Below are positions 1 to 64,000 of a stretch of DNA of 64,000 nt, piece after piece. Where the stretch lies: positions 1 through 64,000 of the forward strand of contig JAOLBK010000009.1 in NCBI GenBank assembly GCA_028339155.1. The letters run 5' to 3'. Origin of the DNA: Litorivicinus sp. (GTDB lineage Bacteria; Pseudomonadota; Gammaproteobacteria; Pseudomonadales; Litorivicinaceae). A model generated the notes under the pieces. That model was not told where the DNA came from, ran no database searches, and saw nothing but the letters and a program-made list of their open reading frames with translations. Position 1 is the first letter of the stretch. Every line of letters begins with the position of its first letter. Position numbers and translations under genes: made by a program.

Positions 1-67
1 TGAGATCAAGGCCGTAAATCACGCCTGAAGTCATTACAATAAGAACTAGGATCAATGTGAAATCCAT
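1..67 (-). CDS. lepB: Signal peptidase I, N-terminal fragment (cut by window edge)
   Basis: Only the first 22 codons are present. They encode MDFTLILVLIVMTSG followed by VIYGLDL, a hydrophobic first membrane segment of the kind that opens type I signal peptidases. The ATG lies one base after the lepA stop codon, and its ribosome-binding site (AAGGTGG) is inside the end of lepA, so the two are probably translationally coupled. The lepA-lepB order is conserved in gammaproteobacteria. The protein would cleave signal peptides at the inner membrane. The catalytic Ser/Lys region lies outside the window, so the call rests on context and this short start. Confidence 0.8.
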   Translation of the reverse strand, partial: MDFTLILVLIVMTSGVIYGLDL

Positions 68-68
68 T

Positions 69-1871
69 TTAATCCACCTTTAAAATAGCTAAAAATGCGT
101 CCTGAGGGATCTCAACTCGACCGACCTGCTTCATACGCTTCTTTCCTGCCTTCTGTTTTTCCAATAATTTTCGTTTACGAGTGGCATCTCCACCGTAACA
201 TTTTGCCGTAACATTCTTGCGCAAAGCTTTAACAGTAGTTCGGGCAATCACTTGTCGACCTATTGCGGCTTGAATTGCAACATCAAACATTTGCCGTGGA
301 ATCAATTCACGAAGCTTATCAGCAATCACACGCCCACGACTTTGGGCATGATCTCGATGCACAATAGCGGCCAATGCGTCAACTCGATCACCATTTATAA
401 GAATATCAAGGCGCACCAACGGACAGGGCTCGAAGCGGACAAAACTATAATCAAGAGAACCAAAGCCCCGAGTCGCTGATTTCAATCGATCAAAAAAGTC
501 CATCACGACTTCAGCCATTGGCAAATCAAATTCAATTTGAACTTGATTGCCCATGTATTTCAAATCTCGCTGAACCCCACGCTTATCTACGCACAAGGTC
601 ATAACTGCACCAACATACTCATTTGGCACCAATATTGTAGTCGCAACGATCGGCTCACGCATTTCTGTAATAGACCCTAAATCAGGCAAGCGAGAGGGAT
701 TATCTATATGGAGTATCGCCCCATCAGCAGTCACAATTTCGTAAACAACTGTTGGTGCAGAAGTGATCAGATCGAGATCGTACTCACGTTCCAACCTCTC
801 CTGAATGATCTCCATATGCAGCAAACCGAGGAAACCACAACGAAAACCAAATCCTAGCGCGTCTGAACTTTCAGGTTCGTAGATCAAGCTAGCATCATTC
901 AACGTGAGCTTCTCAAGGGCTTCCCGAAATTCCTCAAAATCATCCGCAGAAACAGGAAAAAGACCCGAATAAACTTGTGGTTTTACACGCTTAAATCCTG
1001 GCAATGCTTCTGTGCCTAAATGCTTACTGTCAATCAGCGTATCGCCCACAGGCGCTCCGTGGATATCTTTGATTCCAGCAATCATAAATCCTACTTGACC
1101 AGCTTTTAGCTCATTCTTTGAAAAACGCTTTGGCGTGAACACGCCAAGATCACCCACCTGCCAATCACGGCCCGTACTTTTAACTCTAATTTTTTGGCCT
1201 TTCTTTAGAGAGCCTTGCGTGACACGCACAAGAGAAACTACCCCTAAAAAATTATCAAACCAAGAATCAATGATCAATGCTTGCGTAGGTGCACTTCGGT
1301 CCACATCCGGAGGCGGAATCTTTTCGATTACCTGTTCGAGAAGCTCATCAATACCAAGGCCACTTTTCGCCGAACAGTGAATGGCTTCTGAAGCATCAAT
1401 TCCGATGACACTTTCAATTTCTTTTTTCACTCTCTCTGGCTCGGCCTGCACTAAATCCATCTTGTTCAATACAGGAACCACCTCGAGACCCTGCTCGATC
1501 GCTGTGTAGCAATTAGCGACCGATTGCGCCTCGACCCCCTGCGCCGCATCAACAACCAAAAGTGCACCTTCACAAGCGTATAAGGAACGCGACACTTCAT
1601 AACTAAAATCAACATGCCCAGGAGTATCAATAAAGTTAAGTTCATACACTTCGTTATTTAATGCCGTGTAGTTTAAAGTCACGCACTGGGCCTTAATCGT
1701 GATACCCCGTTCGCGCTCGATATCCATAGAATCGAGCACTTGAGCGCTCATTTCGCGCTCAGACAACCCGCCGCACTTTTGGATGAATCGGTCTGCCAAA
1801 GTTGATTTACCATGATCGATATGCGCAATAATAGAGAAATTCCGAATGTGTGACGGGTCGCTCAAAGCCAC
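69..1871 (-). CDS. lepA: Elongation factor 4 (back-translocating GTPase LepA)
   Basis: This 600-residue ribosome-associated GTPase has the full family length. It opens with the G1 loop AHIDHGKST near residues 16-24, then the G2/G3 region with DTPGHVD and the NKMD guanine-specificity motif. The elongation-factor beta-barrel, the EF-G-like domains III and V, and the basic LepA C-terminal domain ([20 protein letters not shown]) follow. LepA acts on stalled or mistranslocated ribosomes during initiation and elongation. It sits 27 bp after mucD and directly before lepB, the usual arrangement next to the sigma-E operon. Nothing is truncated. Confidence 0.97.
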
Positions 1872-1898
1872 CTTCTCCTTACTGCAAATTTCACTAGT

Positions 1899-3281
1899 CT
1901 AACGACCTAATCGCAAAGTTAGGAAGGTTGAGTCACCCCCACGGACAACAAGTATTGGGATTGGACGATCTTTGGGCAAGGATTTCACGATTCCACGAAG
2001 AGCAGTTAAGGAATCAACTAAATCTCCACCAATTTGGGTCACTACGTCCCCTGAACGCAACCCAGCCGCTCGCGCAGGATTCCCAAGAATCTCTTTAATT
2101 AAGACCCCATTATTTAACCCCAGCTCTTGCTTGAGTCCATCAGGCAACTGACCAACAACCATTCCAATTATATTCAATGCCTTATCTGGCTGCGACTCAT
2201 TTCGCCCAACAACCTCTTTACTATCCGGAAGCTGTTCAATCGTTACCTGCAAAGTAATTTGACTCCCAGCGCGCACGATATCAACAGGAACAGTGGTTCC
2301 TGGCTTGACCAAACCGACCATTGGGGGAAGATCTGATGATCGATCAACTATTTTTCCATTGAACGCAACAACAACATCTCCTGCTTTGATACCTGCTTTT
2401 CCCGCAGGTCCTGACGCAGATGCCTGCGCGATAAGTGCACCCATCGGCTTTTTCAAACCAAATGATAGGGCCAACTCACGATTCACCTCCTGGATCAAGA
2501 CACCAAGCCAGCCACGTTTAACGATTCCGTCTGACTTCAGTTGATCAGCAACGTTCATGACAAGATTTGTCGGAATTGCAAACGAAAGGCCCATAAATCC
2601 TCCCGAGCGGGTAAAAATCTGAGAGTTTATCCCAATAACTTCACCCTCTAAATTAAACAGCGGCCCCCCTGAATTACCAGGATTAATGGCCACATCAGTT
2701 TGAATAAATGGCACATAATTTTCAGGTGGCAAAGACCGTCCGAGAGCACTAACGATTCCAGCAGTCACGCTGTAGTCAAAGCCGAATGGAGACCCGATCG
2801 CTATTACCCATTGCCCAGCGCGAACTTTATCACTATCCGCTAGACGAACGACGGGAAGTTGCTCCGCTTCAATCTTCAGCAACGCAATATCGGACCGCGG
2901 ATCCGTGCCGACAATCTGCGCCTGGTATTCACGTCGATCATTTAAGCGAACAAGAACAGTATCAGCACCTTCAACCACATGGTTATTGGTAAGAATATAA
3001 CCGTCTGCTGATACAATAAAGCCAGAGCCGAGGGACCGGCCTTCGCGTTCTTGGGACGGCCCAGGAAGCCCGCGCTCAAAAAATTCACGGAAAAATGGGG
3101 GCAATTGATCTAAATCGGGTGCTTGCTGAAGTCTTTCCGGCTTTTTTTCTGACCGAGTCGCGATATTGACTACCGACGGTGCAACCCGCTCAACCAAGTC
3201 CTGAAATTCAGGAAGCGCTGCCTGCACTTGTACCGAGATCATTAGGAAGACAGCAGATGCTGCATGTGCTAGTAGACTCAT
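1899..3281 (-). CDS. mucD: Periplasmic serine endoprotease, DegP/MucD family
   Basis: This is a 460-residue HtrA protease. An N-terminal signal peptide (about residues 1-21, ending VQVQA) exports it to the periplasm. The trypsin-like domain carries the catalytic triad His101 (TNNHVV), Asp131 (PRSDIALLKI) and Ser204 (NPGNSGGPL). Two PDZ domains follow, roughly 260-350 and 370-455. It degrades misfolded envelope proteins and dampens sigma-E signalling. The ATG overlaps the rseC stop by one base (TAATG), showing coupling within the rpoE-rseABC-mucD operon. The name mucD is preferred to degP because of this location. Confidence 0.93.
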   Translation of the reverse strand: MSLLAHAASAVFLMISVQVQAALPEFQDLVERVAPSVVNIATRSEKKPERLQQAPDLDQLPPFFREFFERGLPGPSQEREGRSLGSGFIVSADGYILTNNHVVEGADTVLVRLNDRREYQAQIVGTDPRSDIALLKIEAEQLPVVRLADSDKVRAGQWVIAIGSPFGFDYSVTAGIVSALGRSLPPENYVPFIQTDVAINPGNSGGPLFNLEGEVIGINSQIFTRSGGFMGLSFAIPTNLVMNVADQLKSDGIVKRGWLGVLIQEVNRELALSFGLKKPMGALIAQASASGPAGKAGIKAGDVVVAFNGKIVDRSSDLPPMVGLVKPGTTVPVDIVRAGSQITLQVTIEQLPDSKEVVGRNESQPDKALNIIGMVVGQLPDGLKQELGLNNGVLIKEILGNPARAAGLRSGDVVTQIGGDLVDSLTALRGIVKSLPKDRPIPILVVRGGDSTFLTLRLGR

Positions 3282-3685
3282 TACTTAATCCTCAAACCTA
3301 AATTTAAATTCTGAACATACCAACCAGACCATCCAGCCACTATCCCAAAGAAACCACACCCTAAAATTAACCACTCAGACAAACCAACTAACGATCCCGC
3401 AGCGATTCCACCCAGAAGCCCTAACAATGGCGTTCCATAAGTGAGAGCGACTAATTTGACCAGACGATTCGGATCAATGATTAATGTTATATCCTCACCA
3501 CAGCCGACTAATATGGGTCCAACGATTGGAATCTCAAAGGTTTCAAGAGATGATTTTTGGTGTAACCAATCAGCTCGACATCTTCCAGAAGGCATACAAT
3601 GCTGGCAAAGGCCTTCCACACCGGTTTTTACGACGATCGAGCCAGGTTTAACCTGGACTACTTGCACAACGCATTCAATGTTCAC
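3281..3685 (-). CDS. rseC: RseC/MucC family sigma-E regulator
   Basis: This 134-residue inner-membrane protein belongs to the SoxR-reducing system RseC family. The N-terminal half has the family cysteine cluster (GLCQHCMPSGRC, about residues 25-36). Two membrane segments follow at roughly 76-99 and 104-124. In E. coli, RseC feeds into both the sigma-E pathway and SoxR reduction. The start overlaps rseB by 4 bp and the stop overlaps mucD by 1 bp, so the gene is embedded in a tightly coupled operon. Length and motif agree with the family. Confidence 0.88.
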   Translation of the reverse strand: MNIECVVQVVQVKPGSIVVKTGVEGLCQHCMPSGRCRADWLHQKSSLETFEIPIVGPILVGCGEDITLIIDPNRLVKLVALTYGTPLLGLLGGIAAGSLVGLSEWLILGCGFFGIVAGWSGWYVQNLNLGLRIK

Positions 3686-4653
3686 CGCGCACGACCAAGC
3701 AGCCCCTTTAGTCCGTTAACATCCAAAGCATCAATAATAGTTTTGCCAGTTGTTTGCGGAATTTCTCCTACTAAAGTGACACGCAAAGCTCCACCAGAAA
3801 ATGAATAATCCTTCCCAAGGGCAATGGTCGGGCCTGAAATTGCAAGCATTTCAGGCTCCGCTCGAGAATTTGTTAACTCAAGAAATATAGAGAAACTGCC
3901 TAGCCCATCTGAATACACGAGAGAATAAATTTTCTGGCCTGCGGCCTTGGATGGTAAAGCAGAAACTAATTGATAGCCTGTCGGCAGCCAACTTGCCGGT
4001 GAAAACTGCAGCACCGTCTCTTGTGCAGTTATTGGATGCACATTTACTTGTAACGAAACCTGATCCAATGCCACCTGAATTGATTGTGAGCCAAGCGCCA
4101 ACTCTGAAAATTCAAACTGCTCCAAAATCTTACCTTCGATGCTCACCGTCTGAGATTTCAATAACAAATCAGTCTCATAATCAACCCAGAATTTATAACT
4201 ATACCTGTGGTCATCAAGTGCCTCGACGTTAACCACTTGCGCTGATCGATCGGCTACCCGCTCTTTTGCACCAAGTGAAAAACGGTAAGGGGACTCCCTC
4301 ATCTGCGTTAGGCCTGGATGAATTAATCCGGGCAAAGGATATCCCTGACGCAAAACATCAGGGCCAGGCAACGCCTCGAATAGTGAATCGCCAACCCGAG
4401 CCCTTTCCAGTGGCTGCCCAGAAAGTCTTCTCAGGCGAGCCCTCTCTTCCCCATTCTTGAAATCATGCTGAAACGCCAAATTAGACAGCACACCCTCTCG
4501 TTGATAAACAAGTTTTCCTGAATAGGCTAGAGATTTTACCGCAGAGGCCATAGCCTGCAATCTAGATACTGCTGGTTCGGAATTTATCGCAAGAGCAGGC
4601 TTGGATAGAATTATCCAAAGACCGATGAACCCGCAAAAATAACGCAAGGGCAT
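3682..4653 (-). CDS. rseB: Sigma-E factor regulatory protein RseB/MucB
   Basis: This 323-residue periplasmic protein has a signal peptide (about 1-22, ending PALA) and the two-domain RseB layout. The larger N-terminal domain resembles LolA/LppX-type lipid-binding folds, and a smaller C-terminal domain contacts RseA. By family knowledge RseB shields RseA from DegS cleavage and is released by mislocalised lipopolysaccharide or lipoprotein. The ATG overlaps the rseA stop (TAATG) and the end overlaps rseC by 4 bp. Identification rests on overall similarity and operon position; no catalytic residue is expected. Confidence 0.88.
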   Translation of the reverse strand: MPLRYFCGFIGLWIILSKPALAINSEPAVSRLQAMASAVKSLAYSGKLVYQREGVLSNLAFQHDFKNGEERARLRRLSGQPLERARVGDSLFEALPGPDVLRQGYPLPGLIHPGLTQMRESPYRFSLGAKERVADRSAQVVNVEALDDHRYSYKFWVDYETDLLLKSQTVSIEGKILEQFEFSELALGSQSIQVALDQVSLQVNVHPITAQETVLQFSPASWLPTGYQLVSALPSKAAGQKIYSLVYSDGLGSFSIFLELTNSRAEPEMLAISGPTIALGKDYSFSGGALRVTLVGEIPQTTGKTIIDALDVNGLKGLLGRAR

Positions 4654-5300
4654 TACTGAATTGGCTCGTCATGCCCCATGATGCGCGCCAGAGGAAGTAC
4701 TGACGTGCCACCGATCACCGCTGTATTCTCTGCATGGCGCACCAAGTAACTACTCAACCGTTCACTAACCATCCTCTTTAAATCTTGCTCAGTCAAAATT
4801 CGAGCCATTGGTCGGGTACTGCCTCCGTCAAAATCACCACTAACTATCTGCGAAGAAACTTTTTCTTTGCTGCCCGGTAACTGAAATTTAATAAATTCGA
4901 GAGATTCATTCGATGAAACAACAGATTGCATTTCGATCGGTGCAATCACCTTCACACCAACTACAACTGCAAATGCAACAGAAGCTGCTATTGCCAGCTG
5001 CCCAATCAATGTTCCAAATCGGCTCGGCGGTACTTCGCGAGCAGGTAAGAATTTAACATTCACTTTAGGCGTTGATGCACTTGCGCTTGATACTTCGTCA
5101 AGCTCAGAATTAACCCGATTCACTAAAGTCATTCCTAGCAGATCGTCTCCATTGAGAGTGCCACTGATCGCTTGACACCCACACCAATACGATTTTAACT
5201 CAGCCTGACCCTTCACTGCATCAAGAGTCTTACGCACCTCAAATTCAGTTGCTTCTTGATCAACAAGTGCAGACAAAGAATTTCGTAGGGCTTCCGTCAT
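4653..5300 (-). CDS. rseA: Anti-sigma-E factor RseA/MucA
   Basis: This 215-residue single-pass protein has a cytoplasmic RpoE-binding domain (about 1-95, opening LRNSLSALVDQEA), one membrane segment (about 99-121) and a periplasmic tail that RseB binds. Regulated proteolysis of such proteins releases sigma-E. It sits 50 bp after rpoE and overlaps rseB by one base. Unusually, the conserved tryptophan region reads SYWCGCQAI, giving a Cys-X-Cys pair at residues 40 and 42 in the cytoplasmic domain, where well-known homologues have Arg-Tyr or similar. The family call is firm from operon order and topology. Confidence 0.87.
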   Translation of the reverse strand: MTEALRNSLSALVDQEATEFEVRKTLDAVKGQAELKSYWCGCQAISGTLNGDDLLGMTLVNRVNSELDEVSSASASTPKVNVKFLPAREVPPSRFGTLIGQLAIAASVAFAVVVGVKVIAPIEMQSVVSSNESLEFIKFQLPGSKEKVSSQIVSGDFDGGSTRPMARILTEQDLKRMVSERLSSYLVRHAENTAVIGGTSVLPLARIMGHDEPIQ

Positions 5301-5350
5301 TCAACCACCGATTTTTTCATTAGAATTACATCCTAGTTATGACAACCACG

Positions 5351-5962
5351 TTACAAAAAAGTTCCCGGAAATCGTTCATTAATCTCCTGGACCACTTGAT
5401 CGCGCGCACGAAAAATCCGAGAGCGCACGGTCCCTATTGGACAATTCATGGCCAGCGCAATCTCGTGATAACTTAGTCCCTCTAACTCACGGAGAGTCAA
5501 AGCACGCTGCAAGTCCTCGGGCAATCGCTCAATTGCATCTAAAATAGCCATTTGCAGCTCATCTGCTCCAGCTTCCTCGTCAGGGGATCCAGTGTCTTGA
5601 AAGACAGCGAATCGCTCCACATCTGAAGCCTCGTCGCTGACTGAAATATCTCTCGATTCCTTCCGCCGTATCGCTATATGATTTTTAGCTGTATTCACCG
5701 CTATTCTATACAACCAACTATAAAAGGCACTCTCGCCGCGAAATGCATGTAAGGATCGATACGCTTTTACAAAGGTGTCCTGCAAAACATCAAGTGCATC
5801 ACTCCGGTTGGGAATAAATCGCGTGACAAGTGTAAGAAGCCGCGACTGGTGCTTTAAAACCAACAAATCGAACGCATGTCTATCACCAAGGCGAACACGA
5901 TCAACTAATATCTGATCATTGTCGGCCTCAACTTCACGAATCGGCGTAATAGACTGGGCCAT
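5351..5962 (-). CDS. rpoE: RNA polymerase sigma factor RpoE/AlgU
   Basis: This extracytoplasmic-function sigma factor directs the envelope-stress regulon. Region 2 (AFDLLVLKHQSRLL through DVLQDTFVKAYRSL and FYSWLYRIAVNTAKN) and region 4 (LPEDLQRALTLRELEGLSYH, then CPIGTVRSRIFRAR) are intact. The ATG at 5962 is preferred (MAQSITPIRE, 203 residues). In-frame starts upstream at 5974 (ATG) and 5986 (TTG) add 4 to 8 residues, and none of the three has a clear ribosome-binding site. The gene is divergent from nadB with little space between, as in Pseudomonas, and heads the rseA-rseB-rseC-mucD operon. Confidence 0.93.
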   Translation of the reverse strand: MAQSITPIREVEADNDQILVDRVRLGDRHAFDLLVLKHQSRLLTLVTRFIPNRSDALDVLQDTFVKAYRSLHAFRGESAFYSWLYRIAVNTAKNHIAIRRKESRDISVSDEASDVERFAVFQDTGSPDEEAGADELQMAILDAIERLPEDLQRALTLRELEGLSYHEIALAMNCPIGTVRSRIFRARDQVVQEINERFPGTFL

Positions 5963-6023
5963 TTGCAAAACCATTAAATATTTCAATAACTACGATGACA
6001 CGAGCAAGTAAAAAGGACAAGTT

Positions 6024-7628
6024 TTGAACGAATGCAAAAATAATCAATATATGGTGGATGTATTGGTCCTTGGCGCTGGCGCTGCAGGCCTAACAGCAGC
6101 ATTATCGCTCCCTAGGGGATTGTCAGTTGCTGTGCTCACCAAAGATCCTAGTGGAGGATCGACTCGCTGGGCGCAAGGTGGTGTTGCTGCTGTAATCGAT
6201 GACCATGACTCGATTGAGAGTCATGTTGAAGACACACTAGTCGCTGGCGCAGGTTTGTGCTGTCGGGACGTGGTCGAGTACGTAGTCACCAACGCTCGAG
6301 AATCCATCGACTGGTTAGTCGAGCAAGGCGTTGCGTTCACGCGTTCAGACGCAAATTTTCATTTGACGCGCGAGGGCGGGCATTCCCATAGACGAATTCT
6401 TCATGCGGCCGACGCAACCGGCTGGGCAATACAGGATGCTTTAGATCAACAAGCATCAGTCTCCAATAATATTCAATTTCACCACAATTTCATCGCAATA
6501 GATCTGTGCATCGACCAAGCCTCTGGGCCCGCCGGAAAAAGAGTTAACGGTTGCTATGTTTTAAATAAGGACACAGGCCGGGTTGAAACATTTCTGGCCC
6601 GCGCTGTCGTCTTGGCAACTGGCGGAGCCAGCAAGGTATACCAATACACATCGAATCCAGATGGTGCGAGTGGCGACGGTATAGCAATGGGCTGGAGAGC
6701 TGGCTGCCGGGTGGCTAATCTCGAATTCAATCAGTTTCATCCGACTTGTTTATTTCACCCAGATGCCAAGTCATTTTTAATCTCCGAGGCCTTACGTGGT
6801 GAAGGAGGTTTTTTGCGCCTTCCCGACGGGACGCGTTTTATGCCGGCCTTCCATGCCCGAGCGGAATTAGCGCCACGTGATGTGGTAGCGCGAGCAATCG
6901 ATCATGAAATGAAGCGGCTCGGAGTAGATTCCGTCTATCTCGACATCACCCACAAGTCATCGGAGTTCATAGACTCCCACTTCCCAACCATTAATCAAAG
7001 GCTAAATGAGCTGGGTATTAACATGAAAAAGGACTGGATTCCAGTAGTGCCAGCCGCACACTATACATGCGGCGGCATACTCGTGGATCTGGATGGAGGA
7101 ACAGATTTAAAAGGCCTTTACGCCATAGGTGAGGTGTCTTCAACCGGGCTTCACGGAGCCAATAGAATGGCTTCAAATTCATTACTGGAATGTATTGTTT
7201 ATGGCCGCGCCGCGGCAAATCACATTGCAAAAACAATTAGCCAGTTAGACGTCCACGATTCGGTGCGCCCGTGGGATGCATCTCAGGTTACCGATAGCGA
7301 CGAGGATGTGGTAATTAGCCATAACTGGGCTGAAATTCGGCGATTCATGTGGGACTATGTAGGAATTGTACGAACTAACAAACGACTGCAGCGAGCCCTA
7401 AATCGTACGCAGCTGCTAGAACGTGAAATTCAAGATTTTTATGCAAATTATCGAGTAACAGCCAATTTAATCGAGCTTAGAAATATTATTGTAGTGGCTG
7501 AACTAATCATAAAATCTGCCCTTAAACGCAAAGAATCTCGGGGGCTTCACCACACCTTAGACCACCCCGACCTATCGGAACATCCTGGGGACACCATCCT
7601 AATCCCAGATCATAAAATCCAGCCCTAG
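6024..7628 (+). CDS. nadB: L-aspartate oxidase
   Basis: This 534-residue flavoprotein oxidises L-aspartate to iminoaspartate, the first step of de novo NAD synthesis. The FAD-binding motif [15 protein letters not shown] lies near residues 13-27. The catalytic fumarate-reductase-like segments are present: [22 protein letters not shown] and the HPTCLF region, followed by [10 protein letters not shown] and [20 protein letters not shown]. The TTG start at 6024 has AAGGA just upstream; an ATG at 6051 ([10 protein letters not shown]) is the alternative. It is transcribed away from rpoE and is convergent with sdhE. Confidence 0.96.
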
Positions 7629-7749
7629 TATTTTGATGCCCGAACCAACGCCGCTTCACCTTATGAGAGAACTATATTTGATGAAATCAGTTTGGCTCAG
7701 CGTGCCAACAATTATCCTTTAGATAGAGCCAGCCTGATATTGAGAAAAT

Positions 7750-8019
7750 TCAATCAAACGGTTTCGACAGGTCCCCAACGGCTACTCGAATTAGATCGAC
7801 GATTCTTGCCAAATCACCATCGTCGGGTCGACAAAAACCACGAAGCCATTCCCAGATATCCTGATCTTCACAATCAAGCAATTGACGATAAGCTAACTGG
7901 TCGCCAGAAATTAATTTCTTGTAATGCAACTTGGTGAAAGGCATTAACATGACGTCAATTTCAAGCATTCCACGGCGAGAATGCCAAACCAGGCGGTTGA
8001 ATTCGGTGCGTTCGTCCAT
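7750..8019 (-). CDS. sdhE: FAD assembly factor SdhE
   Basis: This 89-residue protein carries the SdhE signature WHSRRGMLEID near residues 12-22, containing the conserved RGMxE motif that contacts the flavoprotein subunit. By family knowledge SdhE promotes covalent attachment of FAD to succinate dehydrogenase and fumarate reductase. A GAGGGAG ribosome-binding site precedes the ATG. It is divergent from ygfZ with 44 bp between the starts, the arrangement seen for the ygfY/ygfZ pair elsewhere. Confidence 0.92.
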   Translation of the reverse strand: MDERTEFNRLVWHSRRGMLEIDVMLMPFTKLHYKKLISGDQLAYRQLLDCEDQDIWEWLRGFCRPDDGDLARIVDLIRVAVGDLSKPFD

Positions 8020-8063
8020 ACTCCCTCCTTTACAATATTATTATAACAGCTGAGGACAAACCA

Positions 8064-8873
8064 GTGCCCGAAAACGCACCCTTTATTTGCATTCGCTTAA
8101 CAGGCACCAATGCATTATCAGCCTTACATGGCCAGTGCACACAAGATCTCAGCATGGCTCTAGAAAACCAGTCCCCCTTAGCTTTATTTTGTGATCCCAA
8201 AGGGCGTGTTTTCGGAACCGTGCGTGTTTATCAAGAGAATAAAACAACCCACTTGATAACAGCCTCAGATCAGGCCATGAACTTACTCAATCAAATTCGG
8301 CCGTTTCTTCAACTGGCACGTGTAGAGGCAAATATTCTGGAAAAACCTGTTGCGCTGACTATGCAAAGCAGCGAATCCATGAAACCAGGCCAGCTCAACG
8401 AAAGTTCGGAAAAGATCCTGATCGGGGAGCACGGCAACACTCTATGGACCATAAATGATAAAAAAATCAAACACGACACGGAGGCCGATTGCGCTCGGCT
8501 TACAGCCGGGTTTGGCTTTGTTCGCGAGGGCTCAAAAAATAGCCTCCTGCCTCAGCAGGCTCATTATCAAATGCTCAATGGGGTAAGTTTTACGAAAGGC
8601 TGCTACACAGGACAAGAAGTGATCGCACGACTGGAACATCTGGGCCGAGTTAAGAAATCATTAAAAATCTTGAAAACTTCCAAACTCATTTTTCCCGGCG
8701 ACCTCATTCAAAGCGGCAGCTCCAAAAACTTGCTGGTATTTGATAGTCAACAAACTGAAAAAGGCTCCGTCGCATTGGTACTAGCGCCGGAAGACGCAAG
8801 CTCCGAGGAACTAACCAATGTTCCTTTTTCAGTCAGCCGGCAAGTCGCTGGGCAACGACCAGTCAAGCTCTGA
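8064..8873 (+). CDS. ygfZ: tRNA-modifying/Fe-S maintenance protein YgfZ
   Basis: This 269-residue folate-dependent protein is related to the glycine-cleavage T protein. The family motif with its essential cysteine is visible as FTKGCYTGQEVIARLEHLGR near residues 176-195. YgfZ supports repair or activity of certain Fe-S enzymes such as MiaB. The GTG start at 8064 has GAGGA 7 bp upstream, and the protein then opens MPENAPFICIRLTGTNALSA. The 3' end overlaps the convergent ung gene by 45 bp, so the last 15 codons of both genes share DNA. Confidence 0.9.
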   Translation: MPENAPFICIRLTGTNALSALHGQCTQDLSMALENQSPLALFCDPKGRVFGTVRVYQENKTTHLITASDQAMNLLNQIRPFLQLARVEANILEKPVALTMQSSESMKPGQLNESSEKILIGEHGNTLWTINDKKIKHDTEADCARLTAGFGFVREGSKNSLLPQQAHYQMLNGVSFTKGCYTGQEVIARLEHLGRVKKSLKILKTSKLIFPGDLIQSGSSKNLLVFDSQQTEKGSVALVLAPEDASSEELTNVPFSVSRQVAGQRPVKL

Positions 8874-9506
8874 CTGCTGGTGTGCGATAAGAGCATTATT
8901 TACTTTTGAAAATGGTTTTGATCCGAAAAACCCTCTGTAAGCTGATAACGGCGATGGATGCGCAGCAGCAATTACTGTGTGCCGCAAACTAATTAACGAA
9001 CAAACTGACTGAGCTTCTCGGCCCCATAGGCAAAATACTAAATGTCTTTTAGATTCACTCAACCGAGACACAATATGGCTGGTAAACCTTTCCCATCCAA
9101 AGGATCGATGGCTTCCTGCCTCACCAGGACTCACCGTTAGCACTCTGTTCATTAGCAGAACACCTCTTTCTGCCCAGCACGAGAGGTCGCCCGAGGGGGG
9201 GATGGGCAAACCAAGATCAGATGCCCGCTCTCTAAAAATATTTTTTAGAGATGGTGGTAATGACTGGCCCTCTGGGACCGAAAATGCGAATCCCATCGCC
9301 TGATCGACACCGTGATATGGGTCTTGGCCGATTATCACTGCTTTCACTGAATTCGGAGCGCAGGCCTGGAATGCTCTCATTCGCTTATCCAAAGGAGGAT
9401 AAGCCCGACCATCAAGCACGCGAGAGTCTGCACTTAAGGTAATATCTAATAACTCCCGGTCATCCAAAAAACGGCACCAGTTCAATGGCAGTTCAGAAAA
9501 TAACAA
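8829..9506 (-). CDS. ung: Uracil-DNA glycosylase (family 1)
   Basis: This 225-residue base-excision repair enzyme removes uracil from DNA. The water-activating loop GQDPYHG carries Asp62, and the minor-groove/leucine loop HPSPLSAYRGFFG carries the catalytic His183. The proline-rich loop (LPPSLKN) and uracil-specificity strand (GVLLMNRVLTV) are also present. The length is normal for family 1. Its final 45 bp overlap the end of the convergent ygfZ gene. Confidence 0.97.
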   Translation of the reverse strand: MLFSELPLNWCRFLDDRELLDITLSADSRVLDGRAYPPLDKRMRAFQACAPNSVKAVIIGQDPYHGVDQAMGFAFSVPEGQSLPPSLKNIFRERASDLGLPIPPSGDLSCWAERGVLLMNRVLTVSPGEAGSHRSFGWERFTSHIVSRLSESKRHLVFCLWGREAQSVCSLISLRHTVIAAAHPSPLSAYRGFFGSKPFSKVNNALIAHQQSELDWSLPSDLPAD

Positions 9507-9573
9507 ATCGATCTTCCTCGTGAATCAAGAGATTCGGTATACTCTTGATCTTAGTTTGCGTTAAGGATAACGA

Positions 9574-10734
9574 ATGACAGCACCATCTGACATTGCGCCT
9601 TACTCGGATAATGATGTTCGTCGCGTTTTGGAACGCTTAACAGAAAATTTTGAGTTCATTGATGCTGTCGGTCAGTTTCGCCTCAAGTACTGGTATCGCC
9701 TATTCAAACCATTTCTCCGGGGGCGAATTCAAAATACTTTAAAGACCAAAATTAAAACGATTCACTCAATCAAAGACTTTCAGATTGCACTTGAACCTAC
9801 TATGACTAGGGTACTTCAAAAAACAACAGAAGCTTTTACAGTATCTGGGCTCGAAAACCTCAATCCCAACGAAGCCTACCTTTTTCTGAGCAATCATCGA
9901 GACATTGCCATGGATCCCGCCTTTGTAAACTGGGCGTTACACAACGGTGGTTTCGATACGGCTCGTATTGCAATCGGCGACAATCTAGTTCAAAAACCTT
10001 TTATTTCCGACCTGATGCGGCTAAATAAGAGCTTTATCGTTAAACGCAATGTATCTGGCCCGCGTGAATTCCTGAAAACCTACTCAGCTCTTTCTCACTA
10101 TATCCGCGATTCTATCCATCAAAATCATTCCGTATGGATTGCTCAACGAGAAGGCCGCGCCAAAGACGGTATCGACCGAACTGACCCGGCGATACTGAAA
10201 ATGCTAGCAATGGCGGGAAAGTCCAAAAAAGAAGGATTTCCACAAAGCATAAACACACTTTCAATTGTTCCAATATCCATCAGCTACGAATTTGACCCGT
10301 GCGCCCCGTTAAAAGCACGGGAGCTCTCGATAACCGAAACAACAGGCTCGTACACCAAGTGTGCTGACGAAGACGTAGAGTCAATTACGACTGGAATTAT
10401 GGGGTGGAAAGGTCGGGTACATGTGCATTTTGGGAGTGTCATTGTTGACGTTCCGGACATGGCTCTAAATCTCGCAGAATATATTGATCATAAAATCATT
10501 TTAGGCCAACGAATTTTTGATACAGGTCGACTAGCCGACACTATGCTCAGAAATGCTGAGATACCAGACGGTATGACCCCCGATGTCAGGTCTCGATTTA
10601 AGCGTTTAGTTCGGTCGACACCGAGTGAATATAGATCGAAGTTGCTGGAGATTTACGCAAACCCGCTCAGGCAATTTAATCTTCATCAAGAAAGCATTAA
10701 CAACTTGTCAGATAGCGGTTGCAGATCCGAATGA
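9574..10734 (+). CDS. Glycerolipid acyltransferase (PlsC/PlsB-like fold)
   Basis: This 386-residue protein has the acyltransferase HX4D motif as NHRDIAMDP (about residues 109-117) and a downstream block WIAQREGRAKDG that matches the substrate-phosphate-binding motif EGxRS/T in position. It therefore likely transfers an acyl chain to a glycerol-phosphate-type acceptor for membrane lipid synthesis. It is larger than ordinary PlsC (about 240 residues) and has extra N- and C-terminal helical regions with no obvious membrane segment. It appears monocistronic. The exact acceptor is not evident. Confidence 0.75.
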   Translation: MTAPSDIAPYSDNDVRRVLERLTENFEFIDAVGQFRLKYWYRLFKPFLRGRIQNTLKTKIKTIHSIKDFQIALEPTMTRVLQKTTEAFTVSGLENLNPNEAYLFLSNHRDIAMDPAFVNWALHNGGFDTARIAIGDNLVQKPFISDLMRLNKSFIVKRNVSGPREFLKTYSALSHYIRDSIHQNHSVWIAQREGRAKDGIDRTDPAILKMLAMAGKSKKEGFPQSINTLSIVPISISYEFDPCAPLKARELSITETTGSYTKCADEDVESITTGIMGWKGRVHVHFGSVIVDVPDMALNLAEYIDHKIILGQRIFDTGRLADTMLRNAEIPDGMTPDVRSRFKRLVRSTPSEYRSKLLEIYANPLRQFNLHQESINNLSDSGCRSE

Positions 10735-10872
10735 ACGCCTCTTGCTGATGGATTTAACCACTTAGTGCTCCGCTTAAAGTAACTCAACAAGAGCAAGGAC
10801 TGACTAATAAAATCTACCAACCCTGATCACTGCCAAGGCATTGATGCATCTGCATAATCAAACACTTCCTTA

Positions 10873-11070
10873 CTAGTCATCATCCCGATGAACATGAACA
10901 GCTAATGCTCCACTATGAGTGTCAACATGCAATCGAAAAAGAATTGGAGAGCAACAAACCTGACAGTCCTCCCAGTAATTTTGATCTCCTCCACTGCCAT
11001 CCAAATCGACTAACTGCAACTCCCCACAATAAGGACAGTGAATCTTTCTCATCTCAAACATAAATTTCAT
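10873..11070 (-). CDS. CPXCG-motif cysteine-rich small protein
   Basis: This 65-residue protein has CPYCGE near residues 12-17 and CQVCCSPI around 37-44, two cysteine knuckles likely to bind zinc. It matches the small bacterial CPXCG family of unknown function. The ATG at 11070 is preferred because AGGG lies about 7 bases upstream. A later ATG giving MRKIHCPYCG is possible. It has no operon partner and lies divergent from the next gene, separated by an A+T-rich spacer. Confidence 0.75.
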   Translation of the reverse strand: MKFMFEMRKIHCPYCGELQLVDLDGSGGDQNYWEDCQVCCSPILFRLHVDTHSGALAVHVHRDDD

Positions 11071-11277
11071 TTGTACCCTAGTCGCTTTGGTGACAATTCA
11101 AGCCATACTTTCGAACAAGTATTTCGCGGCCAAAACAATATCTTTAATCTTTACGTCAATTCTTATGCCTCACAATACCTAGAAACCAGAATAATCATCA
11201 AAAAAGTATTTAGGTTACGAATATTTTGCATTGAAAAATGTTAGATAACTTATTAAAAAATATTAATTTTTTAAGTA

Positions 11278-11305
11278 TTGCACAGTGAATAAAAGGTACT
11301 AGAAT
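11278..11305 (+). promoter_or_regulatory. Predicted sigma-70 promoter upstream of small membrane protein gene
   Basis: TTGCAC, 16 bp, then TAGAAT, followed by GCGCGCC. An A+T-rich inverted repeat (TTAAAAAA, 6-base loop, TTTTTTAA at 11253-11274) sits directly upstream, like an UP element. The same TTGCRC-16-TAGAAT-nCGCGC pattern precedes speD. Confidence 0.5.
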
Positions 11306-11341
11306 GCGCGCCGACCACAATAATTCTGGAGCACACAATCA

Positions 11342-11668
11342 ATGCTAGATCACCTGATGCTTGGACTCGGATTCGCCGGCGGATTGATCTATCTGACGGG
11401 TTATCTATGTCTTACACGTGGATGGATTTCAGGTGACAGTTATGTCTTTCATGGCATTTCAGTATTTAGTTGTAGTTTACTCGCTCTATCCAGTGGTTAC
11501 TCTCACGCTTGGGCTTCAGCAGTCATCAATACGGTCTTCGTTATTGTCGGATCGATATATATCAGCCGTAAAGCCCTCACCACAATATCCAATACCCCCG
11601 ACACAATCACCAATGTTGCCGATTTAAGTTTTAATGCACCGGATGAAACCCTTGAAATTGCAGTCTGA
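11342..11668 (+). CDS. Small membrane protein, CBU_0592-like
   Basis: This 108-residue protein is largely hydrophobic, with three or so predicted membrane segments (about 7-27, 35-53 and 57-75) and a polar, Thr/Asp-rich C-terminal tail of about 30 residues. The pattern resembles the small CBU_0592-type membrane family, whose function is unknown. GGAG lies about 10 bases before the ATG, and a good promoter lies at 11278-11305. It appears to be a single-gene unit. Confidence 0.6.
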   Translation: MLDHLMLGLGFAGGLIYLTGYLCLTRGWISGDSYVFHGISVFSCSLLALSSGYSHAWASAVINTVFVIVGSIYISRKALTTISNTPDTITNVADLSFNAPDETLEIAV

Positions 11669-11939
11669 AATTAAAGGGCTTAGAAACAGGCTATGCTTAA
11701 TCATTCGAGATAGCTAAAAACAAGCAGGCGCACGAATTTGGATCTCAGTCTCGGTCCCTATATTCCCTGCACTTTCCAGCATCCTTGAATAAAATTGCAG
11801 ACTCGCTATTCGCAAAGTGATCCATGTGCAACACACGAATGCAGAATCACAGCCCCCGTAAAATTAGAGAAATAATCATTACAATTTACCAGATCTACAT
11901 CAGTCAAGCGCCTGCCGTTTGATTTCTATCGCTTTTTAC

Positions 11940-11967
11940 TTGCGCGCCACGAAAAAACCTCTAGAAT
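11940..11967 (+). promoter_or_regulatory. Predicted sigma-70 promoter of speD-speE
   Basis: TTGCGC, 16 bp, TAGAAT, then CCGCGC. Transcription starting shortly downstream would give a speD leader of roughly 110 nt. Confidence 0.5.
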
Positions 11968-11990
11968 CCGCGCTATCTGAGTTGGCAATT

Positions 11991-12088
11991 AGAGGATTTA
12001 TGCTTCTTCACTAGAGCGATACCCAGCACGAGAGCTGTGTATCGCACCCGTTACACAATCTCATTAGATCCAGGGGGTATCACCTGAA
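11991..12088 (+). promoter_or_regulatory. Structured speD leader, candidate translational switch
   Basis: Three pairings can be drawn. A is a hairpin at 12016-12045: GCGATAC with GTATCGC, plus inner CAGC with GCTG. B pairs TGTGTA (12036-12041) with TACACA (12052-12057). C pairs GATACCC (12018-12024) with GGGTATC (12075-12081), which covers the G-rich ribosome-binding site of speD. A excludes both B and C, whereas B nests inside C. The leader can therefore adopt an open state (A) or a site-blocking state (B+C). A short uORF ends just before hairpin A. Regulation by spermidine or S-adenosylmethionine is inference; no known riboswitch class was recognised. Confidence 0.4.
12000..12014 (+). CDS. 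Putative leader peptide (uORF) of speD, four residues
   Basis: ATG CTT CTT CAC TAG encodes Met-Leu-Leu-His. AGAGGA lies 3 bases upstream, a strong though tightly spaced ribosome-binding site. The stop codon is 1 base before the hairpin at 12016, so a ribosome pausing at the uORF end would cover the strand (12018-12024) that can block the speD start. Function is inferred from position only. Confidence 0.3.
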   Translation: MLLH

Positions 12089-12535
12089 TTGAGCACAATA
12101 TTAACTGCCGTCGCCACAACAAATTGGCCACAACACAACCAGGTTGAAGATCGCGATCAATCGCTGGATCACTTCGTTCATAGAGACGGCGAAATTTTTG
12201 CCGGCACTCACCTTATCATTGACCTTTGGGAAGCAAAAGATCTCGACTGTCTAGAACGGATGGAAACTGCACTCAGATCATGCGTGGAAGCATGTTCAGC
12301 AACTCTGTTACATATTCACCTACACCACTTCACACCAAATGGTGGAATTAGCGGTGTAGCCGTCCTCGCTGAATCTCATATCTCAGTGCATACCTGGCCT
12401 GAAAAAAATTATGCAGCTTTTGATGTCTTTATGTGTGGTGATTCAGTCCCACACAAAGCAATAGAAATTCTAAGCCTGTATTTTCGGCCAGAACGGCAAA
12501 AAATCTTGGAAGAACGTCGAGGCCGAATAACGTAA
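12089..12535 (+). CDS. speD: S-adenosylmethionine decarboxylase proenzyme
   Basis: This 148-residue enzyme makes decarboxylated S-adenosylmethionine, the aminopropyl donor for spermidine. The self-cleavage site Glu95-Ser96 is in AESHISVHTWPE, where Ser96 becomes the pyruvoyl group, and Cys116 in FMCGD is the expected catalytic cysteine. The TTG start at 12089 follows an AGGGGG site 11 bases upstream. About 38 residues precede the first core strand (GTHLIIDLWEA), an N-terminal extension compared with minimal prokaryotic SpeD. It overlaps speE by one base (TAATG). Confidence 0.93.
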   Translation: MSTILTAVATTNWPQHNQVEDRDQSLDHFVHRDGEIFAGTHLIIDLWEAKDLDCLERMETALRSCVEACSATLLHIHLHHFTPNGGISGVAVLAESHISVHTWPEKNYAAFDVFMCGDSVPHKAIEILSLYFRPERQKILEERRGRIT

Positions 12536-13374
12536 TGCGCTACCAAGAAACGCTCTACGCAGACTGGGGGCAAAATTTCGAACAGCACGAAGTACTGTTC
12601 GAAATGAATACGGATCACCAACACCTCATTATTTTTTCAAATAAACGCTTTGGTCGCGTGATGGCACTTGACGGGGTTATCCAAACTACTGAAGCCGATG
12701 AATTTATTTATCATGAAATGATGGTTCACGTTCCCATGCTCAGCCACCCTAATCCAGAGCATATTTTAATCATCGGTGGTGGTGATGGCGGAATCCTACG
12801 AGAGGTTCTCAAACATCCGTCAGCTAAGTCTGTAACGCAAGTCGAGATAGACCAAAGCGTTGTAGATATGTGCATAAAATATCTTCCTAATCACTCTAAA
12901 GGGGCATTCAACGACTCTCGTCTGAACTTAGTGATTGATGACGGAGCAAAATTTGTTCGTTCTAATAAATCTCAATTTGACGTGATCATCACCGATTCCA
13001 CTGATCCAATTGGGCCAGGCGAAACTTTATTCGAATCCCATTTTTATGCTGACTGTGCGAAAGTGATGGGGAAGAACGGTATCTTGGTTACTCAAAATGG
13101 TGTCCCTTATCTTCAAGGCGATGAGGTGACGGATACATACCGGCGCTGGAAACCGTTATTTCAAACAAGACGCTTTTACCTAACACCTGTTCCAACCTAC
13201 GCTGGCGGAGCAATGGCTATGGGTTTTGGAATAAAGCAGGCTATAAGTCATCCCTCCATAGAAATCCTTAAAGAACGAGTTCTATCCCTGAACGGTCTAA
13301 AATATTACACTCCAGAGATTCATTTAGGTGCATTTGGTTTGCCGAAATTTGTACTAAATTTGATGGTCGATTAA
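12535..13374 (+). CDS. speE: Spermidine synthase
   Basis: This 279-residue aminopropyltransferase converts putrescine and decarboxylated S-adenosylmethionine to spermidine. The nucleotide-binding motif IIGGGDGGILREVLKH (about residues 78-93) and the catalytic region DSTDPIGPGETLF with its conserved aspartates are intact. The N-terminal beta domain (MRYQETLYADWGQNFEQ) is typical. The start codon overlaps the speD stop, so the two are translated together, which suits a pathway where SpeD supplies the SpeE substrate. Confidence 0.96.
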   Translation: MRYQETLYADWGQNFEQHEVLFEMNTDHQHLIIFSNKRFGRVMALDGVIQTTEADEFIYHEMMVHVPMLSHPNPEHILIIGGGDGGILREVLKHPSAKSVTQVEIDQSVVDMCIKYLPNHSKGAFNDSRLNLVIDDGAKFVRSNKSQFDVIITDSTDPIGPGETLFESHFYADCAKVMGKNGILVTQNGVPYLQGDEVTDTYRRWKPLFQTRRFYLTPVPTYAGGAMAMGFGIKQAISHPSIEILKERVLSLNGLKYYTPEIHLGAFGLPKFVLNLMVD

Positions 13375-13432
13375 CCACGACAGACCAATTTTAATAGTGC
13401 TTTAACGATTATCAACCAGACGTAACTGATCG

Positions 13433-13474
13433 CCAAAATCCTTTTTTTCTAAGTGAACCTAATTAGGATTTTGG
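13433..13474. repeat. Inverted repeat between speE and TRAP permease gene
   Basis: CCAAAATCCT at 13433-13442 pairs with AGGATTTTGG at 13465-13474 around a 22-base loop. It lies between two convergent genes, so a transcription-terminating role is possible, but there is no T-run after the second arm on either strand. Confidence 0.4.
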
Positions 13475-13600
13475 GTGATTCAGCCACCAGTAAATTCAAA
13501 AAAGTGAAATGCAAGCAGTCAACAAACTACAAAGGGTAATAATAAAAATAAAGCGCACAAGCCACCTCCTCAATGAGCGATCATCAGTTTAACAGCTATT

Positions 13601-15766
13601 CTATTTTGGAAACGCATTGCGTCCAGTTGAAACTACAACTGATATAACCAACAATGCCCCCATCAAATTTGCCATTAAATGAAGTGGCCAAAATGAAGCA
13701 GCAATGCCGACCAGGAGAAACGGTAGATGCCAAATTTTCAGAGGCCCTTCAGCATAGTATTGAATGAGCGCATTAATCGCATAAATACCAAACAAAGAAA
13801 AAAAGCCAACTTGAAGAATTTCCAGCCAACTTCCGCTAATAAGTGGCGTATATGCAAACATTAACGGAACAATATATAGGCCCTTTGCAATCTTCCACGC
13901 CTGAAATCCAGTCGCCATTGGTGGAGACTTCGCAATACCCGCCGCCGTAAAGGCTGCAAGACACACCGGTGGCGTAACGCTACTATCCTGGCTGAGCCAA
14001 AAAATAATAAGATGCGCTGTCAACAAGAACGTCGTCAGTTGCTCTGGTGACACTAATAACGGCCTCACCATCATCGCAACCTCAAATGGAATCGCCGACA
14101 TCAATTCGATCGCTTCTCCGTGCGTCATACCGCCAGCAATTTTTGCAACGTGCGGACTATCTACAAGCGAGAACATGGCAGATTTGAGAGGGTCGGTAAT
14201 ACCAAAAACTAATTTTTCCACAATCACACCATCGGCTAAAATTCCAGCAAGTGCCGGAGCACACAAAATCGCCAAAATAATGTACGCCGCCGTGACCGGC
14301 AATCCCATACCCAGAACCAAAGAGACGAGCGCGATTAAGGCCATGGCGACAACAATCGATCCCTGAGACCACTGCGCAATCATCAAAGAGAATCCGTTAC
14401 CAATGCCACTAGTAACAATTGCATTATTGATGATTCCAATCGCAACCATCAGAATCGCGGTCAAAATTGAGGTTCGCATACCAAGCATCAATGCCTCACC
14501 GATCCGGCTAAGGTTCATGACATTGACGCCAAATGCGTTATTCCCAAGTATTCTCCCAATTAAAAAATTACACCACGAAACAACTACTAATGTAGCGATC
14601 GCCCACGACGCCGCGTAGCTTGGGGTAACCCCAGACATCAACAGCATTATCATGACCGTCAACGGAATCATAAAAGTAAGACTTCCCGATAAAATCTTAG
14701 CCTTATCGATTGTCATATCAACGCCATCACCAACCTGATGTTTTACCGCTTCGATTCGCACGACAAATGCTACAGACAAAAAATATAAAAGCGCAGGGAT
14801 TACCGAAACTGTAACAATTGTTGAATAGGGAATCGCAGTATAGCTAGCCATAACAAACGCGCCTGCACCCATAATAGGCGGCATCAACTGGCCACCGGTA
14901 GAAGCGGCCGCTTCCACACCAGCGGCAAATACACCTCGGAATCCGTTTGATTTCATTAGCGGTATGGTAATAACGCCAGTTGATGCCGTGTTGGCGACCG
15001 CCGAACCGCTAATAGTTCCAGTTAATGCTGATGAGAGAACCGCCACAAATGCCGCTCCTCCCCGGATTCGACCGGCCACAACTTTCGATGACTCGATGAC
15101 AAAATCGCTGGCTCCGGACACAACCAGAAATCCACCAAAAATCATGAATAGTGAAATATTGGCTGAAGAAATAGTCGCTAATATTCCGAACATCCCTTCA
15201 TCGTTATACATCGACCGAAACAGGACATCGTCTAAGGGTAAGCTCGCGGCACGAAATACACCTGGAAGATGCTCACCCAAAAAAAGAATATAGCTCAAAG
15301 AAACAATGATCAGCATTGGAATAACCCAACCAGCAACACGTTTCGAAAAATCAATCGCCGCAGATATTAATAATCCCCCCGCAATCCAATCAAGGGTATT
15401 GAACTGCCATGACTGACCAGTCACAGCAAGCGTCTCTTCATATATGCGTGACTCTGACGCGGCAAACCAGCAGGCGGCCAACGCAATCATAATACCGTAG
15501 CCCATATCCAGAAAAATCGGCCATGGTCTCGAACTTTTCGTGGAGTAAATTACGCTAGCAAGTATCGCAAAACCTCCAAAATGGATCGCGTTTTGCCATA
15601 AACTCGATTCATTAATAAACAAATTGGTGACGATATGCCAGATACCGAAAATAATCGCAAATGCAGCGAAAAACCACTGACTCACTGACTTTTTTTGATC
15701 ATTCAAGACCAACCAATCATCGCGAGTAGTGCGGATATATCGTTTTTCTATTTCGGGTGCATTCAT
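13601..15766 (-). CDS. TRAP transporter fused permease (TAXI type, 4TM/12TM)
   Basis: This 721-residue membrane protein fuses the small DctQ-like and large DctM-like TRAP subunits, as is common for TAXI-type systems. After a short cytoplasmic start, four to six N-terminal segments (about 35-170) precede the DctM core. Glycine/serine-rich motifs such as GTISGSAVANTASTG and GGQLMPPIMGAGAF are seen there, along with later LGMGLPVTAAYI and SSVTPPVCLAAFTAAGIA. It would use an ion gradient to import organic acids delivered by the binding protein encoded upstream. A strong terminator separates the two genes. Confidence 0.93.
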   Translation of the reverse strand: MNAPEIEKRYIRTTRDDWLVLNDQKKSVSQWFFAAFAIIFGIWHIVTNLFINESSLWQNAIHFGGFAILASVIYSTKSSRPWPIFLDMGYGIMIALAACWFAASESRIYEETLAVTGQSWQFNTLDWIAGGLLISAAIDFSKRVAGWVIPMLIIVSLSYILFLGEHLPGVFRAASLPLDDVLFRSMYNDEGMFGILATISSANISLFMIFGGFLVVSGASDFVIESSKVVAGRIRGGAAFVAVLSSALTGTISGSAVANTASTGVITIPLMKSNGFRGVFAAGVEAAASTGGQLMPPIMGAGAFVMASYTAIPYSTIVTVSVIPALLYFLSVAFVVRIEAVKHQVGDGVDMTIDKAKILSGSLTFMIPLTVMIMLLMSGVTPSYAASWAIATLVVVSWCNFLIGRILGNNAFGVNVMNLSRIGEALMLGMRTSILTAILMVAIGIINNAIVTSGIGNGFSLMIAQWSQGSIVVAMALIALVSLVLGMGLPVTAAYIILAILCAPALAGILADGVIVEKLVFGITDPLKSAMFSLVDSPHVAKIAGGMTHGEAIELMSAIPFEVAMMVRPLLVSPEQLTTFLLTAHLIIFWLSQDSSVTPPVCLAAFTAAGIAKSPPMATGFQAWKIAKGLYIVPLMFAYTPLISGSWLEILQVGFFSLFGIYAINALIQYYAEGPLKIWHLPFLLVGIAASFWPLHLMANLMGALLVISVVVSTGRNAFPK

Positions 15767-15783
15767 TCAGTCAACAACCTAAT

Positions 15784-15822
15784 TAAAAAAAACGAGGGGC
15801 AGAGTTTGCACCCGGCCCCTCG
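15784..15822 (-). terminator. Rho-independent terminator between TAXI binding protein and permease genes
   Basis: On the minus strand CGAGGGGC and GCCCCTCG form an 8-bp perfect G+C-rich stem with a 14-base loop, followed by a run of eight or more T residues. It lies just after the binding-protein gene and before its permease, so most transcripts should stop after the binding protein. Confidence 0.85.
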
Positions 15823-15859
15823 TAAGAATTGCGCCATCAAAAGTGATCGCGTATTCCTT

Positions 15860-16858
15860 TTATTTCGTGATCAAGTGACCTGGGATTTTTAGACCCACTT
15901 CCTTGTAGTAGCGTGCAGCTCCTGGGTGCAATGGCACAGGGAGCCCAGCAATGGCACTATTGATACTCATGGCATTTGTTGCCGGGTGTATAGCTTGCAG
16001 AAATGCCAAATTTTCATACATCGTCTTTGTTAGTAGGTAGACGTGCTCTTCATCAACGCTCGCATTGACTGCAAGGAAATTCGGCTGCGCGACTGTTTGC
16101 ACGTCTTTCGATTGCCCTGGGTATGTTCCCGCCTTAAGAGTAAAAGGTGTCCACAGCTGGCGTCCACCATCCATTTTCTTAGCTTCATCAGCAGTAATAT
16201 TTAGAATAGTAAACTTACCACTGTTACTAGCCATTAACTTAGTAATCGCACCTGTAGGAGGTCCAGAAGGAATACCAGCAACGGCAATTTGACCATTCGC
16301 CAAAGCATCTGCAGTGGGGCCATAGCCGGCGTAGACTAATTTCTCTTTATCGATGTCAATACCAAGTCCTGACAACAGCACTTTATTAGACCCGAGCGTG
16401 CCTGAATTTTGCTTGCCCATGCCCATGCCCTTGCCCTGCAAGGCCAATAGATCAGACACAGTGCCACCTTTAACGTCCGCATTTGCAACTAAAAATTGCT
16501 CTACGTTCTGCCACAACATACTGACAGCTCTCAGATTTTTCTGTGGTGCTGAAATTGGGCCAGTACCAGTAGAGGCATATGAACCATAAAGCCCTTGCAA
16601 AATAGAGAAATCAGCTGTTCCAGAACCCATTGCCTGAATATTTGCTCCAGAACCTGCTGAATTCACTGCTGTTAAGCTAAACTTGCTTTTAGGCAATAAT
16701 TTAATTTTCGATAACGTTGAAATGGCTGTTCCAACCGGATGGTAGGTACCCCCAGTAGACGCAGTATTCAAAACATAATCCTGATTTGCTGCACCAACGC
16801 TGGTAATCGTCAAAGCAAGAGCCAGTCCTGGTAAAATCTTAGTAATCTGCTTTATCAT
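15860..16858 (-). CDS. TAXI family TRAP transporter solute-binding protein
   Basis: This 332-residue periplasmic protein has a signal peptide (about 1-23, ending SVGA). The TAXI core follows: YVLNTASTGGTYHPVGTAIS, then NSAGSGANIQAMGSGTADFS. These are the glycine/serine-rich ligand-binding segments of the family. It captures an organic anion for the fused permease encoded just downstream. The ligand cannot be read from sequence; the nearby 2-hydroxyglutarate oxidase gene suggests a dicarboxylate, but that is inference. Poly-A and GAGG lie upstream of the ATG. Confidence 0.92.
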   Translation of the reverse strand: MIKQITKILPGLALALTITSVGAANQDYVLNTASTGGTYHPVGTAISTLSKIKLLPKSKFSLTAVNSAGSGANIQAMGSGTADFSILQGLYGSYASTGTGPISAPQKNLRAVSMLWQNVEQFLVANADVKGGTVSDLLALQGKGMGMGKQNSGTLGSNKVLLSGLGIDIDKEKLVYAGYGPTADALANGQIAVAGIPSGPPTGAITKLMASNSGKFTILNITADEAKKMDGGRQLWTPFTLKAGTYPGQSKDVQTVAQPNFLAVNASVDEEHVYLLTKTMYENLAFLQAIHPATNAMSINSAIAGLPVPLHPGAARYYKEVGLKIPGHLITK

Positions 16859-17078
16859 TTTTATTTCCTCAGTTTTTATTTAGGCTTGGTTGACGAGTAT
16901 TCTAATCAACGAGAGCATACATAAATTTGGCTCTCTAAAACCTTCAGAAAGACCATGATCTCATTAGACCAAACCATACGCCACCCCTCAAATCCAATCA
17001 TTTTCCTGATAACTATGCCATCAAATAGCATTTTCTAACCCGCAAGAGAGATCAATCCCTAGCAAATTCTTTTGGGCA

Positions 17079-17867
17079 CTAGGTGTTCACCGACTTGATC
17101 GATCCACCATCGACCCGCATCTGTGTGCCGGTCACATAACTCGCACATTCACTGGCCAAGAATGTAACAACGGCTCCAAATTCTTCGGGCCGACCATACC
17201 GTCCAGCAGGAATTGCCGACCACGAGCGCCGCCTAATTTCCTCAACATCCAAACTCTCATTTTTTGCTCCGCCCTCATCAATACTTCGGGTTCGCGGGGT
17301 ATCGATTCGACCGGGCAATACCATGTTACAAGTAACCCCATAACGAGCAACTTGTTCGGAGAGCGTTTTGACGTAACCACCAATAGCAGAGCGCAACGTA
17401 TTCGAGACCGCAAGTTTTGCGATCGGCACGACCATGCCCGAAGAACCAATCACAATAATACGTCCAAATTCTGCATGCTTCATTTTTTCGACTGCTGTAT
17501 CCATAACCTCAATTAAGCCAAGCACCATCGCATCGAATTCACGAACCCAGATATCAGAGCCAATACCAGGCGCCATGCCCGGAGCAGGCCCCCCAGAATT
17601 AGCCACGAGTATATCCAGTCGATCCAACTTCCGAATAGCATCACAAAGCTGAGTCCGCGAGGCCCGGTCAAATAAATCACAGGTCACTACACTTGCTGTA
17701 CCACCCGCAGTCTCAATCGTTTTCTTTACGTCGTTGAGCGCGTCTTCACGACGTGCAACCAGAATCACATGAGTACCTTCCGCCGCTAACTGAATGGCTG
17801 AAGCCTCTCCTAAGCCCTGCGATGCTCCCATTACCAAAGCTGTTCGTCCTGCTAATCCTAAATCCAC
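17079..17867 (-). CDS. SDR family oxidoreductase-like protein with altered active site
   Basis: This 262-residue Rossmann-fold protein has the SDR cofactor motif GASQGLG (14-20), NSGG (90-93) and the conserved LPGRIDTPR segment. The Ser of the catalytic set is kept in GSSG (141-144), but the usual YxxxK reads SNTLR (155-159). It therefore lacks the catalytic Tyr and Lys. This matches a recognised beta-ketoacyl-reductase-like SDR subgroup that departs from the classical tetrad. A reductase activity should not be assumed. It lies 11 bp after lhgO in the same direction and may be cotranscribed. Confidence 0.8.
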   Translation of the reverse strand: MDLGLAGRTALVMGASQGLGEASAIQLAAEGTHVILVARREDALNDVKKTIETAGGTASVVTCDLFDRASRTQLCDAIRKLDRLDILVANSGGPAPGMAPGIGSDIWVREFDAMVLGLIEVMDTAVEKMKHAEFGRIIVIGSSGMVVPIAKLAVSNTLRSAIGGYVKTLSEQVARYGVTCNMVLPGRIDTPRTRSIDEGGAKNESLDVEEIRRRSWSAIPAGRYGRPEEFGAVVTFLASECASYVTGTQMRVDGGSIKSVNT

Positions 17868-17878
17868 TATTCGTCCTC

Positions 17879-19081
17879 TTATTTTCCATGTTGATCAATA
17901 ATGTGTTTTGCAAATGCAAAGCTCGCCGTAAATGCTGGACTAATTGCATTCAAAATATGAACTACTCGACCATCCTCGACAAGCACAAAATCATTCACGA
18001 GTCGCTGCGCCTTTGGGTCAAATATTTGCGATCGAATACCCACCTTTGCAAAGCTAGGCTCAAGATCTGTAGATCTCACACCACGCACAAGCCGAGATAC
18101 CTCATCACACACACCCTTTAATGACAAAAGTCTCGCCTCTCTCATCGCCAATGTCCGAAGTCCATTTGTATTTCGAATTAATTTCCATGCTAGCGATAGG
18201 CTTAGTCGAAGACCATCACGCCATTCTATCCCCTGAAATCCCCGGTAGTTTTCCCGACCGATTACTGGTGTCGAGCTGGGGCCAAAAAAGACATCTCCGC
18301 GCGCATTGTGTGCGCTATGAACACCCAGAAACGGTAAATTCAAGTCTGGCACAGGATAAACCAAGCGCCGCATTTGAAATCCTGGATCACGATGCCGCCA
18401 GTATTTACCTTTAAAAGGCTGGAAACTGTAACGTGTCTCAAGACCCGCATCTTTCGCGACTTGATCCGCGAAGAGCCCAGCCGCATTCACAATCAAACCC
18501 GCCTCAAATGCGCCCCGACGGGTTTGAACAATTCCATATTTTGCGTTGATAGAAAGCGCCTTGGTTTCGTAGAGAACCGTTCCTTGACTCGCAATCACAT
18601 CATTATAAACCGACTCCGCAACCTCTTTTGGGTTAACGACCGATGTGCTCGGAACGTACAATGCCTGCTCAAGTTCCATATTGACTCGGGGTTCGAGCTC
18701 TAAAGCTTCGTCACGGCCCAACTTCCGAATTTCGACTCCATTTATCTTTCCTCGGTTCACCAGCAAATCAATCGATTCAAGCGCATTCTCCGTAGGCGGA
18801 ACCAACAACTTTCCGCAACGATCGATCCACAACTTTTTCTCAATTGCATAGTCAATCATTTGTTGAGACCCATCGACGCACAATTTTGCACGCAGACTGT
18901 TCTCAGCATAATAAATTCCTGAATGCACCACCCCAGAATTACGACCAGTCCCATGAGCTACTGAATTCGCTTCTTTTTCTAAGACCACAACACGACTACC
19001 CGGATTACGGATCAACCATTCACGAGCCAAGGTCAAGCCAACAATACCGCCACCGACGACCAATAAATCACAGGTTTTCAC
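17879..19081 (-). CDS. lhgO: L-2-hydroxyglutarate oxidase/dehydrogenase
   Basis: This 400-residue FAD enzyme of the DAO fold has the dinucleotide motif LLVVGGGIVGLTLAREW near the N-terminus. The LhgO-typical GRNSGVVHSGIYY, the segment PFKGKYWRH and the C-terminal HILNAISPAFTASFAFAKHI are also present. It oxidises L-2-hydroxyglutarate to 2-oxoglutarate and passes electrons to the respiratory chain. The start overlaps the end of the AEC transporter gene by 4 bp, placing it in one minus-strand unit running from the LysE gene through the DMT, AEC, lhgO and SDR genes. Confidence 0.93.
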   Translation of the reverse strand: MKTCDLLVVGGGIVGLTLAREWLIRNPGSRVVVLEKEANSVAHGTGRNSGVVHSGIYYAENSLRAKLCVDGSQQMIDYAIEKKLWIDRCGKLLVPPTENALESIDLLVNRGKINGVEIRKLGRDEALELEPRVNMELEQALYVPSTSVVNPKEVAESVYNDVIASQGTVLYETKALSINAKYGIVQTRRGAFEAGLIVNAAGLFADQVAKDAGLETRYSFQPFKGKYWRHRDPGFQMRRLVYPVPDLNLPFLGVHSAHNARGDVFFGPSSTPVIGRENYRGFQGIEWRDGLRLSLSLAWKLIRNTNGLRTLAMREARLLSLKGVCDEVSRLVRGVRSTDLEPSFAKVGIRSQIFDPKAQRLVNDFVLVEDGRVVHILNAISPAFTASFAFAKHIIDQHGK

Positions 19082-20013
19082 GACAAACTCACCACCTTTA
19101 TAAAATCAGCCAAGAAAAGAACCACCGGTAAAGAGCCAATCGCAAAAATTGTCTGGGTTGCCACAATCCCAGCCATAAGTTGCGCATCTCCACCTAGTTG
19201 ACGAGCGAGTATGTAACTCGATGGCGCTGTAGAAACACTCATTAGCAACAATCCCACAAGCGCCCAATCTGAGCTTAATTCAATGACTATCGCAAGTAAG
19301 GAAAAAAGAATTGGCTTAACCGCAAGTTGTAAAACTACTGAACAAGTTGTGAGGCCAAGCCCTGTACGAATAGCACCCCACTGAAGCCCTGCACCTAAAC
19401 ACAATACACCCATCGGCAACGCTGCCTGACCGATCAAATCTAAACCACTAATCGGAAATCCATTTGGAACACCCGTAATCCGACCCAAACCTCCGAGGAG
19501 ACATGCAAGAATCAGGGGATTTCGTGCAAGCTCACGAGACACAGAAAGCACCATATGATCCGTCGAATTCATCGTCATCACACTAACGCACGCAATATTG
19601 ATTACAACTATGATACATGCCGCCGCAATCCCTAAATGCGGCAGTAGATCAGGTCGGAGACCAGACATAACAGCCAATGAAATAAAAGTATTGAAGCGAA
19701 TCACCCCTTGGTAGAGCGATGTAAATCTAGCATACTCGCGTCCAAATACATGAGTTTTCCATCCAATAAATAAAAGTAAAGTTAAACAAATTAAGGTGCC
19801 GAATAAGCTAAATAAAACCTGAAGCCAAGGAACATCAATCGCCGGCGCAGAGATAATTACAGATATCAAAAGACTTGGCATGAGAACCCAATAGGATAGC
19901 CATTCAAGTCCTCTCCAAAACGATTCATCCCGGCCACCGAATCGCTTCAACAAAAAACCAAGCAACAACGCCACTGCGATTGGCAAAACAGCATTAGAAA
20001 TCAACCCGATCAT
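19078..20013 (-). CDS. AEC family transporter
   Basis: This 311-residue protein has about ten membrane segments, opening MIGLISNAVLPIAVALLLGF, in the auxin-efflux-carrier layout of two five-helix bundles. Family members export organic acids such as malonate or malate. The ATG overlaps the stop of the upstream DMT gene (ATGA) and the end overlaps lhgO by 4 bp. The first codons of this gene are also present a second time at 20953-20995, as part of the adjacent duplication. Confidence 0.85.
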   Translation of the reverse strand: MIGLISNAVLPIAVALLLGFLLKRFGGRDESFWRGLEWLSYWVLMPSLLISVIISAPAIDVPWLQVLFSLFGTLICLTLLLFIGWKTHVFGREYARFTSLYQGVIRFNTFISLAVMSGLRPDLLPHLGIAAACIIVVINIACVSVMTMNSTDHMVLSVSRELARNPLILACLLGGLGRITGVPNGFPISGLDLIGQAALPMGVLCLGAGLQWGAIRTGLGLTTCSVVLQLAVKPILFSLLAIVIELSSDWALVGLLLMSVSTAPSSYILARQLGGDAQLMAGIVATQTIFAIGSLPVVLFLADFIKVVSLS

Positions 20014-20931
20014 AAAAGCCGAGCCTTGTTTCTCAATCTAAAATGACGCATTCGATAAGCGAAAAGTCCAATCAATGCGGTGAGTAAAATCGCACCACCC
20101 AGGAAATCTTGTTCACGTGGAGCCTCACCGACTAACCACCATACAATCAACGGGCCAATCAATGTTTCCAGTAGCAGATACAAACCCACTTCAGGGGCTG
20201 GCAAATACTTTGGCGCAAGCGTAATCAGTGCAAACGAAATCGGCACAATCACGCAAGCATTCAAAATGACATACCACTCCGATCCAACGGGTATTTGATA
20301 ACTGGACAACGCGAAACACAGGCCTAAGGCAACCAAGAGACTCGAGAGCCCATACAACGGCCAGATAGTATCTCCAGGAAAATAGCGTATCAGGCTAATC
20401 CCCACACCCGTCAAAATAGGGACAGCACCAGCAGCAAGAAATCCCTCCCAAGGCGTATCCATCGGAATGCCCGACCCAGCGATTAATGCCCCCGTGATTC
20501 CCATAATAATTGCAATTAGTAACGGAGTATCAGTCCTTTCCTGGAAAATGAGCCAACTGGCGATCGCCGAGGCCAGTGGTGTCGTGGAAACAAAAACGAG
20601 CATAGTAGGAGCGCCCAGATAGGCAACGCCAACGACGAAAGCCATCGACGAAAAGCCAAACGCTGAAACAATCGCCAATGACAGCCAACTTGGCGTCGTT
20701 AACTGGCGAACAAACTCCGATGGGGAGCGGATTAAAGCGAATACCCAAACTACCAAGCAAATGCCGAACCCTCGCCATAATGAAATGACGTAAGGATCTC
20801 CATCAATTAAGCGTAATACGCCAGAGGACGGTGACAAAACCAAGACGCCGATTATCATCAGTAACGTGCCAAACGCGTAAGGAGACATTGAGCGATTCAT
20901 GGAAACAAAATTAAGCACGCTGCCGCTGCTA
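19971..20931. repeat. Tandem duplication, copy 1 (DMT gene plus flanks)
   Basis: This block recurs 982 bp further on at 20953-21913. It contains the 5' end of the AEC gene, the whole DMT transporter gene, and the last codons of a LysE-type gene. The copies look identical except for a small cluster of changes near 20826-20835 and one near 20892. The junction at 20932-20952 carries a diverged LysE 3' remnant. Confidence 0.92.
20010..20900 (-). CDS. DMT family (EamA) transporter, duplicate copy 1
   Basis: This ten-helix drug/metabolite exporter of about 296 residues opens MNRSMSPYAFGTLLMIIG. It has two EamA halves and a basic C-terminal tail (RMRHFRLRNK). The ATG at 20900 is chosen by comparison with copy 2, where that codon overlaps the LysE stop. 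Here the upstream LysE gene is reduced to a few codons, so this copy lost its natural coupling partner. The protein differs from copy 2 by one visible residue (VLSPSSG against VLSPDSG). It overlaps the AEC start by 4 bp. Confidence 0.85.
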   Translation of the reverse strand: MNRSMSPYAFGTLLMIIGVLVLSPSSGVLRLIDGDPYVISLWRGFGICLVVWVFALIRSPSEFVRQLTTPSWLSLAIVSAFGFSSMAFVVGVAYLGAPTMLVFVSTTPLASAIASWLIFQERTDTPLLIAIIMGITGALIAGSGIPMDTPWEGFLAAGAVPILTGVGISLIRYFPGDTIWPLYGLSSLLVALGLCFALSSYQIPVGSEWYVILNACVIVPISFALITLAPKYLPAPEVGLYLLLETLIGPLIVWWLVGEAPREQDFLGGAILLTALIGLFAYRMRHFRLRNKARLL

Positions 20932-20952
20932 GTACTGAAATTCGTAAAAGCA

Positions 20953-21913
20953 CCACTGCGATTGGCAAAACAGCATTAGAAATCAACCCGATCATAAAAG
21001 CCGAGCCTTGTTTCTCAATCTAAAATGACGCATTCGATAAGCGAAAAGTCCAATCAATGCGGTGAGTAAAATCGCACCACCCAGGAAATCTTGTTCACGT
21101 GGAGCCTCACCGACTAACCACCATACAATCAACGGGCCAATCAATGTTTCCAGTAGCAGATACAAACCCACTTCAGGGGCTGGCAAATACTTTGGCGCAA
21201 GCGTAATCAGTGCAAACGAAATCGGCACAATCACGCAAGCATTCAAAATGACATACCACTCCGATCCAACGGGTATTTGATAACTGGACAACGCGAAACA
21301 CAGGCCTAAGGCAACCAAGAGACTCGAGAGCCCATACAACGGCCAGATAGTATCTCCAGGAAAATAGCGTATCAGGCTAATCCCCACACCCGTCAAAATA
21401 GGGACAGCACCAGCAGCAAGAAATCCCTCCCAAGGCGTATCCATCGGAATGCCCGACCCAGCGATTAATGCCCCCGTGATTCCCATAATAATTGCAATTA
21501 GTAACGGAGTATCAGTCCTTTCCTGGAAAATGAGCCAACTGGCGATCGCCGAGGCCAGTGGTGTCGTGGAAACAAAAACGAGCATAGTAGGAGCGCCCAG
21601 ATAGGCAACGCCAACGACGAAAGCCATCGACGAAAAGCCAAACGCTGAAACAATCGCCAATGACAGCCAACTTGGCGTCGTTAACTGGCGAACAAACTCC
21701 GATGGGGAGCGGATTAAAGCGAATACCCAAACTACCAAGCAAATGCCGAACCCTCGCCATAATGAAATGACGTAAGGATCTCCATCAATTAAGCGTAATA
21801 CGCCAGAATCCGGCGACAAAACCAAGACGCCGATTATCATCAGTAACGTGCCAAACGCGTAAGGAGACATTGAACGATTCATGGAAACAAAATTAAGCAC
21901 GCTGCCGCTGCTA
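20953..21913. repeat. Tandem duplication, copy 2
   Basis: This is the second copy of the block at 19971-20931, offset by 982 bp. It begins with the first codons of an AEC gene (MIGLISNAVLPIAV), which then runs into unrelated sequence and is therefore a truncated remnant. It ends within the intact LysE gene. Confidence 0.92.
20992..21882 (-). CDS. DMT family (EamA) transporter, duplicate copy 2
   Basis: This is a 296-residue exporter almost identical to the gene at 20010-20900. The ATG at 21882 overlaps the stop codon of the upstream LysE gene in the form ATGA, so it is translationally coupled. A longer reading frame reaching into the LysE gene is not credible as protein. Ten membrane helices arranged as two EamA repeats suggest export of amino acids or other small metabolites. 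The substrate is unknown. Confidence 0.87.
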   Translation of the reverse strand: MNRSMSPYAFGTLLMIIGVLVLSPDSGVLRLIDGDPYVISLWRGFGICLVVWVFALIRSPSEFVRQLTTPSWLSLAIVSAFGFSSMAFVVGVAYLGAPTMLVFVSTTPLASAIASWLIFQERTDTPLLIAIIMGITGALIAGSGIPMDTPWEGFLAAGAVPILTGVGISLIRYFPGDTIWPLYGLSSLLVALGLCFALSSYQIPVGSEWYVILNACVIVPISFALITLAPKYLPAPEVGLYLLLETLIGPLIVWWLVGEAPREQDFLGGAILLTALIGLFAYRMRHFRLRNKARLL

Positions 21914-22487
21914 ATGCTGAAGCTGTAAAACGAGCAAGCCATTGATTTTTGTCGGCCTCCCTCAACTGACTTTGAAGCCAACGACCACCAAATGCGTAAA
22001 AAGTAATTGCCCCAATCTCAATGGCTATAAACGTACTCCCCATCATCAATATTTGACCACTAACGCTTTCCAGTGGATTAATAAATTGGGGGAAAAATGC
22101 ATAAAAAATTAGAAGCAATTTTGGGTTCGTCGTCGCAACCACGGCCTCTGCTCGCGCCATCGAGAGCAGTTTCGGGTTAACAGAGATCGTATCTTGCAAA
22201 TCAACCCTCACACTTAACGCCTGCCAGGCCATCCACAATAAATAAGCTGCACCCAGAAATCTGAGCGCAGCAAATGATTTTTCGCTGATGGCTAACAGCA
22301 TCTCGAGCCCAACTGCCAAGAGAAAAAGCATCACAGCCATAATCGGCAGTCTCGCCAATCCCGCAATAATAGCGAGCCTGACTGATGTCTGTGTTCCATG
22401 AACTAAGGCAATCAGATTATTAGGTCCTGGAAAAAAGTTCATGCCAATACACGCGGGTAGAAAAATCCACCACTCAGCTATACTCAT
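21879..22487 (-). CDS. LysE/RhtB family amino-acid exporter
   Basis: This 202-residue protein has about six membrane segments. The family start motif is clear (LPACIGMNFFPGPNNLIALVH), with the conserved Pro-Gly-Pro-Asn near residue 21. LysE/RhtB proteins export amino acids such as homoserine, threonine or lysine. It heads a minus-strand run of transporter genes and overlaps the following DMT start by 4 bp. A diverged 3' remnant of a second LysE allele is seen at 20932-20952. Confidence 0.87.
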   Translation of the reverse strand: MSIAEWWIFLPACIGMNFFPGPNNLIALVHGTQTSVRLAIIAGLARLPIMAVMLFLLAVGLEMLLAISEKSFAALRFLGAAYLLWMAWQALSVRVDLQDTISVNPKLLSMARAEAVVATTNPKLLLIFYAFFPQFINPLESVSGQILMMGSTFIAIEIGAITFYAFGGRWLQSQLREADKNQWLARFTASALAAAACLILFP

Positions 22488-22534
22488 GCAGTTGCTCCGG
22501 GAAAGACCGGAGTTTACATGGATCAGGAGCCTTC

Positions 22535-23098
22535 ATGAAAAGAATCATTCAGTCAATTATTCTAACCCTTTTCTCTCTCACTACACCGAATAGTCACGCA
22601 AACATAATTCCGCTCGAAGAGGCTCTAAAACGCTCGGGTACTGTACTATTTATCCGACACGCATTGGCGCCAGGATTTGGTGATCCAAGTCACTTTGACG
22701 TTTCTCTCTGTGAGACCCAACGAAATCTAAATACAAAGGGTAAAAAACAGGCAAAAGCAATCGGATCAGCCTTTCGTCTTGCTGGTTATTCAGGCGAGCC
22801 TGTTCTTACAAGTCCGTGGTGTCGATGCAGAGAGACAGCGGTTCTAATGAATATCGGACCCGTTGAAAAGTTCTCCGGTCTCAGTTCTTTTTTTGAGAAT
22901 CATGTGGACCGATCAACTACTTTATCGCAACTCAAAAAACGAATATCACAGATTCTGCCGTCTTCAACCCCAATCGTCATGGTCACACATCAAGTAGTAA
23001 TAAGTGCAATCACTGGCATCGCACCTATTTCCGGCGGCGCGGTGTTGTATGATCCTAGAAAAAGAAACGCAACGCCCGTGTCGATAGCAGCTCAGTAA
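22535..23098 (+). CDS. Secreted histidine phosphatase family protein
   Basis: This 187-residue protein has an N-terminal signal peptide (about 1-22, ending HANI). The phosphoglycerate-mutase-like core follows, with the catalytic RHA motif (LFIRHALAPGFGDP), the second-shell region SPWCRCRETA and the late histidine MVTHQVVISAITG. It is likely a periplasmic phosphatase of unknown substrate. GGAG precedes the ATG. The gene ends 3 bp before the GMC oxidoreductase gene, suggesting cotranscription. Confidence 0.82.
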   Translation: MKRIIQSIILTLFSLTTPNSHANIIPLEEALKRSGTVLFIRHALAPGFGDPSHFDVSLCETQRNLNTKGKKQAKAIGSAFRLAGYSGEPVLTSPWCRCRETAVLMNIGPVEKFSGLSSFFENHVDRSTTLSQLKKRISQILPSSTPIVMVTHQVVISAITGIAPISGGAVLYDPRKRNATPVSIAAQ

Positions 23099-23101
23099 AA
23101 A

Positions 23102-24685
23102 ATGAAAATCTACCAAACAAATACATTGATAATTGGCGCAGGCAGTGCCGGCTGCGTGCTCGCTAACCGGCTCTCAAAGGATCCGGCCCGCGAAGTCGTT
23201 CTCCTCGAAGCCGGCGGACGTGACAACTGGCACTGGATCCATATTCCCGTCGGTTATCTCTATACAATGGGGAACCGAAAAACCGATTGGTGCTATCAAA
23301 CGACACCCCAGACGGGCCTAAATGGACGCCAATTAAACTATCCTCGAGGCAGAGTTCTTGGCGGGTCATCCAGCATCAATGGGATGATTTACATGCGTGG
23401 CCAGGCTGAGGACTACGATGAATGGGGAGCCGGATGGTCCTGGCACGACGTTCTCCCCTACTACAAGCGATCAGAGTGCTACCATCGGGGATCAGATGAT
23501 TATCATTCCGATAAAGGAGAGCTTAAAGTTCAATCCCAAAGGTTGAAGTGGAGCATATTAGAGACTTTCAAGTCAGTATGTGAAGATTCTGGATTTGAGG
23601 ATTGTCCAGACTTTAACAAAGGTGATAACAGCGGCATCGGTTACTTCGAAGTGAACCAAAATAGGGGCCGTCGACTTTCTTCGGCAGGTGCCTTTTTACA
23701 CCCAATAACGCATCGGTCTAATCTTAAAGTATTTACCCATGCCACCACCGAAGAGTTGCTCTTTGAAGGAGCTAGTTGTGTCGGCGCACGCACGACAATC
23801 GAAGGCAAGCCTGCAATAATTAGGGCTGACCGTGTCATTTTGGCTGCAGGTACGATCGGAACTCCGGCAATTCTTGAGCGATCTGGAATCGGCCGCGAAT
23901 CAATATTGCAAAAACACGGCATCCCCGTGCGAACCTGTCTTCCAGGTGTTGGCGAAAATCTTCAAGATCATCTCCAAATTAGACTGCAATATCAACTTGC
24001 AAGTGGCGACACACTCAATCAACGCACTAATTCTTGGCTCGGCAGAATCCGGATGATCCTGGAGTACGCTTTTAATCGATCTGGGCCGTTGTCGATGGCA
24101 CCAAGTCAGTTAGGAGCATTTTTTAAATCCAGTGAATCTTTGAGCCGAGCAGATCTTGAGTTTCATATTCAACCAATGACCGCCGACAAACTCGGGATTG
24201 ATTTGCATTCATTTCCCGGAATGACAGCCAGCGTGTGCCACCTTAGGCCCACAAGTCGGGGCTCAACTCACATTTCAGGCAAGGCGGCCCCACAAGTTCC
24301 AATCATCAACCCTAATTATCTATCCACTGAGAGTGATCGCTTCGTTGCTCTCAATGCCATTCGTAAAACACGAGACCTCATGGACCACCCTGAATTGAAG
24401 CAATTTGGTCCAACCGAATACTCACCAGGCCGCCATCTGCAAACTGATGGGGAACTTATTAACGCCACTGGCGACATAGCTACCACTATATTCCACCCCG
24501 TCGGGAGCGCAAAAATGGGATCAGAAAAAGATCCTGAAGCTGTCGTATCAAGGCGATTAAAAGTCTTTGGTCACGAAGGACTTTTTATCGCTGACGCGTC
24601 GGTCATGCCAAAGATCACCAGTGGAAATACTCATGCCCCAGTGGTCATGATTGCAGAACGGCTCGCACACTGGCTCAACGAATAA
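23102..24685 (+). CDS. GMC family oxidoreductase (choline-dehydrogenase-like)
   Basis: This 527-residue FAD enzyme has the ADP-binding motif TLIIGAGSAGCVLANRLS near residues 8-25. The GMC signature is present as YPRGRVLGGSSSINGMIYMR, and the C-terminal active-site histidines appear in FHPVGSAKMG and SGNTHAPVVMIAERLA. It oxidises an alcohol to an aldehyde; choline, a polyethylene-glycol-like alcohol or another substrate is possible. It follows the phosphatase gene by 3 bp. No betaine-aldehyde dehydrogenase gene is adjacent, so betA is not assigned. Confidence 0.88.
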   Translation: MKIYQTNTLIIGAGSAGCVLANRLSKDPAREVVLLEAGGRDNWHWIHIPVGYLYTMGNRKTDWCYQTTPQTGLNGRQLNYPRGRVLGGSSSINGMIYMRGQAEDYDEWGAGWSWHDVLPYYKRSECYHRGSDDYHSDKGELKVQSQRLKWSILETFKSVCEDSGFEDCPDFNKGDNSGIGYFEVNQNRGRRLSSAGAFLHPITHRSNLKVFTHATTEELLFEGASCVGARTTIEGKPAIIRADRVILAAGTIGTPAILERSGIGRESILQKHGIPVRTCLPGVGENLQDHLQIRLQYQLASGDTLNQRTNSWLGRIRMILEYAFNRSGPLSMAPSQLGAFFKSSESLSRADLEFHIQPMTADKLGIDLHSFPGMTASVCHLRPTSRGSTHISGKAAPQVPIINPNYLSTESDRFVALNAIRKTRDLMDHPELKQFGPTEYSPGRHLQTDGELINATGDIATTIFHPVGSAKMGSEKDPEAVVSRRLKVFGHEGLFIADASVMPKITSGNTHAPVVMIAERLAHWLNE

Positions 24686-24784
24686 AAAAGTGTTCGGCCA
24701 CTTACTGCACACATAAAACACCAAAATAAAAGTCGCAATCCACCCCAACCAGCAAAAACAACTATCATCAGGAGTATTTATTTT

Positions 24785-25204
24785 ATGGTCAAAAATCCAT
24801 TTCACTTAGCCTTTCCTGTAACCGATCTCGCAGCAACTCGAGCTCTTTTTTGCGACCTTCTTGGGTGCACAACGGGGCGCATAGATGAACGATGGATTGA
24901 CTTTAATTTTTTTGGTCACCAGGTCACCGCCCATTTGATAACAGCGAATGCTGCCGATGCTTTAACCAATTCAGTTGATGGAAAACAAGTTCCTTCTATG
25001 CACTTCGGTGTCATCTTAGAGTGGGACCAGTGGCATAAGATGGTCGAACGCTTGAGATCTGCCGAGATAGATTTCTTGATCGAACCAAACATTCGCTTCG
25101 AAGGAGAGATCGGCGAGCAGGCCACTTTATTTTTCAAGGATCCGTCTGGAAATGCTCTGGAATTCAAGTCATTTAAAGACCGATCACAGATTTTCGCGAC
25201 TTGA
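24785..25204 (+). CDS. VOC family protein (glyoxalase/dioxygenase fold)
   Basis: This 139-residue protein shows the vicinal-oxygen-chelate pattern. [20 protein letters not shown] supplies the first metal-binding histidine, FGHQVTAH and MHFGVILEW supply further histidines, and [14 protein letters not shown] supplies the glutamate. It is likely a divalent-metal enzyme or a resistance-type protein. An AGGAG site precedes the ATG. It follows the GMC gene on the same strand. Confidence 0.82.
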
Positions 25205-25272
25205 AATTTATTTTCCTGCCTTTGAAAAGAAGGGCACTCAGAAAATTTCAGCGAATTAATTCCGCATCGCAG

Positions 25273-25305
25273 GTATACAGTTAATGCAATGCATTAACTG
25301 TATAC
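25273..25305. repeat. 33-bp near-perfect palindrome
   Basis: Two 16-base arms, GTATACAGTTAATGCA and its exact reverse complement, are separated by a single A. It lies in the 186-bp gap between two convergent genes. With an A+T-rich stem and no T-run it is not a classical terminator. It could be a cruciform, a dyad protein-binding site or a processing hairpin. Confidence 0.85.
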
Positions 25306-25390
25306 GAATAGTTGTTCAAATAAAGTAGGCAATTCGAACATCAAAAACAGCGATACGTAACTAGAGTGGCGATCAATTAAATTCAGTATT

Positions 25391-26035
25391 TTAAGCTTGA
25401 ACCTTCGCCAAAAGATCGTTGATATCACGAATCATTGTCGCTGCATCACCGTGGCGAACAGAGATTGGGAACCCATCTTCCTTGTGAATCAGAATTAAGC
25501 TGGGATAACCTTCCACCTGCAACCGAGCGGCCAATTGTTGCTGTTCAATATGCACCGTTTTAACTTCATCAGAATTCAATATTTCTTCGAATGCATCCCG
25601 CCGAAAACCGAACTCTTCGGCAAGGTCACATAGAACTTCTGGCTGCCAAACATTTAGTGCTTCTTGATAGTAAGCATTCTGAATTCGTTCACAAAAGGCA
25701 TCCCCTCGACCGGCCAACCGCTCCGCTGAAATAACAGCCCTGCAACTTATATAAGTGGTTCTTGGTGGGGCTGGCTCTTGATCCCAATAATCATGATTAA
25801 AGCGCACACCACAAACCTCTGCAATGCGAGACCAAGTGCCTTTCAGATGCTCTACCATCTCCTCAGGCATTGGAATATCAGTGTCCGACGCCAACCCGCC
25901 AAGTAAAGACACGACAGGCAAACCTTCGGGTAACTGGCTCTTAACCTCGCTCCACGTTGGGCGAAATCCATAGCACCAACTGCACATCGGATCATGCACG
26001 TAAATCAGGATATTGTCGGGTGAATCATCGCTCAT
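25391..26035 (-). CDS. DsbA-family thioredoxin-fold protein
   Basis: This 214-residue protein has a CxxC motif as DPMCSWCYGF near residues 15-24, followed by a helical insertion and the cis-proline strand VEGYPSLILI. It resembles the COG3531/FrnE-like branch of DsbA relatives. No signal peptide is seen, so it is probably cytoplasmic and may act as a disulfide isomerase or glutathione-linked oxidoreductase. Its start overlaps the upstream carboxymuconolactone-decarboxylase-like gene by 4 bp, making it the last gene of a four-gene operon. Confidence 0.8.
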   Translation of the reverse strand: MSDDSPDNILIYVHDPMCSWCYGFRPTWSEVKSQLPEGLPVVSLLGGLASDTDIPMPEEMVEHLKGTWSRIAEVCGVRFNHDYWDQEPAPPRTTYISCRAVISAERLAGRGDAFCERIQNAYYQEALNVWQPEVLCDLAEEFGFRRDAFEEILNSDEVKTVHIEQQQLAARLQVEGYPSLILIHKEDGFPISVRHGDAATMIRDINDLLAKVQA

Positions 26036-26409
26036 ACTTGGTCCTCATTAATGACTTCCATAGCATTGCAAAGTGAATCCAAGCCTGCTGGAAAACCACA
26101 GTAAACCGCCACCTGCAGACACACATCTCGAATTTCTTCCTTACCAAGCCCATTATTCAGAGCACCTCTAACATGACCCTTGAATTCATGAGGTCGGTTA
26201 AGTGCTGCGATCATTCCCAAATTTATCAATGAACGATCACGATCGCTTAAAACATCTCGATTCCAGATTTCATCCCAAGCTACGCGAGTGACTAAATCCT
26301 GCATCGGCATTGTCAAATCATTCGCCTGCGCCAGCGCCCGATCTACAAAGTCATCACCCATCACTTTTCTACGTTTTTCGATCCCATCGTTGAACTGCTG
26401 ATTACTCAT
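26032..26409 (-). CDS. Carboxymuconolactone decarboxylase family protein
   Basis: This 125-residue all-helical protein resembles PcaC: an N-terminal KRRKVMGDDFVDRAL, a middle RDRSLINLGMIAALNRPHEF, and a C-terminal helix carrying CGFPAGLDSL. Some family members decarboxylate 4-carboxymuconolactone and others are AhpD-like disulfide reductases. The CxxC of AhpD is absent, so a decarboxylase or lyase role is more likely. It overlaps both neighbours by 4 bp in an operon with SSADH-like and alcohol dehydrogenases, without other protocatechuate genes. Confidence 0.82.
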   Translation of the reverse strand: MSNQQFNDGIEKRRKVMGDDFVDRALAQANDLTMPMQDLVTRVAWDEIWNRDVLSDRDRSLINLGMIAALNRPHEFKGHVRGALNNGLGKEEIRDVCLQVAVYCGFPAGLDSLCNAMEVINEDQV

Positions 26410-27848
26410 ACATCAATTCCTATACAGCCATATTTGGTCTCTAAAAACTCGTCAATCCCATGGGGGCCACCTTCTCTTCCCAGACCTGACTCTTTCACGC
26501 CACCAAACGGTGCCACTTCCGTTGAAATGATTCCCGTATTGATACCGATAATGCCGTACTCAAGAGCTTCGTAGACCCGAAATGTTCTTGAAAGATCTTT
26601 CGTATAAAAATAGGCAGCCAAGCCATATTGAGTATCATTAGCAAGGCGAATAACCTCAGTCTCTTCATTAAAATGATATATCGGCGCGACCGGGCCAAAG
26701 GTTTCTTCATTAGCCATTCTCATATTTGCAGTTACTCCCGTTAGTACCGTCGGCGAATAGAACAGAGGTCCCTCTGGATGAGGCTCACCACCACAAACAA
26801 GAGAGGCGCCTTTTTGTAGAGCATCTGTTACGTGGGCTTCTACCTTGGCTTTACCATCAGCATTAATTAGCGGTCCAATCTCAGCGCCATCAGTAAACCC
26901 ATTCGCCACTTTCATAGACGTCACACGCTCACTGAGCGCATTGACGAAGGCGTCGTGAATTCCACTTTGAACAAAAATTCGATTGGCGCACACGCAAGTT
27001 TGCCCCGCATTTCGGAATTTACAGAGCATTGCTCCATCAACAGCAGCATCGAGATCCGCATCATCAAATACGATAAAAGGCGCATTTCCACCAAGCTCAA
27101 GCGAAATCTTCTTCACGCTTTCGGCACATTGCCGGTACAAAACCTTACCCACTTCCGTTGAGCCAGTGAATGTAACTTTACGTACGCGTCGATCACCAAT
27201 CAATGCCTTGCCAATTCCAGGTGAATCAAGACCGGTAACACAATTTAAAACGCCATCAGGTATGCCAGCGGCTTTTGCAAGCTGGCAAACTGCTAATGCG
27301 GTTAGCGGCGTGTCTTCTGAGGGCTTGATAACGACCGTACATCCCGCAGCCAAAGCAGGTGATACCTTTCGTGTAATCATCGCCAACGGAAAATTCCAAG
27401 GAGTAATCGCCACAACAATACCGACCGGCTGACGAATAGTTAATATTCGCTTATCAACCATGTGTGAAGGAATCACCTCGCCATAGATTCGCTTACCTTC
27501 TTCAGCGAACCACTCAACAAAGCTGGCTCCATAAGCAACCTCGCCACGGGACTCAACCAATGGCTTACCCATTTCCTCTGTTATTAGACTTGCCAACTGT
27601 TCGGTGTGCTCAATAATCAAGACGAACCATTTCCTCAAAATGTTTGCCCGTGCTTTCGCAGTCAGACCGGCCCAAGACTGAAATGACTGCTCGGCGGAAT
27701 CCACAGCTGCCAGACAATCAGCCGCTGACAGATCAGCGACCTTCGAAATTAACTGCTCGGTCGCTGGATTGATTACATCAAACGTTTTGCCCTGGCTGGC
27801 GCCTACCCACTGACCAGAAATGAATGATTTTGGTTCGTACAAATTCAT
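26406..27848 (-). CDS. gabD: NAD(P)-dependent aldehyde dehydrogenase, succinate-semialdehyde type
   Basis: This 480-residue enzyme oxidises an aldehyde to an acid, most likely succinate or glutarate semialdehyde. TPWNFPLAMITRKVSPALAA and the cofactor loop FTGSTEVGK are present. So are the general-base glutamate region LELGGNAPFIVFDDADLD and the catalytic cysteine in GQTCVCANRI. Length and motif spacing fit GabD. It follows the alcohol dehydrogenase gene by 13 bp and overlaps the next gene by 4 bp. A related semialdehyde substrate cannot be excluded. Confidence 0.87.
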   Translation of the reverse strand: MNLYEPKSFISGQWVGASQGKTFDVINPATEQLISKVADLSAADCLAAVDSAEQSFQSWAGLTAKARANILRKWFVLIIEHTEQLASLITEEMGKPLVESRGEVAYGASFVEWFAEEGKRIYGEVIPSHMVDKRILTIRQPVGIVVAITPWNFPLAMITRKVSPALAAGCTVVIKPSEDTPLTALAVCQLAKAAGIPDGVLNCVTGLDSPGIGKALIGDRRVRKVTFTGSTEVGKVLYRQCAESVKKISLELGGNAPFIVFDDADLDAAVDGAMLCKFRNAGQTCVCANRIFVQSGIHDAFVNALSERVTSMKVANGFTDGAEIGPLINADGKAKVEAHVTDALQKGASLVCGGEPHPEGPLFYSPTVLTGVTANMRMANEETFGPVAPIYHFNEETEVIRLANDTQYGLAAYFYTKDLSRTFRVYEALEYGIIGINTGIISTEVAPFGGVKESGLGREGGPHGIDEFLETKYGCIGIDV

Positions 27849-27861
27849 TTAGACGTCCTTA

Positions 27862-28992
27862 TTAAAAGCAAATGATTTGGCGAATAGCTTGTCCGGCTGC
27901 CAATCGCTCCATAGATTCGTTGATTTCGGTCAACGAGATTCGATGGGAAATCATGCGATCCACGGGCAGCTTTCCTTTTTTATGAAGTGCCATAAAATTC
28001 GGTATATCGCGAGAAGGAACGCAACTTCCAACATATGAACCGAGCAGTGTTCTTTCTTCTGTAACCAAACGGGCCGCAGCCAGCGATAAACGATCAGTTG
28101 GATTAGGTAAAGCGGCTGTGACGGTTCGCCCGCCCCGCCTCGTTACTTCTATCGCCAGATCTAATGCTGGCATTACCCCCGCAAACTCAGCCGCCAACGC
28201 AACACCGCCCTGACTCAAACTACGTACTTGAGACGCTGCATCTGGATCACGACTGTTCACAAAATGATCTGCACCAAGCTCTCGAGCGACAGCCTCTTTC
28301 TCGGGATTTGCATCGATGGCAATAATATTTTTCGCACCGCCCGCCACGGCACCCAAAAGGCCGGCCAAACCAACGCCACCCAGTCCCACAATCGCAACGT
28401 CCTCACCAGCACGCAGCTTGGCTGTATTCAGAACTGCACCGCACCCCGTCAGCACCGCGCATCCGAATACAGCCTGGATACTAGGGTCTAAATCTGAGCT
28501 GACCGGTACTAAACTCCGCCGATGACAAACGGCAAAATCAGAAAAACAGGAAATGCCCAAATGATGCAAAACAGGCTTCCCTTGATACTTTATCCGCTTA
28601 GCACCAGATAAAAGTGTTCCATCAGTATTATGCTTAAGTCCTGGCTCGCACAAGGCCGGACGGCCCTCAGCACAACAAGCGCAATGACCACAAGACGGTA
28701 CAAAAACCATCAAAACTCGCTGACCAAGTTTCAGATCCACCACAGCATCACCAGCCTTGACTACTTCGCCAACAGCCTCATGACCAAGAGCAAGTGGGCT
28801 CGGGCGGGGTCTATCCCCATTAATTACAGAAAGGTCTGAATGACAGACTCCTGCAGCAAGTACTCGTACTAAAACCTCCTCCGGTCCAGGCGCCTCAAGG
28901 TCTGCATCAACAATCTGGATCGGCTTCGTTTGATCGTAAGGGCGCGGCGACCCCATTTCCTGAAGTAAAGATATACGTGTTTTCAAGACCAA
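27862..28992 (-). CDS. Zinc-dependent alcohol dehydrogenase
   Basis: This 376-residue medium-chain dehydrogenase has catalytic-zinc ligands in GVCHSD and GHEAVGEV. Four structural-zinc cysteines lie in PSCGHCACCAEGRPALCEP, and the NAD site is VAIVGLGGVGLAGLLGA. It would oxidise an alcohol to the aldehyde that the following aldehyde dehydrogenase then oxidises. It is the first gene of the operon adh-gabD-CMD-DsbA-like. The substrate is not evident; a short hydroxy acid such as 4-hydroxybutyrate is one possibility by inference. Confidence 0.87.
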   Translation of the reverse strand: MVLKTRISLLQEMGSPRPYDQTKPIQIVDADLEAPGPEEVLVRVLAAGVCHSDLSVINGDRPRPSPLALGHEAVGEVVKAGDAVVDLKLGQRVLMVFVPSCGHCACCAEGRPALCEPGLKHNTDGTLLSGAKRIKYQGKPVLHHLGISCFSDFAVCHRRSLVPVSSDLDPSIQAVFGCAVLTGCGAVLNTAKLRAGEDVAIVGLGGVGLAGLLGAVAGGAKNIIAIDANPEKEAVARELGADHFVNSRDPDAASQVRSLSQGGVALAAEFAGVMPALDLAIEVTRRGGRTVTAALPNPTDRLSLAAARLVTEERTLLGSYVGSCVPSRDIPNFMALHKKGKLPVDRMISHRISLTEINESMERLAAGQAIRQIICF

Positions 28993-29150
28993 CTACTCCA
29001 ACAAATAATTTGACAGCCATTTCTCGAGCTGCCGCACAGTTGGATAAAAATTTGAGTGCGTCCAAGCGGGACTTCAAAATTTTTACCCCTAATTAACTCA
29101 AGCCGTCGACTCCAATTCCTACCGATTAGCATAGGCCAACTAGACTTTAT

Positions 29151-30032
29151 TTATGCCGCCTTTTTGCCAAAATATACAGATATTACGACAAGACCAGCAA
29201 AAATAAGCACGTCTCCACGAATGGCTTCACCAAGTAATAATGAGGCCCAGCAAAGTGTTAAAAAAACCTGCAGTAGCTGGACCTGTCCGATTTGCGCAAC
29301 ACCCCCCATCGCTAACGCCGCATTCCAAGCAAAAAAGCCAAAGAACATGGAAAACAAGCCCAGTGCAAGCAAGGCAAGTAACGACTCAGAAGGACGCGAC
29401 CAGACGAATTCTGGCCAAAGCGACCACGTTAACAGCACTGAAATTGGCGCCAAAAAAATCAAGGACCAGGAAATAACCCACCAGCCCGGACGTCGTTTTG
29501 CTAAATCACCAGCAACCACATAACCATATGAAGCCATGAACGCAGCTAATAACAACCAAAGGTCAGCCAGCTCAGGAACACCTTGCTGCTCTTTTAACAC
29601 GAATACGAACACACTGATTGCACCAGCAATCGCCCACAACCAAAATCCAACCCGCGCGCGATATCCATGTATCCAAGCAGAGAGCCCAGCCGTTAAAAGA
29701 GGAAGAATGCCAAGAACAACAGCACCATGATAAGATGGCACTGACTCCAATCCGATCGCCATTGCGAGAGGGAATCCATAAATTAGTGCTAACCCACTCA
29801 CCAGTAGTGAGCGGCGTTCATTGCGTGTAGGCCAGGCTCTCGGGACCAATAAAATCACAACCAGTCCACCACAAGCAGCGATAACTCCGCGAGTTGCTGT
29901 AATCATTAAGGGTGAAAAATCCACCAAAGCAATGCTAGTCAGGGGTAGGGTTGCTGCGAAACATAAAACCCCCAAAAACCCGAGCAGATAAGCACACCAC
30001 ATCCGCGTCTGATTAATAATCGTTGAAGCCAT
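29151..30032 (-). CDS. DMT family (EamA) transporter
   Basis: This 293-residue protein has ten predicted membrane segments in two EamA repeats. It opens MASTIINQTRMWCAYLLGFLG and has a short basic end (YFGKKAA). It is a metabolite exporter of unknown substrate and is clearly different in sequence from the duplicated DMT pair at 20-22 kb. It stands alone, 158 bp upstream of the adh operon start on the same strand. Confidence 0.82.
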   Translation of the reverse strand: MASTIINQTRMWCAYLLGFLGVLCFAATLPLTSIALVDFSPLMITATRGVIAACGGLVVILLVPRAWPTRNERRSLLVSGLALIYGFPLAMAIGLESVPSYHGAVVLGILPLLTAGLSAWIHGYRARVGFWLWAIAGAISVFVFVLKEQQGVPELADLWLLLAAFMASYGYVVAGDLAKRRPGWWVISWSLIFLAPISVLLTWSLWPEFVWSRPSESLLALLALGLFSMFFGFFAWNAALAMGGVAQIGQVQLLQVFLTLCWASLLLGEAIRGDVLIFAGLVVISVYFGKKAA

Positions 30033-30155
30033 TTAATTCCTGCCGAAAAAATCGAAAAGATCATATAATGAAGAGCATCTCTGATTCGTATTATATCTCG
30101 AGAATGCAATGGATTAGCGCTCGAAAATTGTTAAGATCAATATTGCAAAAGACAT

Positions 30156-30503
30156 TTAACGAGTATTTCGATTAGAAAAATATACCTGAGGGTCGTCCAG
30201 ATTCTGTTTGCTATCAAAATAAGGCCTTGCAACCCCATTTAATCTCTCAATTTCTGCACGAATTGCGGCTTCATCAGCCAAGCGCCAACGCCTTTCAGTT
30301 CGGCCCAGATAAATTGCGGCTTGCTGCTCTAATTGCTTTAATGCTTGCTCGAAAGAGCCAGACAACTCTAACTCAATGGCGCGTCGAATATTAGCATTTT
30401 GAGCCTCCAATACCGCCATCTCTGCGACAATATCTGCCTCCCACCAAGGTCTTTCAGCCGCGTGAGTAGTTGCAGAATAAAGGACCATCAATGCAAAATA
30501 CAT
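30156..30503 (-). CDS. Hypothetical secreted helical protein
   Basis: No family was recognised. From the ATG at 30503 it has 115 residues: a short hydrophobic signal-like start (MYFALMVLYSATTHAAERPW) and then an alpha-helical, Glu/Ala/Arg-rich body. The residues EMAVLEAQNANIRRAIELEL suggest a coiled coil or tetratricopeptide-like helices. A longer frame reaches 30584 but overlaps the divergent dehydrogenase start, so the shorter form is preferred. There is no clear ribosome-binding site for either start. Confidence 0.45.
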   Translation of the reverse strand: MYFALMVLYSATTHAAERPWWEADIVAEMAVLEAQNANIRRAIELELSGSFEQALKQLEQQAAIYLGRTERRWRLADEAAIRAEIERLNGVARPYFDSKQNLDDPQVYFSNRNTR

Positions 30504-30546
30504 CGACAATACACAGCTTTTAACAATCCGCTCAAAGGATAACAAA

Positions 30547-31440
30547 ATGACACATACCATCGGCTTTATTGGTCTTGGTACCATGGGTCTCCCTATGGCC
30601 GCTCATCTTTTAAATCGGGGTCATCAACTAAAACTTTATGCTAGACGCCAAGAAGTTTTTACATTGCAAGCTAAACACCTGATCGACCGTGGCGCAATCC
30701 CTTGCTTGAGTTTGACCGAAGTCGCCAGTAATGCTGATGTGATTATTACCAACGTTTTAGGAACAGAAGACGTAAGGCAAATTCTGATAACAGGGCCTGA
30801 AGCCATTCAATGCCATGCAAAAAAGGATGCCTTAATAATCGATCATTCGACCATTGATCCAAGCGCGACCAAAGAGATCGCCAGCCAACTTGGGTCTCAG
30901 GGAGTCGCATTTGTCGATGCTCCAGTCTCAGGAGGCGTTTGGGCCGCTGAGGCTGGCACACTCCTCTCAATGATCGGCGGGACAGAAGAAGCATGCGAAC
31001 GAGCATCTAACGTCATATCGGCATATACAAAAACCATCACCCGCGTTGGTGAGGCGGGACATGGTCAAATTGCAAAGCTTTGCAATCAGATTGCGCAAGT
31101 CATCAACATCCAAGGTGTGGCCGAATCGTTAACATTCGCGCACGCTCTAGGCGCTGATCCAGCCCGCGTCTTTGAAGCCATCGAAAGCGGCATGGGAGGA
31201 AGCCCGATGATGTCCTTGATGGCACCCAAAATGATCAACAGAGACTTCAAGGCGGGAATTGCAGCTCGACTCCATGCCAAGGATGTCAATATCGCACACA
31301 CGGCTGCTCGCTCCCTTGAAACACCTTTGCCTTGCCTAAATGTCATGTCCAAACAATATCAGCGCTTAATAGATGAGGGCCTTGGCGAACAAGACTCCTC
31401 GATTCTTTTTAAAATGCTCAAACGCCTCGACGCAGAATAA
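30547..31440 (+). CDS. NAD(P)-dependent beta-hydroxyacid dehydrogenase
   Basis: This 297-residue enzyme belongs to the 3-hydroxyisobutyrate dehydrogenase/tartronate semialdehyde reductase family. The Rossmann motif IGFIGLGTMGLPMAAHL, the substrate-binding DAPVSGGVWAAEAGTL and the catalytic lysine segment GQIAKLCNQI are intact. It interconverts a beta-hydroxy acid and its semialdehyde. AAGGA lies about 10 bases before the ATG. The substrate cannot be decided between glyoxylate-type and valine-type compounds. Confidence 0.87.
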   Translation: MTHTIGFIGLGTMGLPMAAHLLNRGHQLKLYARRQEVFTLQAKHLIDRGAIPCLSLTEVASNADVIITNVLGTEDVRQILITGPEAIQCHAKKDALIIDHSTIDPSATKEIASQLGSQGVAFVDAPVSGGVWAAEAGTLLSMIGGTEEACERASNVISAYTKTITRVGEAGHGQIAKLCNQIAQVINIQGVAESLTFAHALGADPARVFEAIESGMGGSPMMSLMAPKMINRDFKAGIAARLHAKDVNIAHTAARSLETPLPCLNVMSKQYQRLIDEGLGEQDSSILFKMLKRLDAE

Positions 31441-31484
31441 TTGATCACGCAGTTACTTAAACAAGCGAGGCTTAAAAGTCTTAT

Positions 31485-31880
31485 CTATTTCTGGCTTATT
31501 TGATCCTTTTTTTCGCACATCCAGAGCGTGGTAACCATATCCCAATTTAATGATGGATCTTTCTCAGCAAGGCGCCTGAGGATCGAGCCCCGGAAGGTAG
31601 TCTCGCCCATTCGGCCGCTGTACTTATCGAGATGAAAAAAACGTGAGTACATGATATTGACACGCTGCGTTGCCATCGTTAATTGCATATCGGAGTTTGC
31701 GATCAACTTAAGCGGATCCATCTCGCCAAGTCGGGCGTGTGTCCAATCTACAACATCAGCAGACCCTACCATAAAGGTAAGAGCTTCCCGATCTTGACTA
31801 GGGTGTTCGCACAACCAAACTTCCGCCGCGTGAGCCATCGGCCCGAATAATAATGCCAAGAATATAATCAGTTGTTGCAT
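31485..31880 (-). CDS. Hypothetical exported protein
   Basis: This 131-residue protein opens MQQLIIFLALLFGPMAHAAE, a clear signal peptide cut after AHA. GGAGGT about 6 bases before the ATG decides this start over an in-frame one 66 bp upstream. The mature protein has two cysteines (WLCEHP and WMCEKK) near its ends that could form a disulfide. No known family was recognised. It stands alone on the minus strand. Confidence 0.6.
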   Translation of the reverse strand: MQQLIIFLALLFGPMAHAAEVWLCEHPSQDREALTFMVGSADVVDWTHARLGEMDPLKLIANSDMQLTMATQRVNIMYSRFFHLDKYSGRMGETTFRGSILRRLAEKDPSLNWDMVTTLWMCEKKDQISQK

Positions 31881-32137
31881 ATTTACCTCCAACCAAAGCA
31901 TCGGATGATTTCCAGAAAACATAACAGGCCGAAGAGAATCTTTCACGGAGAATTAGTACTCGCCAAGAGTTAGAAAGGCTAACCAAAAAGTTGCGGCAAA
32001 CTAATCAAACACGTAAAAAAATCGCACATAAAATCAATGAATACGATAAGACAAAAGCAATAACCATAATTCAACTCGGGTCGAATGCCGGGATACCGAC
32101 AATGCCCTATGATGCATTTACTCAAAATTCCCAAATA

Positions 32138-32611
32138 TCAGATTATCCGTTCGGGAAACCGAACCAACTGCGAGTCCGAAGGTAAATAAAGAGGATGCTT
32201 TGGCTCTCCTTGCTTAGTTATCCCAAAACAATAAGCCTCAGATGTCATTGATTCTATCTTTAAGCGGTGTGGTAAATAGATACCAGTGGCGCCCCATCCG
32301 AAAATTGTGGTCTGACTCTGATCCAAGGCATTTCTAATCGCCGCCTGATTACGTCCAGATAGTTTTCGATTGCACAAACGAAGCATTTTTGAGTAGGGCG
32401 TTGAATCTGGCAATAAATTGACTAACCAGTACCCTCCAAAATCTAACCCCCCAAGCAATCCGACTAATCGGCGGTTAGTAGGATCGTCGACCTGATCATC
32501 AGCCCGCGACGGATTAAGTCCAATCACGCAAGCCAATGGACCAGATCCCCAAAAACGTCCAAGCGCGTAACGCCTCGATCGATCTGAAGACCAGTCACTG
32601 ATCCGTTGCAT
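32138..32611 (-). CDS. DUF1643 domain protein
   Basis: This 157-residue protein carries the DUF1643 core: CVIGLNPSRADDQVDDPTNR near residues 28-47, followed by GGYWLVNLLP and the Rossmann-like IFGWGATG. The function of this family is not established. It begins one base after the stop of the upstream GlcG-like gene (TGA-A-ATG), so the two are likely cotranslated, though no functional link is known. Confidence 0.82.
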   Translation of the reverse strand: MQRISDWSSDRSRRYALGRFWGSGPLACVIGLNPSRADDQVDDPTNRRLVGLLGGLDFGGYWLVNLLPDSTPYSKMLRLCNRKLSGRNQAAIRNALDQSQTTIFGWGATGIYLPHRLKIESMTSEAYCFGITKQGEPKHPLYLPSDSQLVRFPERII

Positions 32612-32612
32612 T

Positions 32613-33038
32613 TCAGGCGTCTGTGTTGAGTCCTAACGCTGCAAGAGCATTCAGAGCCAATTCTTCATCGTTGTCTGAGGTATCCCCCGTTACACCAACG
32701 GACCCAAGAACCACACCATTTGAATCACGAATCAAAACGCCACCCGCAACCGGCACCAAGGAACCGTTGCATAATGCATTCATTGCTTGAATAAAATAAG
32801 GCTGTTGCTCAGCTCGCTCACCAAGTTTCCGACTGCTCAAACCCATCATCACTGCACCATTAGCCTTGCCTTTGGCAAGATCCACGCGAATCGGTGACGC
32901 CCCATCTTGACGTTGCGCGCAAATGACTGACCCGCCTGCATCAATTACAACAGCAGTCATCGGTTTAAGGTCATCCCTGTTCTGCGCCGCTTCGATAATG
33001 TGATTAGCAATCGCATTGGCTGTTTTTAGATTTAACAT
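32613..33038 (-). CDS. GlcG/HbpS family protein
   Basis: This 141-residue protein has the GlcG/HbpS fold: NAIANHIIEAAQ, then AVVIDAGGSVICAQRQDG, then PVAGGVLIRDSNGVVLGSVG and the end motif NDEELALNAL. Some relatives bind haem or sit in glycolate operons. The ATG at 33038 is preferred, with AAGGAAG upstream; a frame extension to 33092 would add 18 residues. It is cotranscribed with the DUF1643 gene. Confidence 0.8.
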   Translation of the reverse strand: MLNLKTANAIANHIIEAAQNRDDLKPMTAVVIDAGGSVICAQRQDGASPIRVDLAKGKANGAVMMGLSSRKLGERAEQQPYFIQAMNALCNGSLVPVAGGVLIRDSNGVVLGSVGVTGDTSDNDEELALNALAALGLNTDA

Positions 33039-34007
33039 AATAAATAATCTTCCTTTTTTTACATTTATATTGTGCGTCACAACTGAAAACAATCAAATCT
33101 AAGAAAAAAATATTTTCTTTAGTATTGACAAATTGTTTGTCCCAAGAAGCTGTGGATAACTTATGGGATAAAAAAATTAAATCGTTCTTGGCCCAGCGCC
33201 AACCATACACTTTTCGGAGTTGTACAAAATTTAAACGATATCAATATATTATTATATTACAATTACTTAATTTATTTTTATGATTATTAACATGAGAATA
33301 TTCCCGGAAGCCACTCAAAATTCGAGATGCTTAGTAAATACCTAACGGTTGTGGAAAGAATTAAATCGGGCCACCCCCAGCACTTCCGCTAAAACGTTCT
33401 AGTTTACTCGCTTTTAGCCTAGCTTACCCAGTCCAGATTACATTGCGAGCACGCCAAGGCAGCATTACTCAACAGGCCTTTTCATTTACTCACCGACGCT
33501 ACATTCGTGGCCTTTACTGCATTAGCATTCGTCAACCAATCACTCCATCAAGAGCCGTCCTCACAACCTGCATTTCACCGATTGATGATTCTTGTTTCGG
33601 CACCCTCTTCCATCCACATACTTATCTTCATCGATACGTTATGTATTCATAAACGTGAATCTACCTACCATTTCAATTCATTAAAGCTTTCACAACCGGT
33701 AAGGTCGGACAAGCGTAGCGTGCTGCGCTTATCGCAGGATAGAAAGTATCCAGCCAATACCCTGAATCCCGAACGATCTAAACTTCACTGGAAAATTATA
33801 AATAGGCACCCGCATCTATGCTTTGCAAACGGACTATAATTGGCTCCTAGATGAGATCCAAAAAAACTGGAATCAAGTTTAAGAGATCACCGACCTCCCA
33901 AAAAAATCAGCATTTAGTAAAACTCGCAATGACAGCAATTCACACTCGGTGACGCCCCTTATTTTCTCAGATACACTCCTCATGAAATATCAAAGGACAG
34001 ATTATTA
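33039..34007. other. 969-bp gap without a convincing gene
   Basis: The first 250 bases are strongly A+T-rich and should hold the promoter of the GlcG-like gene. At 33711-33730 the sequence AAGCGTAGCGTGCTGCGCTT forms an imperfect hairpin preceded by GGTCGGAC, resembling half of a REP-type repeat. An open frame from about 33420 to 33839 on the plus strand has no ribosome-binding site and no recognisable family; it may be a gene relic. The last 150 bases would hold the dsbB promoter. Confidence 0.4.
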
Positions 34008-34517
34008 ATGTCTCGATTTAGTCCATACTTGGCATTCTTGATAGCGGCCTGCTGCATGAGCTTGCTGTTCATAGCTCTTTACATGGAATGGGTAGACGGC
34101 CTAATCCCTTGCGCTCTGTGCTACGCCCAAAGGTTTGCTTTCGTCATCATCGCCGTATGCGCTTGTTTGTATATGCTGCCTTTTTATACATCGAAGCTTA
34201 TATTTTCAAGTCTTATGGCGAGTTTTGCCTTGATCGGCATTTGGCTCTCAGGACGTCAATTGTGGCTTCAATCCCTGCCCGAAGATAAAGTCCCAGCTTG
34301 TGGTCCTGACATCTATTTCATAATGGAACGCTTGCCATTTTCTGAATCTTTACAATCCATGCTGTTTGGCTCAGGTAGTTGCGCAGAAGTTCAGTGGACG
34401 CTACTTGGCATATCCATTCCCGGATGGACATTCATCTTTTTTTTACTAATTCTAATTGCAAGCGTTTGGTTGATGTTGTTTCGCGGGACGCCTCCCTTTC
34501 GTCTATTCAAGAAATAA
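34008..34517 (+). CDS. dsbB: Disulfide bond formation protein B
   Basis: This 169-residue, four-helix inner-membrane quinone reductase reoxidises DsbA. The first periplasmic cysteine pair is in PCALCYAQR (about residues 35-43). The second pair is split between VPACGPD and GSGSCAEVQW, as expected for DsbB. The length is normal. The 3' end overlaps the convergent carbonic anhydrase gene by 11 bp. No dsbA gene is adjacent. Confidence 0.93.
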   Translation: MSRFSPYLAFLIAACCMSLLFIALYMEWVDGLIPCALCYAQRFAFVIIAVCACLYMLPFYTSKLIFSSLMASFALIGIWLSGRQLWLQSLPEDKVPACGPDIYFIMERLPFSESLQSMLFGSGSCAEVQWTLLGISIPGWTFIFFLLILIASVWLMLFRGTPPFRLFKK

Positions 34518-35112
34518 TCGCGGGCGGCTGATCAAGAACCACTAATTCGCCCGCAGCAAGATCAAACCAAAGCCCGTGCAACTCTAGAGAACCGTCATTC
34601 AATCTCGCCTGAATCCAGGGGAATGTTTTTAAGTTACTAAGTGAGGACAAAACACCAGCTTGTTCAGCTTCCTTTGAAGATGATTGGCAATGCGGCCTAA
34701 CAGCTTCTTCAGCGATACTAACCCATGGTCCAATAAACTCTCGAGCGATCACTTCTCCGTTTAGCCCGCGGACAAGCGCGTCAATTCCTCCACAATTTGA
34801 ATGCCCGCACACAACAATTTGACTCACCAACAAATCACGCACAGCGTATTCAATCGCAGAACTAGTGCCATGCAGCCCACCATCCGGCTGATACGGAGGC
34901 ACAAGGTTAGCTACATTTCGGACCACAAAAAACTCACCCGGTTCCACATTAAAGAGAATTGCCGGGTCCACACGGCTATCAGAGCAAGCCACAAAGAGCG
35001 TGTGAGGCTTCTGACCAGACAAAGCAAGTTCGGAGTACAGTGGTGATGCACCATCAAAATAACGCGCACGAAAGGTGTCAAATCCGTCTAAAAGGGGGGG
35101 TAATTTAGGCAC
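34507..35112 (-). CDS. Beta-class carbonic anhydrase
   Basis: This 201-residue zinc enzyme has FVACSDSRVDP carrying the first zinc cysteine and the Asp-Arg dyad, and VVCGHSNCGGIDA carrying the zinc histidine and second cysteine. It interconverts CO2 and bicarbonate. It lies downstream of SulP and Usp genes on the same strand. This fits the known association of SulP bicarbonate transporters with carbonic anhydrases. It overlaps the end of dsbB by 11 bp. Confidence 0.92.
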   Translation of the reverse strand: MPKLPPLLDGFDTFRARYFDGASPLYSELALSGQKPHTLFVACSDSRVDPAILFNVEPGEFFVVRNVANLVPPYQPDGGLHGTSSAIEYAVRDLLVSQIVVCGHSNCGGIDALVRGLNGEVIAREFIGPWVSIAEEAVRPHCQSSSKEAEQAGVLSSLSNLKTFPWIQARLNDGSLELHGLWFDLAAGELVVLDQPPAIIS

Positions 35113-35219
35113 AGAATCAATCCTTATTGAGCAAATAATTTCGTTGATTTTAAAATCACAAAATTAATACTAGAAGGTCACGCTTAGTTAGACCAGATAC
35201 ACTGCATCGTCACGTCTTA

Positions 35220-36074
35220 CTACCTCAATAATAATAGCGGAGTCAGAGAGCGCTGCAACATACCCGTCGTCTGACTCCCAACAAAAAATTGACGAATCCG
35301 AGAGTGCCCATAAGCACCCATGATAGTCAAACCGATTTTTTTTTGGCGCTGGTAATCGACTAAAGTTTCTACCACCGAACCTTGCAGCTCAAGCTCAGCC
35401 CTCACAATAGAAAATCCGCTCAGTGTCAATTGTTCAACCGATGCATCGTAGGATGCTTTACGCTCCTTGTCAGCATTCCCAATCATCACCAAATGACAAG
35501 TAAGGCCTTCCAGTAATGAACTCCTTACAACCAAGTCCAAGATTTTTTTTGCGGTCTGGCTGCCGTCGAAAGCCAATACAAATTCTTGGGGTTCTTGGAA
35601 ATTCTCAGCAACAACGAATACGGGCCTCTGCAACGTTCTAAGTACATGCTCAATATGGCTTCCAATCGCACTTGGAAAGCCCTCGTGAGCCTCACCGCGG
35701 CGACCAATCACGACTGCGCGGGCCACCGGCTCATATTCGATTAAAGTCTCCGTTAGCCCTCCGTGACGCTGAATTGCCGAAACCTCAAGACCGAGGCCCT
35801 CCGCTCGCCGAGTAACCGCCTCAAGAATCAACTTACCGTGTTGCAACTCTAGTTGCGCACGCTGTGAATCCAGGTCTATTAACTCGGATAGCAAATCTTC
35901 CCGTGCATCAAATCCGATGGTTCCCGACAGGTCACCATTCATTGCAGAATCTGTGTGCTCCAACACGTGAAGAAAAGTCAATGGCGCATGTATACGCGAA
36001 GCCATCCAAACGGCAGCGGCACTGACACTGTCATTGACTCGAGATCCATCAACACAAGCAATAATCTGGTTCAT
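35220..36074 (-). CDS. Tandem universal stress protein (two Usp domains)
   Basis: This 284-residue protein has two Usp domains, about 1-150 and 160-284. The second shows the ATP-binding-type end motif MGAYGHSRIRQFFVGSQT. The first has a corresponding but weaker VVIGRRGEAHEGFPSAIGSH. It is similar in layout to UspE. The gene starts 8 bp after the SulP transporter stop and precedes the carbonic anhydrase gene, so it may regulate or protect this transport unit; that is inference. Confidence 0.87.
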   Translation of the reverse strand: MNQIIACVDGSRVNDSVSAAAVWMASRIHAPLTFLHVLEHTDSAMNGDLSGTIGFDAREDLLSELIDLDSQRAQLELQHGKLILEAVTRRAEGLGLEVSAIQRHGGLTETLIEYEPVARAVVIGRRGEAHEGFPSAIGSHIEHVLRTLQRPVFVVAENFQEPQEFVLAFDGSQTAKKILDLVVRSSLLEGLTCHLVMIGNADKERKASYDASVEQLTLSGFSIVRAELELQGSVVETLVDYQRQKKIGLTIMGAYGHSRIRQFFVGSQTTGMLQRSLTPLLLLR

Positions 36075-36082
36075 ACCACCTC

Positions 36083-37597
36083 CTAGTGGGCGTCTAAAAT
36101 ATCGGACACATCTTCTTTGTCATGCACGCCTAATCGATCAACAATAGTTCGACTGGCTTCATTCATTCCAACCAATATTACCTCGGCGCCTTCTCGACGG
36201 AATTTCATAACCACCTTATCAAGCGCAGCGACCGCCGTTAGATCCCAAAAATGGGCATGATTTAGATCGATCGTGACCATTTCATTCACTTCGCGAAAAT
36301 CGAAAGACCGCACAAATGCATCTGAGGACGCAAAAAATACCTGACCCACGACTTCGTAATACTGACTGTTAGTATCGGGCTTGTGAGAGCGCACCAACAT
36401 AAATCGTCCGACTTTATTAGCAAAAAATAATGCCGCCAAAAGGACCCCAATAAGAACGCCAATTGCCAAGTTGTGAGTCAGTACAACCACCACAACAGTG
36501 GCAATCATTACAATAGAACTCGATGGTGGGTGATCCTTAATATTCCGAATTGAATCCCAAGAAAAGGTCCCAATCGAGACCATGATCATTACAGCGACCA
36601 ATGCTGCCATCGGAATCACCGAAATGAGGTCACTCAAAAACACTACCATAATGATCAGAAAGAGACCGGCCACAAATGTCGACAAACGACCGCGACCGCC
36701 TGACTTAACATTAATCACTGATTGCCCGATCATCGCGCAGCCCGCCATTCCACCAAAAAATCCAGCCACTACATTTGAGAAGCCCTGGCCACGGCACTCT
36801 TTATTTTTGTCGCTCTCTGTGTCGGTAAAATCATCGACAATAGTGGCCGTCATCAATGATTCCAGAAGACCGACCACACAAAGTGATAGGGAATACGGAA
36901 AAATAATCTTGAGCGTCTCGAAATCAAGAGGAACTTCTGGCCACAAAAAAATTGGCAAAGTATCTGGCAATTCACCCAAATCACTGACTGTCCTAACATC
37001 CAGATCGGTGATCAGAGAAAGTGCGGTTACAGCAATGATACAGACAAGTGGTGATGGGATATTGCGGCCAATCTTAGGAATAAGAGGAAATCCATAAATA
37101 ATTCCAAGACCTAATGCAGTTAATGCATAAACATGCCAACTTACATTTGTAAGCTCGGGCAATTGAGCCAAGAAAATTAAAATTGCGAGAGCATTTACAA
37201 AGCCCGTTACGACTGATCGAGAAACAAAACGCATCAAACTACCTAAGTGAAGGTAGCCCGCCAAAATCTGGAGAATTCCGGTCAGTACGGTCGCAGCCAA
37301 GAGATACTGTAAGCCATGATCTTTAACCAGACTAACCATCAATAGCGCCATCGCACCAGTGGCTGCCGAAATCATCCCGGGACGACCCCCAGTGACGGCA
37401 ATGACCACAGCAATACTGAAGGAGGCATACAAACCAACCTTCGGATCTACACCCGCGATGATAGAGAAAGCAATTGCTTCTGGAATCAAGGCAAGTGCAA
37501 CAACAAGCCCTGACAATAAATCGCCACGAACATTGCCCAACCAGTCTTTGTGAAGTGTATGCAGCACCTTTCTTCCTTTTAGCTCATTAAGACTCAA
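36083..37597 (-). CDS. SulP family anion transporter with STAS domain
   Basis: This 504-residue protein has the SulP membrane core, opening with the motif [30 protein letters not shown] (read in parts). A C-terminal STAS domain follows at about 400-504. Relatives include bicarbonate (BicA-like) and sulfate transporters. The following Usp and carbonic anhydrase genes suggest bicarbonate uptake, but sulfate cannot be excluded from sequence. The gene is the first of a three-gene minus-strand unit. Confidence 0.9.
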
Positions 37598-37937
37598 GTA
37601 TTCGCGGGCGGGACACTACACGACAGGACTCGTGGCATCAAACGATGCTGCGAACGCGAACTTACTAGGTGATGAGGTCACCATCATCAGCTTCTGTGAA
37701 TTGATCTCAAAGAAGGCACACTTATTAAACAAAGAATTCAGTTTTGAAGAACCAAGACCCAGTAACACCATGGGAACAGTCGATTGTCACAAAAAATCAC
37801 CAAAACATGATCGGATGGAAGACCTCGATCTGTCCACTACATCAGGGCCAGCCCCCAAATAGCGCCTCCTTTTTTCTGCGGTAAATGGATGGTCACTTGC
37901 TCTTCAAAACTAAATAAGTACGCAAAATAGTATTTTA
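37598..37937. other. 340-bp gap
   Basis: This gap lies upstream of the SulP gene and downstream of the sulfurtransferase gene, both on the minus strand. It should contain the SulP promoter. A plus-strand frame (37632-37862, GTG start, 76 codons) is rich in polar residues, has only a poorly spaced CAGGA site and matches nothing recognised. No RNA or repeat was seen. Confidence 0.4.
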
Positions 37938-38783
37938 TCAATCCATCTCGACCGGAAAATCCGCACGAATGGCCCACTCAGACCAAGACCCATCAAAGAG
38001 TTTGGGCGCAGGTAATCCGCAAATTTCAAGCCCAAGAGCTAATACACAAGCAGTAACCCCAGAACCACAAGTAACGACTAGCGGCTGCCTATCGACACCT
38101 GCAGTCTTAAAAATTTCGGTAAGCGTCTCTTTGGGCAACAAACGCCTTGCTTCTGAATCAAGTAGCATTTTGAAAGGAATATTCACACTGCCTGGGATGT
38201 GTCCAGAACGCATGCCAGGACGGGGCTCTGGCTCCACGCCCTGAAACCGCCCAGCAGATCTAGCATCAAGCACCAACACCTGTGATTTAGCGAGATTATC
38301 AGACAATCCATCCGCATCAATCACAGCCACCTCACGCACCTGAGATTGAAATGCGTGACTAGACCGACGTAGTTGCCCCTCGCCAGACTCGGTAGCACCT
38401 GATGCCCTAAGCCACACCGGTAACCCACCATCCAAAACCACCACTCGACCGTGTCCAAAGTATCGAAACATCCACCAAGCTCTAGCGGCTGAGAATAATC
38501 CCACCGAATCGTAAACCACGACCTGATCTTTCTTACCGATGCCTAAATCTTGCATCATGGCATCGAATAATTCTGCGGATGGCAGCATATGCGGAAGGTT
38601 TGAATCTGGATCAGAGATTTTCTCAATATCAAAACGAATCGCGCCAGCTATATGTCGTTCAACAAATTCTAAATCGGGGTTTCGATTAGCTGTCGGCAAG
38701 TGGTAGGAGGCATCCAGAATCCGCAAATCAGAATCCATCAAATGATCCTTTAGCCAGTCAGAAGACACGATGGTTTGTGACAT
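37938..38783 (-). CDS. sseA: 3-mercaptopyruvate sulfurtransferase
   Basis: This 281-residue two-domain rhodanese has an N-terminal inactive domain (WLKDHLMDSDLRILDASYHL) and a C-terminal domain with the catalytic loop CGSGVTAC. The CG(S/T)GVTA loop distinguishes mercaptopyruvate sulfurtransferases from thiosulfate enzymes. It transfers sulfane sulfur from 3-mercaptopyruvate to acceptors such as cyanide or thiols. The length is normal and it appears monocistronic. Confidence 0.9.
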   Translation of the reverse strand: MSQTIVSSDWLKDHLMDSDLRILDASYHLPTANRNPDLEFVERHIAGAIRFDIEKISDPDSNLPHMLPSAELFDAMMQDLGIGKKDQVVVYDSVGLFSAARAWWMFRYFGHGRVVVLDGGLPVWLRASGATESGEGQLRRSSHAFQSQVREVAVIDADGLSDNLAKSQVLVLDARSAGRFQGVEPEPRPGMRSGHIPGSVNIPFKMLLDSEARRLLPKETLTEIFKTAGVDRQPLVVTCGSGVTACVLALGLEICGLPAPKLFDGSWSEWAIRADFPVEMD

Positions 38784-38993
38784 AAAAGAATCCCTTTATT
38801 CAATGTGTGATTAAACATAAAGTGGTTATCATTGGCACCCAAGCATTTCTGCCGGACGACTTAGTCACGAGAAGCATATGATCAAGAGCCCCGGAAATCT
38901 CAGGCATTGTCAAAAGATCTAGTGTGCCAGATTATTGGCCTTGCACTCAGCAAAAAGGCGCGACTTAAAACAGCACACTCAGACCACTAAAAA

Positions 38994-39677
38994 CTACGAC
39001 TCGAGTAATAAACGGGAATGATTTTTTAGCCACGCACGCTGAGTTCGCCAATCCGGTTGATATATCTCAACAAAATGCCAAAACTCCTTAGAATGATTGA
39101 AGTGAACTAGGTGGCCAAGTTCATGAGCCACCACATAGTCCAGAACATCATCAGGGGCATGAATCAGTCGCCAGTTATATGACACGAGCCCACTAGACGA
39201 GCAACTCCCCCACCGGGCTCTGTAAGTCCTTACTTTAATTAATCCTGGGGTAACGCCCATTAAAAAAGAAAAGTCGGATGTCCGTTCAATTAAACGCTCC
39301 AAGGCCTGGGCTCGAAGCCAACTTTCGAGCATGCGTCTTACATACACAGGGCCGTTCTGCTTTTGACAACCAACTTCGATTCGCGAATCAACTACACGGA
39401 CACCCTTAATCAAATTGTTCAACATCAAGGAGTACGTCGATCCGCGGAACAACCAAAGGTCACCATCTTTGTAACTATGGATTAATGCCTCTGGTTGATT
39501 AGCAAGATCACCTAAAGCTTTCTGTATCCATTTCCGCCTTGTTTCGAGTAACTGCCGACAGTCCAAGTCAGTCGCGCTTTTAGGGCACGTTATTTGAACT
39601 TCACCATCAAAAACCTGAATGCCAATCGTTTTTTTTCGATCAGATCGCTTGATTGTCAACCGATACTCTTCAGACAC
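38994..39677 (-). CDS. YgjP-like zinc metallopeptidase (DUF45)
   Basis: This 227-residue protein has the zinc motif VVAHELGHLVHFNHSKEFW near residues 180-198, with HExxH followed by the NHSxxFW helix, typical of the YgjP/WLM-like M48-related family. The segment VRTYRARWGSCSSSGLVSYN is also characteristic. It is cytoplasmic with no signal peptide. The physiological substrate is unknown. It is followed downstream by the sulfurtransferase gene, 210 bp away. Confidence 0.87.
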   Translation of the reverse strand: MSEEYRLTIKRSDRKKTIGIQVFDGEVQITCPKSATDLDCRQLLETRRKWIQKALGDLANQPEALIHSYKDGDLWLFRGSTYSLMLNNLIKGVRVVDSRIEVGCQKQNGPVYVRRMLESWLRAQALERLIERTSDFSFLMGVTPGLIKVRTYRARWGSCSSSGLVSYNWRLIHAPDDVLDYVVAHELGHLVHFNHSKEFWHFVEIYQPDWRTQRAWLKNHSRLLLES

Positions 39678-39723
39678 CGTGCTGGCCCCAAAGGCTTAAG
39701 AAAACTCGCATCACGATGGCCAA

Positions 39724-40194
39724 TCACTCACCAGCGCTTGGCGGTTCAGCCTTCATTAAGGATGCCCCATCGTATGGCATGCTGCCCGGTCCAGCCTCAA
39801 GCCAATCCTGATTAGCCAATTTTCCGAGCCAAGAAAATGCAGATTTCCCAAAAATATGTCGATTTGGAATCAATTGATGACGTTCCGCCAAAAAACCAGT
39901 GCGAATATTAAAAGTCGTCTTATCAATGTCCGCAGCATAAAGATGAGTGCCGCAGTCCCCGCAAAATGCCTGGATTCGAGAATTACCGCTATCACCGACC
40001 TTCACATACTCCTTAGGGTATCCCTTCATCTGAAAATTATCCGCACTGGCAATTACCACTGCTCGGAATGGACCTCCGCCAAATATCTGGCAATCCGAGC
40101 AGTGGCATGCCATAACCTTGTCATCAGTGATTTGAGCTGTGACCGAGATCTCGCCGCAATGACAGCTCCCGTGAATTGTTCTCTTTTCCACCAT
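39724..40194 (-). CDS. GFA family protein (Mss4-like, zinc-binding)
   Basis: This 156-residue protein has the GFA zinc ligands: GSCHCGEISV, then ACHCSDCQIFGGGPF, and AFCGDCGTHLYA. The family is named after glutathione-dependent formaldehyde-activating enzyme, though most members have no proven activity. The length is normal. It lies 46 bp upstream of the YgjP-like gene on the same strand. Confidence 0.87.
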   Translation of the reverse strand: MVEKRTIHGSCHCGEISVTAQITDDKVMACHCSDCQIFGGGPFRAVVIASADNFQMKGYPKEYVKVGDSGNSRIQAFCGDCGTHLYAADIDKTTFNIRTGFLAERHQLIPNRHIFGKSAFSWLGKLANQDWLEAGPGSMPYDGASLMKAEPPSAGE

Positions 40195-40471
40195 TACTAA
40201 AGCTCCTTTCTAATTCTATATTCACAAAGGATAAAGCGTATCAGGAAAGGAATCATCCAAAGCTCATAACGAAAAATACCTCGTTACTATTTAACCAAAG
40301 AAAACGGAGATAGACGCATGAATGATCTCTCGAGTTCTTTCCGACGTCCATTATCAACACTTGCCAGTCAAGTCATGCAGTAATCGACAGAAATCCAATT
40401 TAGTCGCTCAAAAAAATACCTCAAAACGAGATCATTTCGCCTTTCAAGGCTCTGGTGTACACTACCTAGGC

Positions 40472-40547
40472 GCGGGAATAGCTCAGTTGGTAGAGCACAA
40501 GCTTCCCGAGCTTGGGGTCGCGAGTTCGAATCTCGTTTCCCGCTCCA
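40472..40547 (+). tRNA. tRNA-Gly (anticodon CCC)
   Basis: A complete cloverleaf of 76 nt includes an encoded CCA. The acceptor stem GCGGGAA pairs with TTCCCGC, and the D arm is AGCTCAGTTGGTAGAGC. The anticodon stem CAAGC/GCTTG holds the loop TTCCCGA, giving anticodon CCC with G at position 37. The T arm is GCGAGTTCGAATCTCG. Apart from the anticodon arm the body resembles the common tRNA-Gly(GCC). Confidence 0.95.
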
Positions 40548-40615
40548 TTTAGCGATCGACCAGAATAGTCAAATCGTATTACTGGTCGCCACCGCATACC
40601 GGGAGACATCAATTC

Positions 40616-41425
40616 ATGGATCGCAATGACTTCTTCAACGCTCTCTGGGCACGTTATTGCACTGTAGCCGCGCAGCCGAAGGCAATTAACGCTCAATTTA
40701 AAGCGCATGGTGAATCAGTAATTAACGATCATGTAGCGCTGCGCTCATTAGCTGGGACAACATTTGATCTTAATGGAATCGGCACACTCTTGGAGAAAAT
40801 TGGTTATCGACAGTTAGACAGCTATGTATTCCCTGATAAATATCTAGATGCTCGATCCTACTACTGCGTCGACAACCCAAATGCACCAAAGATTTTTGTA
40901 AGCACACTACGTCGTGGCGTGCTGTCAGACTTGGCGGAAACAATCCTAAATGAACTGGCTAATGCCCTTAATAATGCCCCATATCAGCTAAGCACACTGA
41001 CTCAAGGGGTCTGCTGGACACCCCTATCCTATAGCGTATTTCAAGAGCTAGCAGCCGAAAGCGAATACGCTGCTTGGCTTTCAGCGTGGGGCTTACAAGC
41101 CAATCATTTCACAGTCAGTGTTAATCACTTAAAACACTTCAACAGCCTTACCGAAGTAAATGAATGGATTAAATCAGTTGGCTTTCAACTAAATCAGTCG
41201 GGTGGAGAGATCAAAGGTAGCAAAGAGGTACTTTTAGCTCAGAGTGCAACACTTGCGGATCGGGTTGATTATTTATTTGGTTGTGGTCAGACACGGGTTA
41301 TTCCAAGTTGTTTTTACGAATTTGCTGAGCGTTTTTCAAATGCTGATGGACAACTGTTTCAAGGATTCGTGACCGCGAATGCGGACCATATTTTTAGCAG
41401 CACACATCTCAAAAAAACAACATAA
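40616..41425 (+). CDS. DUF1338 / 2-oxoadipate dioxygenase-decarboxylase family protein
   Basis: This 269-residue protein matches the DUF1338 family, related to the HglS-type 2-oxoadipate dioxygenase/decarboxylase of D-lysine breakdown. Candidate metal ligands are a histidine in INDHVALRS, a histidine in ANHFTVSVNHL and a glutamate in CFYEFAERF. GGGAG precedes the ATG. It is shorter than the roughly 460-residue HglS enzymes, so it may be a different subgroup with another keto-acid substrate. Confidence 0.8.
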   Translation: MDRNDFFNALWARYCTVAAQPKAINAQFKAHGESVINDHVALRSLAGTTFDLNGIGTLLEKIGYRQLDSYVFPDKYLDARSYYCVDNPNAPKIFVSTLRRGVLSDLAETILNELANALNNAPYQLSTLTQGVCWTPLSYSVFQELAAESEYAAWLSAWGLQANHFTVSVNHLKHFNSLTEVNEWIKSVGFQLNQSGGEIKGSKEVLLAQSATLADRVDYLFGCGQTRVIPSCFYEFAERFSNADGQLFQGFVTANADHIFSSTHLKKTT

Positions 41426-41507
41426 GGGATTCCAGAATCTTGGGATCGACATTCAGTTCATCCATTTCATCAACAGCAATAAAAAAAACCAGCTATTTCT
41501 TGGACGA

Positions 41508-42185
41508 TTACTCCGAATTTTGAAGCGCAGAAATCGTTTGATCGAGCGAACACACCGCAGCATATTTGTGATGCATATCAAATAAGTTCACAGCATGGCT
41601 CACCGGATTTTGATCAAATACACAATCCTCAACCACTGTAACTGGATAGCCCAACGAAAACCCATCAACAACAGATGCCCGAACACATCCACTAGTGCTT
41701 TCACCAACGATAACCAAACTATCCACCCCCCCTTCTAAGAGCTGCTCCGGCAAATTCGTTTCAAAAAAAACACTCGCCCGAAGCTTCCGGATTAAATTAT
41801 CTGAACTTTGGTAATCCAGCTCATTAAACAGTTCGTAATCGATCAGCTTTGGTAACTTCCGAGGTTTTCTTGTGGCATGACCATGAACTTTGGATTGTTC
41901 CCATGCTTTGGTTGAGAACCAGATCGGAAAATCTCTTTTTCGGAATTCGGCAATCAATGTGTTAATAAATGGAACACTGCGAAAAGCGACCTGACCGCAG
42001 GAGGATGGAAATTTCGCAATCAAATCTTCGACACGTCCATCGCCACCTTCGAAGACAAGGTTATACATGTCGATCACTAGTAGACCCGGGGTATTCCCGA
42101 GGCTTGGGTCAGAATTCTGTTTCCTAGCAATAGTCGAGAACGGATCGCTAATGTATTTATCCCAAACCCTATCTTGAATAATCAC
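41508..42185 (-). CDS. Isochorismatase-family cysteine hydrolase
   Basis: This protein has an Asp in PGLLVIDMYN, a Lys in FSTKAWEQS and the nucleophile Cys in GESTSGCVRASVVD. These form the Asp-Lys-Cys triad of isochorismatase-like hydrolases. The closest style is N-carbamoylsarcosine amidohydrolase, which also opens VWDKYIS-like. The GTG at 42185 (about 225 residues, GGAG upstream) is preferred; a frame extension reaches an ATG at 42242. Probable activity is amide or carbamoyl hydrolysis; the substrate is unknown. Confidence 0.8.
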   Translation of the reverse strand: MIIQDRVWDKYISDPFSTIARKQNSDPSLGNTPGLLVIDMYNLVFEGGDGRVEDLIAKFPSSCGQVAFRSVPFINTLIAEFRKRDFPIWFSTKAWEQSKVHGHATRKPRKLPKLIDYELFNELDYQSSDNLIRKLRASVFFETNLPEQLLEGGVDSLVIVGESTSGCVRASVVDGFSLGYPVTVVEDCVFDQNPVSHAVNLFDMHHKYAAVCSLDQTISALQNSE

Positions 42186-42329
42186 TGCCTTGTAACTCCT
42201 CTCCACAAACCATCTCTCAACCACCCATTCATGATCCTGCATCAGCTAAATGTGACACTATTTTCTAGTCATCAACAATCACGTTCTTGTCTTGGTGTAG
42301 ACAAGTAGTTGTCTAAAACACGCTCAAGG

Positions 42330-42998
42330 CTATTGACGCCAGGCTGGGAGAGACCAATCCCAAGATATCGCCATAATTCGAATGGTTGTGCTGACAAGCA
42401 ATGCCGCCAACAGGCTAAACGTGGGGGGCAAACCCAGAACCGCAAGAAATTGCACGACCGTCGACCCAATCACTGCCACCAAAATATATGGACGATGATC
42501 CGAAAATGCTTTAGGCAATTCATTGCAGAAAACGTCTCGTAAAACACCACCAAGGGTGCTGGAAAAAACACCCATGAGAATCGCGATAATTGGCGAGTAG
42601 CCCTGCTCTATAGCGATCTGAGCTCCGAGCGCACTAAACAATCCTAGACCAACCGCATCGGGTATTTGAATCCACTTCTCGGTTAATTCTGCATGCCTAA
42701 CACTCAACACGAATGAAGCCAACGCGCAAACACCAAGCACTGACCAGATTAGATAATCCTGCTCCACCCAGAAAAAGGGACGTCGATCAAGGAAGAGATC
42801 CCGAAATGTCCCGCCCCCAAAAGCAGCGATCCCTGCGACAAAACAGACGCCAACAATATCCAATCCCTTTCGCATGCCTGCGACAACACCAGATAACGCA
42901 AATGCCAGTACCGCCATTATTTCAATAGACGCTTGAAACGTTGGGAGAAACGTCGCTTGTTCAACCACCGTAATTAAATTCAAGTTTGCACTCCACAC
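42330..42998 (-). CDS. Trimeric intracellular cation (TRIC) channel-like protein
   Basis: This 222-residue membrane protein of the UPF0126/YadS family has two repeats of three helices. Each contains a glycine-rich kinked helix: FGGGTFRDLFLDRRPFFW in the first repeat and TLGGVLRDVFCNELP in the second. Prokaryotic TRIC proteins conduct monovalent cations. The start is GTG (MWSANLNL), with no strong ribosome-binding site. The C-terminal tail is short and polar. Confidence 0.88.
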   Translation of the reverse strand: MWSANLNLITVVEQATFLPTFQASIEIMAVLAFALSGVVAGMRKGLDIVGVCFVAGIAAFGGGTFRDLFLDRRPFFWVEQDYLIWSVLGVCALASFVLSVRHAELTEKWIQIPDAVGLGLFSALGAQIAIEQGYSPIIAILMGVFSSTLGGVLRDVFCNELPKAFSDHRPYILVAVIGSTVVQFLAVLGLPPTFSLLAALLVSTTIRIMAISWDWSLPAWRQ

Positions 42999-43396
42999 AA
43001 TTCAAAATAGCTTACTAGCTAAGATATTGAACGCATGATCTCATGACTCTTAATGCGATATTCATCCGCACTTAAAAAATTATTTTTTTCTATTCAAAAC
43101 AATTGAATTAGTGCACTTGGACCAAAACGATCCGAACACATAGCATGAGGAATATGATGCCAAGCCTGAAGTCAGACGGGGTGGATCAATTATAAACTCA
43201 ACTGCGCACTCTTTTTGACAGCAGCTTCAATTGTTTCAGCCATTGAGGTTTACTCAAACGTCGTCCTGGGCCTCTTCCGAAACCACAAGCTCAATCTGGA
43301 TGAATACAGTCTAAAAATAAACGGCGTTGCGAGTGACTCTCGTCTTATGCTTCATTCAGCCGGGAGGGCTCAGTAGTTTTGAACCACGCTGGAAAT
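42999..43396. other. 398-bp gap
   Basis: The gap lies between two minus-strand genes. It should carry the TRIC-gene promoter next to 42998. Around 43199-43290 the minus strand has two short open stretches that read like protein but contain stops, so a degraded gene is possible. AGCC/GGCT repeats near 43361 could be a weak hairpin. No RNA gene was recognised. Confidence 0.35.
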
Positions 43397-45286
43397 TCAA
43401 TCAATATTCTCGACTAATTCTTGCGTCTCCAACCATTCCTTTTCCAAGGTACTCATGGTTTTTTTGGCATCGACTTGTTGTGACAAACATTTTTTAAGGT
43501 GATCTGACTTACTTTCATCATAAATATCCGGGCTTGCCAATTGACTTTCGATATCAAGAAGTTCCTTTTGTGACCTCTCAATTCTCAATTCCAAAGATTT
43601 AATTGTCTTCTTTAAATTGGCAGACTTCTTACGTTCTTCGGCCGATTTCTGACGCGCTATTTTTTTGTCCACAGGAACTTCAACCACTACACTCTCTGGC
43701 TGAGCCACCTCCCGAGAATAGTTTTTCAGCCATTTCTGGTAGTCCTTTAGGTCACCATCAAACTCATCAACGCCCCCCCCCGCCACTAAATAAAACTCAT
43801 CGATGGTATTGCGCAACAAATGACGATCGTGAGAGATCACTACAAGCGCTCCCTCATAACTTTGGAGTGCCATGGTGAGGGCATGTCGCATTTCTAAATC
43901 AAGGTGGTTGGTCGGCTCATCTAGCAAAAGCAGATTGGGCTTTTGCCAAACAATTAACGCAAGAGCAAGGCGCGCCTTTTCCCCGCCAGAAAAATCTTTA
44001 ATAGCGTCTAGTGCCTTATCATTGTGGAAATCAAAACCACCTAAGAAATTTCTAATTTCCTGATCAGTCGCCTTTGGCGTTAAACGCTGCAAATGTAAAA
44101 ATGGGCTGGCCTGCAGATCCAACACCTCAAGTTGGTGCTGAGCAAAGTAACCAACCTTTATATTGTCACTATAAATTCTTTCGCCCGACAACAGATCAAG
44201 ATCACCGTTCAGACTGCTAATCAGCGTTGACTTGCCTGCCCCATTTGGACCCAACAGCCCGATTCTAGACCCTGGATACAAATCAAAATCCACGCCAGAC
44301 AATATTTTTTTGTCGCCATAACCCATTTCAGATCGACTGATATTAACCAGAGCACCATGCGCTTTTTTGGAAGGCGGATGAAACTTGAAATTAAACGGTG
44401 AATCAATATGGGCCGGTGCAATATCTTCCATGCGCGCCAACTCTTTAATTCGACTCTGCGCCTGCTTCGCCTTCGATGCTTTGTAACGAAAACGAGCAAC
44501 AAAATCCTCTACATCTTTACGACGCCTTTGCTGCTTCTCAAAGCTCGCCTGCTGGAGCGCCATACGTTCAGCTCGTAATCGCTCGAAAGCTGAATAATTT
44601 CCCTTGTAGCTAAAGGATTGCTTATGCTCTATGTGCACGATGGCTTGAACTACGTTATCAATAAAATCGCGATCATGAGAAATAATTAGCAAAGTTCCTG
44701 GATAGGTCTTTAACCACTGCTCAAGCCATAGCGTGGCATCTAAGTCTAAGTGGTTAGTCGGCTCATCGAGCATCAATAGGTCCGAGGGACTCATTAGTGC
44801 CTGAGCAAGATTGAGTCTTATTCTCCAGCCACCAGAAAAACTACTCACCGGAGATCTAGTCTCAGATTGATGAAAACCTAAACCATGTAATAATTGTTCA
44901 GCACGATAATGCGCATCAAAACCATGGATCAGATCCATTTTTTCGTACTCTTCGGCTAAGCGATTGTTGTCCTCCGACTCCAAGGCTTTTGCAATCGCCT
45001 CTTCGACACGGCGTAATTCAGGATCGCCATCAAGCACAAAATCCAACGCGCTCCTTGTCGAACTCGCCAACTCTTGAGCCATATGTGCAATTCGCCAATC
45101 ACTAGGTATAGATAAGCTACCCGCATCCTGCGTTATCTGGCCTAACAACAACTTAAATAGACTCGACTTGCCACTACCATTGGCTCCGATAATGCCTACG
45201 TGCTGACCCGGATGAATGACTAGCGCTGCTTCACTGAGGAGCACCTTAGTGCCGCGGCGGAGCTCAATATCTGTTAATGAAATCAT
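43397..45286 (-). CDS. ABC-F family ATPase (YheS/Uup-like)
   Basis: This 629-residue soluble protein has two ABC modules. Walker A motifs are GANGSGKSS and GPNGAGKST. Signature motifs are SSFSGGWRIRLNLAQAL and FSGGEKARLALAL, each followed by LLMLDEPTNHLD or LLLLDEPTNHLD. The arm linker between the domains and a C-terminal coiled coil (about 540-629) match YheS. Bacterial ABC-F proteins act on ribosomes to relieve stalling. The gene appears monocistronic. Confidence 0.92.
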   Translation of the reverse strand: MISLTDIELRRGTKVLLSEAALVIHPGQHVGIIGANGSGKSSLFKLLLGQITQDAGSLSIPSDWRIAHMAQELASSTRSALDFVLDGDPELRRVEEAIAKALESEDNNRLAEEYEKMDLIHGFDAHYRAEQLLHGLGFHQSETRSPVSSFSGGWRIRLNLAQALMSPSDLLMLDEPTNHLDLDATLWLEQWLKTYPGTLLIISHDRDFIDNVVQAIVHIEHKQSFSYKGNYSAFERLRAERMALQQASFEKQQRRRKDVEDFVARFRYKASKAKQAQSRIKELARMEDIAPAHIDSPFNFKFHPPSKKAHGALVNISRSEMGYGDKKILSGVDFDLYPGSRIGLLGPNGAGKSTLISSLNGDLDLLSGERIYSDNIKVGYFAQHQLEVLDLQASPFLHLQRLTPKATDQEIRNFLGGFDFHNDKALDAIKDFSGGEKARLALALIVWQKPNLLLLDEPTNHLDLEMRHALTMALQSYEGALVVISHDRHLLRNTIDEFYLVAGGGVDEFDGDLKDYQKWLKNYSREVAQPESVVVEVPVDKKIARQKSAEERKKSANLKKTIKSLELRIERSQKELLDIESQLASPDIYDESKSDHLKKCLSQQVDAKKTMSTLEKEWLETQELVENID

Positions 45287-45688
45287 AGTTGAAAATCAAT
45301 CGTGTGATGAATAGGTTGGACAATCAGCGGTTTAGACTGGCGGGTAAATCAATGCTTAGCACAACAAATACTGCACACAACATTGTTAGCAAAATAATAA
45401 CAGAATCTACCTTCGGAAACTCAAGTGGGAGTCTTGTAACATTGAGATCGTGAAAAATACTTGGCTCACCAGCTAGACATGACACCGGCATTCACATTGA
45501 ATGGTAGATGCTAACTAGCAGTTCAATACGTCAAACTTTGTTCTACTAAAACCGAAGGAGGTTTGAAATCACCTCAAATAAAAATTAATAAAACAAAATT
45601 GGCATGTTTACCATGACAAAAATTCATAGATCAATGAGGCATTTTGGTTCACTATTTTTAACCATTACCCTGCCAGAAGAGGAAAAAA
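45287..45688. other. 402-bp gap
   Basis: The gap is divergent between the ABC-F gene and a small membrane-protein gene, and should contain both promoters. A small inverted repeat GAGGT/ACCTC lies near 45558-45575. Nothing else was recognised. Confidence 0.35.
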
Positions 45689-45913
45689 ATGAAGAGACGA
45701 CTGATGGAATTAGTAGATTGGCTAGCAATCGGCTGGGGTGGTTATGTTGTGTTCGCAACGTGGGGACAGTTTTCACTGTATTGGATAAAAGGTGAGGCAC
45801 CGCATTCTCTTGAGACATTCTTTTCTCTATCCGCCTTTTTCATTCCTTTCGTTATTTTACGGTGGCTTCTATTGGGATCACCAAAATTATGGGTTTATCC
45901 ATTAGAAGATTAG
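45689..45913 (+). CDS. Small membrane protein, 74 residues
   Basis: The ATG is preceded by GAGGA about 7 bases upstream, a strong ribosome-binding site. The protein opens MKRRLMELVDWLAIGWGGYV and has two likely membrane segments (about 11-31 and 43-62). These are joined by a polar turn (IKGEAPHSLE), and the protein ends KLWVYPLED. The basic start and acidic end suggest a defined topology. No family was recognised. It stands alone. Confidence 0.55.
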   Translation: MKRRLMELVDWLAIGWGGYVVFATWGQFSLYWIKGEAPHSLETFFSLSAFFIPFVILRWLLLGSPKLWVYPLED

Positions 45914-46094
45914 AAGTAGGCAATAATTACAAAGATCACCAGCAATATTTTCAATAGAAAGAGCACTAAGTGTCGGCAATAGTCACTCTGGGGCTGACGG
46001 AGCTGTTCGGCCGTTGTCTTCTTCGGACTAGTACACTGATTTCCGCAAAGCCCTAAAGACCAATAAGTCTGAATGGCTTAAGTAGAAAGCTTCA

Positions 46095-46250
46095 TCAGAA
46101 GAAACTCCAAATCCAAGCCCCACCAAATAAAGCCATCGCAAAAGTAAAGATCAAGGGCAGTAGGATGGAACTTGTCAGAATGAGTAGAAGCAGTCTGATC
46201 TGCTTTAATACCCTAGTCTGCTCTCGAAGGATTTGTATCTGCTCTTCCAA
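46095..46250 (-). CDS. Micro-gene: 51-residue coiled-coil plus membrane anchor
   Basis: A TTG start at 46250 has TGGAG about 7 bases upstream. The protein begins with a charged heptad-like helix (LEEQIQILREQTRVLKQI) and continues into one membrane segment of about 20 leucine/isoleucine-rich residues. It ends GGAWIWSFF. The layout resembles small membrane regulators, but no homologue was recognised. TTG initiation and the absence of operon partners leave doubt. Confidence 0.4.
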   Translation of the reverse strand: MEEQIQILREQTRVLKQIRLLLLILTSSILLPLIFTFAMALFGGAWIWSFF

Positions 46251-46426
46251 ACATTAACTCCACTCAATTTTCAGAAACCCTACAACAACAGGTTTTCGAA
46301 ATCACCTTATCGCAAATCTAGGGGATACCCAGAAGGCACTGATAAGCATAAGGAACACTTGACTCTGCTCACAAAAAAAATCGTCTCACAGCAGGTGCTT
46401 TAGTGAATCTTTAGAATTAAAACACG

Positions 46427-46501
46427 CTAATTTTGACCCCATTCAATAACTGCAATCTCATACTCACTCTCTGAGCTGATCAGCAAATCAACACGCACCA
46501 T
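46427..46501 (-). CDS. Possible micro-gene, 24 residues
   Basis: ATG at 46501 encodes MVRVDLLISSESEYEIAVIE and four more residues. The frame is open upstream to the peroxiredoxin stop region, so it could also be the tail of a decayed longer gene. There is only a weak AGG upstream. Composition is protein-like, but evidence is thin. Confidence 0.18.
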   Translation of the reverse strand: MVRVDLLISSESEYEIAVIEWGQN

Positions 46502-46515
46502 CACGCTGGCCTGGT

Positions 46516-46558
46516 TAGAAGGCTTCTCTCGCTTCTGATTGGCGAAGAAAGCCTTCTA
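46516..46558 (-). terminator. Hairpin after peroxiredoxin gene
   Basis: TAGAAGGCTT and AAGCCTTCTA form the outer stem and CTCTCGC/GCGAAGA-like arms extend it, about 17 bp with few mismatches. It lies 9 bp after the peroxiredoxin stop. It lacks a strong T-run, so it may stop transcription weakly or stabilise the 3' end. Confidence 0.5.
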
Positions 46559-46566
46559 TTTGTGAA

Positions 46567-47217
46567 TTATCCCAAATTAACCTTTCTTAAATAAGGCAAT
46601 ATGGTCTGAAACTCTCCAAACTTTTTGTTCGCTTCATCGTTGTTAATTGCAGCTGGGATAATCACGTCTTGTCCAACCTGCCAATCTGCAGGAGTCGCAA
46701 TACCCCGACTGGCCGACAACTGAAGTGCGTCCAACGCTCGTACGATTTCCGCAAAATTTCTTCCAACCGTCATCGGGTAGGTCATCGACAGTTTCAATTT
46801 CTTGTCTGGCCCTATAATAAATACAGACCGAACAGTGGCCGTATCATTCGGCGTTCTTCCATCCGGCAAGTAGGCTTCGCTGGGCAACATATCAAAGGCT
46901 TTAGAAATAACCAGATCCTTGTCGGCAATGATGGGAAAATTGGGCTTATGTGCTCCAACAGCCTCTATGTCTTTTTTCCACTTACGATGGTCGTCAACTT
47001 CGTCAACAGACACACCAATGACTTTTGTCTTTCTTTTTTCCCACTCAGACTCCAACACAGCAACCGCACTAAACTCCGTGGTGCATACCGGCGTGAAGTC
47101 TTTTGGATGTGAGAATAATATTGTCCATGACTCACCAATCCATTCGTGAAGACTGAAGTCACCTTGATCCGTCTGGACGTGAATATCAGGAATCGTATCG
47201 TTAATTCTCATAATCAT
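46567..47217 (-). CDS. 1-Cys peroxiredoxin (Prx6-like)
   Basis: This 216-residue peroxidase has the peroxidatic cysteine in HPKDFTPVCTTEF (about residues 37-49). A long C-terminal domain (QDVIIPAAINNDEA through FGEFQTILPYLR) is typical of the Prx6 group. No clear resolving cysteine is seen, consistent with a 1-Cys mechanism. It reduces hydrogen peroxide and organic peroxides in the cytoplasm. AAGGAG lies upstream; either ATG 47217 or ATG 47211 may be used. It follows a carbonic anhydrase gene by 33 bp. Confidence 0.92.
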   Translation of the reverse strand: MIMRINDTIPDIHVQTDQGDFSLHEWIGESWTILFSHPKDFTPVCTTEFSAVAVLESEWEKRKTKVIGVSVDEVDDHRKWKKDIEAVGAHKPNFPIIADKDLVISKAFDMLPSEAYLPDGRTPNDTATVRSVFIIGPDKKLKLSMTYPMTVGRNFAEIVRALDALQLSASRGIATPADWQVGQDVIIPAAINNDEANKKFGEFQTILPYLRKVNLG

Positions 47218-47250
47218 GATCTCCTTCTAAATTTACTTTAAAAATATAGC

Positions 47251-47835
47251 TTATTTAGTCGCTCGCCCTGCCAAAGAGGCATCAGGCACTTCAACTAAAA
47301 GGCCCGTTTTACAGTCATAGATGTAACCATAAATAGGAATATACCCGGGCACCAATGAGTGGTTACGTATCCGCCCTACATCTTCAAGGACAGACTTCTC
47401 ATTCTCTTTGAAAGTGAGCCAATTGATGTATTTACCATCAACTGAGCCGCCCTCATTAGACTTATTCTTCCATCCTTCTGCACTCACCTCTGCGGTCTTA
47501 AGACTAGTTTCTAATAGTGCACCCATAATATCGGATGAAAATAATTCCATCCCACAATCTGTATGGTGGATCACGAACCACTCATTTGTCCCAAGTAATT
47601 TGTGGGAAATAACCAGAGAGCGTATGGCGTCATCACTTGCTCTACCACCGGCGTTTCGAATAACATGCGCATCGCCTTCAGAAAGACCTGCGTATTTTGC
47701 AGGATCCAGTCTCGCATCCATGCAGGTTAAAATGGCAAAGCCACGACCAGGAGGAAGTGGCAAACTCCCTTTTTCTCCAAATTCAGATGCATATTTCTTA
47801 TTTGCTGCCGTTACTTCTTGAACTATCTGACTCAT
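47251..47835 (-). CDS. Beta-carbonic anhydrase (Rv1284-like subgroup)
   Basis: This 194-residue protein carries zinc-site motifs [20 protein letters not shown] (cysteine plus Asp-Arg) and [12 protein letters not shown] (histidine and cysteine). The [20 protein letters not shown] segment is typical of the short subgroup resembling mycobacterial Rv1284. It is the first gene of a two-gene unit with the peroxiredoxin. It is clearly distinct from the carbonic anhydrase at 34.5 kb, so the window encodes two different types. Confidence 0.87.
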
Positions 47836-48217
47836 TTTCTATAAAGCTCCACTTCAAAATACATGACTGATGCAGTGACACACCCCATGCTCTATTTCGT
47901 TCAGTCCAATTACTATTATTTAACTTTATACCCGTCTAGATATAACTAAAAATATTATTTTGATTAATTGTAATAACAAAAAAGAATATAAAATTTAATC
48001 GAGCATAATTCCGAAGAAACATCGCCGCGCTCCAAAAAAGGCTTCCTCCAAAAACAAAGGTTTTACTAGTGCAGCCAAGTCAGCTTTGGCTCTGAAAGTT
48101 ACTGTTCCAAAACTATAATAAGGCGCCCATCCAATTCATTCATACTCGAAGAATTCGCCCTATCTAAAATGCAAAATGATATAAAGCTCGCCATCATCAA
48201 GCCTCGGATCACTAAGA
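47836..48217. other. 382-bp gap
   Basis: The gap lies between divergent genes and is strongly A+T-rich near 47930-48000, where the carbonic anhydrase-peroxiredoxin promoter is expected. A small hairpin AGCCAA/TTGGCT lies at 48074-48092. A plus-strand frame (48005-48118) would encode a lysine-rich basic peptide but has no standard start codon. Confidence 0.35.
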
Positions 48218-48694
48218 ATGAGCATTGTTACTATTTTTCTTATTGGGGTGGCTGCCTGCGTTATCTTTGATCTCTGGCAGATACTTTTTGCAAAAATCAC
48301 GGGCATCCCCCCCTCAAACTGGGCCATTACAGGCCGGTGGTGCATCGGCGCTCTGACCAAGGGACGTTTTTATGCCCCAAATATTGAGCAGATAGCACCT
48401 CGTCCAAGGGAGCTCGCAGTTGGCTGGCTACTGCATTACGCGGTTGCGATCAGTTATGCCTTTATTTTTTGGGGATTAATGTCGGTCAGCTGGTTAAAGG
48501 CTAGATTTTTTGATGGCTTTTTATTTGGAGTTATCACAGTCCTAGTGCCATGGTTATTTTTCTTACCATGCATGGGAAAGGAAGTGATGGGTAGCCATAC
48601 CCCGAATCCATTACTAATCAGCGCTCTTAGCTTAATGATGCATTCGCTTTTTGGCGTTTCTATTGGCCTGGGTTTTCTGTGGTCGAGTATATGA
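48218..48694 (+). CDS. DUF2938 family membrane protein
   Basis: This 158-residue protein has four or five membrane segments. It opens MSIVTIFLIGVAACVIFDLW and carries the family features NWAITGRWCIGALTKGRF and FLPCMGKEVMGSHTPNP. The function of the family is unknown. It stands alone, divergent from the carbonic anhydrase-peroxiredoxin unit. Confidence 0.8.
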   Translation: MSIVTIFLIGVAACVIFDLWQILFAKITGIPPSNWAITGRWCIGALTKGRFYAPNIEQIAPRPRELAVGWLLHYAVAISYAFIFWGLMSVSWLKARFFDGFLFGVITVLVPWLFFLPCMGKEVMGSHTPNPLLISALSLMMHSLFGVSIGLGFLWSSI

Positions 48695-48989
48695 GATCAC
48701 AATCAACGCCATATACCCTCTACCCTTTGCGTGCTCATTGATGATGCCGCTAAACGAGACCAAGACTTATCCATCAATATCCGGCCGCAAAAGTATCGTA
48801 TGTGCCTAACATCTCTTGAAGAAATCACTTATATCTAAAGATATGAAGTTATGGGCATGCACGCTATCGACATGAGATGCTGCACAAAAAAACTATTTAG
48901 AAGCATTGAGAAAGGCTCAATATTTAATCAGCAAACCTTCGATATCAACCGCAAATAGAAGAATATTGGCGCTACACAATGAGAACCCA

Positions 48990-49610
48990 ATGAAATTGAG
49001 CCTACTCGGATTGTTCGTTCCTACTTTCTTTTTCGTGTCGGTAACACCCGGCCTTTGCATGACATTGGCGTTAACTCTAGGAATGACTATTGGTGTGCGT
49101 CGCACCCTTTGGATGATGGCAGGCGAGTTAGTTGGTGTCGCTTTGGTGGTGCTCGCAACCCTCGCAGGGGTTGCGGCTATCATGCTTGAACACCCCGACC
49201 TGTTTATTATATTCAAACTTGCAGGTGGCACTTATTTGGCGTACCTCGGTGTACAGTTATGGCGATCAAAAGGCAAAATGGCGATTACGACTGAGATCGG
49301 TATATCAGCGCTAACAAGCCGTAGGGAACTGATAAGCCAAGGCTTTATAACAGCGATTAGCAACCCGAAAGGCTGGGCGTTTTTTGTAGCGTTACTCCCT
49401 CCGTTTATAGATTACCAGCAGCCTGTAGCTTCGCAGATAAGTATTATGCTGGTACTTATATTGCTACTCGAGTTTATCTGCCTCATCGCATACGCCTCTG
49501 GAGGAAGCGCACTAAGTCGTTATTTGCAAAATCGGGCTAACGTCCAAACGCTTAACCGTATCGCAGGTTCCCTAATGCTAGGCGTGTCGTTATGGCTCGC
49601 ATTTGGTTAG
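48990..49610 (+). CDS. LysE/RhtB family exporter
   Basis: This 206-residue protein of about six helices has the family motif FFFVSVTPGLCMTLALTLGM near the start, the GAxYLxYLG-like GGTYLAYLGVQLWRS, and NPKGWAFFVALLPPFID. It exports amino acids or related compounds. The ATG at 48990 (MKLSLLGLFVPTFF) is chosen because homologues begin there; a frame extension to 48906 has no support. It is only distantly similar to the LysE gene at 21.9 kb. Confidence 0.87.
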   Translation: MKLSLLGLFVPTFFFVSVTPGLCMTLALTLGMTIGVRRTLWMMAGELVGVALVVLATLAGVAAIMLEHPDLFIIFKLAGGTYLAYLGVQLWRSKGKMAITTEIGISALTSRRELISQGFITAISNPKGWAFFVALLPPFIDYQQPVASQISIMLVLILLLEFICLIAYASGGSALSRYLQNRANVQTLNRIAGSLMLGVSLWLAFG

Positions 49611-49636
49611 AGGGTTTTTGAACTGAAATGCCCTCT
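49609..49636 (+). terminator. Weak terminator-like hairpin after LysE gene
   Basis: AGAGGG and CCCTCT flank a 16-base loop that begins at the LysE stop codon, followed by CTTAATTTG. The short stem and weak T-run make this tentative. Confidence 0.35.
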
Positions 49637-49845
49637 CTTAATTTGAAATTAGAGCGCTCTCAAGAGTGACATCCTTGGCTCTTTTCAATTTCATCGTTAT
49701 CCAAGATAACCCCCCCCTTATTTGGGTTGCCACATACCCTAAAAATCAAAAGGCGAAAACAGAGTAAATGTTACTGCATTACACCCTGTGAACCCCTCTA
49801 AACCCTAACCTCCTGGCACCAAGAACTCCTGAAGCAAGAGCACTA

Positions 49846-49983
49846 TTATTTACAGTAAAATTTTGCATAACGCGCAGTATAAATACCGCAAGAAAAAATC
49901 CCTAAAAGGATATCGATAGGTTCGAGCTTTGACTCGACAACTAAAACCTTATATCTGCCGCCACAAATAGAAGTCGCTTCCAT
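49846..49983 (-). CDS. Bor/Iss-like short protein, probably truncated
   Basis: An AGGAG site 6 bases before the ATG at 49983 starts a 45-residue ORF. It contains ICGG near the start and GIFSCGIYTARYAKFYC at the end. This ordered pair of motifs matches the C-terminal half of the Bor/Iss lipoprotein family, where the pattern is ICGG then a GIYTP...VYC end. The lipoprotein signal half is absent. The same frame continues upstream for 16 codons before a stop. It may be a decayed gene or a minimal cytoplasmic derivative. Confidence 0.45.
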   Translation of the reverse strand: MEATSICGGRYKVLVVESKLEPIDILLGIFSCGIYTARYAKFYCK

Positions 49984-50249
49984 GTCCTGCTCCTGATCCA
50001 ATCCTCTAACTACCAAACGAACGATCTGTTAGTACAGAAAATTCATCTAATGCTCAGTCTTTTTTATGGATGTCGGTTGATAAACTAACTGCTTGGCTGT
50101 TTACACTTCGTAACTTCATATGCTTCGCCGCTGCGTCCAAAATTTAAAGCTTGATCGCATTCTTGAAGCTAGTACTCTTCCAACTAAGTTAATTCTCCGA
50201 ATTAACGATATGCCTCGCGTTCAATGCTATTTAATCGAATCAGAGATCT

Positions 50250-50657
50250 ATGATTGAGATACCCAAAGTCCCTGCCCCAATCGCACAAATTTTTCTGCGG
50301 CTTCCGGTTAGTATTTTATTTTTACAACAAGGCTTATCAAAACTACCAGTGACCGAAGCAACTGCCGACGCATTTGGACTACCTTTTATTGTGTGGTGGT
50401 TTGTTACATACGGCGAGATTGGGGCGGGCGTCGGTTTATTGTTGGGCGGATTGATCGGGTTTAGAGATTTCTTCGGAATAGGGGATTTGATCACACGATT
50501 CTCTGGCATAACAATGGCATGCATCATGACGGGAGTCATTTGGATTAGCGCCCCGTCAGACTTGATGGCGGTTTTACTTTATGATTATTTGCACGTAAGT
50601 ATGTATTTTGTAGGTATCTATTTTGCATTACGAGGAAATCCAAAGTGGAACGCCTAG
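50250..50657 (+). CDS. DoxX-like membrane protein
   Basis: This 135-residue protein has four likely membrane segments. The start IFLRLPVSILFLQQGLSKLP resembles the first helix of DoxX family proteins, and GEIGAGVGLLLGGLIGF resembles the third-helix glycine region. DoxX relatives interact with quinone or redox systems, but roles vary. It stands alone with no operon partner. Confidence 0.6.
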   Translation: MIEIPKVPAPIAQIFLRLPVSILFLQQGLSKLPVTEATADAFGLPFIVWWFVTYGEIGAGVGLLLGGLIGFRDFFGIGDLITRFSGITMACIMTGVIWISAPSDLMAVLLYDYLHVSMYFVGIYFALRGNPKWNA

Positions 50658-50761
50658 TTCTTTTCTGTTGAAAATTATCCGTATGAGCAAAAGGCTTAAT
50701 GGACGAGACCTGGAAGACGGTGATACCTGAGCTTTACTGAACTGCCAACAGTGGAGTTAAC

Positions 50762-50920
50762 ATGAATTCCTCCAGTTGGTCAGCTAAAAAGACTTCAAAA
50801 GACACTGCAAACCCAAGAGAGAAAGTCTTAACTTTAGATAATAAAATTATCGGAGGTGATAAGCCAATTGAAAGCTCAGATTCCTTTCTGGACGCTATTA
50901 TTCGGAATTCTTGTTATTGA
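50762..50920 (+). CDS. Possible small protein, 52 residues
   Basis: ATG at 50762 has GTGGAG 4-5 bases upstream. The protein is polar, opens MNSSSWSAKKTSKDTANPRE, and ends DAIIRNSCY. No family was recognised. It could be a small cytoplasmic protein, a peptide precursor or a chance frame in a 440-bp gap (50658-51097) where nothing else was found. Confidence 0.3.
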   Translation: MNSSSWSAKKTSKDTANPREKVLTLDNKIIGGDKPIESSDSFLDAIIRNSCY

Positions 50921-51097
50921 ATGGGGCCGGAGATAGCCGCCGCTAAAACCATTGCGGAAAGGATTAGCACTTTTGGACGCGTTTGAGAGTTTGAAAGTCG
51001 CAACAGAGAGATTTCAAAATACGCTCGAGTGGCCTCATTAGTAATCCGCTAATAATTCCAGATTTTTATAATTTAAACGTCTAGTAGGATTTAATTT

Positions 51098-52027
51098 TTG
51101 AAAAAATTGGATACTAAAAATATTGTATTGCTTGATGGTGGACTCGGTCAGGAAATCAACAGAAGGTCACGGCAAGATAAATCACATCCACTTTGGTCTG
51201 TTGACGTAATGATGAATGAGCCAGACTTGGTAGTGAAAGTGCATGAAGATTTTATCAAGGCGGGGGCTCGAGTTCTTTGCCCCAATAATTACGCCGCTAC
51301 GCCAATGAGGCTAAAAAAATTTGACTTAGAGAGCAGGCTTACTGACATCCATCGAAAAGCAATTGCATTAATGGATGAGGCCGTTTCTCGATCTGGTGTA
51401 AACCCTAAAGATATTTCTAGATTGGGATGTCTCCCTCCGCTGGTATCGAGTTACGTGGCTTCAGCGGCACCAAATTACGATGATGCGTATGATCAGTACT
51501 CTATGCTCTTGGAACTGCAACAGCCTTTTGTAGACGGTTTCTTGGTGGAGACAATGTCCAATTTGACTGAAATCCGTGCAGTGATTGATGTTCTTAACAC
51601 AGCTAACGAGCCTATTTATTTGGCTCTTACTATTAAGGACGATGGAACAAACAGACTGCGCTCTGGTGAAAGCATTGAGTCGGCTCTCGAACTATTGGTC
51701 AGGCATCGCGTGGGGGCTTGTTTAATTAACTGCAGCCGACCTGAGTCAGTTACCAAGGCACTTCCTTTAATTGTCAAATCTGGATTGGTATTTGGAGCTT
51801 ACGCTAATGGTTTCACCTCGATTAATGCTCTGCGTCCATACGGAAATGTCGACGCCCTCGAGAAACGGATTGATTTGACACATGAGGTTTATTGTGAGCA
51901 TGTTTTAGGTTGGATAGACTCTGGTGCGTCGATCGTTGGTGGCTGCTGTGAGATAACGCCAAAGCATATTAGCTTTTTACATGAGGCTTTAAATTCCAGA
52001 GGAATTACTTGCTCTAAATTAATATAA
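51098..52027 (+). CDS. Homocysteine S-methyltransferase family protein
   Basis: This 309-residue protein has the S-methyltransferase barrel motifs: LLDGGLGQEINRR near the start, NCSRPES supplying the first zinc cysteine, and SIVGGCCEITPKHI supplying the Cys-Cys pair. It transfers a methyl group to homocysteine or a related thiol, or acts on S-methylmethionine-type donors. The TTG start at 51098 has TAGGAT upstream; a second TTG lies three codons later. It stands alone and is less G+C-rich than the core genes. Confidence 0.85.
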   Translation: MKKLDTKNIVLLDGGLGQEINRRSRQDKSHPLWSVDVMMNEPDLVVKVHEDFIKAGARVLCPNNYAATPMRLKKFDLESRLTDIHRKAIALMDEAVSRSGVNPKDISRLGCLPPLVSSYVASAAPNYDDAYDQYSMLLELQQPFVDGFLVETMSNLTEIRAVIDVLNTANEPIYLALTIKDDGTNRLRSGESIESALELLVRHRVGACLINCSRPESVTKALPLIVKSGLVFGAYANGFTSINALRPYGNVDALEKRIDLTHEVYCEHVLGWIDSGASIVGGCCEITPKHISFLHEALNSRGITCSKLI

Positions 52028-52142
52028 GAATTTTTTGTGATATCACGATGTCGGCTAAGGCTTCTTTCCCCCAAGTTTTCGGTTGTCTTATTTACTTTTC
52101 ATGTCCCGCGGGCGACTTTTACTTTTGTAAAAATAGTTCTCT

Positions 52143-52238
52143 GCCAAATCAGACATCGATCAAGTTGAGTCTCTAGCGGCACGGTTATCAGTTAAACAAG
52201 TGGCGCATTACTTCGGTATTAGAAAAACCACTTTATAG
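52143..52238 (+). pseudogene. Relic of a phage-type helix-turn-helix protein
   Basis: The open stretch encodes DIDQVESLAARLSVKQVAHY followed by FGIRKTTL and then TAG. This resembles the N-terminal helix-turn-helix found in small phage and mobile-element proteins, where the next residues would be Tyr-Arg. A TAG also lies just upstream and no start codon is evident. It is read as a fragment of a decayed gene. Confidence 0.4.
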
Positions 52239-52312
52239 TTTCGGTACCAATGCCGATTTAAAATAACCTTTTAGTAAGACTCAGCAGTTACTAAGAATAC
52301 TTTAAAGCCTAC

Positions 52313-52384
52313 CTAGAAATTCTGAGCAGCCAACAAAGCTCCAAAGACTACAAAGCCCAGTTTGCAAAGGATGAACTTTTTCAT
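52313..52384 (-). CDS. Micropeptide, 23 residues, hydrophobic
   Basis: ATG at 52384 overlaps the stop codon of the arylsulfotransferase-like gene (AAATGA). The peptide opens MKKFILCKLGFVVFGALLAA and ends QNF. Its C-terminal part (FGALLAAQN, then stop) resembles the ends of the two 28-residue peptides upstream (GILVAVRN and GALVAVQH). It could be a membrane micropeptide translated by coupling. Confidence 0.35.
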   Translation of the reverse strand: MKKFILCKLGFVVFGALLAAQNF

Positions 52385-53487
52385 TTACCACGCACCAATG
52401 TCGGCATTGCGTGATAAAGAACTGTTGGCGCACAGAAGCCCCATGGTGGAAGGTCACCCTGAGAGGTCACACTTTTTTCATGTACTGGATTAGCTTTGGG
52501 GATCGTGGCTTTGTAATGGATTTTCCCGTCTAAAGATATCTCAGTGATGCTGGTAGCACTTGTGATTAAAAAATGATTTTCTCCCAGATGTTCGATTCCT
52601 CTAGTTGTTAAAAATTCACCGGTAAAAAGCTTAAGGTGCGTCCCATCTTTTTTTATCCAGTGAATTGATTCCTTCCCACATGCTCGGTCTGCCGCGAGAT
52701 AGCCACCTTCATATGGGGTAGGCTGGTGTACGCCGGGAATCGTGTTGTTTTTGTAGACAACCTCATTGGTCTCAGGATTCAGCTCTAGGAATGTTGAAAA
52801 ATTCCGCAGTGAAATGAGGAGATTTCCGTTTGGTAGTTTCTCAACATAGTTCGCATGCGCCCAATCCTGCTCACGTTCTCGAGCCCATCTCATAGGAGCT
52901 CCACAACTGCGTTCTTGCTTAACAGTGAATCCTTCTTTTGTAGGAAATATATTTACTGGTTTCCACTTGAATTCCTTTGAATTGAAGGATAATGAAATCT
53001 GCTTTTGAGTTACGCTGTGATTATTCTTATTTACGAAACCTCTGGCGAAAACAATATGTTTGTCATCGTACTGATGGGCAGCGTGATCAATATCCTTATC
53101 TTCCACGATCATTTTATTCTCCCCAGACCGTTTCACATTGATAACACCTTTATCAGGAACTAGAACGTTGAAAGAAAAATCTTTCATGTATTGCACAGTG
53201 GCACCACGACATATTTTCTTTTGAGCTTTTAAATTCTTGGGAATTGGCCATTGCCAGATAATATTTCCACTACCAGCGTCAATTTCAATAGTACGAGCTT
53301 CCTTGGAGTAGGTGTCGACTAACACATACTTCTGGATTAGCTTTGTCGGCTGATTAATCGATACATTAAAAAAGGGTTCAACATCAGTTGACGCAACAGC
53401 TTTAGGCTGATTGTAGTTAGCCGCATAAACAGAAAGTACAGCGCAAGAAAGCACCACAAGAAGTAAATTTCTAAATAGACTCATCAC
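52381..53487 (-). CDS. Arylsulfotransferase-like beta-propeller protein
   Basis: This 368-residue exported protein has a signal peptide (about 1-22, ending VYAA). The central segment DWAHANYVEKLPNGNLLISL followed by RNFSTFLELNPETNEVVY matches the ASST-type propeller repeat with its substrate-site histidine. Other repeats include GSGNIIWQWPIP. ASST enzymes transfer sulfate between phenols in the periplasm. Catalytic equivalence is not proven here. There are several cysteines (CRGA, CGAP, ACGKE and GFCAP) that may form disulfides. It lies downstream of the DUF1289 cluster on the same strand. Confidence 0.65.
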   Translation of the reverse strand: MMSLFRNLLLVVLSCAVLSVYAANYNQPKAVASTDVEPFFNVSINQPTKLIQKYVLVDTYSKEARTIEIDAGSGNIIWQWPIPKNLKAQKKICRGATVQYMKDFSFNVLVPDKGVINVKRSGENKMIVEDKDIDHAAHQYDDKHIVFARGFVNKNNHSVTQKQISLSFNSKEFKWKPVNIFPTKEGFTVKQERSCGAPMRWAREREQDWAHANYVEKLPNGNLLISLRNFSTFLELNPETNEVVYKNNTIPGVHQPTPYEGGYLAADRACGKESIHWIKKDGTHLKLFTGEFLTTRGIEHLGENHFLITSATSITEISLDGKIHYKATIPKANPVHEKSVTSQGDLPPWGFCAPTVLYHAMPTLVRGK

Positions 53488-53607
53488 AGAATCCCCTACT
53501 TTGAATTGTTATCGTTGTCGGCATAAACCCAAAACGCCTTGAAGTCATCCTTTTGCAAGTGGAAGTAGGCACTACAAAGCAGATACTACGGATACTGTAC
53601 AGCCTAT

Positions 53608-53694
53608 TTAGCGATTCCGAACAGCCACCAAAATTCCAAAACCTATCAAGCACGGTTTATAGATAAAGGGAGATTTAGAGGGAGTTTCAATCAC
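53608..53694 (-). CDS. Micropeptide A, 28 residues, hydrophobic C-terminus
   Basis: A GTG start overlaps the DUF1289 stop codon as GTGA, and a TAA in the same frame lies directly before it, so this must be the start. The peptide opens MIETPSKSPFIYKPCLIGFG and ends ILVAVRNR. Its 28 residues align end to end with the tail encoded at 53845-53931 (MIKTFTRPPFLSK through GALVAVQHD). Similar length, position and ending support a real paralogous pair. Function is unknown. Confidence 0.4.
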   Translation of the reverse strand: MIETPSKSPFIYKPCLIGFGILVAVRNR

Positions 53695-53852
53695 TTATCT
53701 TTTCGCCGTTTTGGAAGCTTCATCATTATTTTTTTTCGTTCCCTATCAGTCATAGAGCCCCAAAGAGTAATCTCTCGCTCAGTTCTATAACAACCAACAC
53801 AAAATTTTGTTTCGGAATCATATTCGCAGATGTTTTGACAAGGACTAATCAT
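53691..53852 (-). CDS. DUF1289 family small protein, 53 residues
   Basis: The frame encodes MISPCQNICEYDSETKFCVG followed by CYRTEREITLWGSM and TDRERKKIMMKLPKRR. This is the complete DUF1289 pattern of four cysteines (SPC, IC, FC and GC), RT, EI..W and ERxxI, ending in a basic tail. The cysteines probably bind a metal. The ATG overlaps the end of the upstream frame by 8 bp. The stop overlaps micropeptide A, so three short frames are chained. Confidence 0.85.
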   Translation of the reverse strand: MISPCQNICEYDSETKFCVGCYRTEREITLWGSMTDRERKKIMMKLPKRRKDK

Positions 53853-54033
53853 GTTGTACGGCTACCAGAGCACCAAGAATTACAAACCACTGTTTTGAGA
53901 GGAAGGGAGGCCTAGTAAAAGTTTTAATCACTAATCTTCTTACCGTTTTGAATGTGTCTGCCCGCTTTGGGTCGACGTTGAAGTAGTAATGATTATATTC
54001 AACTAGCTCTTTATTAAAATCCACCATTCTCAA
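53845..54033 (-). CDS. Small protein with micropeptide-B tail, up to 62 residues
   Basis: The frame opens MRMVDFNKELVEYNHYYFNV and ends with the 28-residue tail MIKTFTRPPFLSK...LGALVAVQHD. That tail starts at a GTG at 53931 and is the paralogue of micropeptide A. At the position where A has TAA before its GTG, this copy has TTA. The upstream 34 codons are therefore fused in frame. It is unclear whether the 62-residue form or the 28-residue form is made. No family was recognised. Confidence 0.4.
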   Translation of the reverse strand: MRMVDFNKELVEYNHYYFNVDPKRADTFKTVRRLVIKTFTRPPFLSKQWFVILGALVAVQHD

Positions 54034-54056
54034 ATCTCAGCACTAAAAATATCCTT

Positions 54057-54179
54057 TTAGCCAAGCGCCATCTGAAGCTTTATTCCTAAAAACATTGCCT
54101 TAATGACTAGTAAGCATGATACAAAAGCTAACCAAGGATTCAAAGCAGCATCTTTTGCAATCGGTAGCCAAACACTCAC
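54057..54179 (-). CDS. Possible short membrane peptide or MAPEG-like fragment, 40 residues
   Basis: A GTG at 54179 opens MSVWLPIAKDAALNPWLAFV, followed by a hydrophobic stretch and the end GIKLQMALG. The segment NPWLAFVSCLLVIKAM loosely resembles the first helix of MAPEG proteins. There is no ribosome-binding site, and the frame stops well short of a MAPEG length, so it may be a gene relic. Another frame here (GTLQIRVETPADISEAQKLA) is also open but lacks a start. Confidence 0.22.
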   Translation of the reverse strand: MSVWLPIAKDAALNPWLAFVSCLLVIKAMFLGIKLQMALG

Positions 54180-54401
54180 GGGCTAGTTTTTGTGCTTCAG
54201 AGATGTCGGCAGGAGTTTCAACTCTAATTTGGAGTGTGCCCCGGGGCTACCGCTAGAATTGTTGGAAATAGTGCTGATCAACAGAATTTCTTCTTGTCAA
54301 AATAAGATAATCGAGAATCTTCACCTAGGATGTATTTTAAGTGAGTTTTAAAGTGAATAAAAATAAAAAATCGACCAAGAGGCCCATAAATAATAACAAG
54401 T

Positions 54402-54492
54402 TGGCGGAGGGATAGGGATTCGAACCCTAGATAGGCTATTAACCTATGCCGGTTTTCAAGACCGGTGCATTCAACCGCTCTGCCATCCCTCC
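54402..54492 (-). tRNA. tRNA-Ser (anticodon TGA)
   Basis: A 91-nt class II tRNA has an encoded CCA. The acceptor stem GGAGGGA pairs with TCCCTCC, and the anticodon stem CCGGT/ACCGG holds the loop CTTGAAA with anticodon TGA. A long variable arm (ATAGGTTAATAGCCTAT) and the T arm TAGGGTTCGAATCCCTA follow. It borders the gene-poor region to its left. Confidence 0.96.
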
Positions 54493-54645
54493 GGCACACG
54501 TTGAGCCGCGCATATTAGGTGAAACCCGCGGTTGATTCAACCTCATAAAGGGCTCCAGAAACAATAAAATCAAATGTCTTTTTGACCTAGCAGGCAAACT
54601 CTTGTAGAAAGACCTCCGTAACAAATCCTCTCTCGGAGCAAGACT

Positions 54646-55071
54646 GTGAGCAATTTAAAATTTATTATTCCAATTTTTTTAGGCACTGCGGCCCTTTTAG
54701 TCGGCGCACGCCAAATTTCTTGGGAAACCAATCATCCCCCGATTGGTTCATGTACGGGTGACTGTTATAAAGAATATAAAATTGAAGATGCGAAGCGCCT
54801 TGAATCCGAACGCTTATTGCTGGCTACAGCAAGCCCAGCAGATTTAGGGGGGAAAATTTACACAGCATGTGCGGCGTGCCACGGAGCGAATGGTCAAGGT
54901 GGCGTGGGCCCTGCTCTTAAAGGCCAGGCTCAAGACGCAATTGTTTCAATGCTGACCCAATATAAGAATAAAGAGACCAGGGGCGCACAAAGCATGCTCA
55001 TGTGGGGCCAGGCAGCCGCCCTCTCCAACAGCGACATGACTAATCTCGGGGCGTACATCGAAACACTATAA
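54646..55071 (+). CDS. c-type cytochrome
   Basis: This 141-residue protein has an N-terminal hydrophobic segment (about 5-20) that may be a signal anchor. A single haem-binding motif lies in YTACAACHGANGQGGVGPAL. The axial methionine is likely in SMLMWGQAAALSNSDM, and the C-terminal helix is NLGAYIETL. Two further cysteines (SCTGDC) lie near the N-terminus. It is likely a periplasmic electron carrier similar to cytochrome c5/c553 types. The GTG start at 54646 has CGGAG upstream. There is no adjacent oxidase gene. Confidence 0.87.
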   Translation: MSNLKFIIPIFLGTAALLVGARQISWETNHPPIGSCTGDCYKEYKIEDAKRLESERLLLATASPADLGGKIYTACAACHGANGQGGVGPALKGQAQDAIVSMLTQYKNKETRGAQSMLMWGQAAALSNSDMTNLGAYIETL

Positions 55072-55353
55072 ATAGTAAATCATGGCTCAACTCCCATCCA
55101 AATAAGCTGGCTGGGAGCAAGGCCCGTGAACCCGCGATGCATGAACCATAGCCGCTCACCCAAATTTATAGCCGAAAGTATTTTCTTGAAGATCCAAACC
55201 TATAATTTAACAATCTTGAACAGACCATAATCTCTTATTTAATTATCTGAATCGGTGAAGTACTTGCATCACGATTGGGAATCATTACTATAACCAACTC
55301 ATACGAAAGTTTAGTGTCTTCGACACGTTAGATGTGAGAAAGGAGTTCTTTCA

Positions 55354-56028
55354 ATGAGTGATCGTATAACCCAAACTAGGGGTGAAGCTGGATTAGGCTT
55401 ATCAGAGTCAGCTAGCAAAGTTCTGCGCAATACCTACCTACTTCTCTCGCTTACATTATTCTTTAGTGCCGCGATGACTACTCTGGCCGTGTCTCTCCAG
55501 GCACCTCCGATGCATTGGTTATTGTCCATCGGCGGAATGATCGGATTATTGTTTGCTCTCCGGGCTATGAAAAACAGTGTCTGGGCGCTTCCTTTGGTCT
55601 TCGCTTTTACTGGTTTTATGGGCTGGACTCTTGGGCCAATGATTTCATATTATCTGCAGTCTCCTGGCGGCGCATCGATCGTGGGTAACACGTTATTCGG
55701 TACAGCAGCAGTCTTTCTCTCGCTGTCTGCCTACGTACTAACGACGAAAAAAGATTTTAATTTCTTGGGCGGATTTTTATTTACTGGTTTGATTGTTGCG
55801 CTACTCGCGTCAATTGGTTTGATCTTTTTCCAAGTTCCAATGCTATCGCTCGTTCTGAGTGCGATGTTGGTAATGCTAGCAGCCGGTTATATTTTGTTCG
55901 ATACCAGCAGAATCGTGCATGGTGGAGAAACAAACTATGTAATGGCAACGGTATCTTTGTACATTAATATCTACATGCTATTTACCAACTTGCTTGCAAT
56001 TATGGGCATTTTCTCAAACAACGAGTGA
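55354..56028 (+). CDS. yccA: Bax inhibitor-1/YccA family membrane protein
   Basis: This 224-residue, seven-helix inner-membrane protein opens with a polar stretch (MSDRITQTRGEAGLGLS) and then VLRNTYLLLSLTLFFSAAM. YccA binds and modulates the FtsH protease. AAGGAG lies upstream of the ATG. The stop overlaps the tusD start by 4 bp. In E. coli yccA also lies next to tusE, which supports the name. Confidence 0.88.
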   Translation: MSDRITQTRGEAGLGLSESASKVLRNTYLLLSLTLFFSAAMTTLAVSLQAPPMHWLLSIGGMIGLLFALRAMKNSVWALPLVFAFTGFMGWTLGPMISYYLQSPGGASIVGNTLFGTAAVFLSLSAYVLTTKKDFNFLGGFLFTGLIVALLASIGLIFFQVPMLSLVLSAMLVMLAAGYILFDTSRIVHGGETNYVMATVSLYINIYMLFTNLLAIMGIFSNNE

Positions 56029-56381
56029 ATCGATTCAGTATATTGTTGAGCATGTCTCCAGACTCGGGGACCGCACCAGCAAGAGCCGTGGATACTCTAG
56101 AGGCCGCGTTATCGAAAGGTTACGCGGTTTTTGTGTTTTTATATGAGGACGGCATTCTGTTTGCTCGGAAAGACCGAGACACCCCTCAAGGAGAAATTGA
56201 TCTAGTCACTCGATTTACTTCGCTCTCCGCCCATCCAAATTGCGACGCTGTTGCCTGCATTACTGCCGGTGAACGACGTGGGCTCAGAGGCTCATCACTC
56301 TTAACGTCCGTTCGCTTTGGTGGACTCGGTGAGTGGACTGAATCATTAAGCTCGTCCGATATCGTGGTTCAATTTCGATGA
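56025..56381 (+). CDS. tusD: Sulfur relay subunit TusD
   Basis: This 118-residue DsrE-fold protein opens MNRFSILLSMSPDSGTAPAR. The catalytic cysteine that accepts sulfur is in CDAVACITAGERRGL, matching the position of the TusD/DsrE active cysteine. It works in the TusBCD complex, which passes sulfur from TusA to TusE for 2-thiouridine formation on tRNA. It overlaps yccA and tusC by 4 bp each. Confidence 0.9.
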   Translation: MNRFSILLSMSPDSGTAPARAVDTLEAALSKGYAVFVFLYEDGILFARKDRDTPQGEIDLVTRFTSLSAHPNCDAVACITAGERRGLRGSSLLTSVRFGGLGEWTESLSSSDIVVQFR

Positions 56382-56728
56382 ATTCGACAGCCATTGTGAT
56401 CCGACATGGGCCGGGAACCGGACTCGGAACACGTGAAATGCTCGACATGGCGCTGGTATTAGCAACCTTTGATTGTCCAGTCACCGTCATCCTTCAAGAT
56501 GATGGGGTGTATTGGTCTCGCCTCCCCTCATTCCCTGAAGGCAACCCATTGAGTTTAAGCGGGAGACTAAAAAGCTTGCCTCTGTATGACGTCGGACCAA
56601 TCATTGTGCATTCAGAAAGTTGTGATTCCAGATCAGTAATCACTGACCTAGGATTACCCTCAACCGTCCTTTCCACTAGCGAAATTCTTGATCATTTATC
56701 GACTATTGACGTGATCCTCGAGGCTTAA
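56378..56728 (+). CDS. tusC: Sulfur relay subunit TusC
   Basis: This 116-residue DsrF-like protein opens MNSTAIVIRHGPGTGLGTRE. It has the DsrE/F fold pattern LDMALVLATFDCPVTVILQDDGVYW and a C-terminal FLSTSEILDHL-like region. It forms the heterohexamer with TusB and TusD. The start overlaps tusD by 4 bp and tusB follows without a gap, so the order DCB is as in other gammaproteobacteria. Confidence 0.88.
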   Translation: MNSTAIVIRHGPGTGLGTREMLDMALVLATFDCPVTVILQDDGVYWSRLPSFPEGNPLSLSGRLKSLPLYDVGPIIVHSESCDSRSVITDLGLPSTVLSTSEILDHLSTIDVILEA

Positions 56729-56977
56729 ATGATTCACTTAATAACACAACGTGCTGCCATCTCTGATTGCATTCCGTGGGTTCAAGCCAATGATCAAATC
56801 GTCCTAACTGGAACCGCGGCAGCGTTAAAAGTGAACAAATTAGAACTCCCGGCGAAGGTGACCATCGCAGTCTTTGAGGCCGAGTCAGAAAGCGCCCAAA
56901 ACATGGAGGCATATGTGATCACAATCGACGAGTGGATTGAGTGGCTAGAAAAATCACCCTGCCGTACCTGGAGCTAG
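56729..56977 (+). CDS. tusB: Sulfur relay subunit TusB
   Basis: This 82-residue DsrH-like protein opens MIHLITQRAAISDCIPWVQA and contains NDQIVLTGTAAALKV. It is normally short in this family. It has no catalytic cysteine equivalent beyond Cys14 and serves mainly as a structural subunit of TusBCD. It begins directly after tusC and is followed 4 bp later by tusE. Confidence 0.85.
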   Translation: MIHLITQRAAISDCIPWVQANDQIVLTGTAAALKVNKLELPAKVTIAVFEAESESAQNMEAYVITIDEWIEWLEKSPCRTWS

Positions 56978-56981
56978 TGCC

Positions 56982-57290
56982 TTGCTAAGGCTGGATGATG
57001 ACGGATATCTCGAACATCTCACGGATTGGGATAAAGACGTTGCGGAGAACCTCGCCGAGCTTGAGCAAGTCAATCTCTTGGCTCCACATTGGGAACTCAT
57101 CCATCTAGTTAGAGAGTATTACATTGAGTTCGAACACGCCCCCTCGATGAGGCCGCTCGTCACTTGGATTAAGAGACATCTCGGTCAGGAGAAAGGTAAC
57201 AGCCGCTACCTACATCGACTATTCAAAGTGAGTCCTGCCAAACAACTTGCGCGCATCTCTGGACTACCGAAACCAACAAAATGTCTCTAA
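56982..57290 (+). CDS. tusE: Sulfurtransferase TusE (DsrC-like)
   Basis: This 102-residue protein has the DsrC/TusE pattern: DDDGYLEHLTDWDKDVAENL, HWELIHLVREYY, and the end ISGLPKPTKCL with the essential penultimate cysteine. The upstream second cysteine of dissimilatory DsrC is absent, so it is the tRNA-thiolation type. It accepts sulfur from TusBCD and hands it to MnmA. The TTG start at 56982 follows GGAG. It ends 3 bp before the convergent serS. Confidence 0.92.
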   Translation: MLRLDDDGYLEHLTDWDKDVAENLAELEQVNLLAPHWELIHLVREYYIEFEHAPSMRPLVTWIKRHLGQEKGNSRYLHRLFKVSPAKQLARISGLPKPTKCL

Positions 57291-57293
57291 ACC

Positions 57294-58583
57294 TCAAGGT
57301 TTCAAAAGATTCGTCTTCAGATAAGGAACCAATACCCCGGGAACGGTGATACTCCCATCAGCATTCTGATAATTCTCGACAACAGCGATTAAGCAACGAC
57401 CGATCGCCACTCCCGAACCATTTAATGTATGCACTAATTCTGGCTTACCTGCGTCATTTCGAAAACGCGCCTGCATCCGACGCGCCTGAAAATCTCCACA
57501 AATCGAACACGAAGAAATCTCACGGAACTGATCTTGCCCTGGCAACCAAACCTCTAAATCGTATGTTTTAGCGGCTGAGAAGCCCAAGTCGCCGCCACAC
57601 AAGTTCATGACCCGGTAATGTAAGCCCAATCCGGTCAATATGGCCTCTGCATGGCCTCGCAGTTGCTCAAGAGCATCCCAACTAGTCTCAGGACGAGTAA
57701 TCCACACAAGCTCTACCTTGTCGAACTGATGTTGCCGAAACATGCCCCGCACATCACGCCCATAAGAACCAGCCTCAGCCCGAAAACAAGGCGTATGCGC
57801 GACCATCTGCATGGGCAAACGATCTGGTTCAATAATTGAATCACGGACTAAATTCGTCAATGGAACTTCCGCAGTCGGAATCAAGTAACGCTCCCGTCCA
57901 CCCCCATCCTCTGGAGCAATTCGAAATAAATCATTTTTGAATTTTGGAAGCTGCCCAGTCCCTTCAAGAATCGCACCGTCGACCAAGTAGGGAACATAAG
58001 TCTCCGAGTACCCATGCTGATCCACATGTAAATCGAGCATGTATTGGACAAGTGCTCGATGCAGCCGAGCGAACACACCATGCATTGTAACAAAACGGCT
58101 ACCAGCAAGATTAGCGGCCGCATTAAAATCCAAGCCGGAAAATATTTCACCAAGCTCAATATGGTCTTTTGGAGTGAACTCAAATTCAGGTCTTGAACCG
58201 ACCACAGACACGATCTCATTGTCCGACTCATTAGCACCATCAGGCACCGTCTCAGAAGGCAGGTTAGGAGTCTCCATCAATACCTGAGTGAGCTCTCTAC
58301 TCACCTGATCAAATTCTCCCCCAATCGTTACCAACTGATCTCCGATTCGAACAGCCTCATCTTTAAGCGCTTCGGCCTCCTCCAATTTTCCATCTTTCAT
58401 GAGACGACCAATCGCTTTCGATCCGTCTTTTCTCTGATTTTGCAGTGACTCAGTCTGCAGCTGCAGTGACTTCCTTTGATGCTCTAGATTATGATAACCC
58501 TCGGCATCAAACACAGCTCCTTTCCTAGCCAATTGCGACACAACAAAATCAAGGTTTGTTCTAAGAAGCTTAGGATCAAGCAT
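57294..58583 (-). CDS. serS: Serine--tRNA ligase
   Basis: This 429-residue class II synthetase starts at ATG 58583 (MLDPKLLRTNLDFV); the frame reaches further but without homology. The N-terminal coiled-coil arm spans about 25-105. Motif 2 lies in CFRAEAGSYGRDVRGMFRQH and motif 3 in SGVAIGRCLIAVVENYQ. It charges tRNA-Ser, one of which is encoded 3 kb away. It is the last gene of the ftsK-lolA-crcB-serS unit, 14 bp after crcB. Confidence 0.96.
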   Translation of the reverse strand: MLDPKLLRTNLDFVVSQLARKGAVFDAEGYHNLEHQRKSLQLQTESLQNQRKDGSKAIGRLMKDGKLEEAEALKDEAVRIGDQLVTIGGEFDQVSRELTQVLMETPNLPSETVPDGANESDNEIVSVVGSRPEFEFTPKDHIELGEIFSGLDFNAAANLAGSRFVTMHGVFARLHRALVQYMLDLHVDQHGYSETYVPYLVDGAILEGTGQLPKFKNDLFRIAPEDGGGRERYLIPTAEVPLTNLVRDSIIEPDRLPMQMVAHTPCFRAEAGSYGRDVRGMFRQHQFDKVELVWITRPETSWDALEQLRGHAEAILTGLGLHYRVMNLCGGDLGFSAAKTYDLEVWLPGQDQFREISSCSICGDFQARRMQARFRNDAGKPELVHTLNGSGVAIGRCLIAVVENYQNADGSITVPGVLVPYLKTNLLKP

Positions 58584-58597
58584 ATGAGTAAAAATCC

Positions 58598-59119
58598 CTA
58601 AAAACCAAAGGTTCGACCAATCAGCAGGCCAAGTAAACAAGCCATTAAGCATACCAGAACGCTTAATGCGAGATAGAACACAGCCGCAGTAAAATGACCT
58701 TCTTCAAACATCATCAACGTATCAAGACTGAATGCTGAAAACGCTGCAAACGCTGAAAACGCTGAAAACGCTGAAAACGCTGAAAACGCTGAAAACGCTG
58801 AAAACGCTGAAAACGCTGAAAACGCTGAAAACGCTGAAAACGCTGAAAACGCTGAAAACGCTGAAAACGCTGAAAACGCTGAAAACGCTGAAAACGCACC
58901 AAGAAATCCAAACTGGATCAGTGGCCTCAACCAAGAATTCGTTTCTAGTCGCCCCCCAATCGACGCTACCAACAAACCGGTCAGAAAACTTCCAAGAATA
59001 TTAACGAATAGAGTGGTAAACGGAAATCCGGCAAGATTCCAACGCGCGGCGCCCAAAGTGATGCCATAACGCGAGACCGAGCGGAGCGCTCCACCCATCG
59101 CCAAATAGAGACAAATCAC
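58598..59119 (-). CDS. crcB: Fluoride channel CrcB/Fluc with expanded repeat in the pore motif
   Basis: This 173-residue protein has the four-helix Fluc layout: GGALRSVSRYG near the start, GFPFTTLFVNILGSFLTG, and LGLLIGRTFGF at the end. Ordinary Fluc proteins are about 125 residues with GFLGGFTTFSTFS in the third helix. Here GFLGA is followed by about 18 repeats of Ala-Phe-Ser before LDTLMMFEEG, adding roughly 48 residues to the ion-conduction region. The GTG start overlaps the lolA stop (GTGA). Whether the product folds or conducts fluoride is uncertain. Confidence 0.87.
   Translation of the reverse strand: MICLYLAMGGALRSVSRYGITLGAARWNLAGFPFTTLFVNILGSFLTGLLVASIGGRLETNSWLRPLIQFGFLGAFSAFSAFSAFSAFSAFSAFSAFSAFSAFSAFSAFSAFSAFSAFSAFSAFAAFSAFSLDTLMMFEEGHFTAAVFYLALSVLVCLMACLLGLLIGRTFGF
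58734..58895. repeat. 18 x 9-bp tandem repeat (GCTGAAAAC) inside crcB
   Basis: There are 162 bp of head-to-tail GCTGAAAAC. Seventeen units are exact and the second reads GCTGCAAAC. On the coding strand each unit encodes Ala-Phe-Ser. Both strands are open in several frames because the unit length is a multiple of three. The repeat replaces the short conserved motif of the gene. Confidence 0.97.
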
Positions 59120-59732
59120 TGAGTTTGTCCCAATCCATAAATCACATCGACACCCGGGGGTGGTTCAAACACAAATCGCTGATTATTCGGGGGGTCTCGA
59201 CTAATGGCCGTCAATTTTATCCGGGTCTGATTACCTAATGCGTCTCTCACCAACAGCTCCATCAGCCGACTGCCATCAAACCGAAGCAAAATCTCACGAG
59301 TGACATCATCTTCGGCTTTAGGAATCAAAGAAAATTCACGCCGCGTTCCGCCGCGTTCTTCAGTTACTGAAAACGATTCCGCTAAGTTTTCAGCGGAACC
59401 ACCCAATATAGAAGATGGAGAAGTAGACAAGGCGTCATTCAGTGGCCGGACCTGTACCTGCAAAAGGTCTTCATCAAATATCCAAAGTACGTCCCCATCC
59501 GCAACAATAGTTTGAGCAAACGGAGGATTGGTTTGCCAAAAAAAGCGTGTCTTGCCATCGATCGCCAATTGGCCCGTCATCCGGCTCACTGGGGATCCTG
59601 ATGCATCCAATGAGCTTTGCTCAAACTCTGCCGAAAACACTTGATAAGGCTTCAGTAGATTGGCCAGCACCGAAAAGGAATCAGCAAGTGCAGCCTGTGT
59701 CCACCAAAAACAAAAAACAAAAATAAGTTGCT

Positions 59733-59736
<4 letters not shown>
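59116..59736 (-). CDS. lolA: Outer-membrane lipoprotein carrier LolA
   Basis: This 206-residue periplasmic chaperone has a signal peptide (about 1-18, ending ALA). The LolA core follows: [39 protein letters not shown], and [20 protein letters not shown]. It shuttles lipoproteins from LolCDE to LolB. The start overlaps the ftsK stop by 4 bp and the end overlaps crcB. Confidence 0.93.
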
Positions 59737-63948
<4,212 letters not shown>

Positions 63949-63952
<4 letters not shown>

Positions 63953-64000
63953 GTGAACCACATTCATTACGTTTTTACGCCACAACGGCTCACCCATGCA
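63949..64000 (+). CDS. bpt: Aspartate/glutamate leucyltransferase (arginyltransferase family), N-terminal fragment
   Basis: The first 17 codons read MSEPHSLRFYATTAHPC, matching the N-terminal HPC-containing start of bacterial arginyl/leucyl-transferases (Bpt/Ate). The ATG overlaps the aat stop as ATGA. The order trxB-aat-bpt is common. The gene runs off the window. Confidence 0.8.

Follow-up and report, generated by a model that had tools for sequence, protein, structure and literature searches.

SpeD commits S-adenosylmethionine (SAM) to spermidine, and the locus studied here raises the question of whether translation of speD is controlled by a switch in its own leader. The window, meaning the whole 64,000 nucleotide stretch of DNA that was analysed (Litorivicinus sp., GenBank accession number JAOLBK010000009.1; coordinates 1 to 64000), comes from a genome of 1.88 Mb. 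When the speD leader in the window was compared with those of other Litoricola genomes and of further Gammaproteobacteria, it was found to look like an undescribed type of translation switch of these marine bacteria, present in similar form in several other gammaproteobacteria, with a very short upstream open reading frame (uORF) followed by a strand that can pair in two mutually exclusive ways.

The speDE leader in the window

The features of the leader and of the two genes that follow it are listed below.

11940..11967, + strand: predicted promoter TTGCGC-16-TAGAAT, from cross-genus comparison at a fixed offset; predicted transcription start at ~11974
11991..11996, + strand: Shine-Dalgarno (SD) sequence of the uORF, AGAGGA; GAGG invariant in 15/15 Litoricola leaders
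12000..12014, + strand: uORF ATG CTT CTT CAC TAG (M-L-L-H-stop), with a counterpart in 15/15 leaders
12001..12005, + strand: 5′ arm of helix E, within the uORF AUG-CUU, pairing with 12091-12095; 5/5 pairs in 15/15
12016..12024, + strand: strand 1 (dual pairing), forming the 5′ arm of hairpin A and the anti-RBS strand of helix C; from pair conservation and a cross-family partner-swap test
12016..12045, + strand: hairpin A, GCGATAC (12016-12022) with GTATCGC (12039-12045), plus inner CAGC/GCTG
12036..12057, + strand: helix B, TGTGTA (12036-12041) with TACACA (12052-12057); arm-swap test
12018-12024 with 12075-12081, + strand: helix C, GATACCC with GGGTATC, the 3′ strand lying inside the speD ribosome-binding site (RBS)
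12071..12086, + strand: hairpin D, CAGG-GGGUAUCA-CCUG (12071-12074 with 12083-12086), around the speD G-run; 4/4 pairs in 13/15
12072..12077, + strand: speD ribosome-binding G-run AGGGGG, 11 nt 5′ of the UUG at 12089; the block GATCYAGGGGGTATCACCTGAATTGAGCA is nearly invariant
12089..12535, + strand: speD, S-adenosylmethionine decarboxylase, UUG start; PF02675 (E=1e-32) and TIGR03330 (E=1.1e-36)
12535..13374, + strand: speE, spermidine synthase; TIGR00417 (E=1.3e-96), its start overlapping the speD stop by one base

The coordinates given by the first-pass annotation for the SD sequence, the uORF, hairpin A and helices B and C were found to be exact base for base. Its four-residue uORF with AGAGGA, the stop separated from hairpin A by one base, can be read directly in the sequence, its view that A excludes both B and C agrees with the pairing coordinates, and its statement that C covers the speD RBS is borne out by the overlap of the 3′ strand of C (12075-12081) with the G-run at 12072-12077. 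It had missed helix E, which pairs the uORF start with the speD start, and the recurrence of the arrangement in other gammaproteobacterial families.

Upstream of the UUG at 12089, no other in-frame start occurs before an in-frame stop is reached. The UUG start is kept in 15/15 Litoricola leaders, four of which (G010, G002, G007, G020) have an additional in-frame ATG 51 or 66 nt further upstream, and G017 has a TTG upstream of its speD UUG. The promoter pattern TTGnnn-16-TAnAnT is found 23-24 nt 5′ of the uORF SD (GAGG) in 15/15 leaders. A free search for it was ambiguous and it was recognised only by comparing leaders at a fixed offset; a generic promoter and terminator scan of the leader missed it (8 of 12 matches; threshold 9) and listed no intrinsic terminator at the speD leader. 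As the predicted transcription start (~11974) lies 5′ of all elements, the objection that transcription might begin downstream of 12045 fails at the level of this prediction.

Folding of the window leader gave a z-score of -1.66 against dinucleotide shuffles, 10 of 200 of which folded at least as well. For one sequence considered by itself, this is within the range of chance.

Conservation within Litoricola

The genus sample comprised 22 genomes, 16 of which matched the leader model, 15 with a whole leader and one (G014) with a leader cut at a contig end. The six genomes with no leader match also had no speD match, and matches to the model within the genus were confined to speD. An order-wide search of 390 genomes with the Litoricola sequence model, using strict filters that lose weak matches, gave matches in 14, namely 13 of the genus and G064. 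The weak match in G064 was rejected, as the 457-codon open frame that contains it resembles, by eye, a pyruvate dehydrogenase E2 subunit. In L019 and L020, which are from the order but not from this family, no such leader was seen by eye. When a strict uORF pattern was run on 19 genomes, the speD leader was the sole match in nine, and in G012 one unrelated site was found and that genome's own leader (GAGGAATTATG) was missed.

All 15 whole leaders contain a uORF with an SD (GAGG); it reads ATG-CTY plus one or two codons more, and its stop is located 1-2 nt 5′ of GCG. The stop is codon 4 in 11 leaders and codon 5 in the other four (the window, G011, G007 and G020), and the predicted peptides are MLF (8 leaders), MLS (2), MLV, MLVI, MLVM, MLFY and MLLH. 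The distance from the uORF AUG to hairpin A is fixed while the codons vary. Loss of the uORF in close relatives had been named as a result that would speak against the switch, and no such loss was seen in these 15.

The pairings were also retained. The lower stem of hairpin A keeps 7/7 pairs in 12 leaders and 6/7 in three, and helix C keeps 6/6 pairs in 14, the exception being G013 (5/6), where one change at column 35 breaks a pair in A and in C. Hairpin D has 3/4 pairs in the two leaders where it is incomplete, and helix E, formed by UGCUY of the uORF and GAGCA at the speD start, is complete in every leader. Changes in strand 1 at columns 34, 36 and 38 retain pairing through G-U, and the sequence block around the speD RBS is nearly invariant in the 15 leaders, with AAGAGG at the G-run of G017 as an exception. 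Judged by this conservation, with the uORF in 15/15 and the pairs of A, C and E kept, the leader is beyond chance.

The arms of helix B vary in sequence, and the native combinations (-8.35 kcal/mol) were more stable than combinations swapped between species (-6.57 kcal/mol), with p=1e-4 for all 15 leaders and 3.5e-4 for 10 representatives. By this comparison the two arms are co-adapted; the helix is weakest in G009 (-1.7) and G021 (-5.9).

Covariation in A, B and C had been proposed as a test of the fold, and little of it was found inside the genus. Double changes were seen at two pairs of helix B and at three pairs of apical hairpin A, each of which is broken in some leaders, and no compensatory double change was present in the lower stem of A or in C, D or E of the 15 leaders. 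In C and the lower A stem, the only changes are G-U variants and a few broken pairs. Counts of paired cells, 90.0% for the OFF structure (E, C and B) and 97.9% for the ON structure (A, D and E), were equalled or exceeded in 50 of 500 and 500 of 500 shuffles, respectively. Classical covariation within Litoricola is thus weak on these alignments.

Ensembles forced to contain A or C differ by up to 8.7 kcal/mol in the 15 leaders. C is favoured by at least 4 kcal/mol in 10, A is favoured by 1.7-2.6 kcal/mol in three (the window, at 1.7, G005 and G016), and the two are balanced in G017 and G021; the states lie within 2.6 kcal/mol of each other in 5/15.

Tiny uORFs and dual-pairing strands in other families

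Leaders beyond Litoricola were collected from 65 other speD genes and from matches in class and order samples. Part of these leaders carry an SD-led uORF in which an ATG and two to four codons more precede the stop, the ATG lying 75-120 nt before speD. Three types could be recognised. Type I has M-x-T or S-TAG followed by CCCARRCGTY and later GGCGYKYAAGCA (L097, L188, L209, L192, L114, L086), and type II has M-x-x-R-stop, mostly followed by GCG-rich sequence, which is missing from L210 and L211. Type III comprises the Litoricola leaders. Type II peptides are MLRR, MNIR, MFFR, MLVR, MFSR, MFIR, MLIR, MFHR, MFYR, MYSR, MVPR and MFQR, and the Arg is kept while its codon varies (CGC, CGT, CGG), with Gln in its place in L082. 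Carriers include Arenicella (L121), a Methylococcales assembly (L086) and Mangrovimicrobium sediminis (L078, with a weak SD), and Zooshikella (L090, L117) is less alike.

A uORF rule, fixed after examples had been seen, called for an ATG at -130 to -70, 3-5 sense codons and an SD energy of -3.5 or lower. It was applied to the 17 strongest class-wide leaders (L180-L196), which were drawn from 369 genomes of which 37 matched, and to control genes from the window and 20 stretches of 20 kb. Nine of the 17 leaders passed, compared with 0.22 expected from dinucleotide shuffles and with 3/59 control genes (Fisher 2.7e-5). The eight that failed were L180, L183 and L186, all from one family, together with L194, L195, L196, L181 and L182, the last two of which do have a uORF (MFYQ in L181, MYT in L182) with a weak SD. 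In wider sets, 13/80 leaders passed the first uORF rule used, against 3.57 expected, and 19/77 non-redundant leaders passed a slightly different rule. The first control, which used intergenic leaders, gave the weak result of 10/40 speD leaders against 2/40 others (p=0.025).

From 96 collected leaders, 30 non-Litoricola uORF leaders were picked by eye, among them some with weak SDs (L078, L082, L086, L114, L121) and some that are least alike (L090, L117, L093, L107, L095). Unplaceable leaders (L197-L199, L212-L214, L224) were left out and the weaker matches L200-L208 and 47 viral loci stood outside the comparison. After six near-duplicates and 10 Litoricola rows had been dropped, n=29 leaders, 24 non-Litoricola plus Litoricola, entered a partner-swap test. 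This test computed how well strand 1, taken as the 18 nt that follow the uORF stop, pairs with the mid-leader strand and the RBS of its own leader and with those of the other leaders; the leaders had been chosen for their uORF and not for pairing.

Strand 1 paired better with its own mid-leader strand (-13.8 vs -10.1 kcal/mol when swapped) and with its own RBS (-12.7 vs -10.3 kcal/mol), in each case with p=5e-5 and 0 of 20,000 permutations as low. The p values were 5e-5 (mid-leader) and 1.2e-3 (RBS) for the 24 non-Litoricola leaders, and 5e-5 and 9.5e-4 for a set of 15 with one leader per presumed family, which was the author's own choice. The native pairing beat the swapped mean in 24/29 leaders for the A-type and in 23/29 for the C-type pairing, and C is all but absent in the uORF leaders L190 (-3.0) and L113 (-2.0). 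A negative control in which the mid-leader strand was paired with the RBS gave p=0.63, which speaks against an effect of base composition. Apparently, the combination of a uORF and a dual-pairing strand is spread over several families of Gammaproteobacteria.

These pairings bear on constitutive translational coupling, in which ribosomes on the uORF would keep the leader open or load the weak UUG start and nothing would be sensed. The UUG start with its G-run 11 nt away, the invariant uORF SD and the joining of both starts by helix E are all consistent with coupling. However, a simple loading device needs no rival pairings, and two for strand 1 are kept across families; coupling is an improbable explanation.

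Helix E gave no signal outside Litoricola (p=0.54 for the 24 non-Litoricola leaders, and 0.27 for all 29) and was rejected as a general feature. Its presence in 15/15 Litoricola leaders could also mean that the uORF is untranslated, with AUGCUC and GAGG conserved as RNA because E pairs AUGCUC with GAGCA. However, E explains neither the SD nor an in-frame stop at two positions in different lineages, the 24 tested non-Litoricola uORF leaders have no E signal, and in M-x-x-R-stop uORFs the amino acid is kept through changes of the Arg codon, L082 excepted. It is therefore very unlikely that the uORF serves as RNA only.

A candidate translational attenuator and its relation to other leaders

The uORF, both pairing options and the promoter are conserved in the sequences compared, and the uORF with its dual-pairing strand recurs in other families. 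As the same strand following the tiny uORF stop can close either a hairpin or the speD RBS, the leader has the anatomy of translational attenuation, and we consider it reasonably probable that the speDE leader is a translational attenuator gated by the uORF. The first-pass annotation had proposed a ribosome- or ligand-controlled switch; the part of this that stands, on pair conservation and the partner-swap tests, is a conserved uORF-associated two-state leader able to hide the speD RBS, and a response to a stalled ribosome or to a ligand is putative. We infer that the uORF is translated, that its occupancy turns speD on and that the sensed quantity is polyamine-linked.

In such an attenuator, strand 1, located right after the uORF stop, would have the mid-leader strand (A) and the speD RBS (C) as rival partners. 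Formation of hairpin A would leave the RBS free of C, and formation of helix C would turn speD off, with B tying up the strand freed from A. In Litoricola, helix E would in addition pair the uORF AUG with the speD UUG region. A ribosome starting on the strong uORF SD would open E and, when terminating, would cover strand 1 such that neither A nor C could form and speD could start, and RNA with no ribosome on the uORF would tend towards E, B and C together. SpeD output would then be set by the frequency or duration of uORF occupancy, and the sensed quantity would be linked to polyamines through negative feedback on uORF initiation or termination. A peptide of 3-5 residues would hardly be sensed in the exit tunnel, and with tunnel sensing set aside on account of its length, initiation, termination, drop-off or the RNA itself would have to carry the signal.

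A folding model was used in which a ribosome at the uORF end had an assumed footprint covering the first 9-10 nt of strand 1. Placing this ribosome on the stop codon of the uORF reduced the average RBS-opening cost in Litoricola from 12.65 to 7.38 kcal/mol; the cost was lower in 13/15 leaders and rose slightly in the window (7.4 to 8.9 kcal/mol) and in G016 (5.1 to 7.4 kcal/mol). The gain from masking peaked when the P site was placed 6-15 nt downstream of the A in the uORF AUG; the position of the uORF stop (6 or 9) falls within this range. The model thus favours occupancy as the ON signal in Litoricola as a group. In the 24 non-Litoricola leaders the mean opening cost was almost flat (11.29 to 11.15 kcal/mol), and the idea that ribosome masking opens the RBS in general is unsupported outside Litoricola.

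To our knowledge, few regulatory leader ORFs are as short as the 3-5 codons on which this recurrent switch would be built, and if it is real it poses the question of how a ribosome making two to four peptide bonds reports polyamine status. More speculatively, many gammaproteobacteria with a short (TIGR03330-type) SpeD may share an undescribed form of feedback: ribosomes starting or terminating on a uORF of 3-5 codons, whose nascent chain would be too short for tunnel sensing, would report polyamine status to speD via a strand toggling between hairpin and RBS. We put this generalisation forward as possible though doubtful. HIMB30 (L059) and LSUCC0096 (L052) are presumably cultured strains, and their records are not labelled as metagenome assemblies, which would make the switch experimentally testable.

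In erm attenuators, a ribosome on the uORF frees a base-paired downstream RBS. For toiL (topAI-toiL), excerpts of the source likewise describe a ribosome on the uORF freeing a downstream RBS held in base pairs (PMC12121999). The speD leader shares with this type a conserved, SD-led short upstream ORF (15/15 in Litoricola and 9/17 class-wide) and alternative pairings, one of which hides the RBS of the main gene (A and C kept, and the partner-swap tests), with weak covariation in the genus. It differs from erm and topAI-toiL, which have antibiotic inducers, in that the anti-RBS role falls to the very strand that follows the uORF stop.

The first-pass annotation knew of no counterpart in bacteria to the polyamine-sensing uORF of the mammalian enzyme, which is too narrow as E. 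coli mdtU and speFL precede it (PMC7815308, in the excerpted text). According to the same excerpts, spermidine induction of mdtJI, which encodes a spermidine exporter, requires the start of the mdtU uORF. The mdtU-mdtJI leader resembles the speD leader in having a uORF before a polyamine gene and a segment predicted to pair with the downstream RBS, and differs in its 34-codon uORF with a stop 106 nt before mdtJ, in Rho-dependent termination and in inducing an exporter (PMC7815308, excerpts). The Litoricola uORFs, unlike mdtU, have 3-4 codons and precede a biosynthetic gene, and the window uORF, with 4 sense codons before speD, falls outside the family of uORFs of ~34 codons before mdtJI. The speFL-speF leader (ornithine decarboxylase) of E. 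coli and Salmonella likewise combines a uORF before a polyamine biosynthesis gene with effects on mRNA structure, and ornithine arrests the ribosome on speFL immediately ahead of the stop codon (PMC7815308, excerpts). However, the 3-4 residue Litoricola peptide would hardly enter the exit tunnel, and with speD as the gene and a peptide of this length the leader is not an ornithine-sensing attenuator of the speFL type.

A variant of the SAM-I riboswitch that senses spermidine is associated with spe genes including speD, and in the excerpted description it consists of a SAM-I aptamer acting through transcription termination (PMC10853860). The speD leader differs in having neither an Rfam match nor a listed intrinsic terminator: within 10500-13500 of the window no Rfam covariance model matched with an E value of 1 or below, and at gathering thresholds the models gave one tRNA only in 20 related loci. 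That spermidine riboswitches exist (PMC10853860, excerpts), together with the nearly invariant block around the RBS and the two exclusive folds, would fit a metabolite riboswitch in which spermidine, putrescine, SAM or MTA binds the folded leader and the uORF is incidental or part of the fold. However, the invariant block coincides with the RBS, its pairing partners and the start, a riboswitch does not need a conserved ORF, and what recurs across families is the uORF and dual-pairing strand, with no further shared fold noticed. Given also the missing Rfam match, a riboswitch is an unlikely reading, and the uORF-gated attenuator remains the one preferred here.

The uORF of eukaryotic AdoMetDC encodes the peptide MAGDIS. 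Short uORFs tune polyamine genes in eukaryotic AdoMetDC, AZIN1 and yeast HOL1, and in HOL1 polyamines impair peptide release at a PS-stop motif, as far as the excerpts describe (PMC11550727). The likeness ends there, as the eukaryotic uORFs involve scanning ribosomes and repression at high polyamines, no homology is claimed, and polyamine-blocked release at HOL1 is only a parallel to what might occur on the speD uORF. A spermidine-dependent effect of a 5′ region is also described for Borrelia potB (PMC10319736, excerpts). By anatomy, none of mdtU, speFL, toiL, the spermidine-sensing SAM-I variant and potB is the speD leader element, and the open-licence papers searched yielded no description of a uORF or a leader switch for a bacterial or gammaproteobacterial speD.

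Several other speD leaders have features of their own. Eight speD genes, most of them labelled alphaproteobacterial (L087, L099, L101, L112, L122, L123, L124, L129), have TCATCTRCTGG right before the RBS, 23-27 nt upstream, and five of these also have CAATTGGGGATSGACTTGGA near the gene start. They represent another conserved type of speD leader, distinct from the one in Litoricola, with no Rfam match in L101 or L129. Thiomicrorhabdus/Hydrogenovibrio-type leaders have TTAATCATTCATCC in common at 13 loci (L070, L071, L073, L079, L080, L088, L089, L091, L094, L096, L102, L111, L180), 54-69 nt upstream of speD, with no tiny-uORF match in any of the 13. The Pseudohongiella-type leaders L104, L110, L118 and L120 carry GGAGGCTWATAG 88-89 nt upstream of speD, at about the uORF distance, with no ATG there. 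L017 and L018 belong to two further families of this order. Their predicted speD ATG is preceded by GGAGGATTTATGCTAA and GGGGGATTTATGTTAA, respectively, and a uORF-like SD-ATG is located 7 nt before the speD start, out of frame. Long T-runs were seen by eye shortly before the speD start in L065-L067, L077, L081, L083, L085 and L109.
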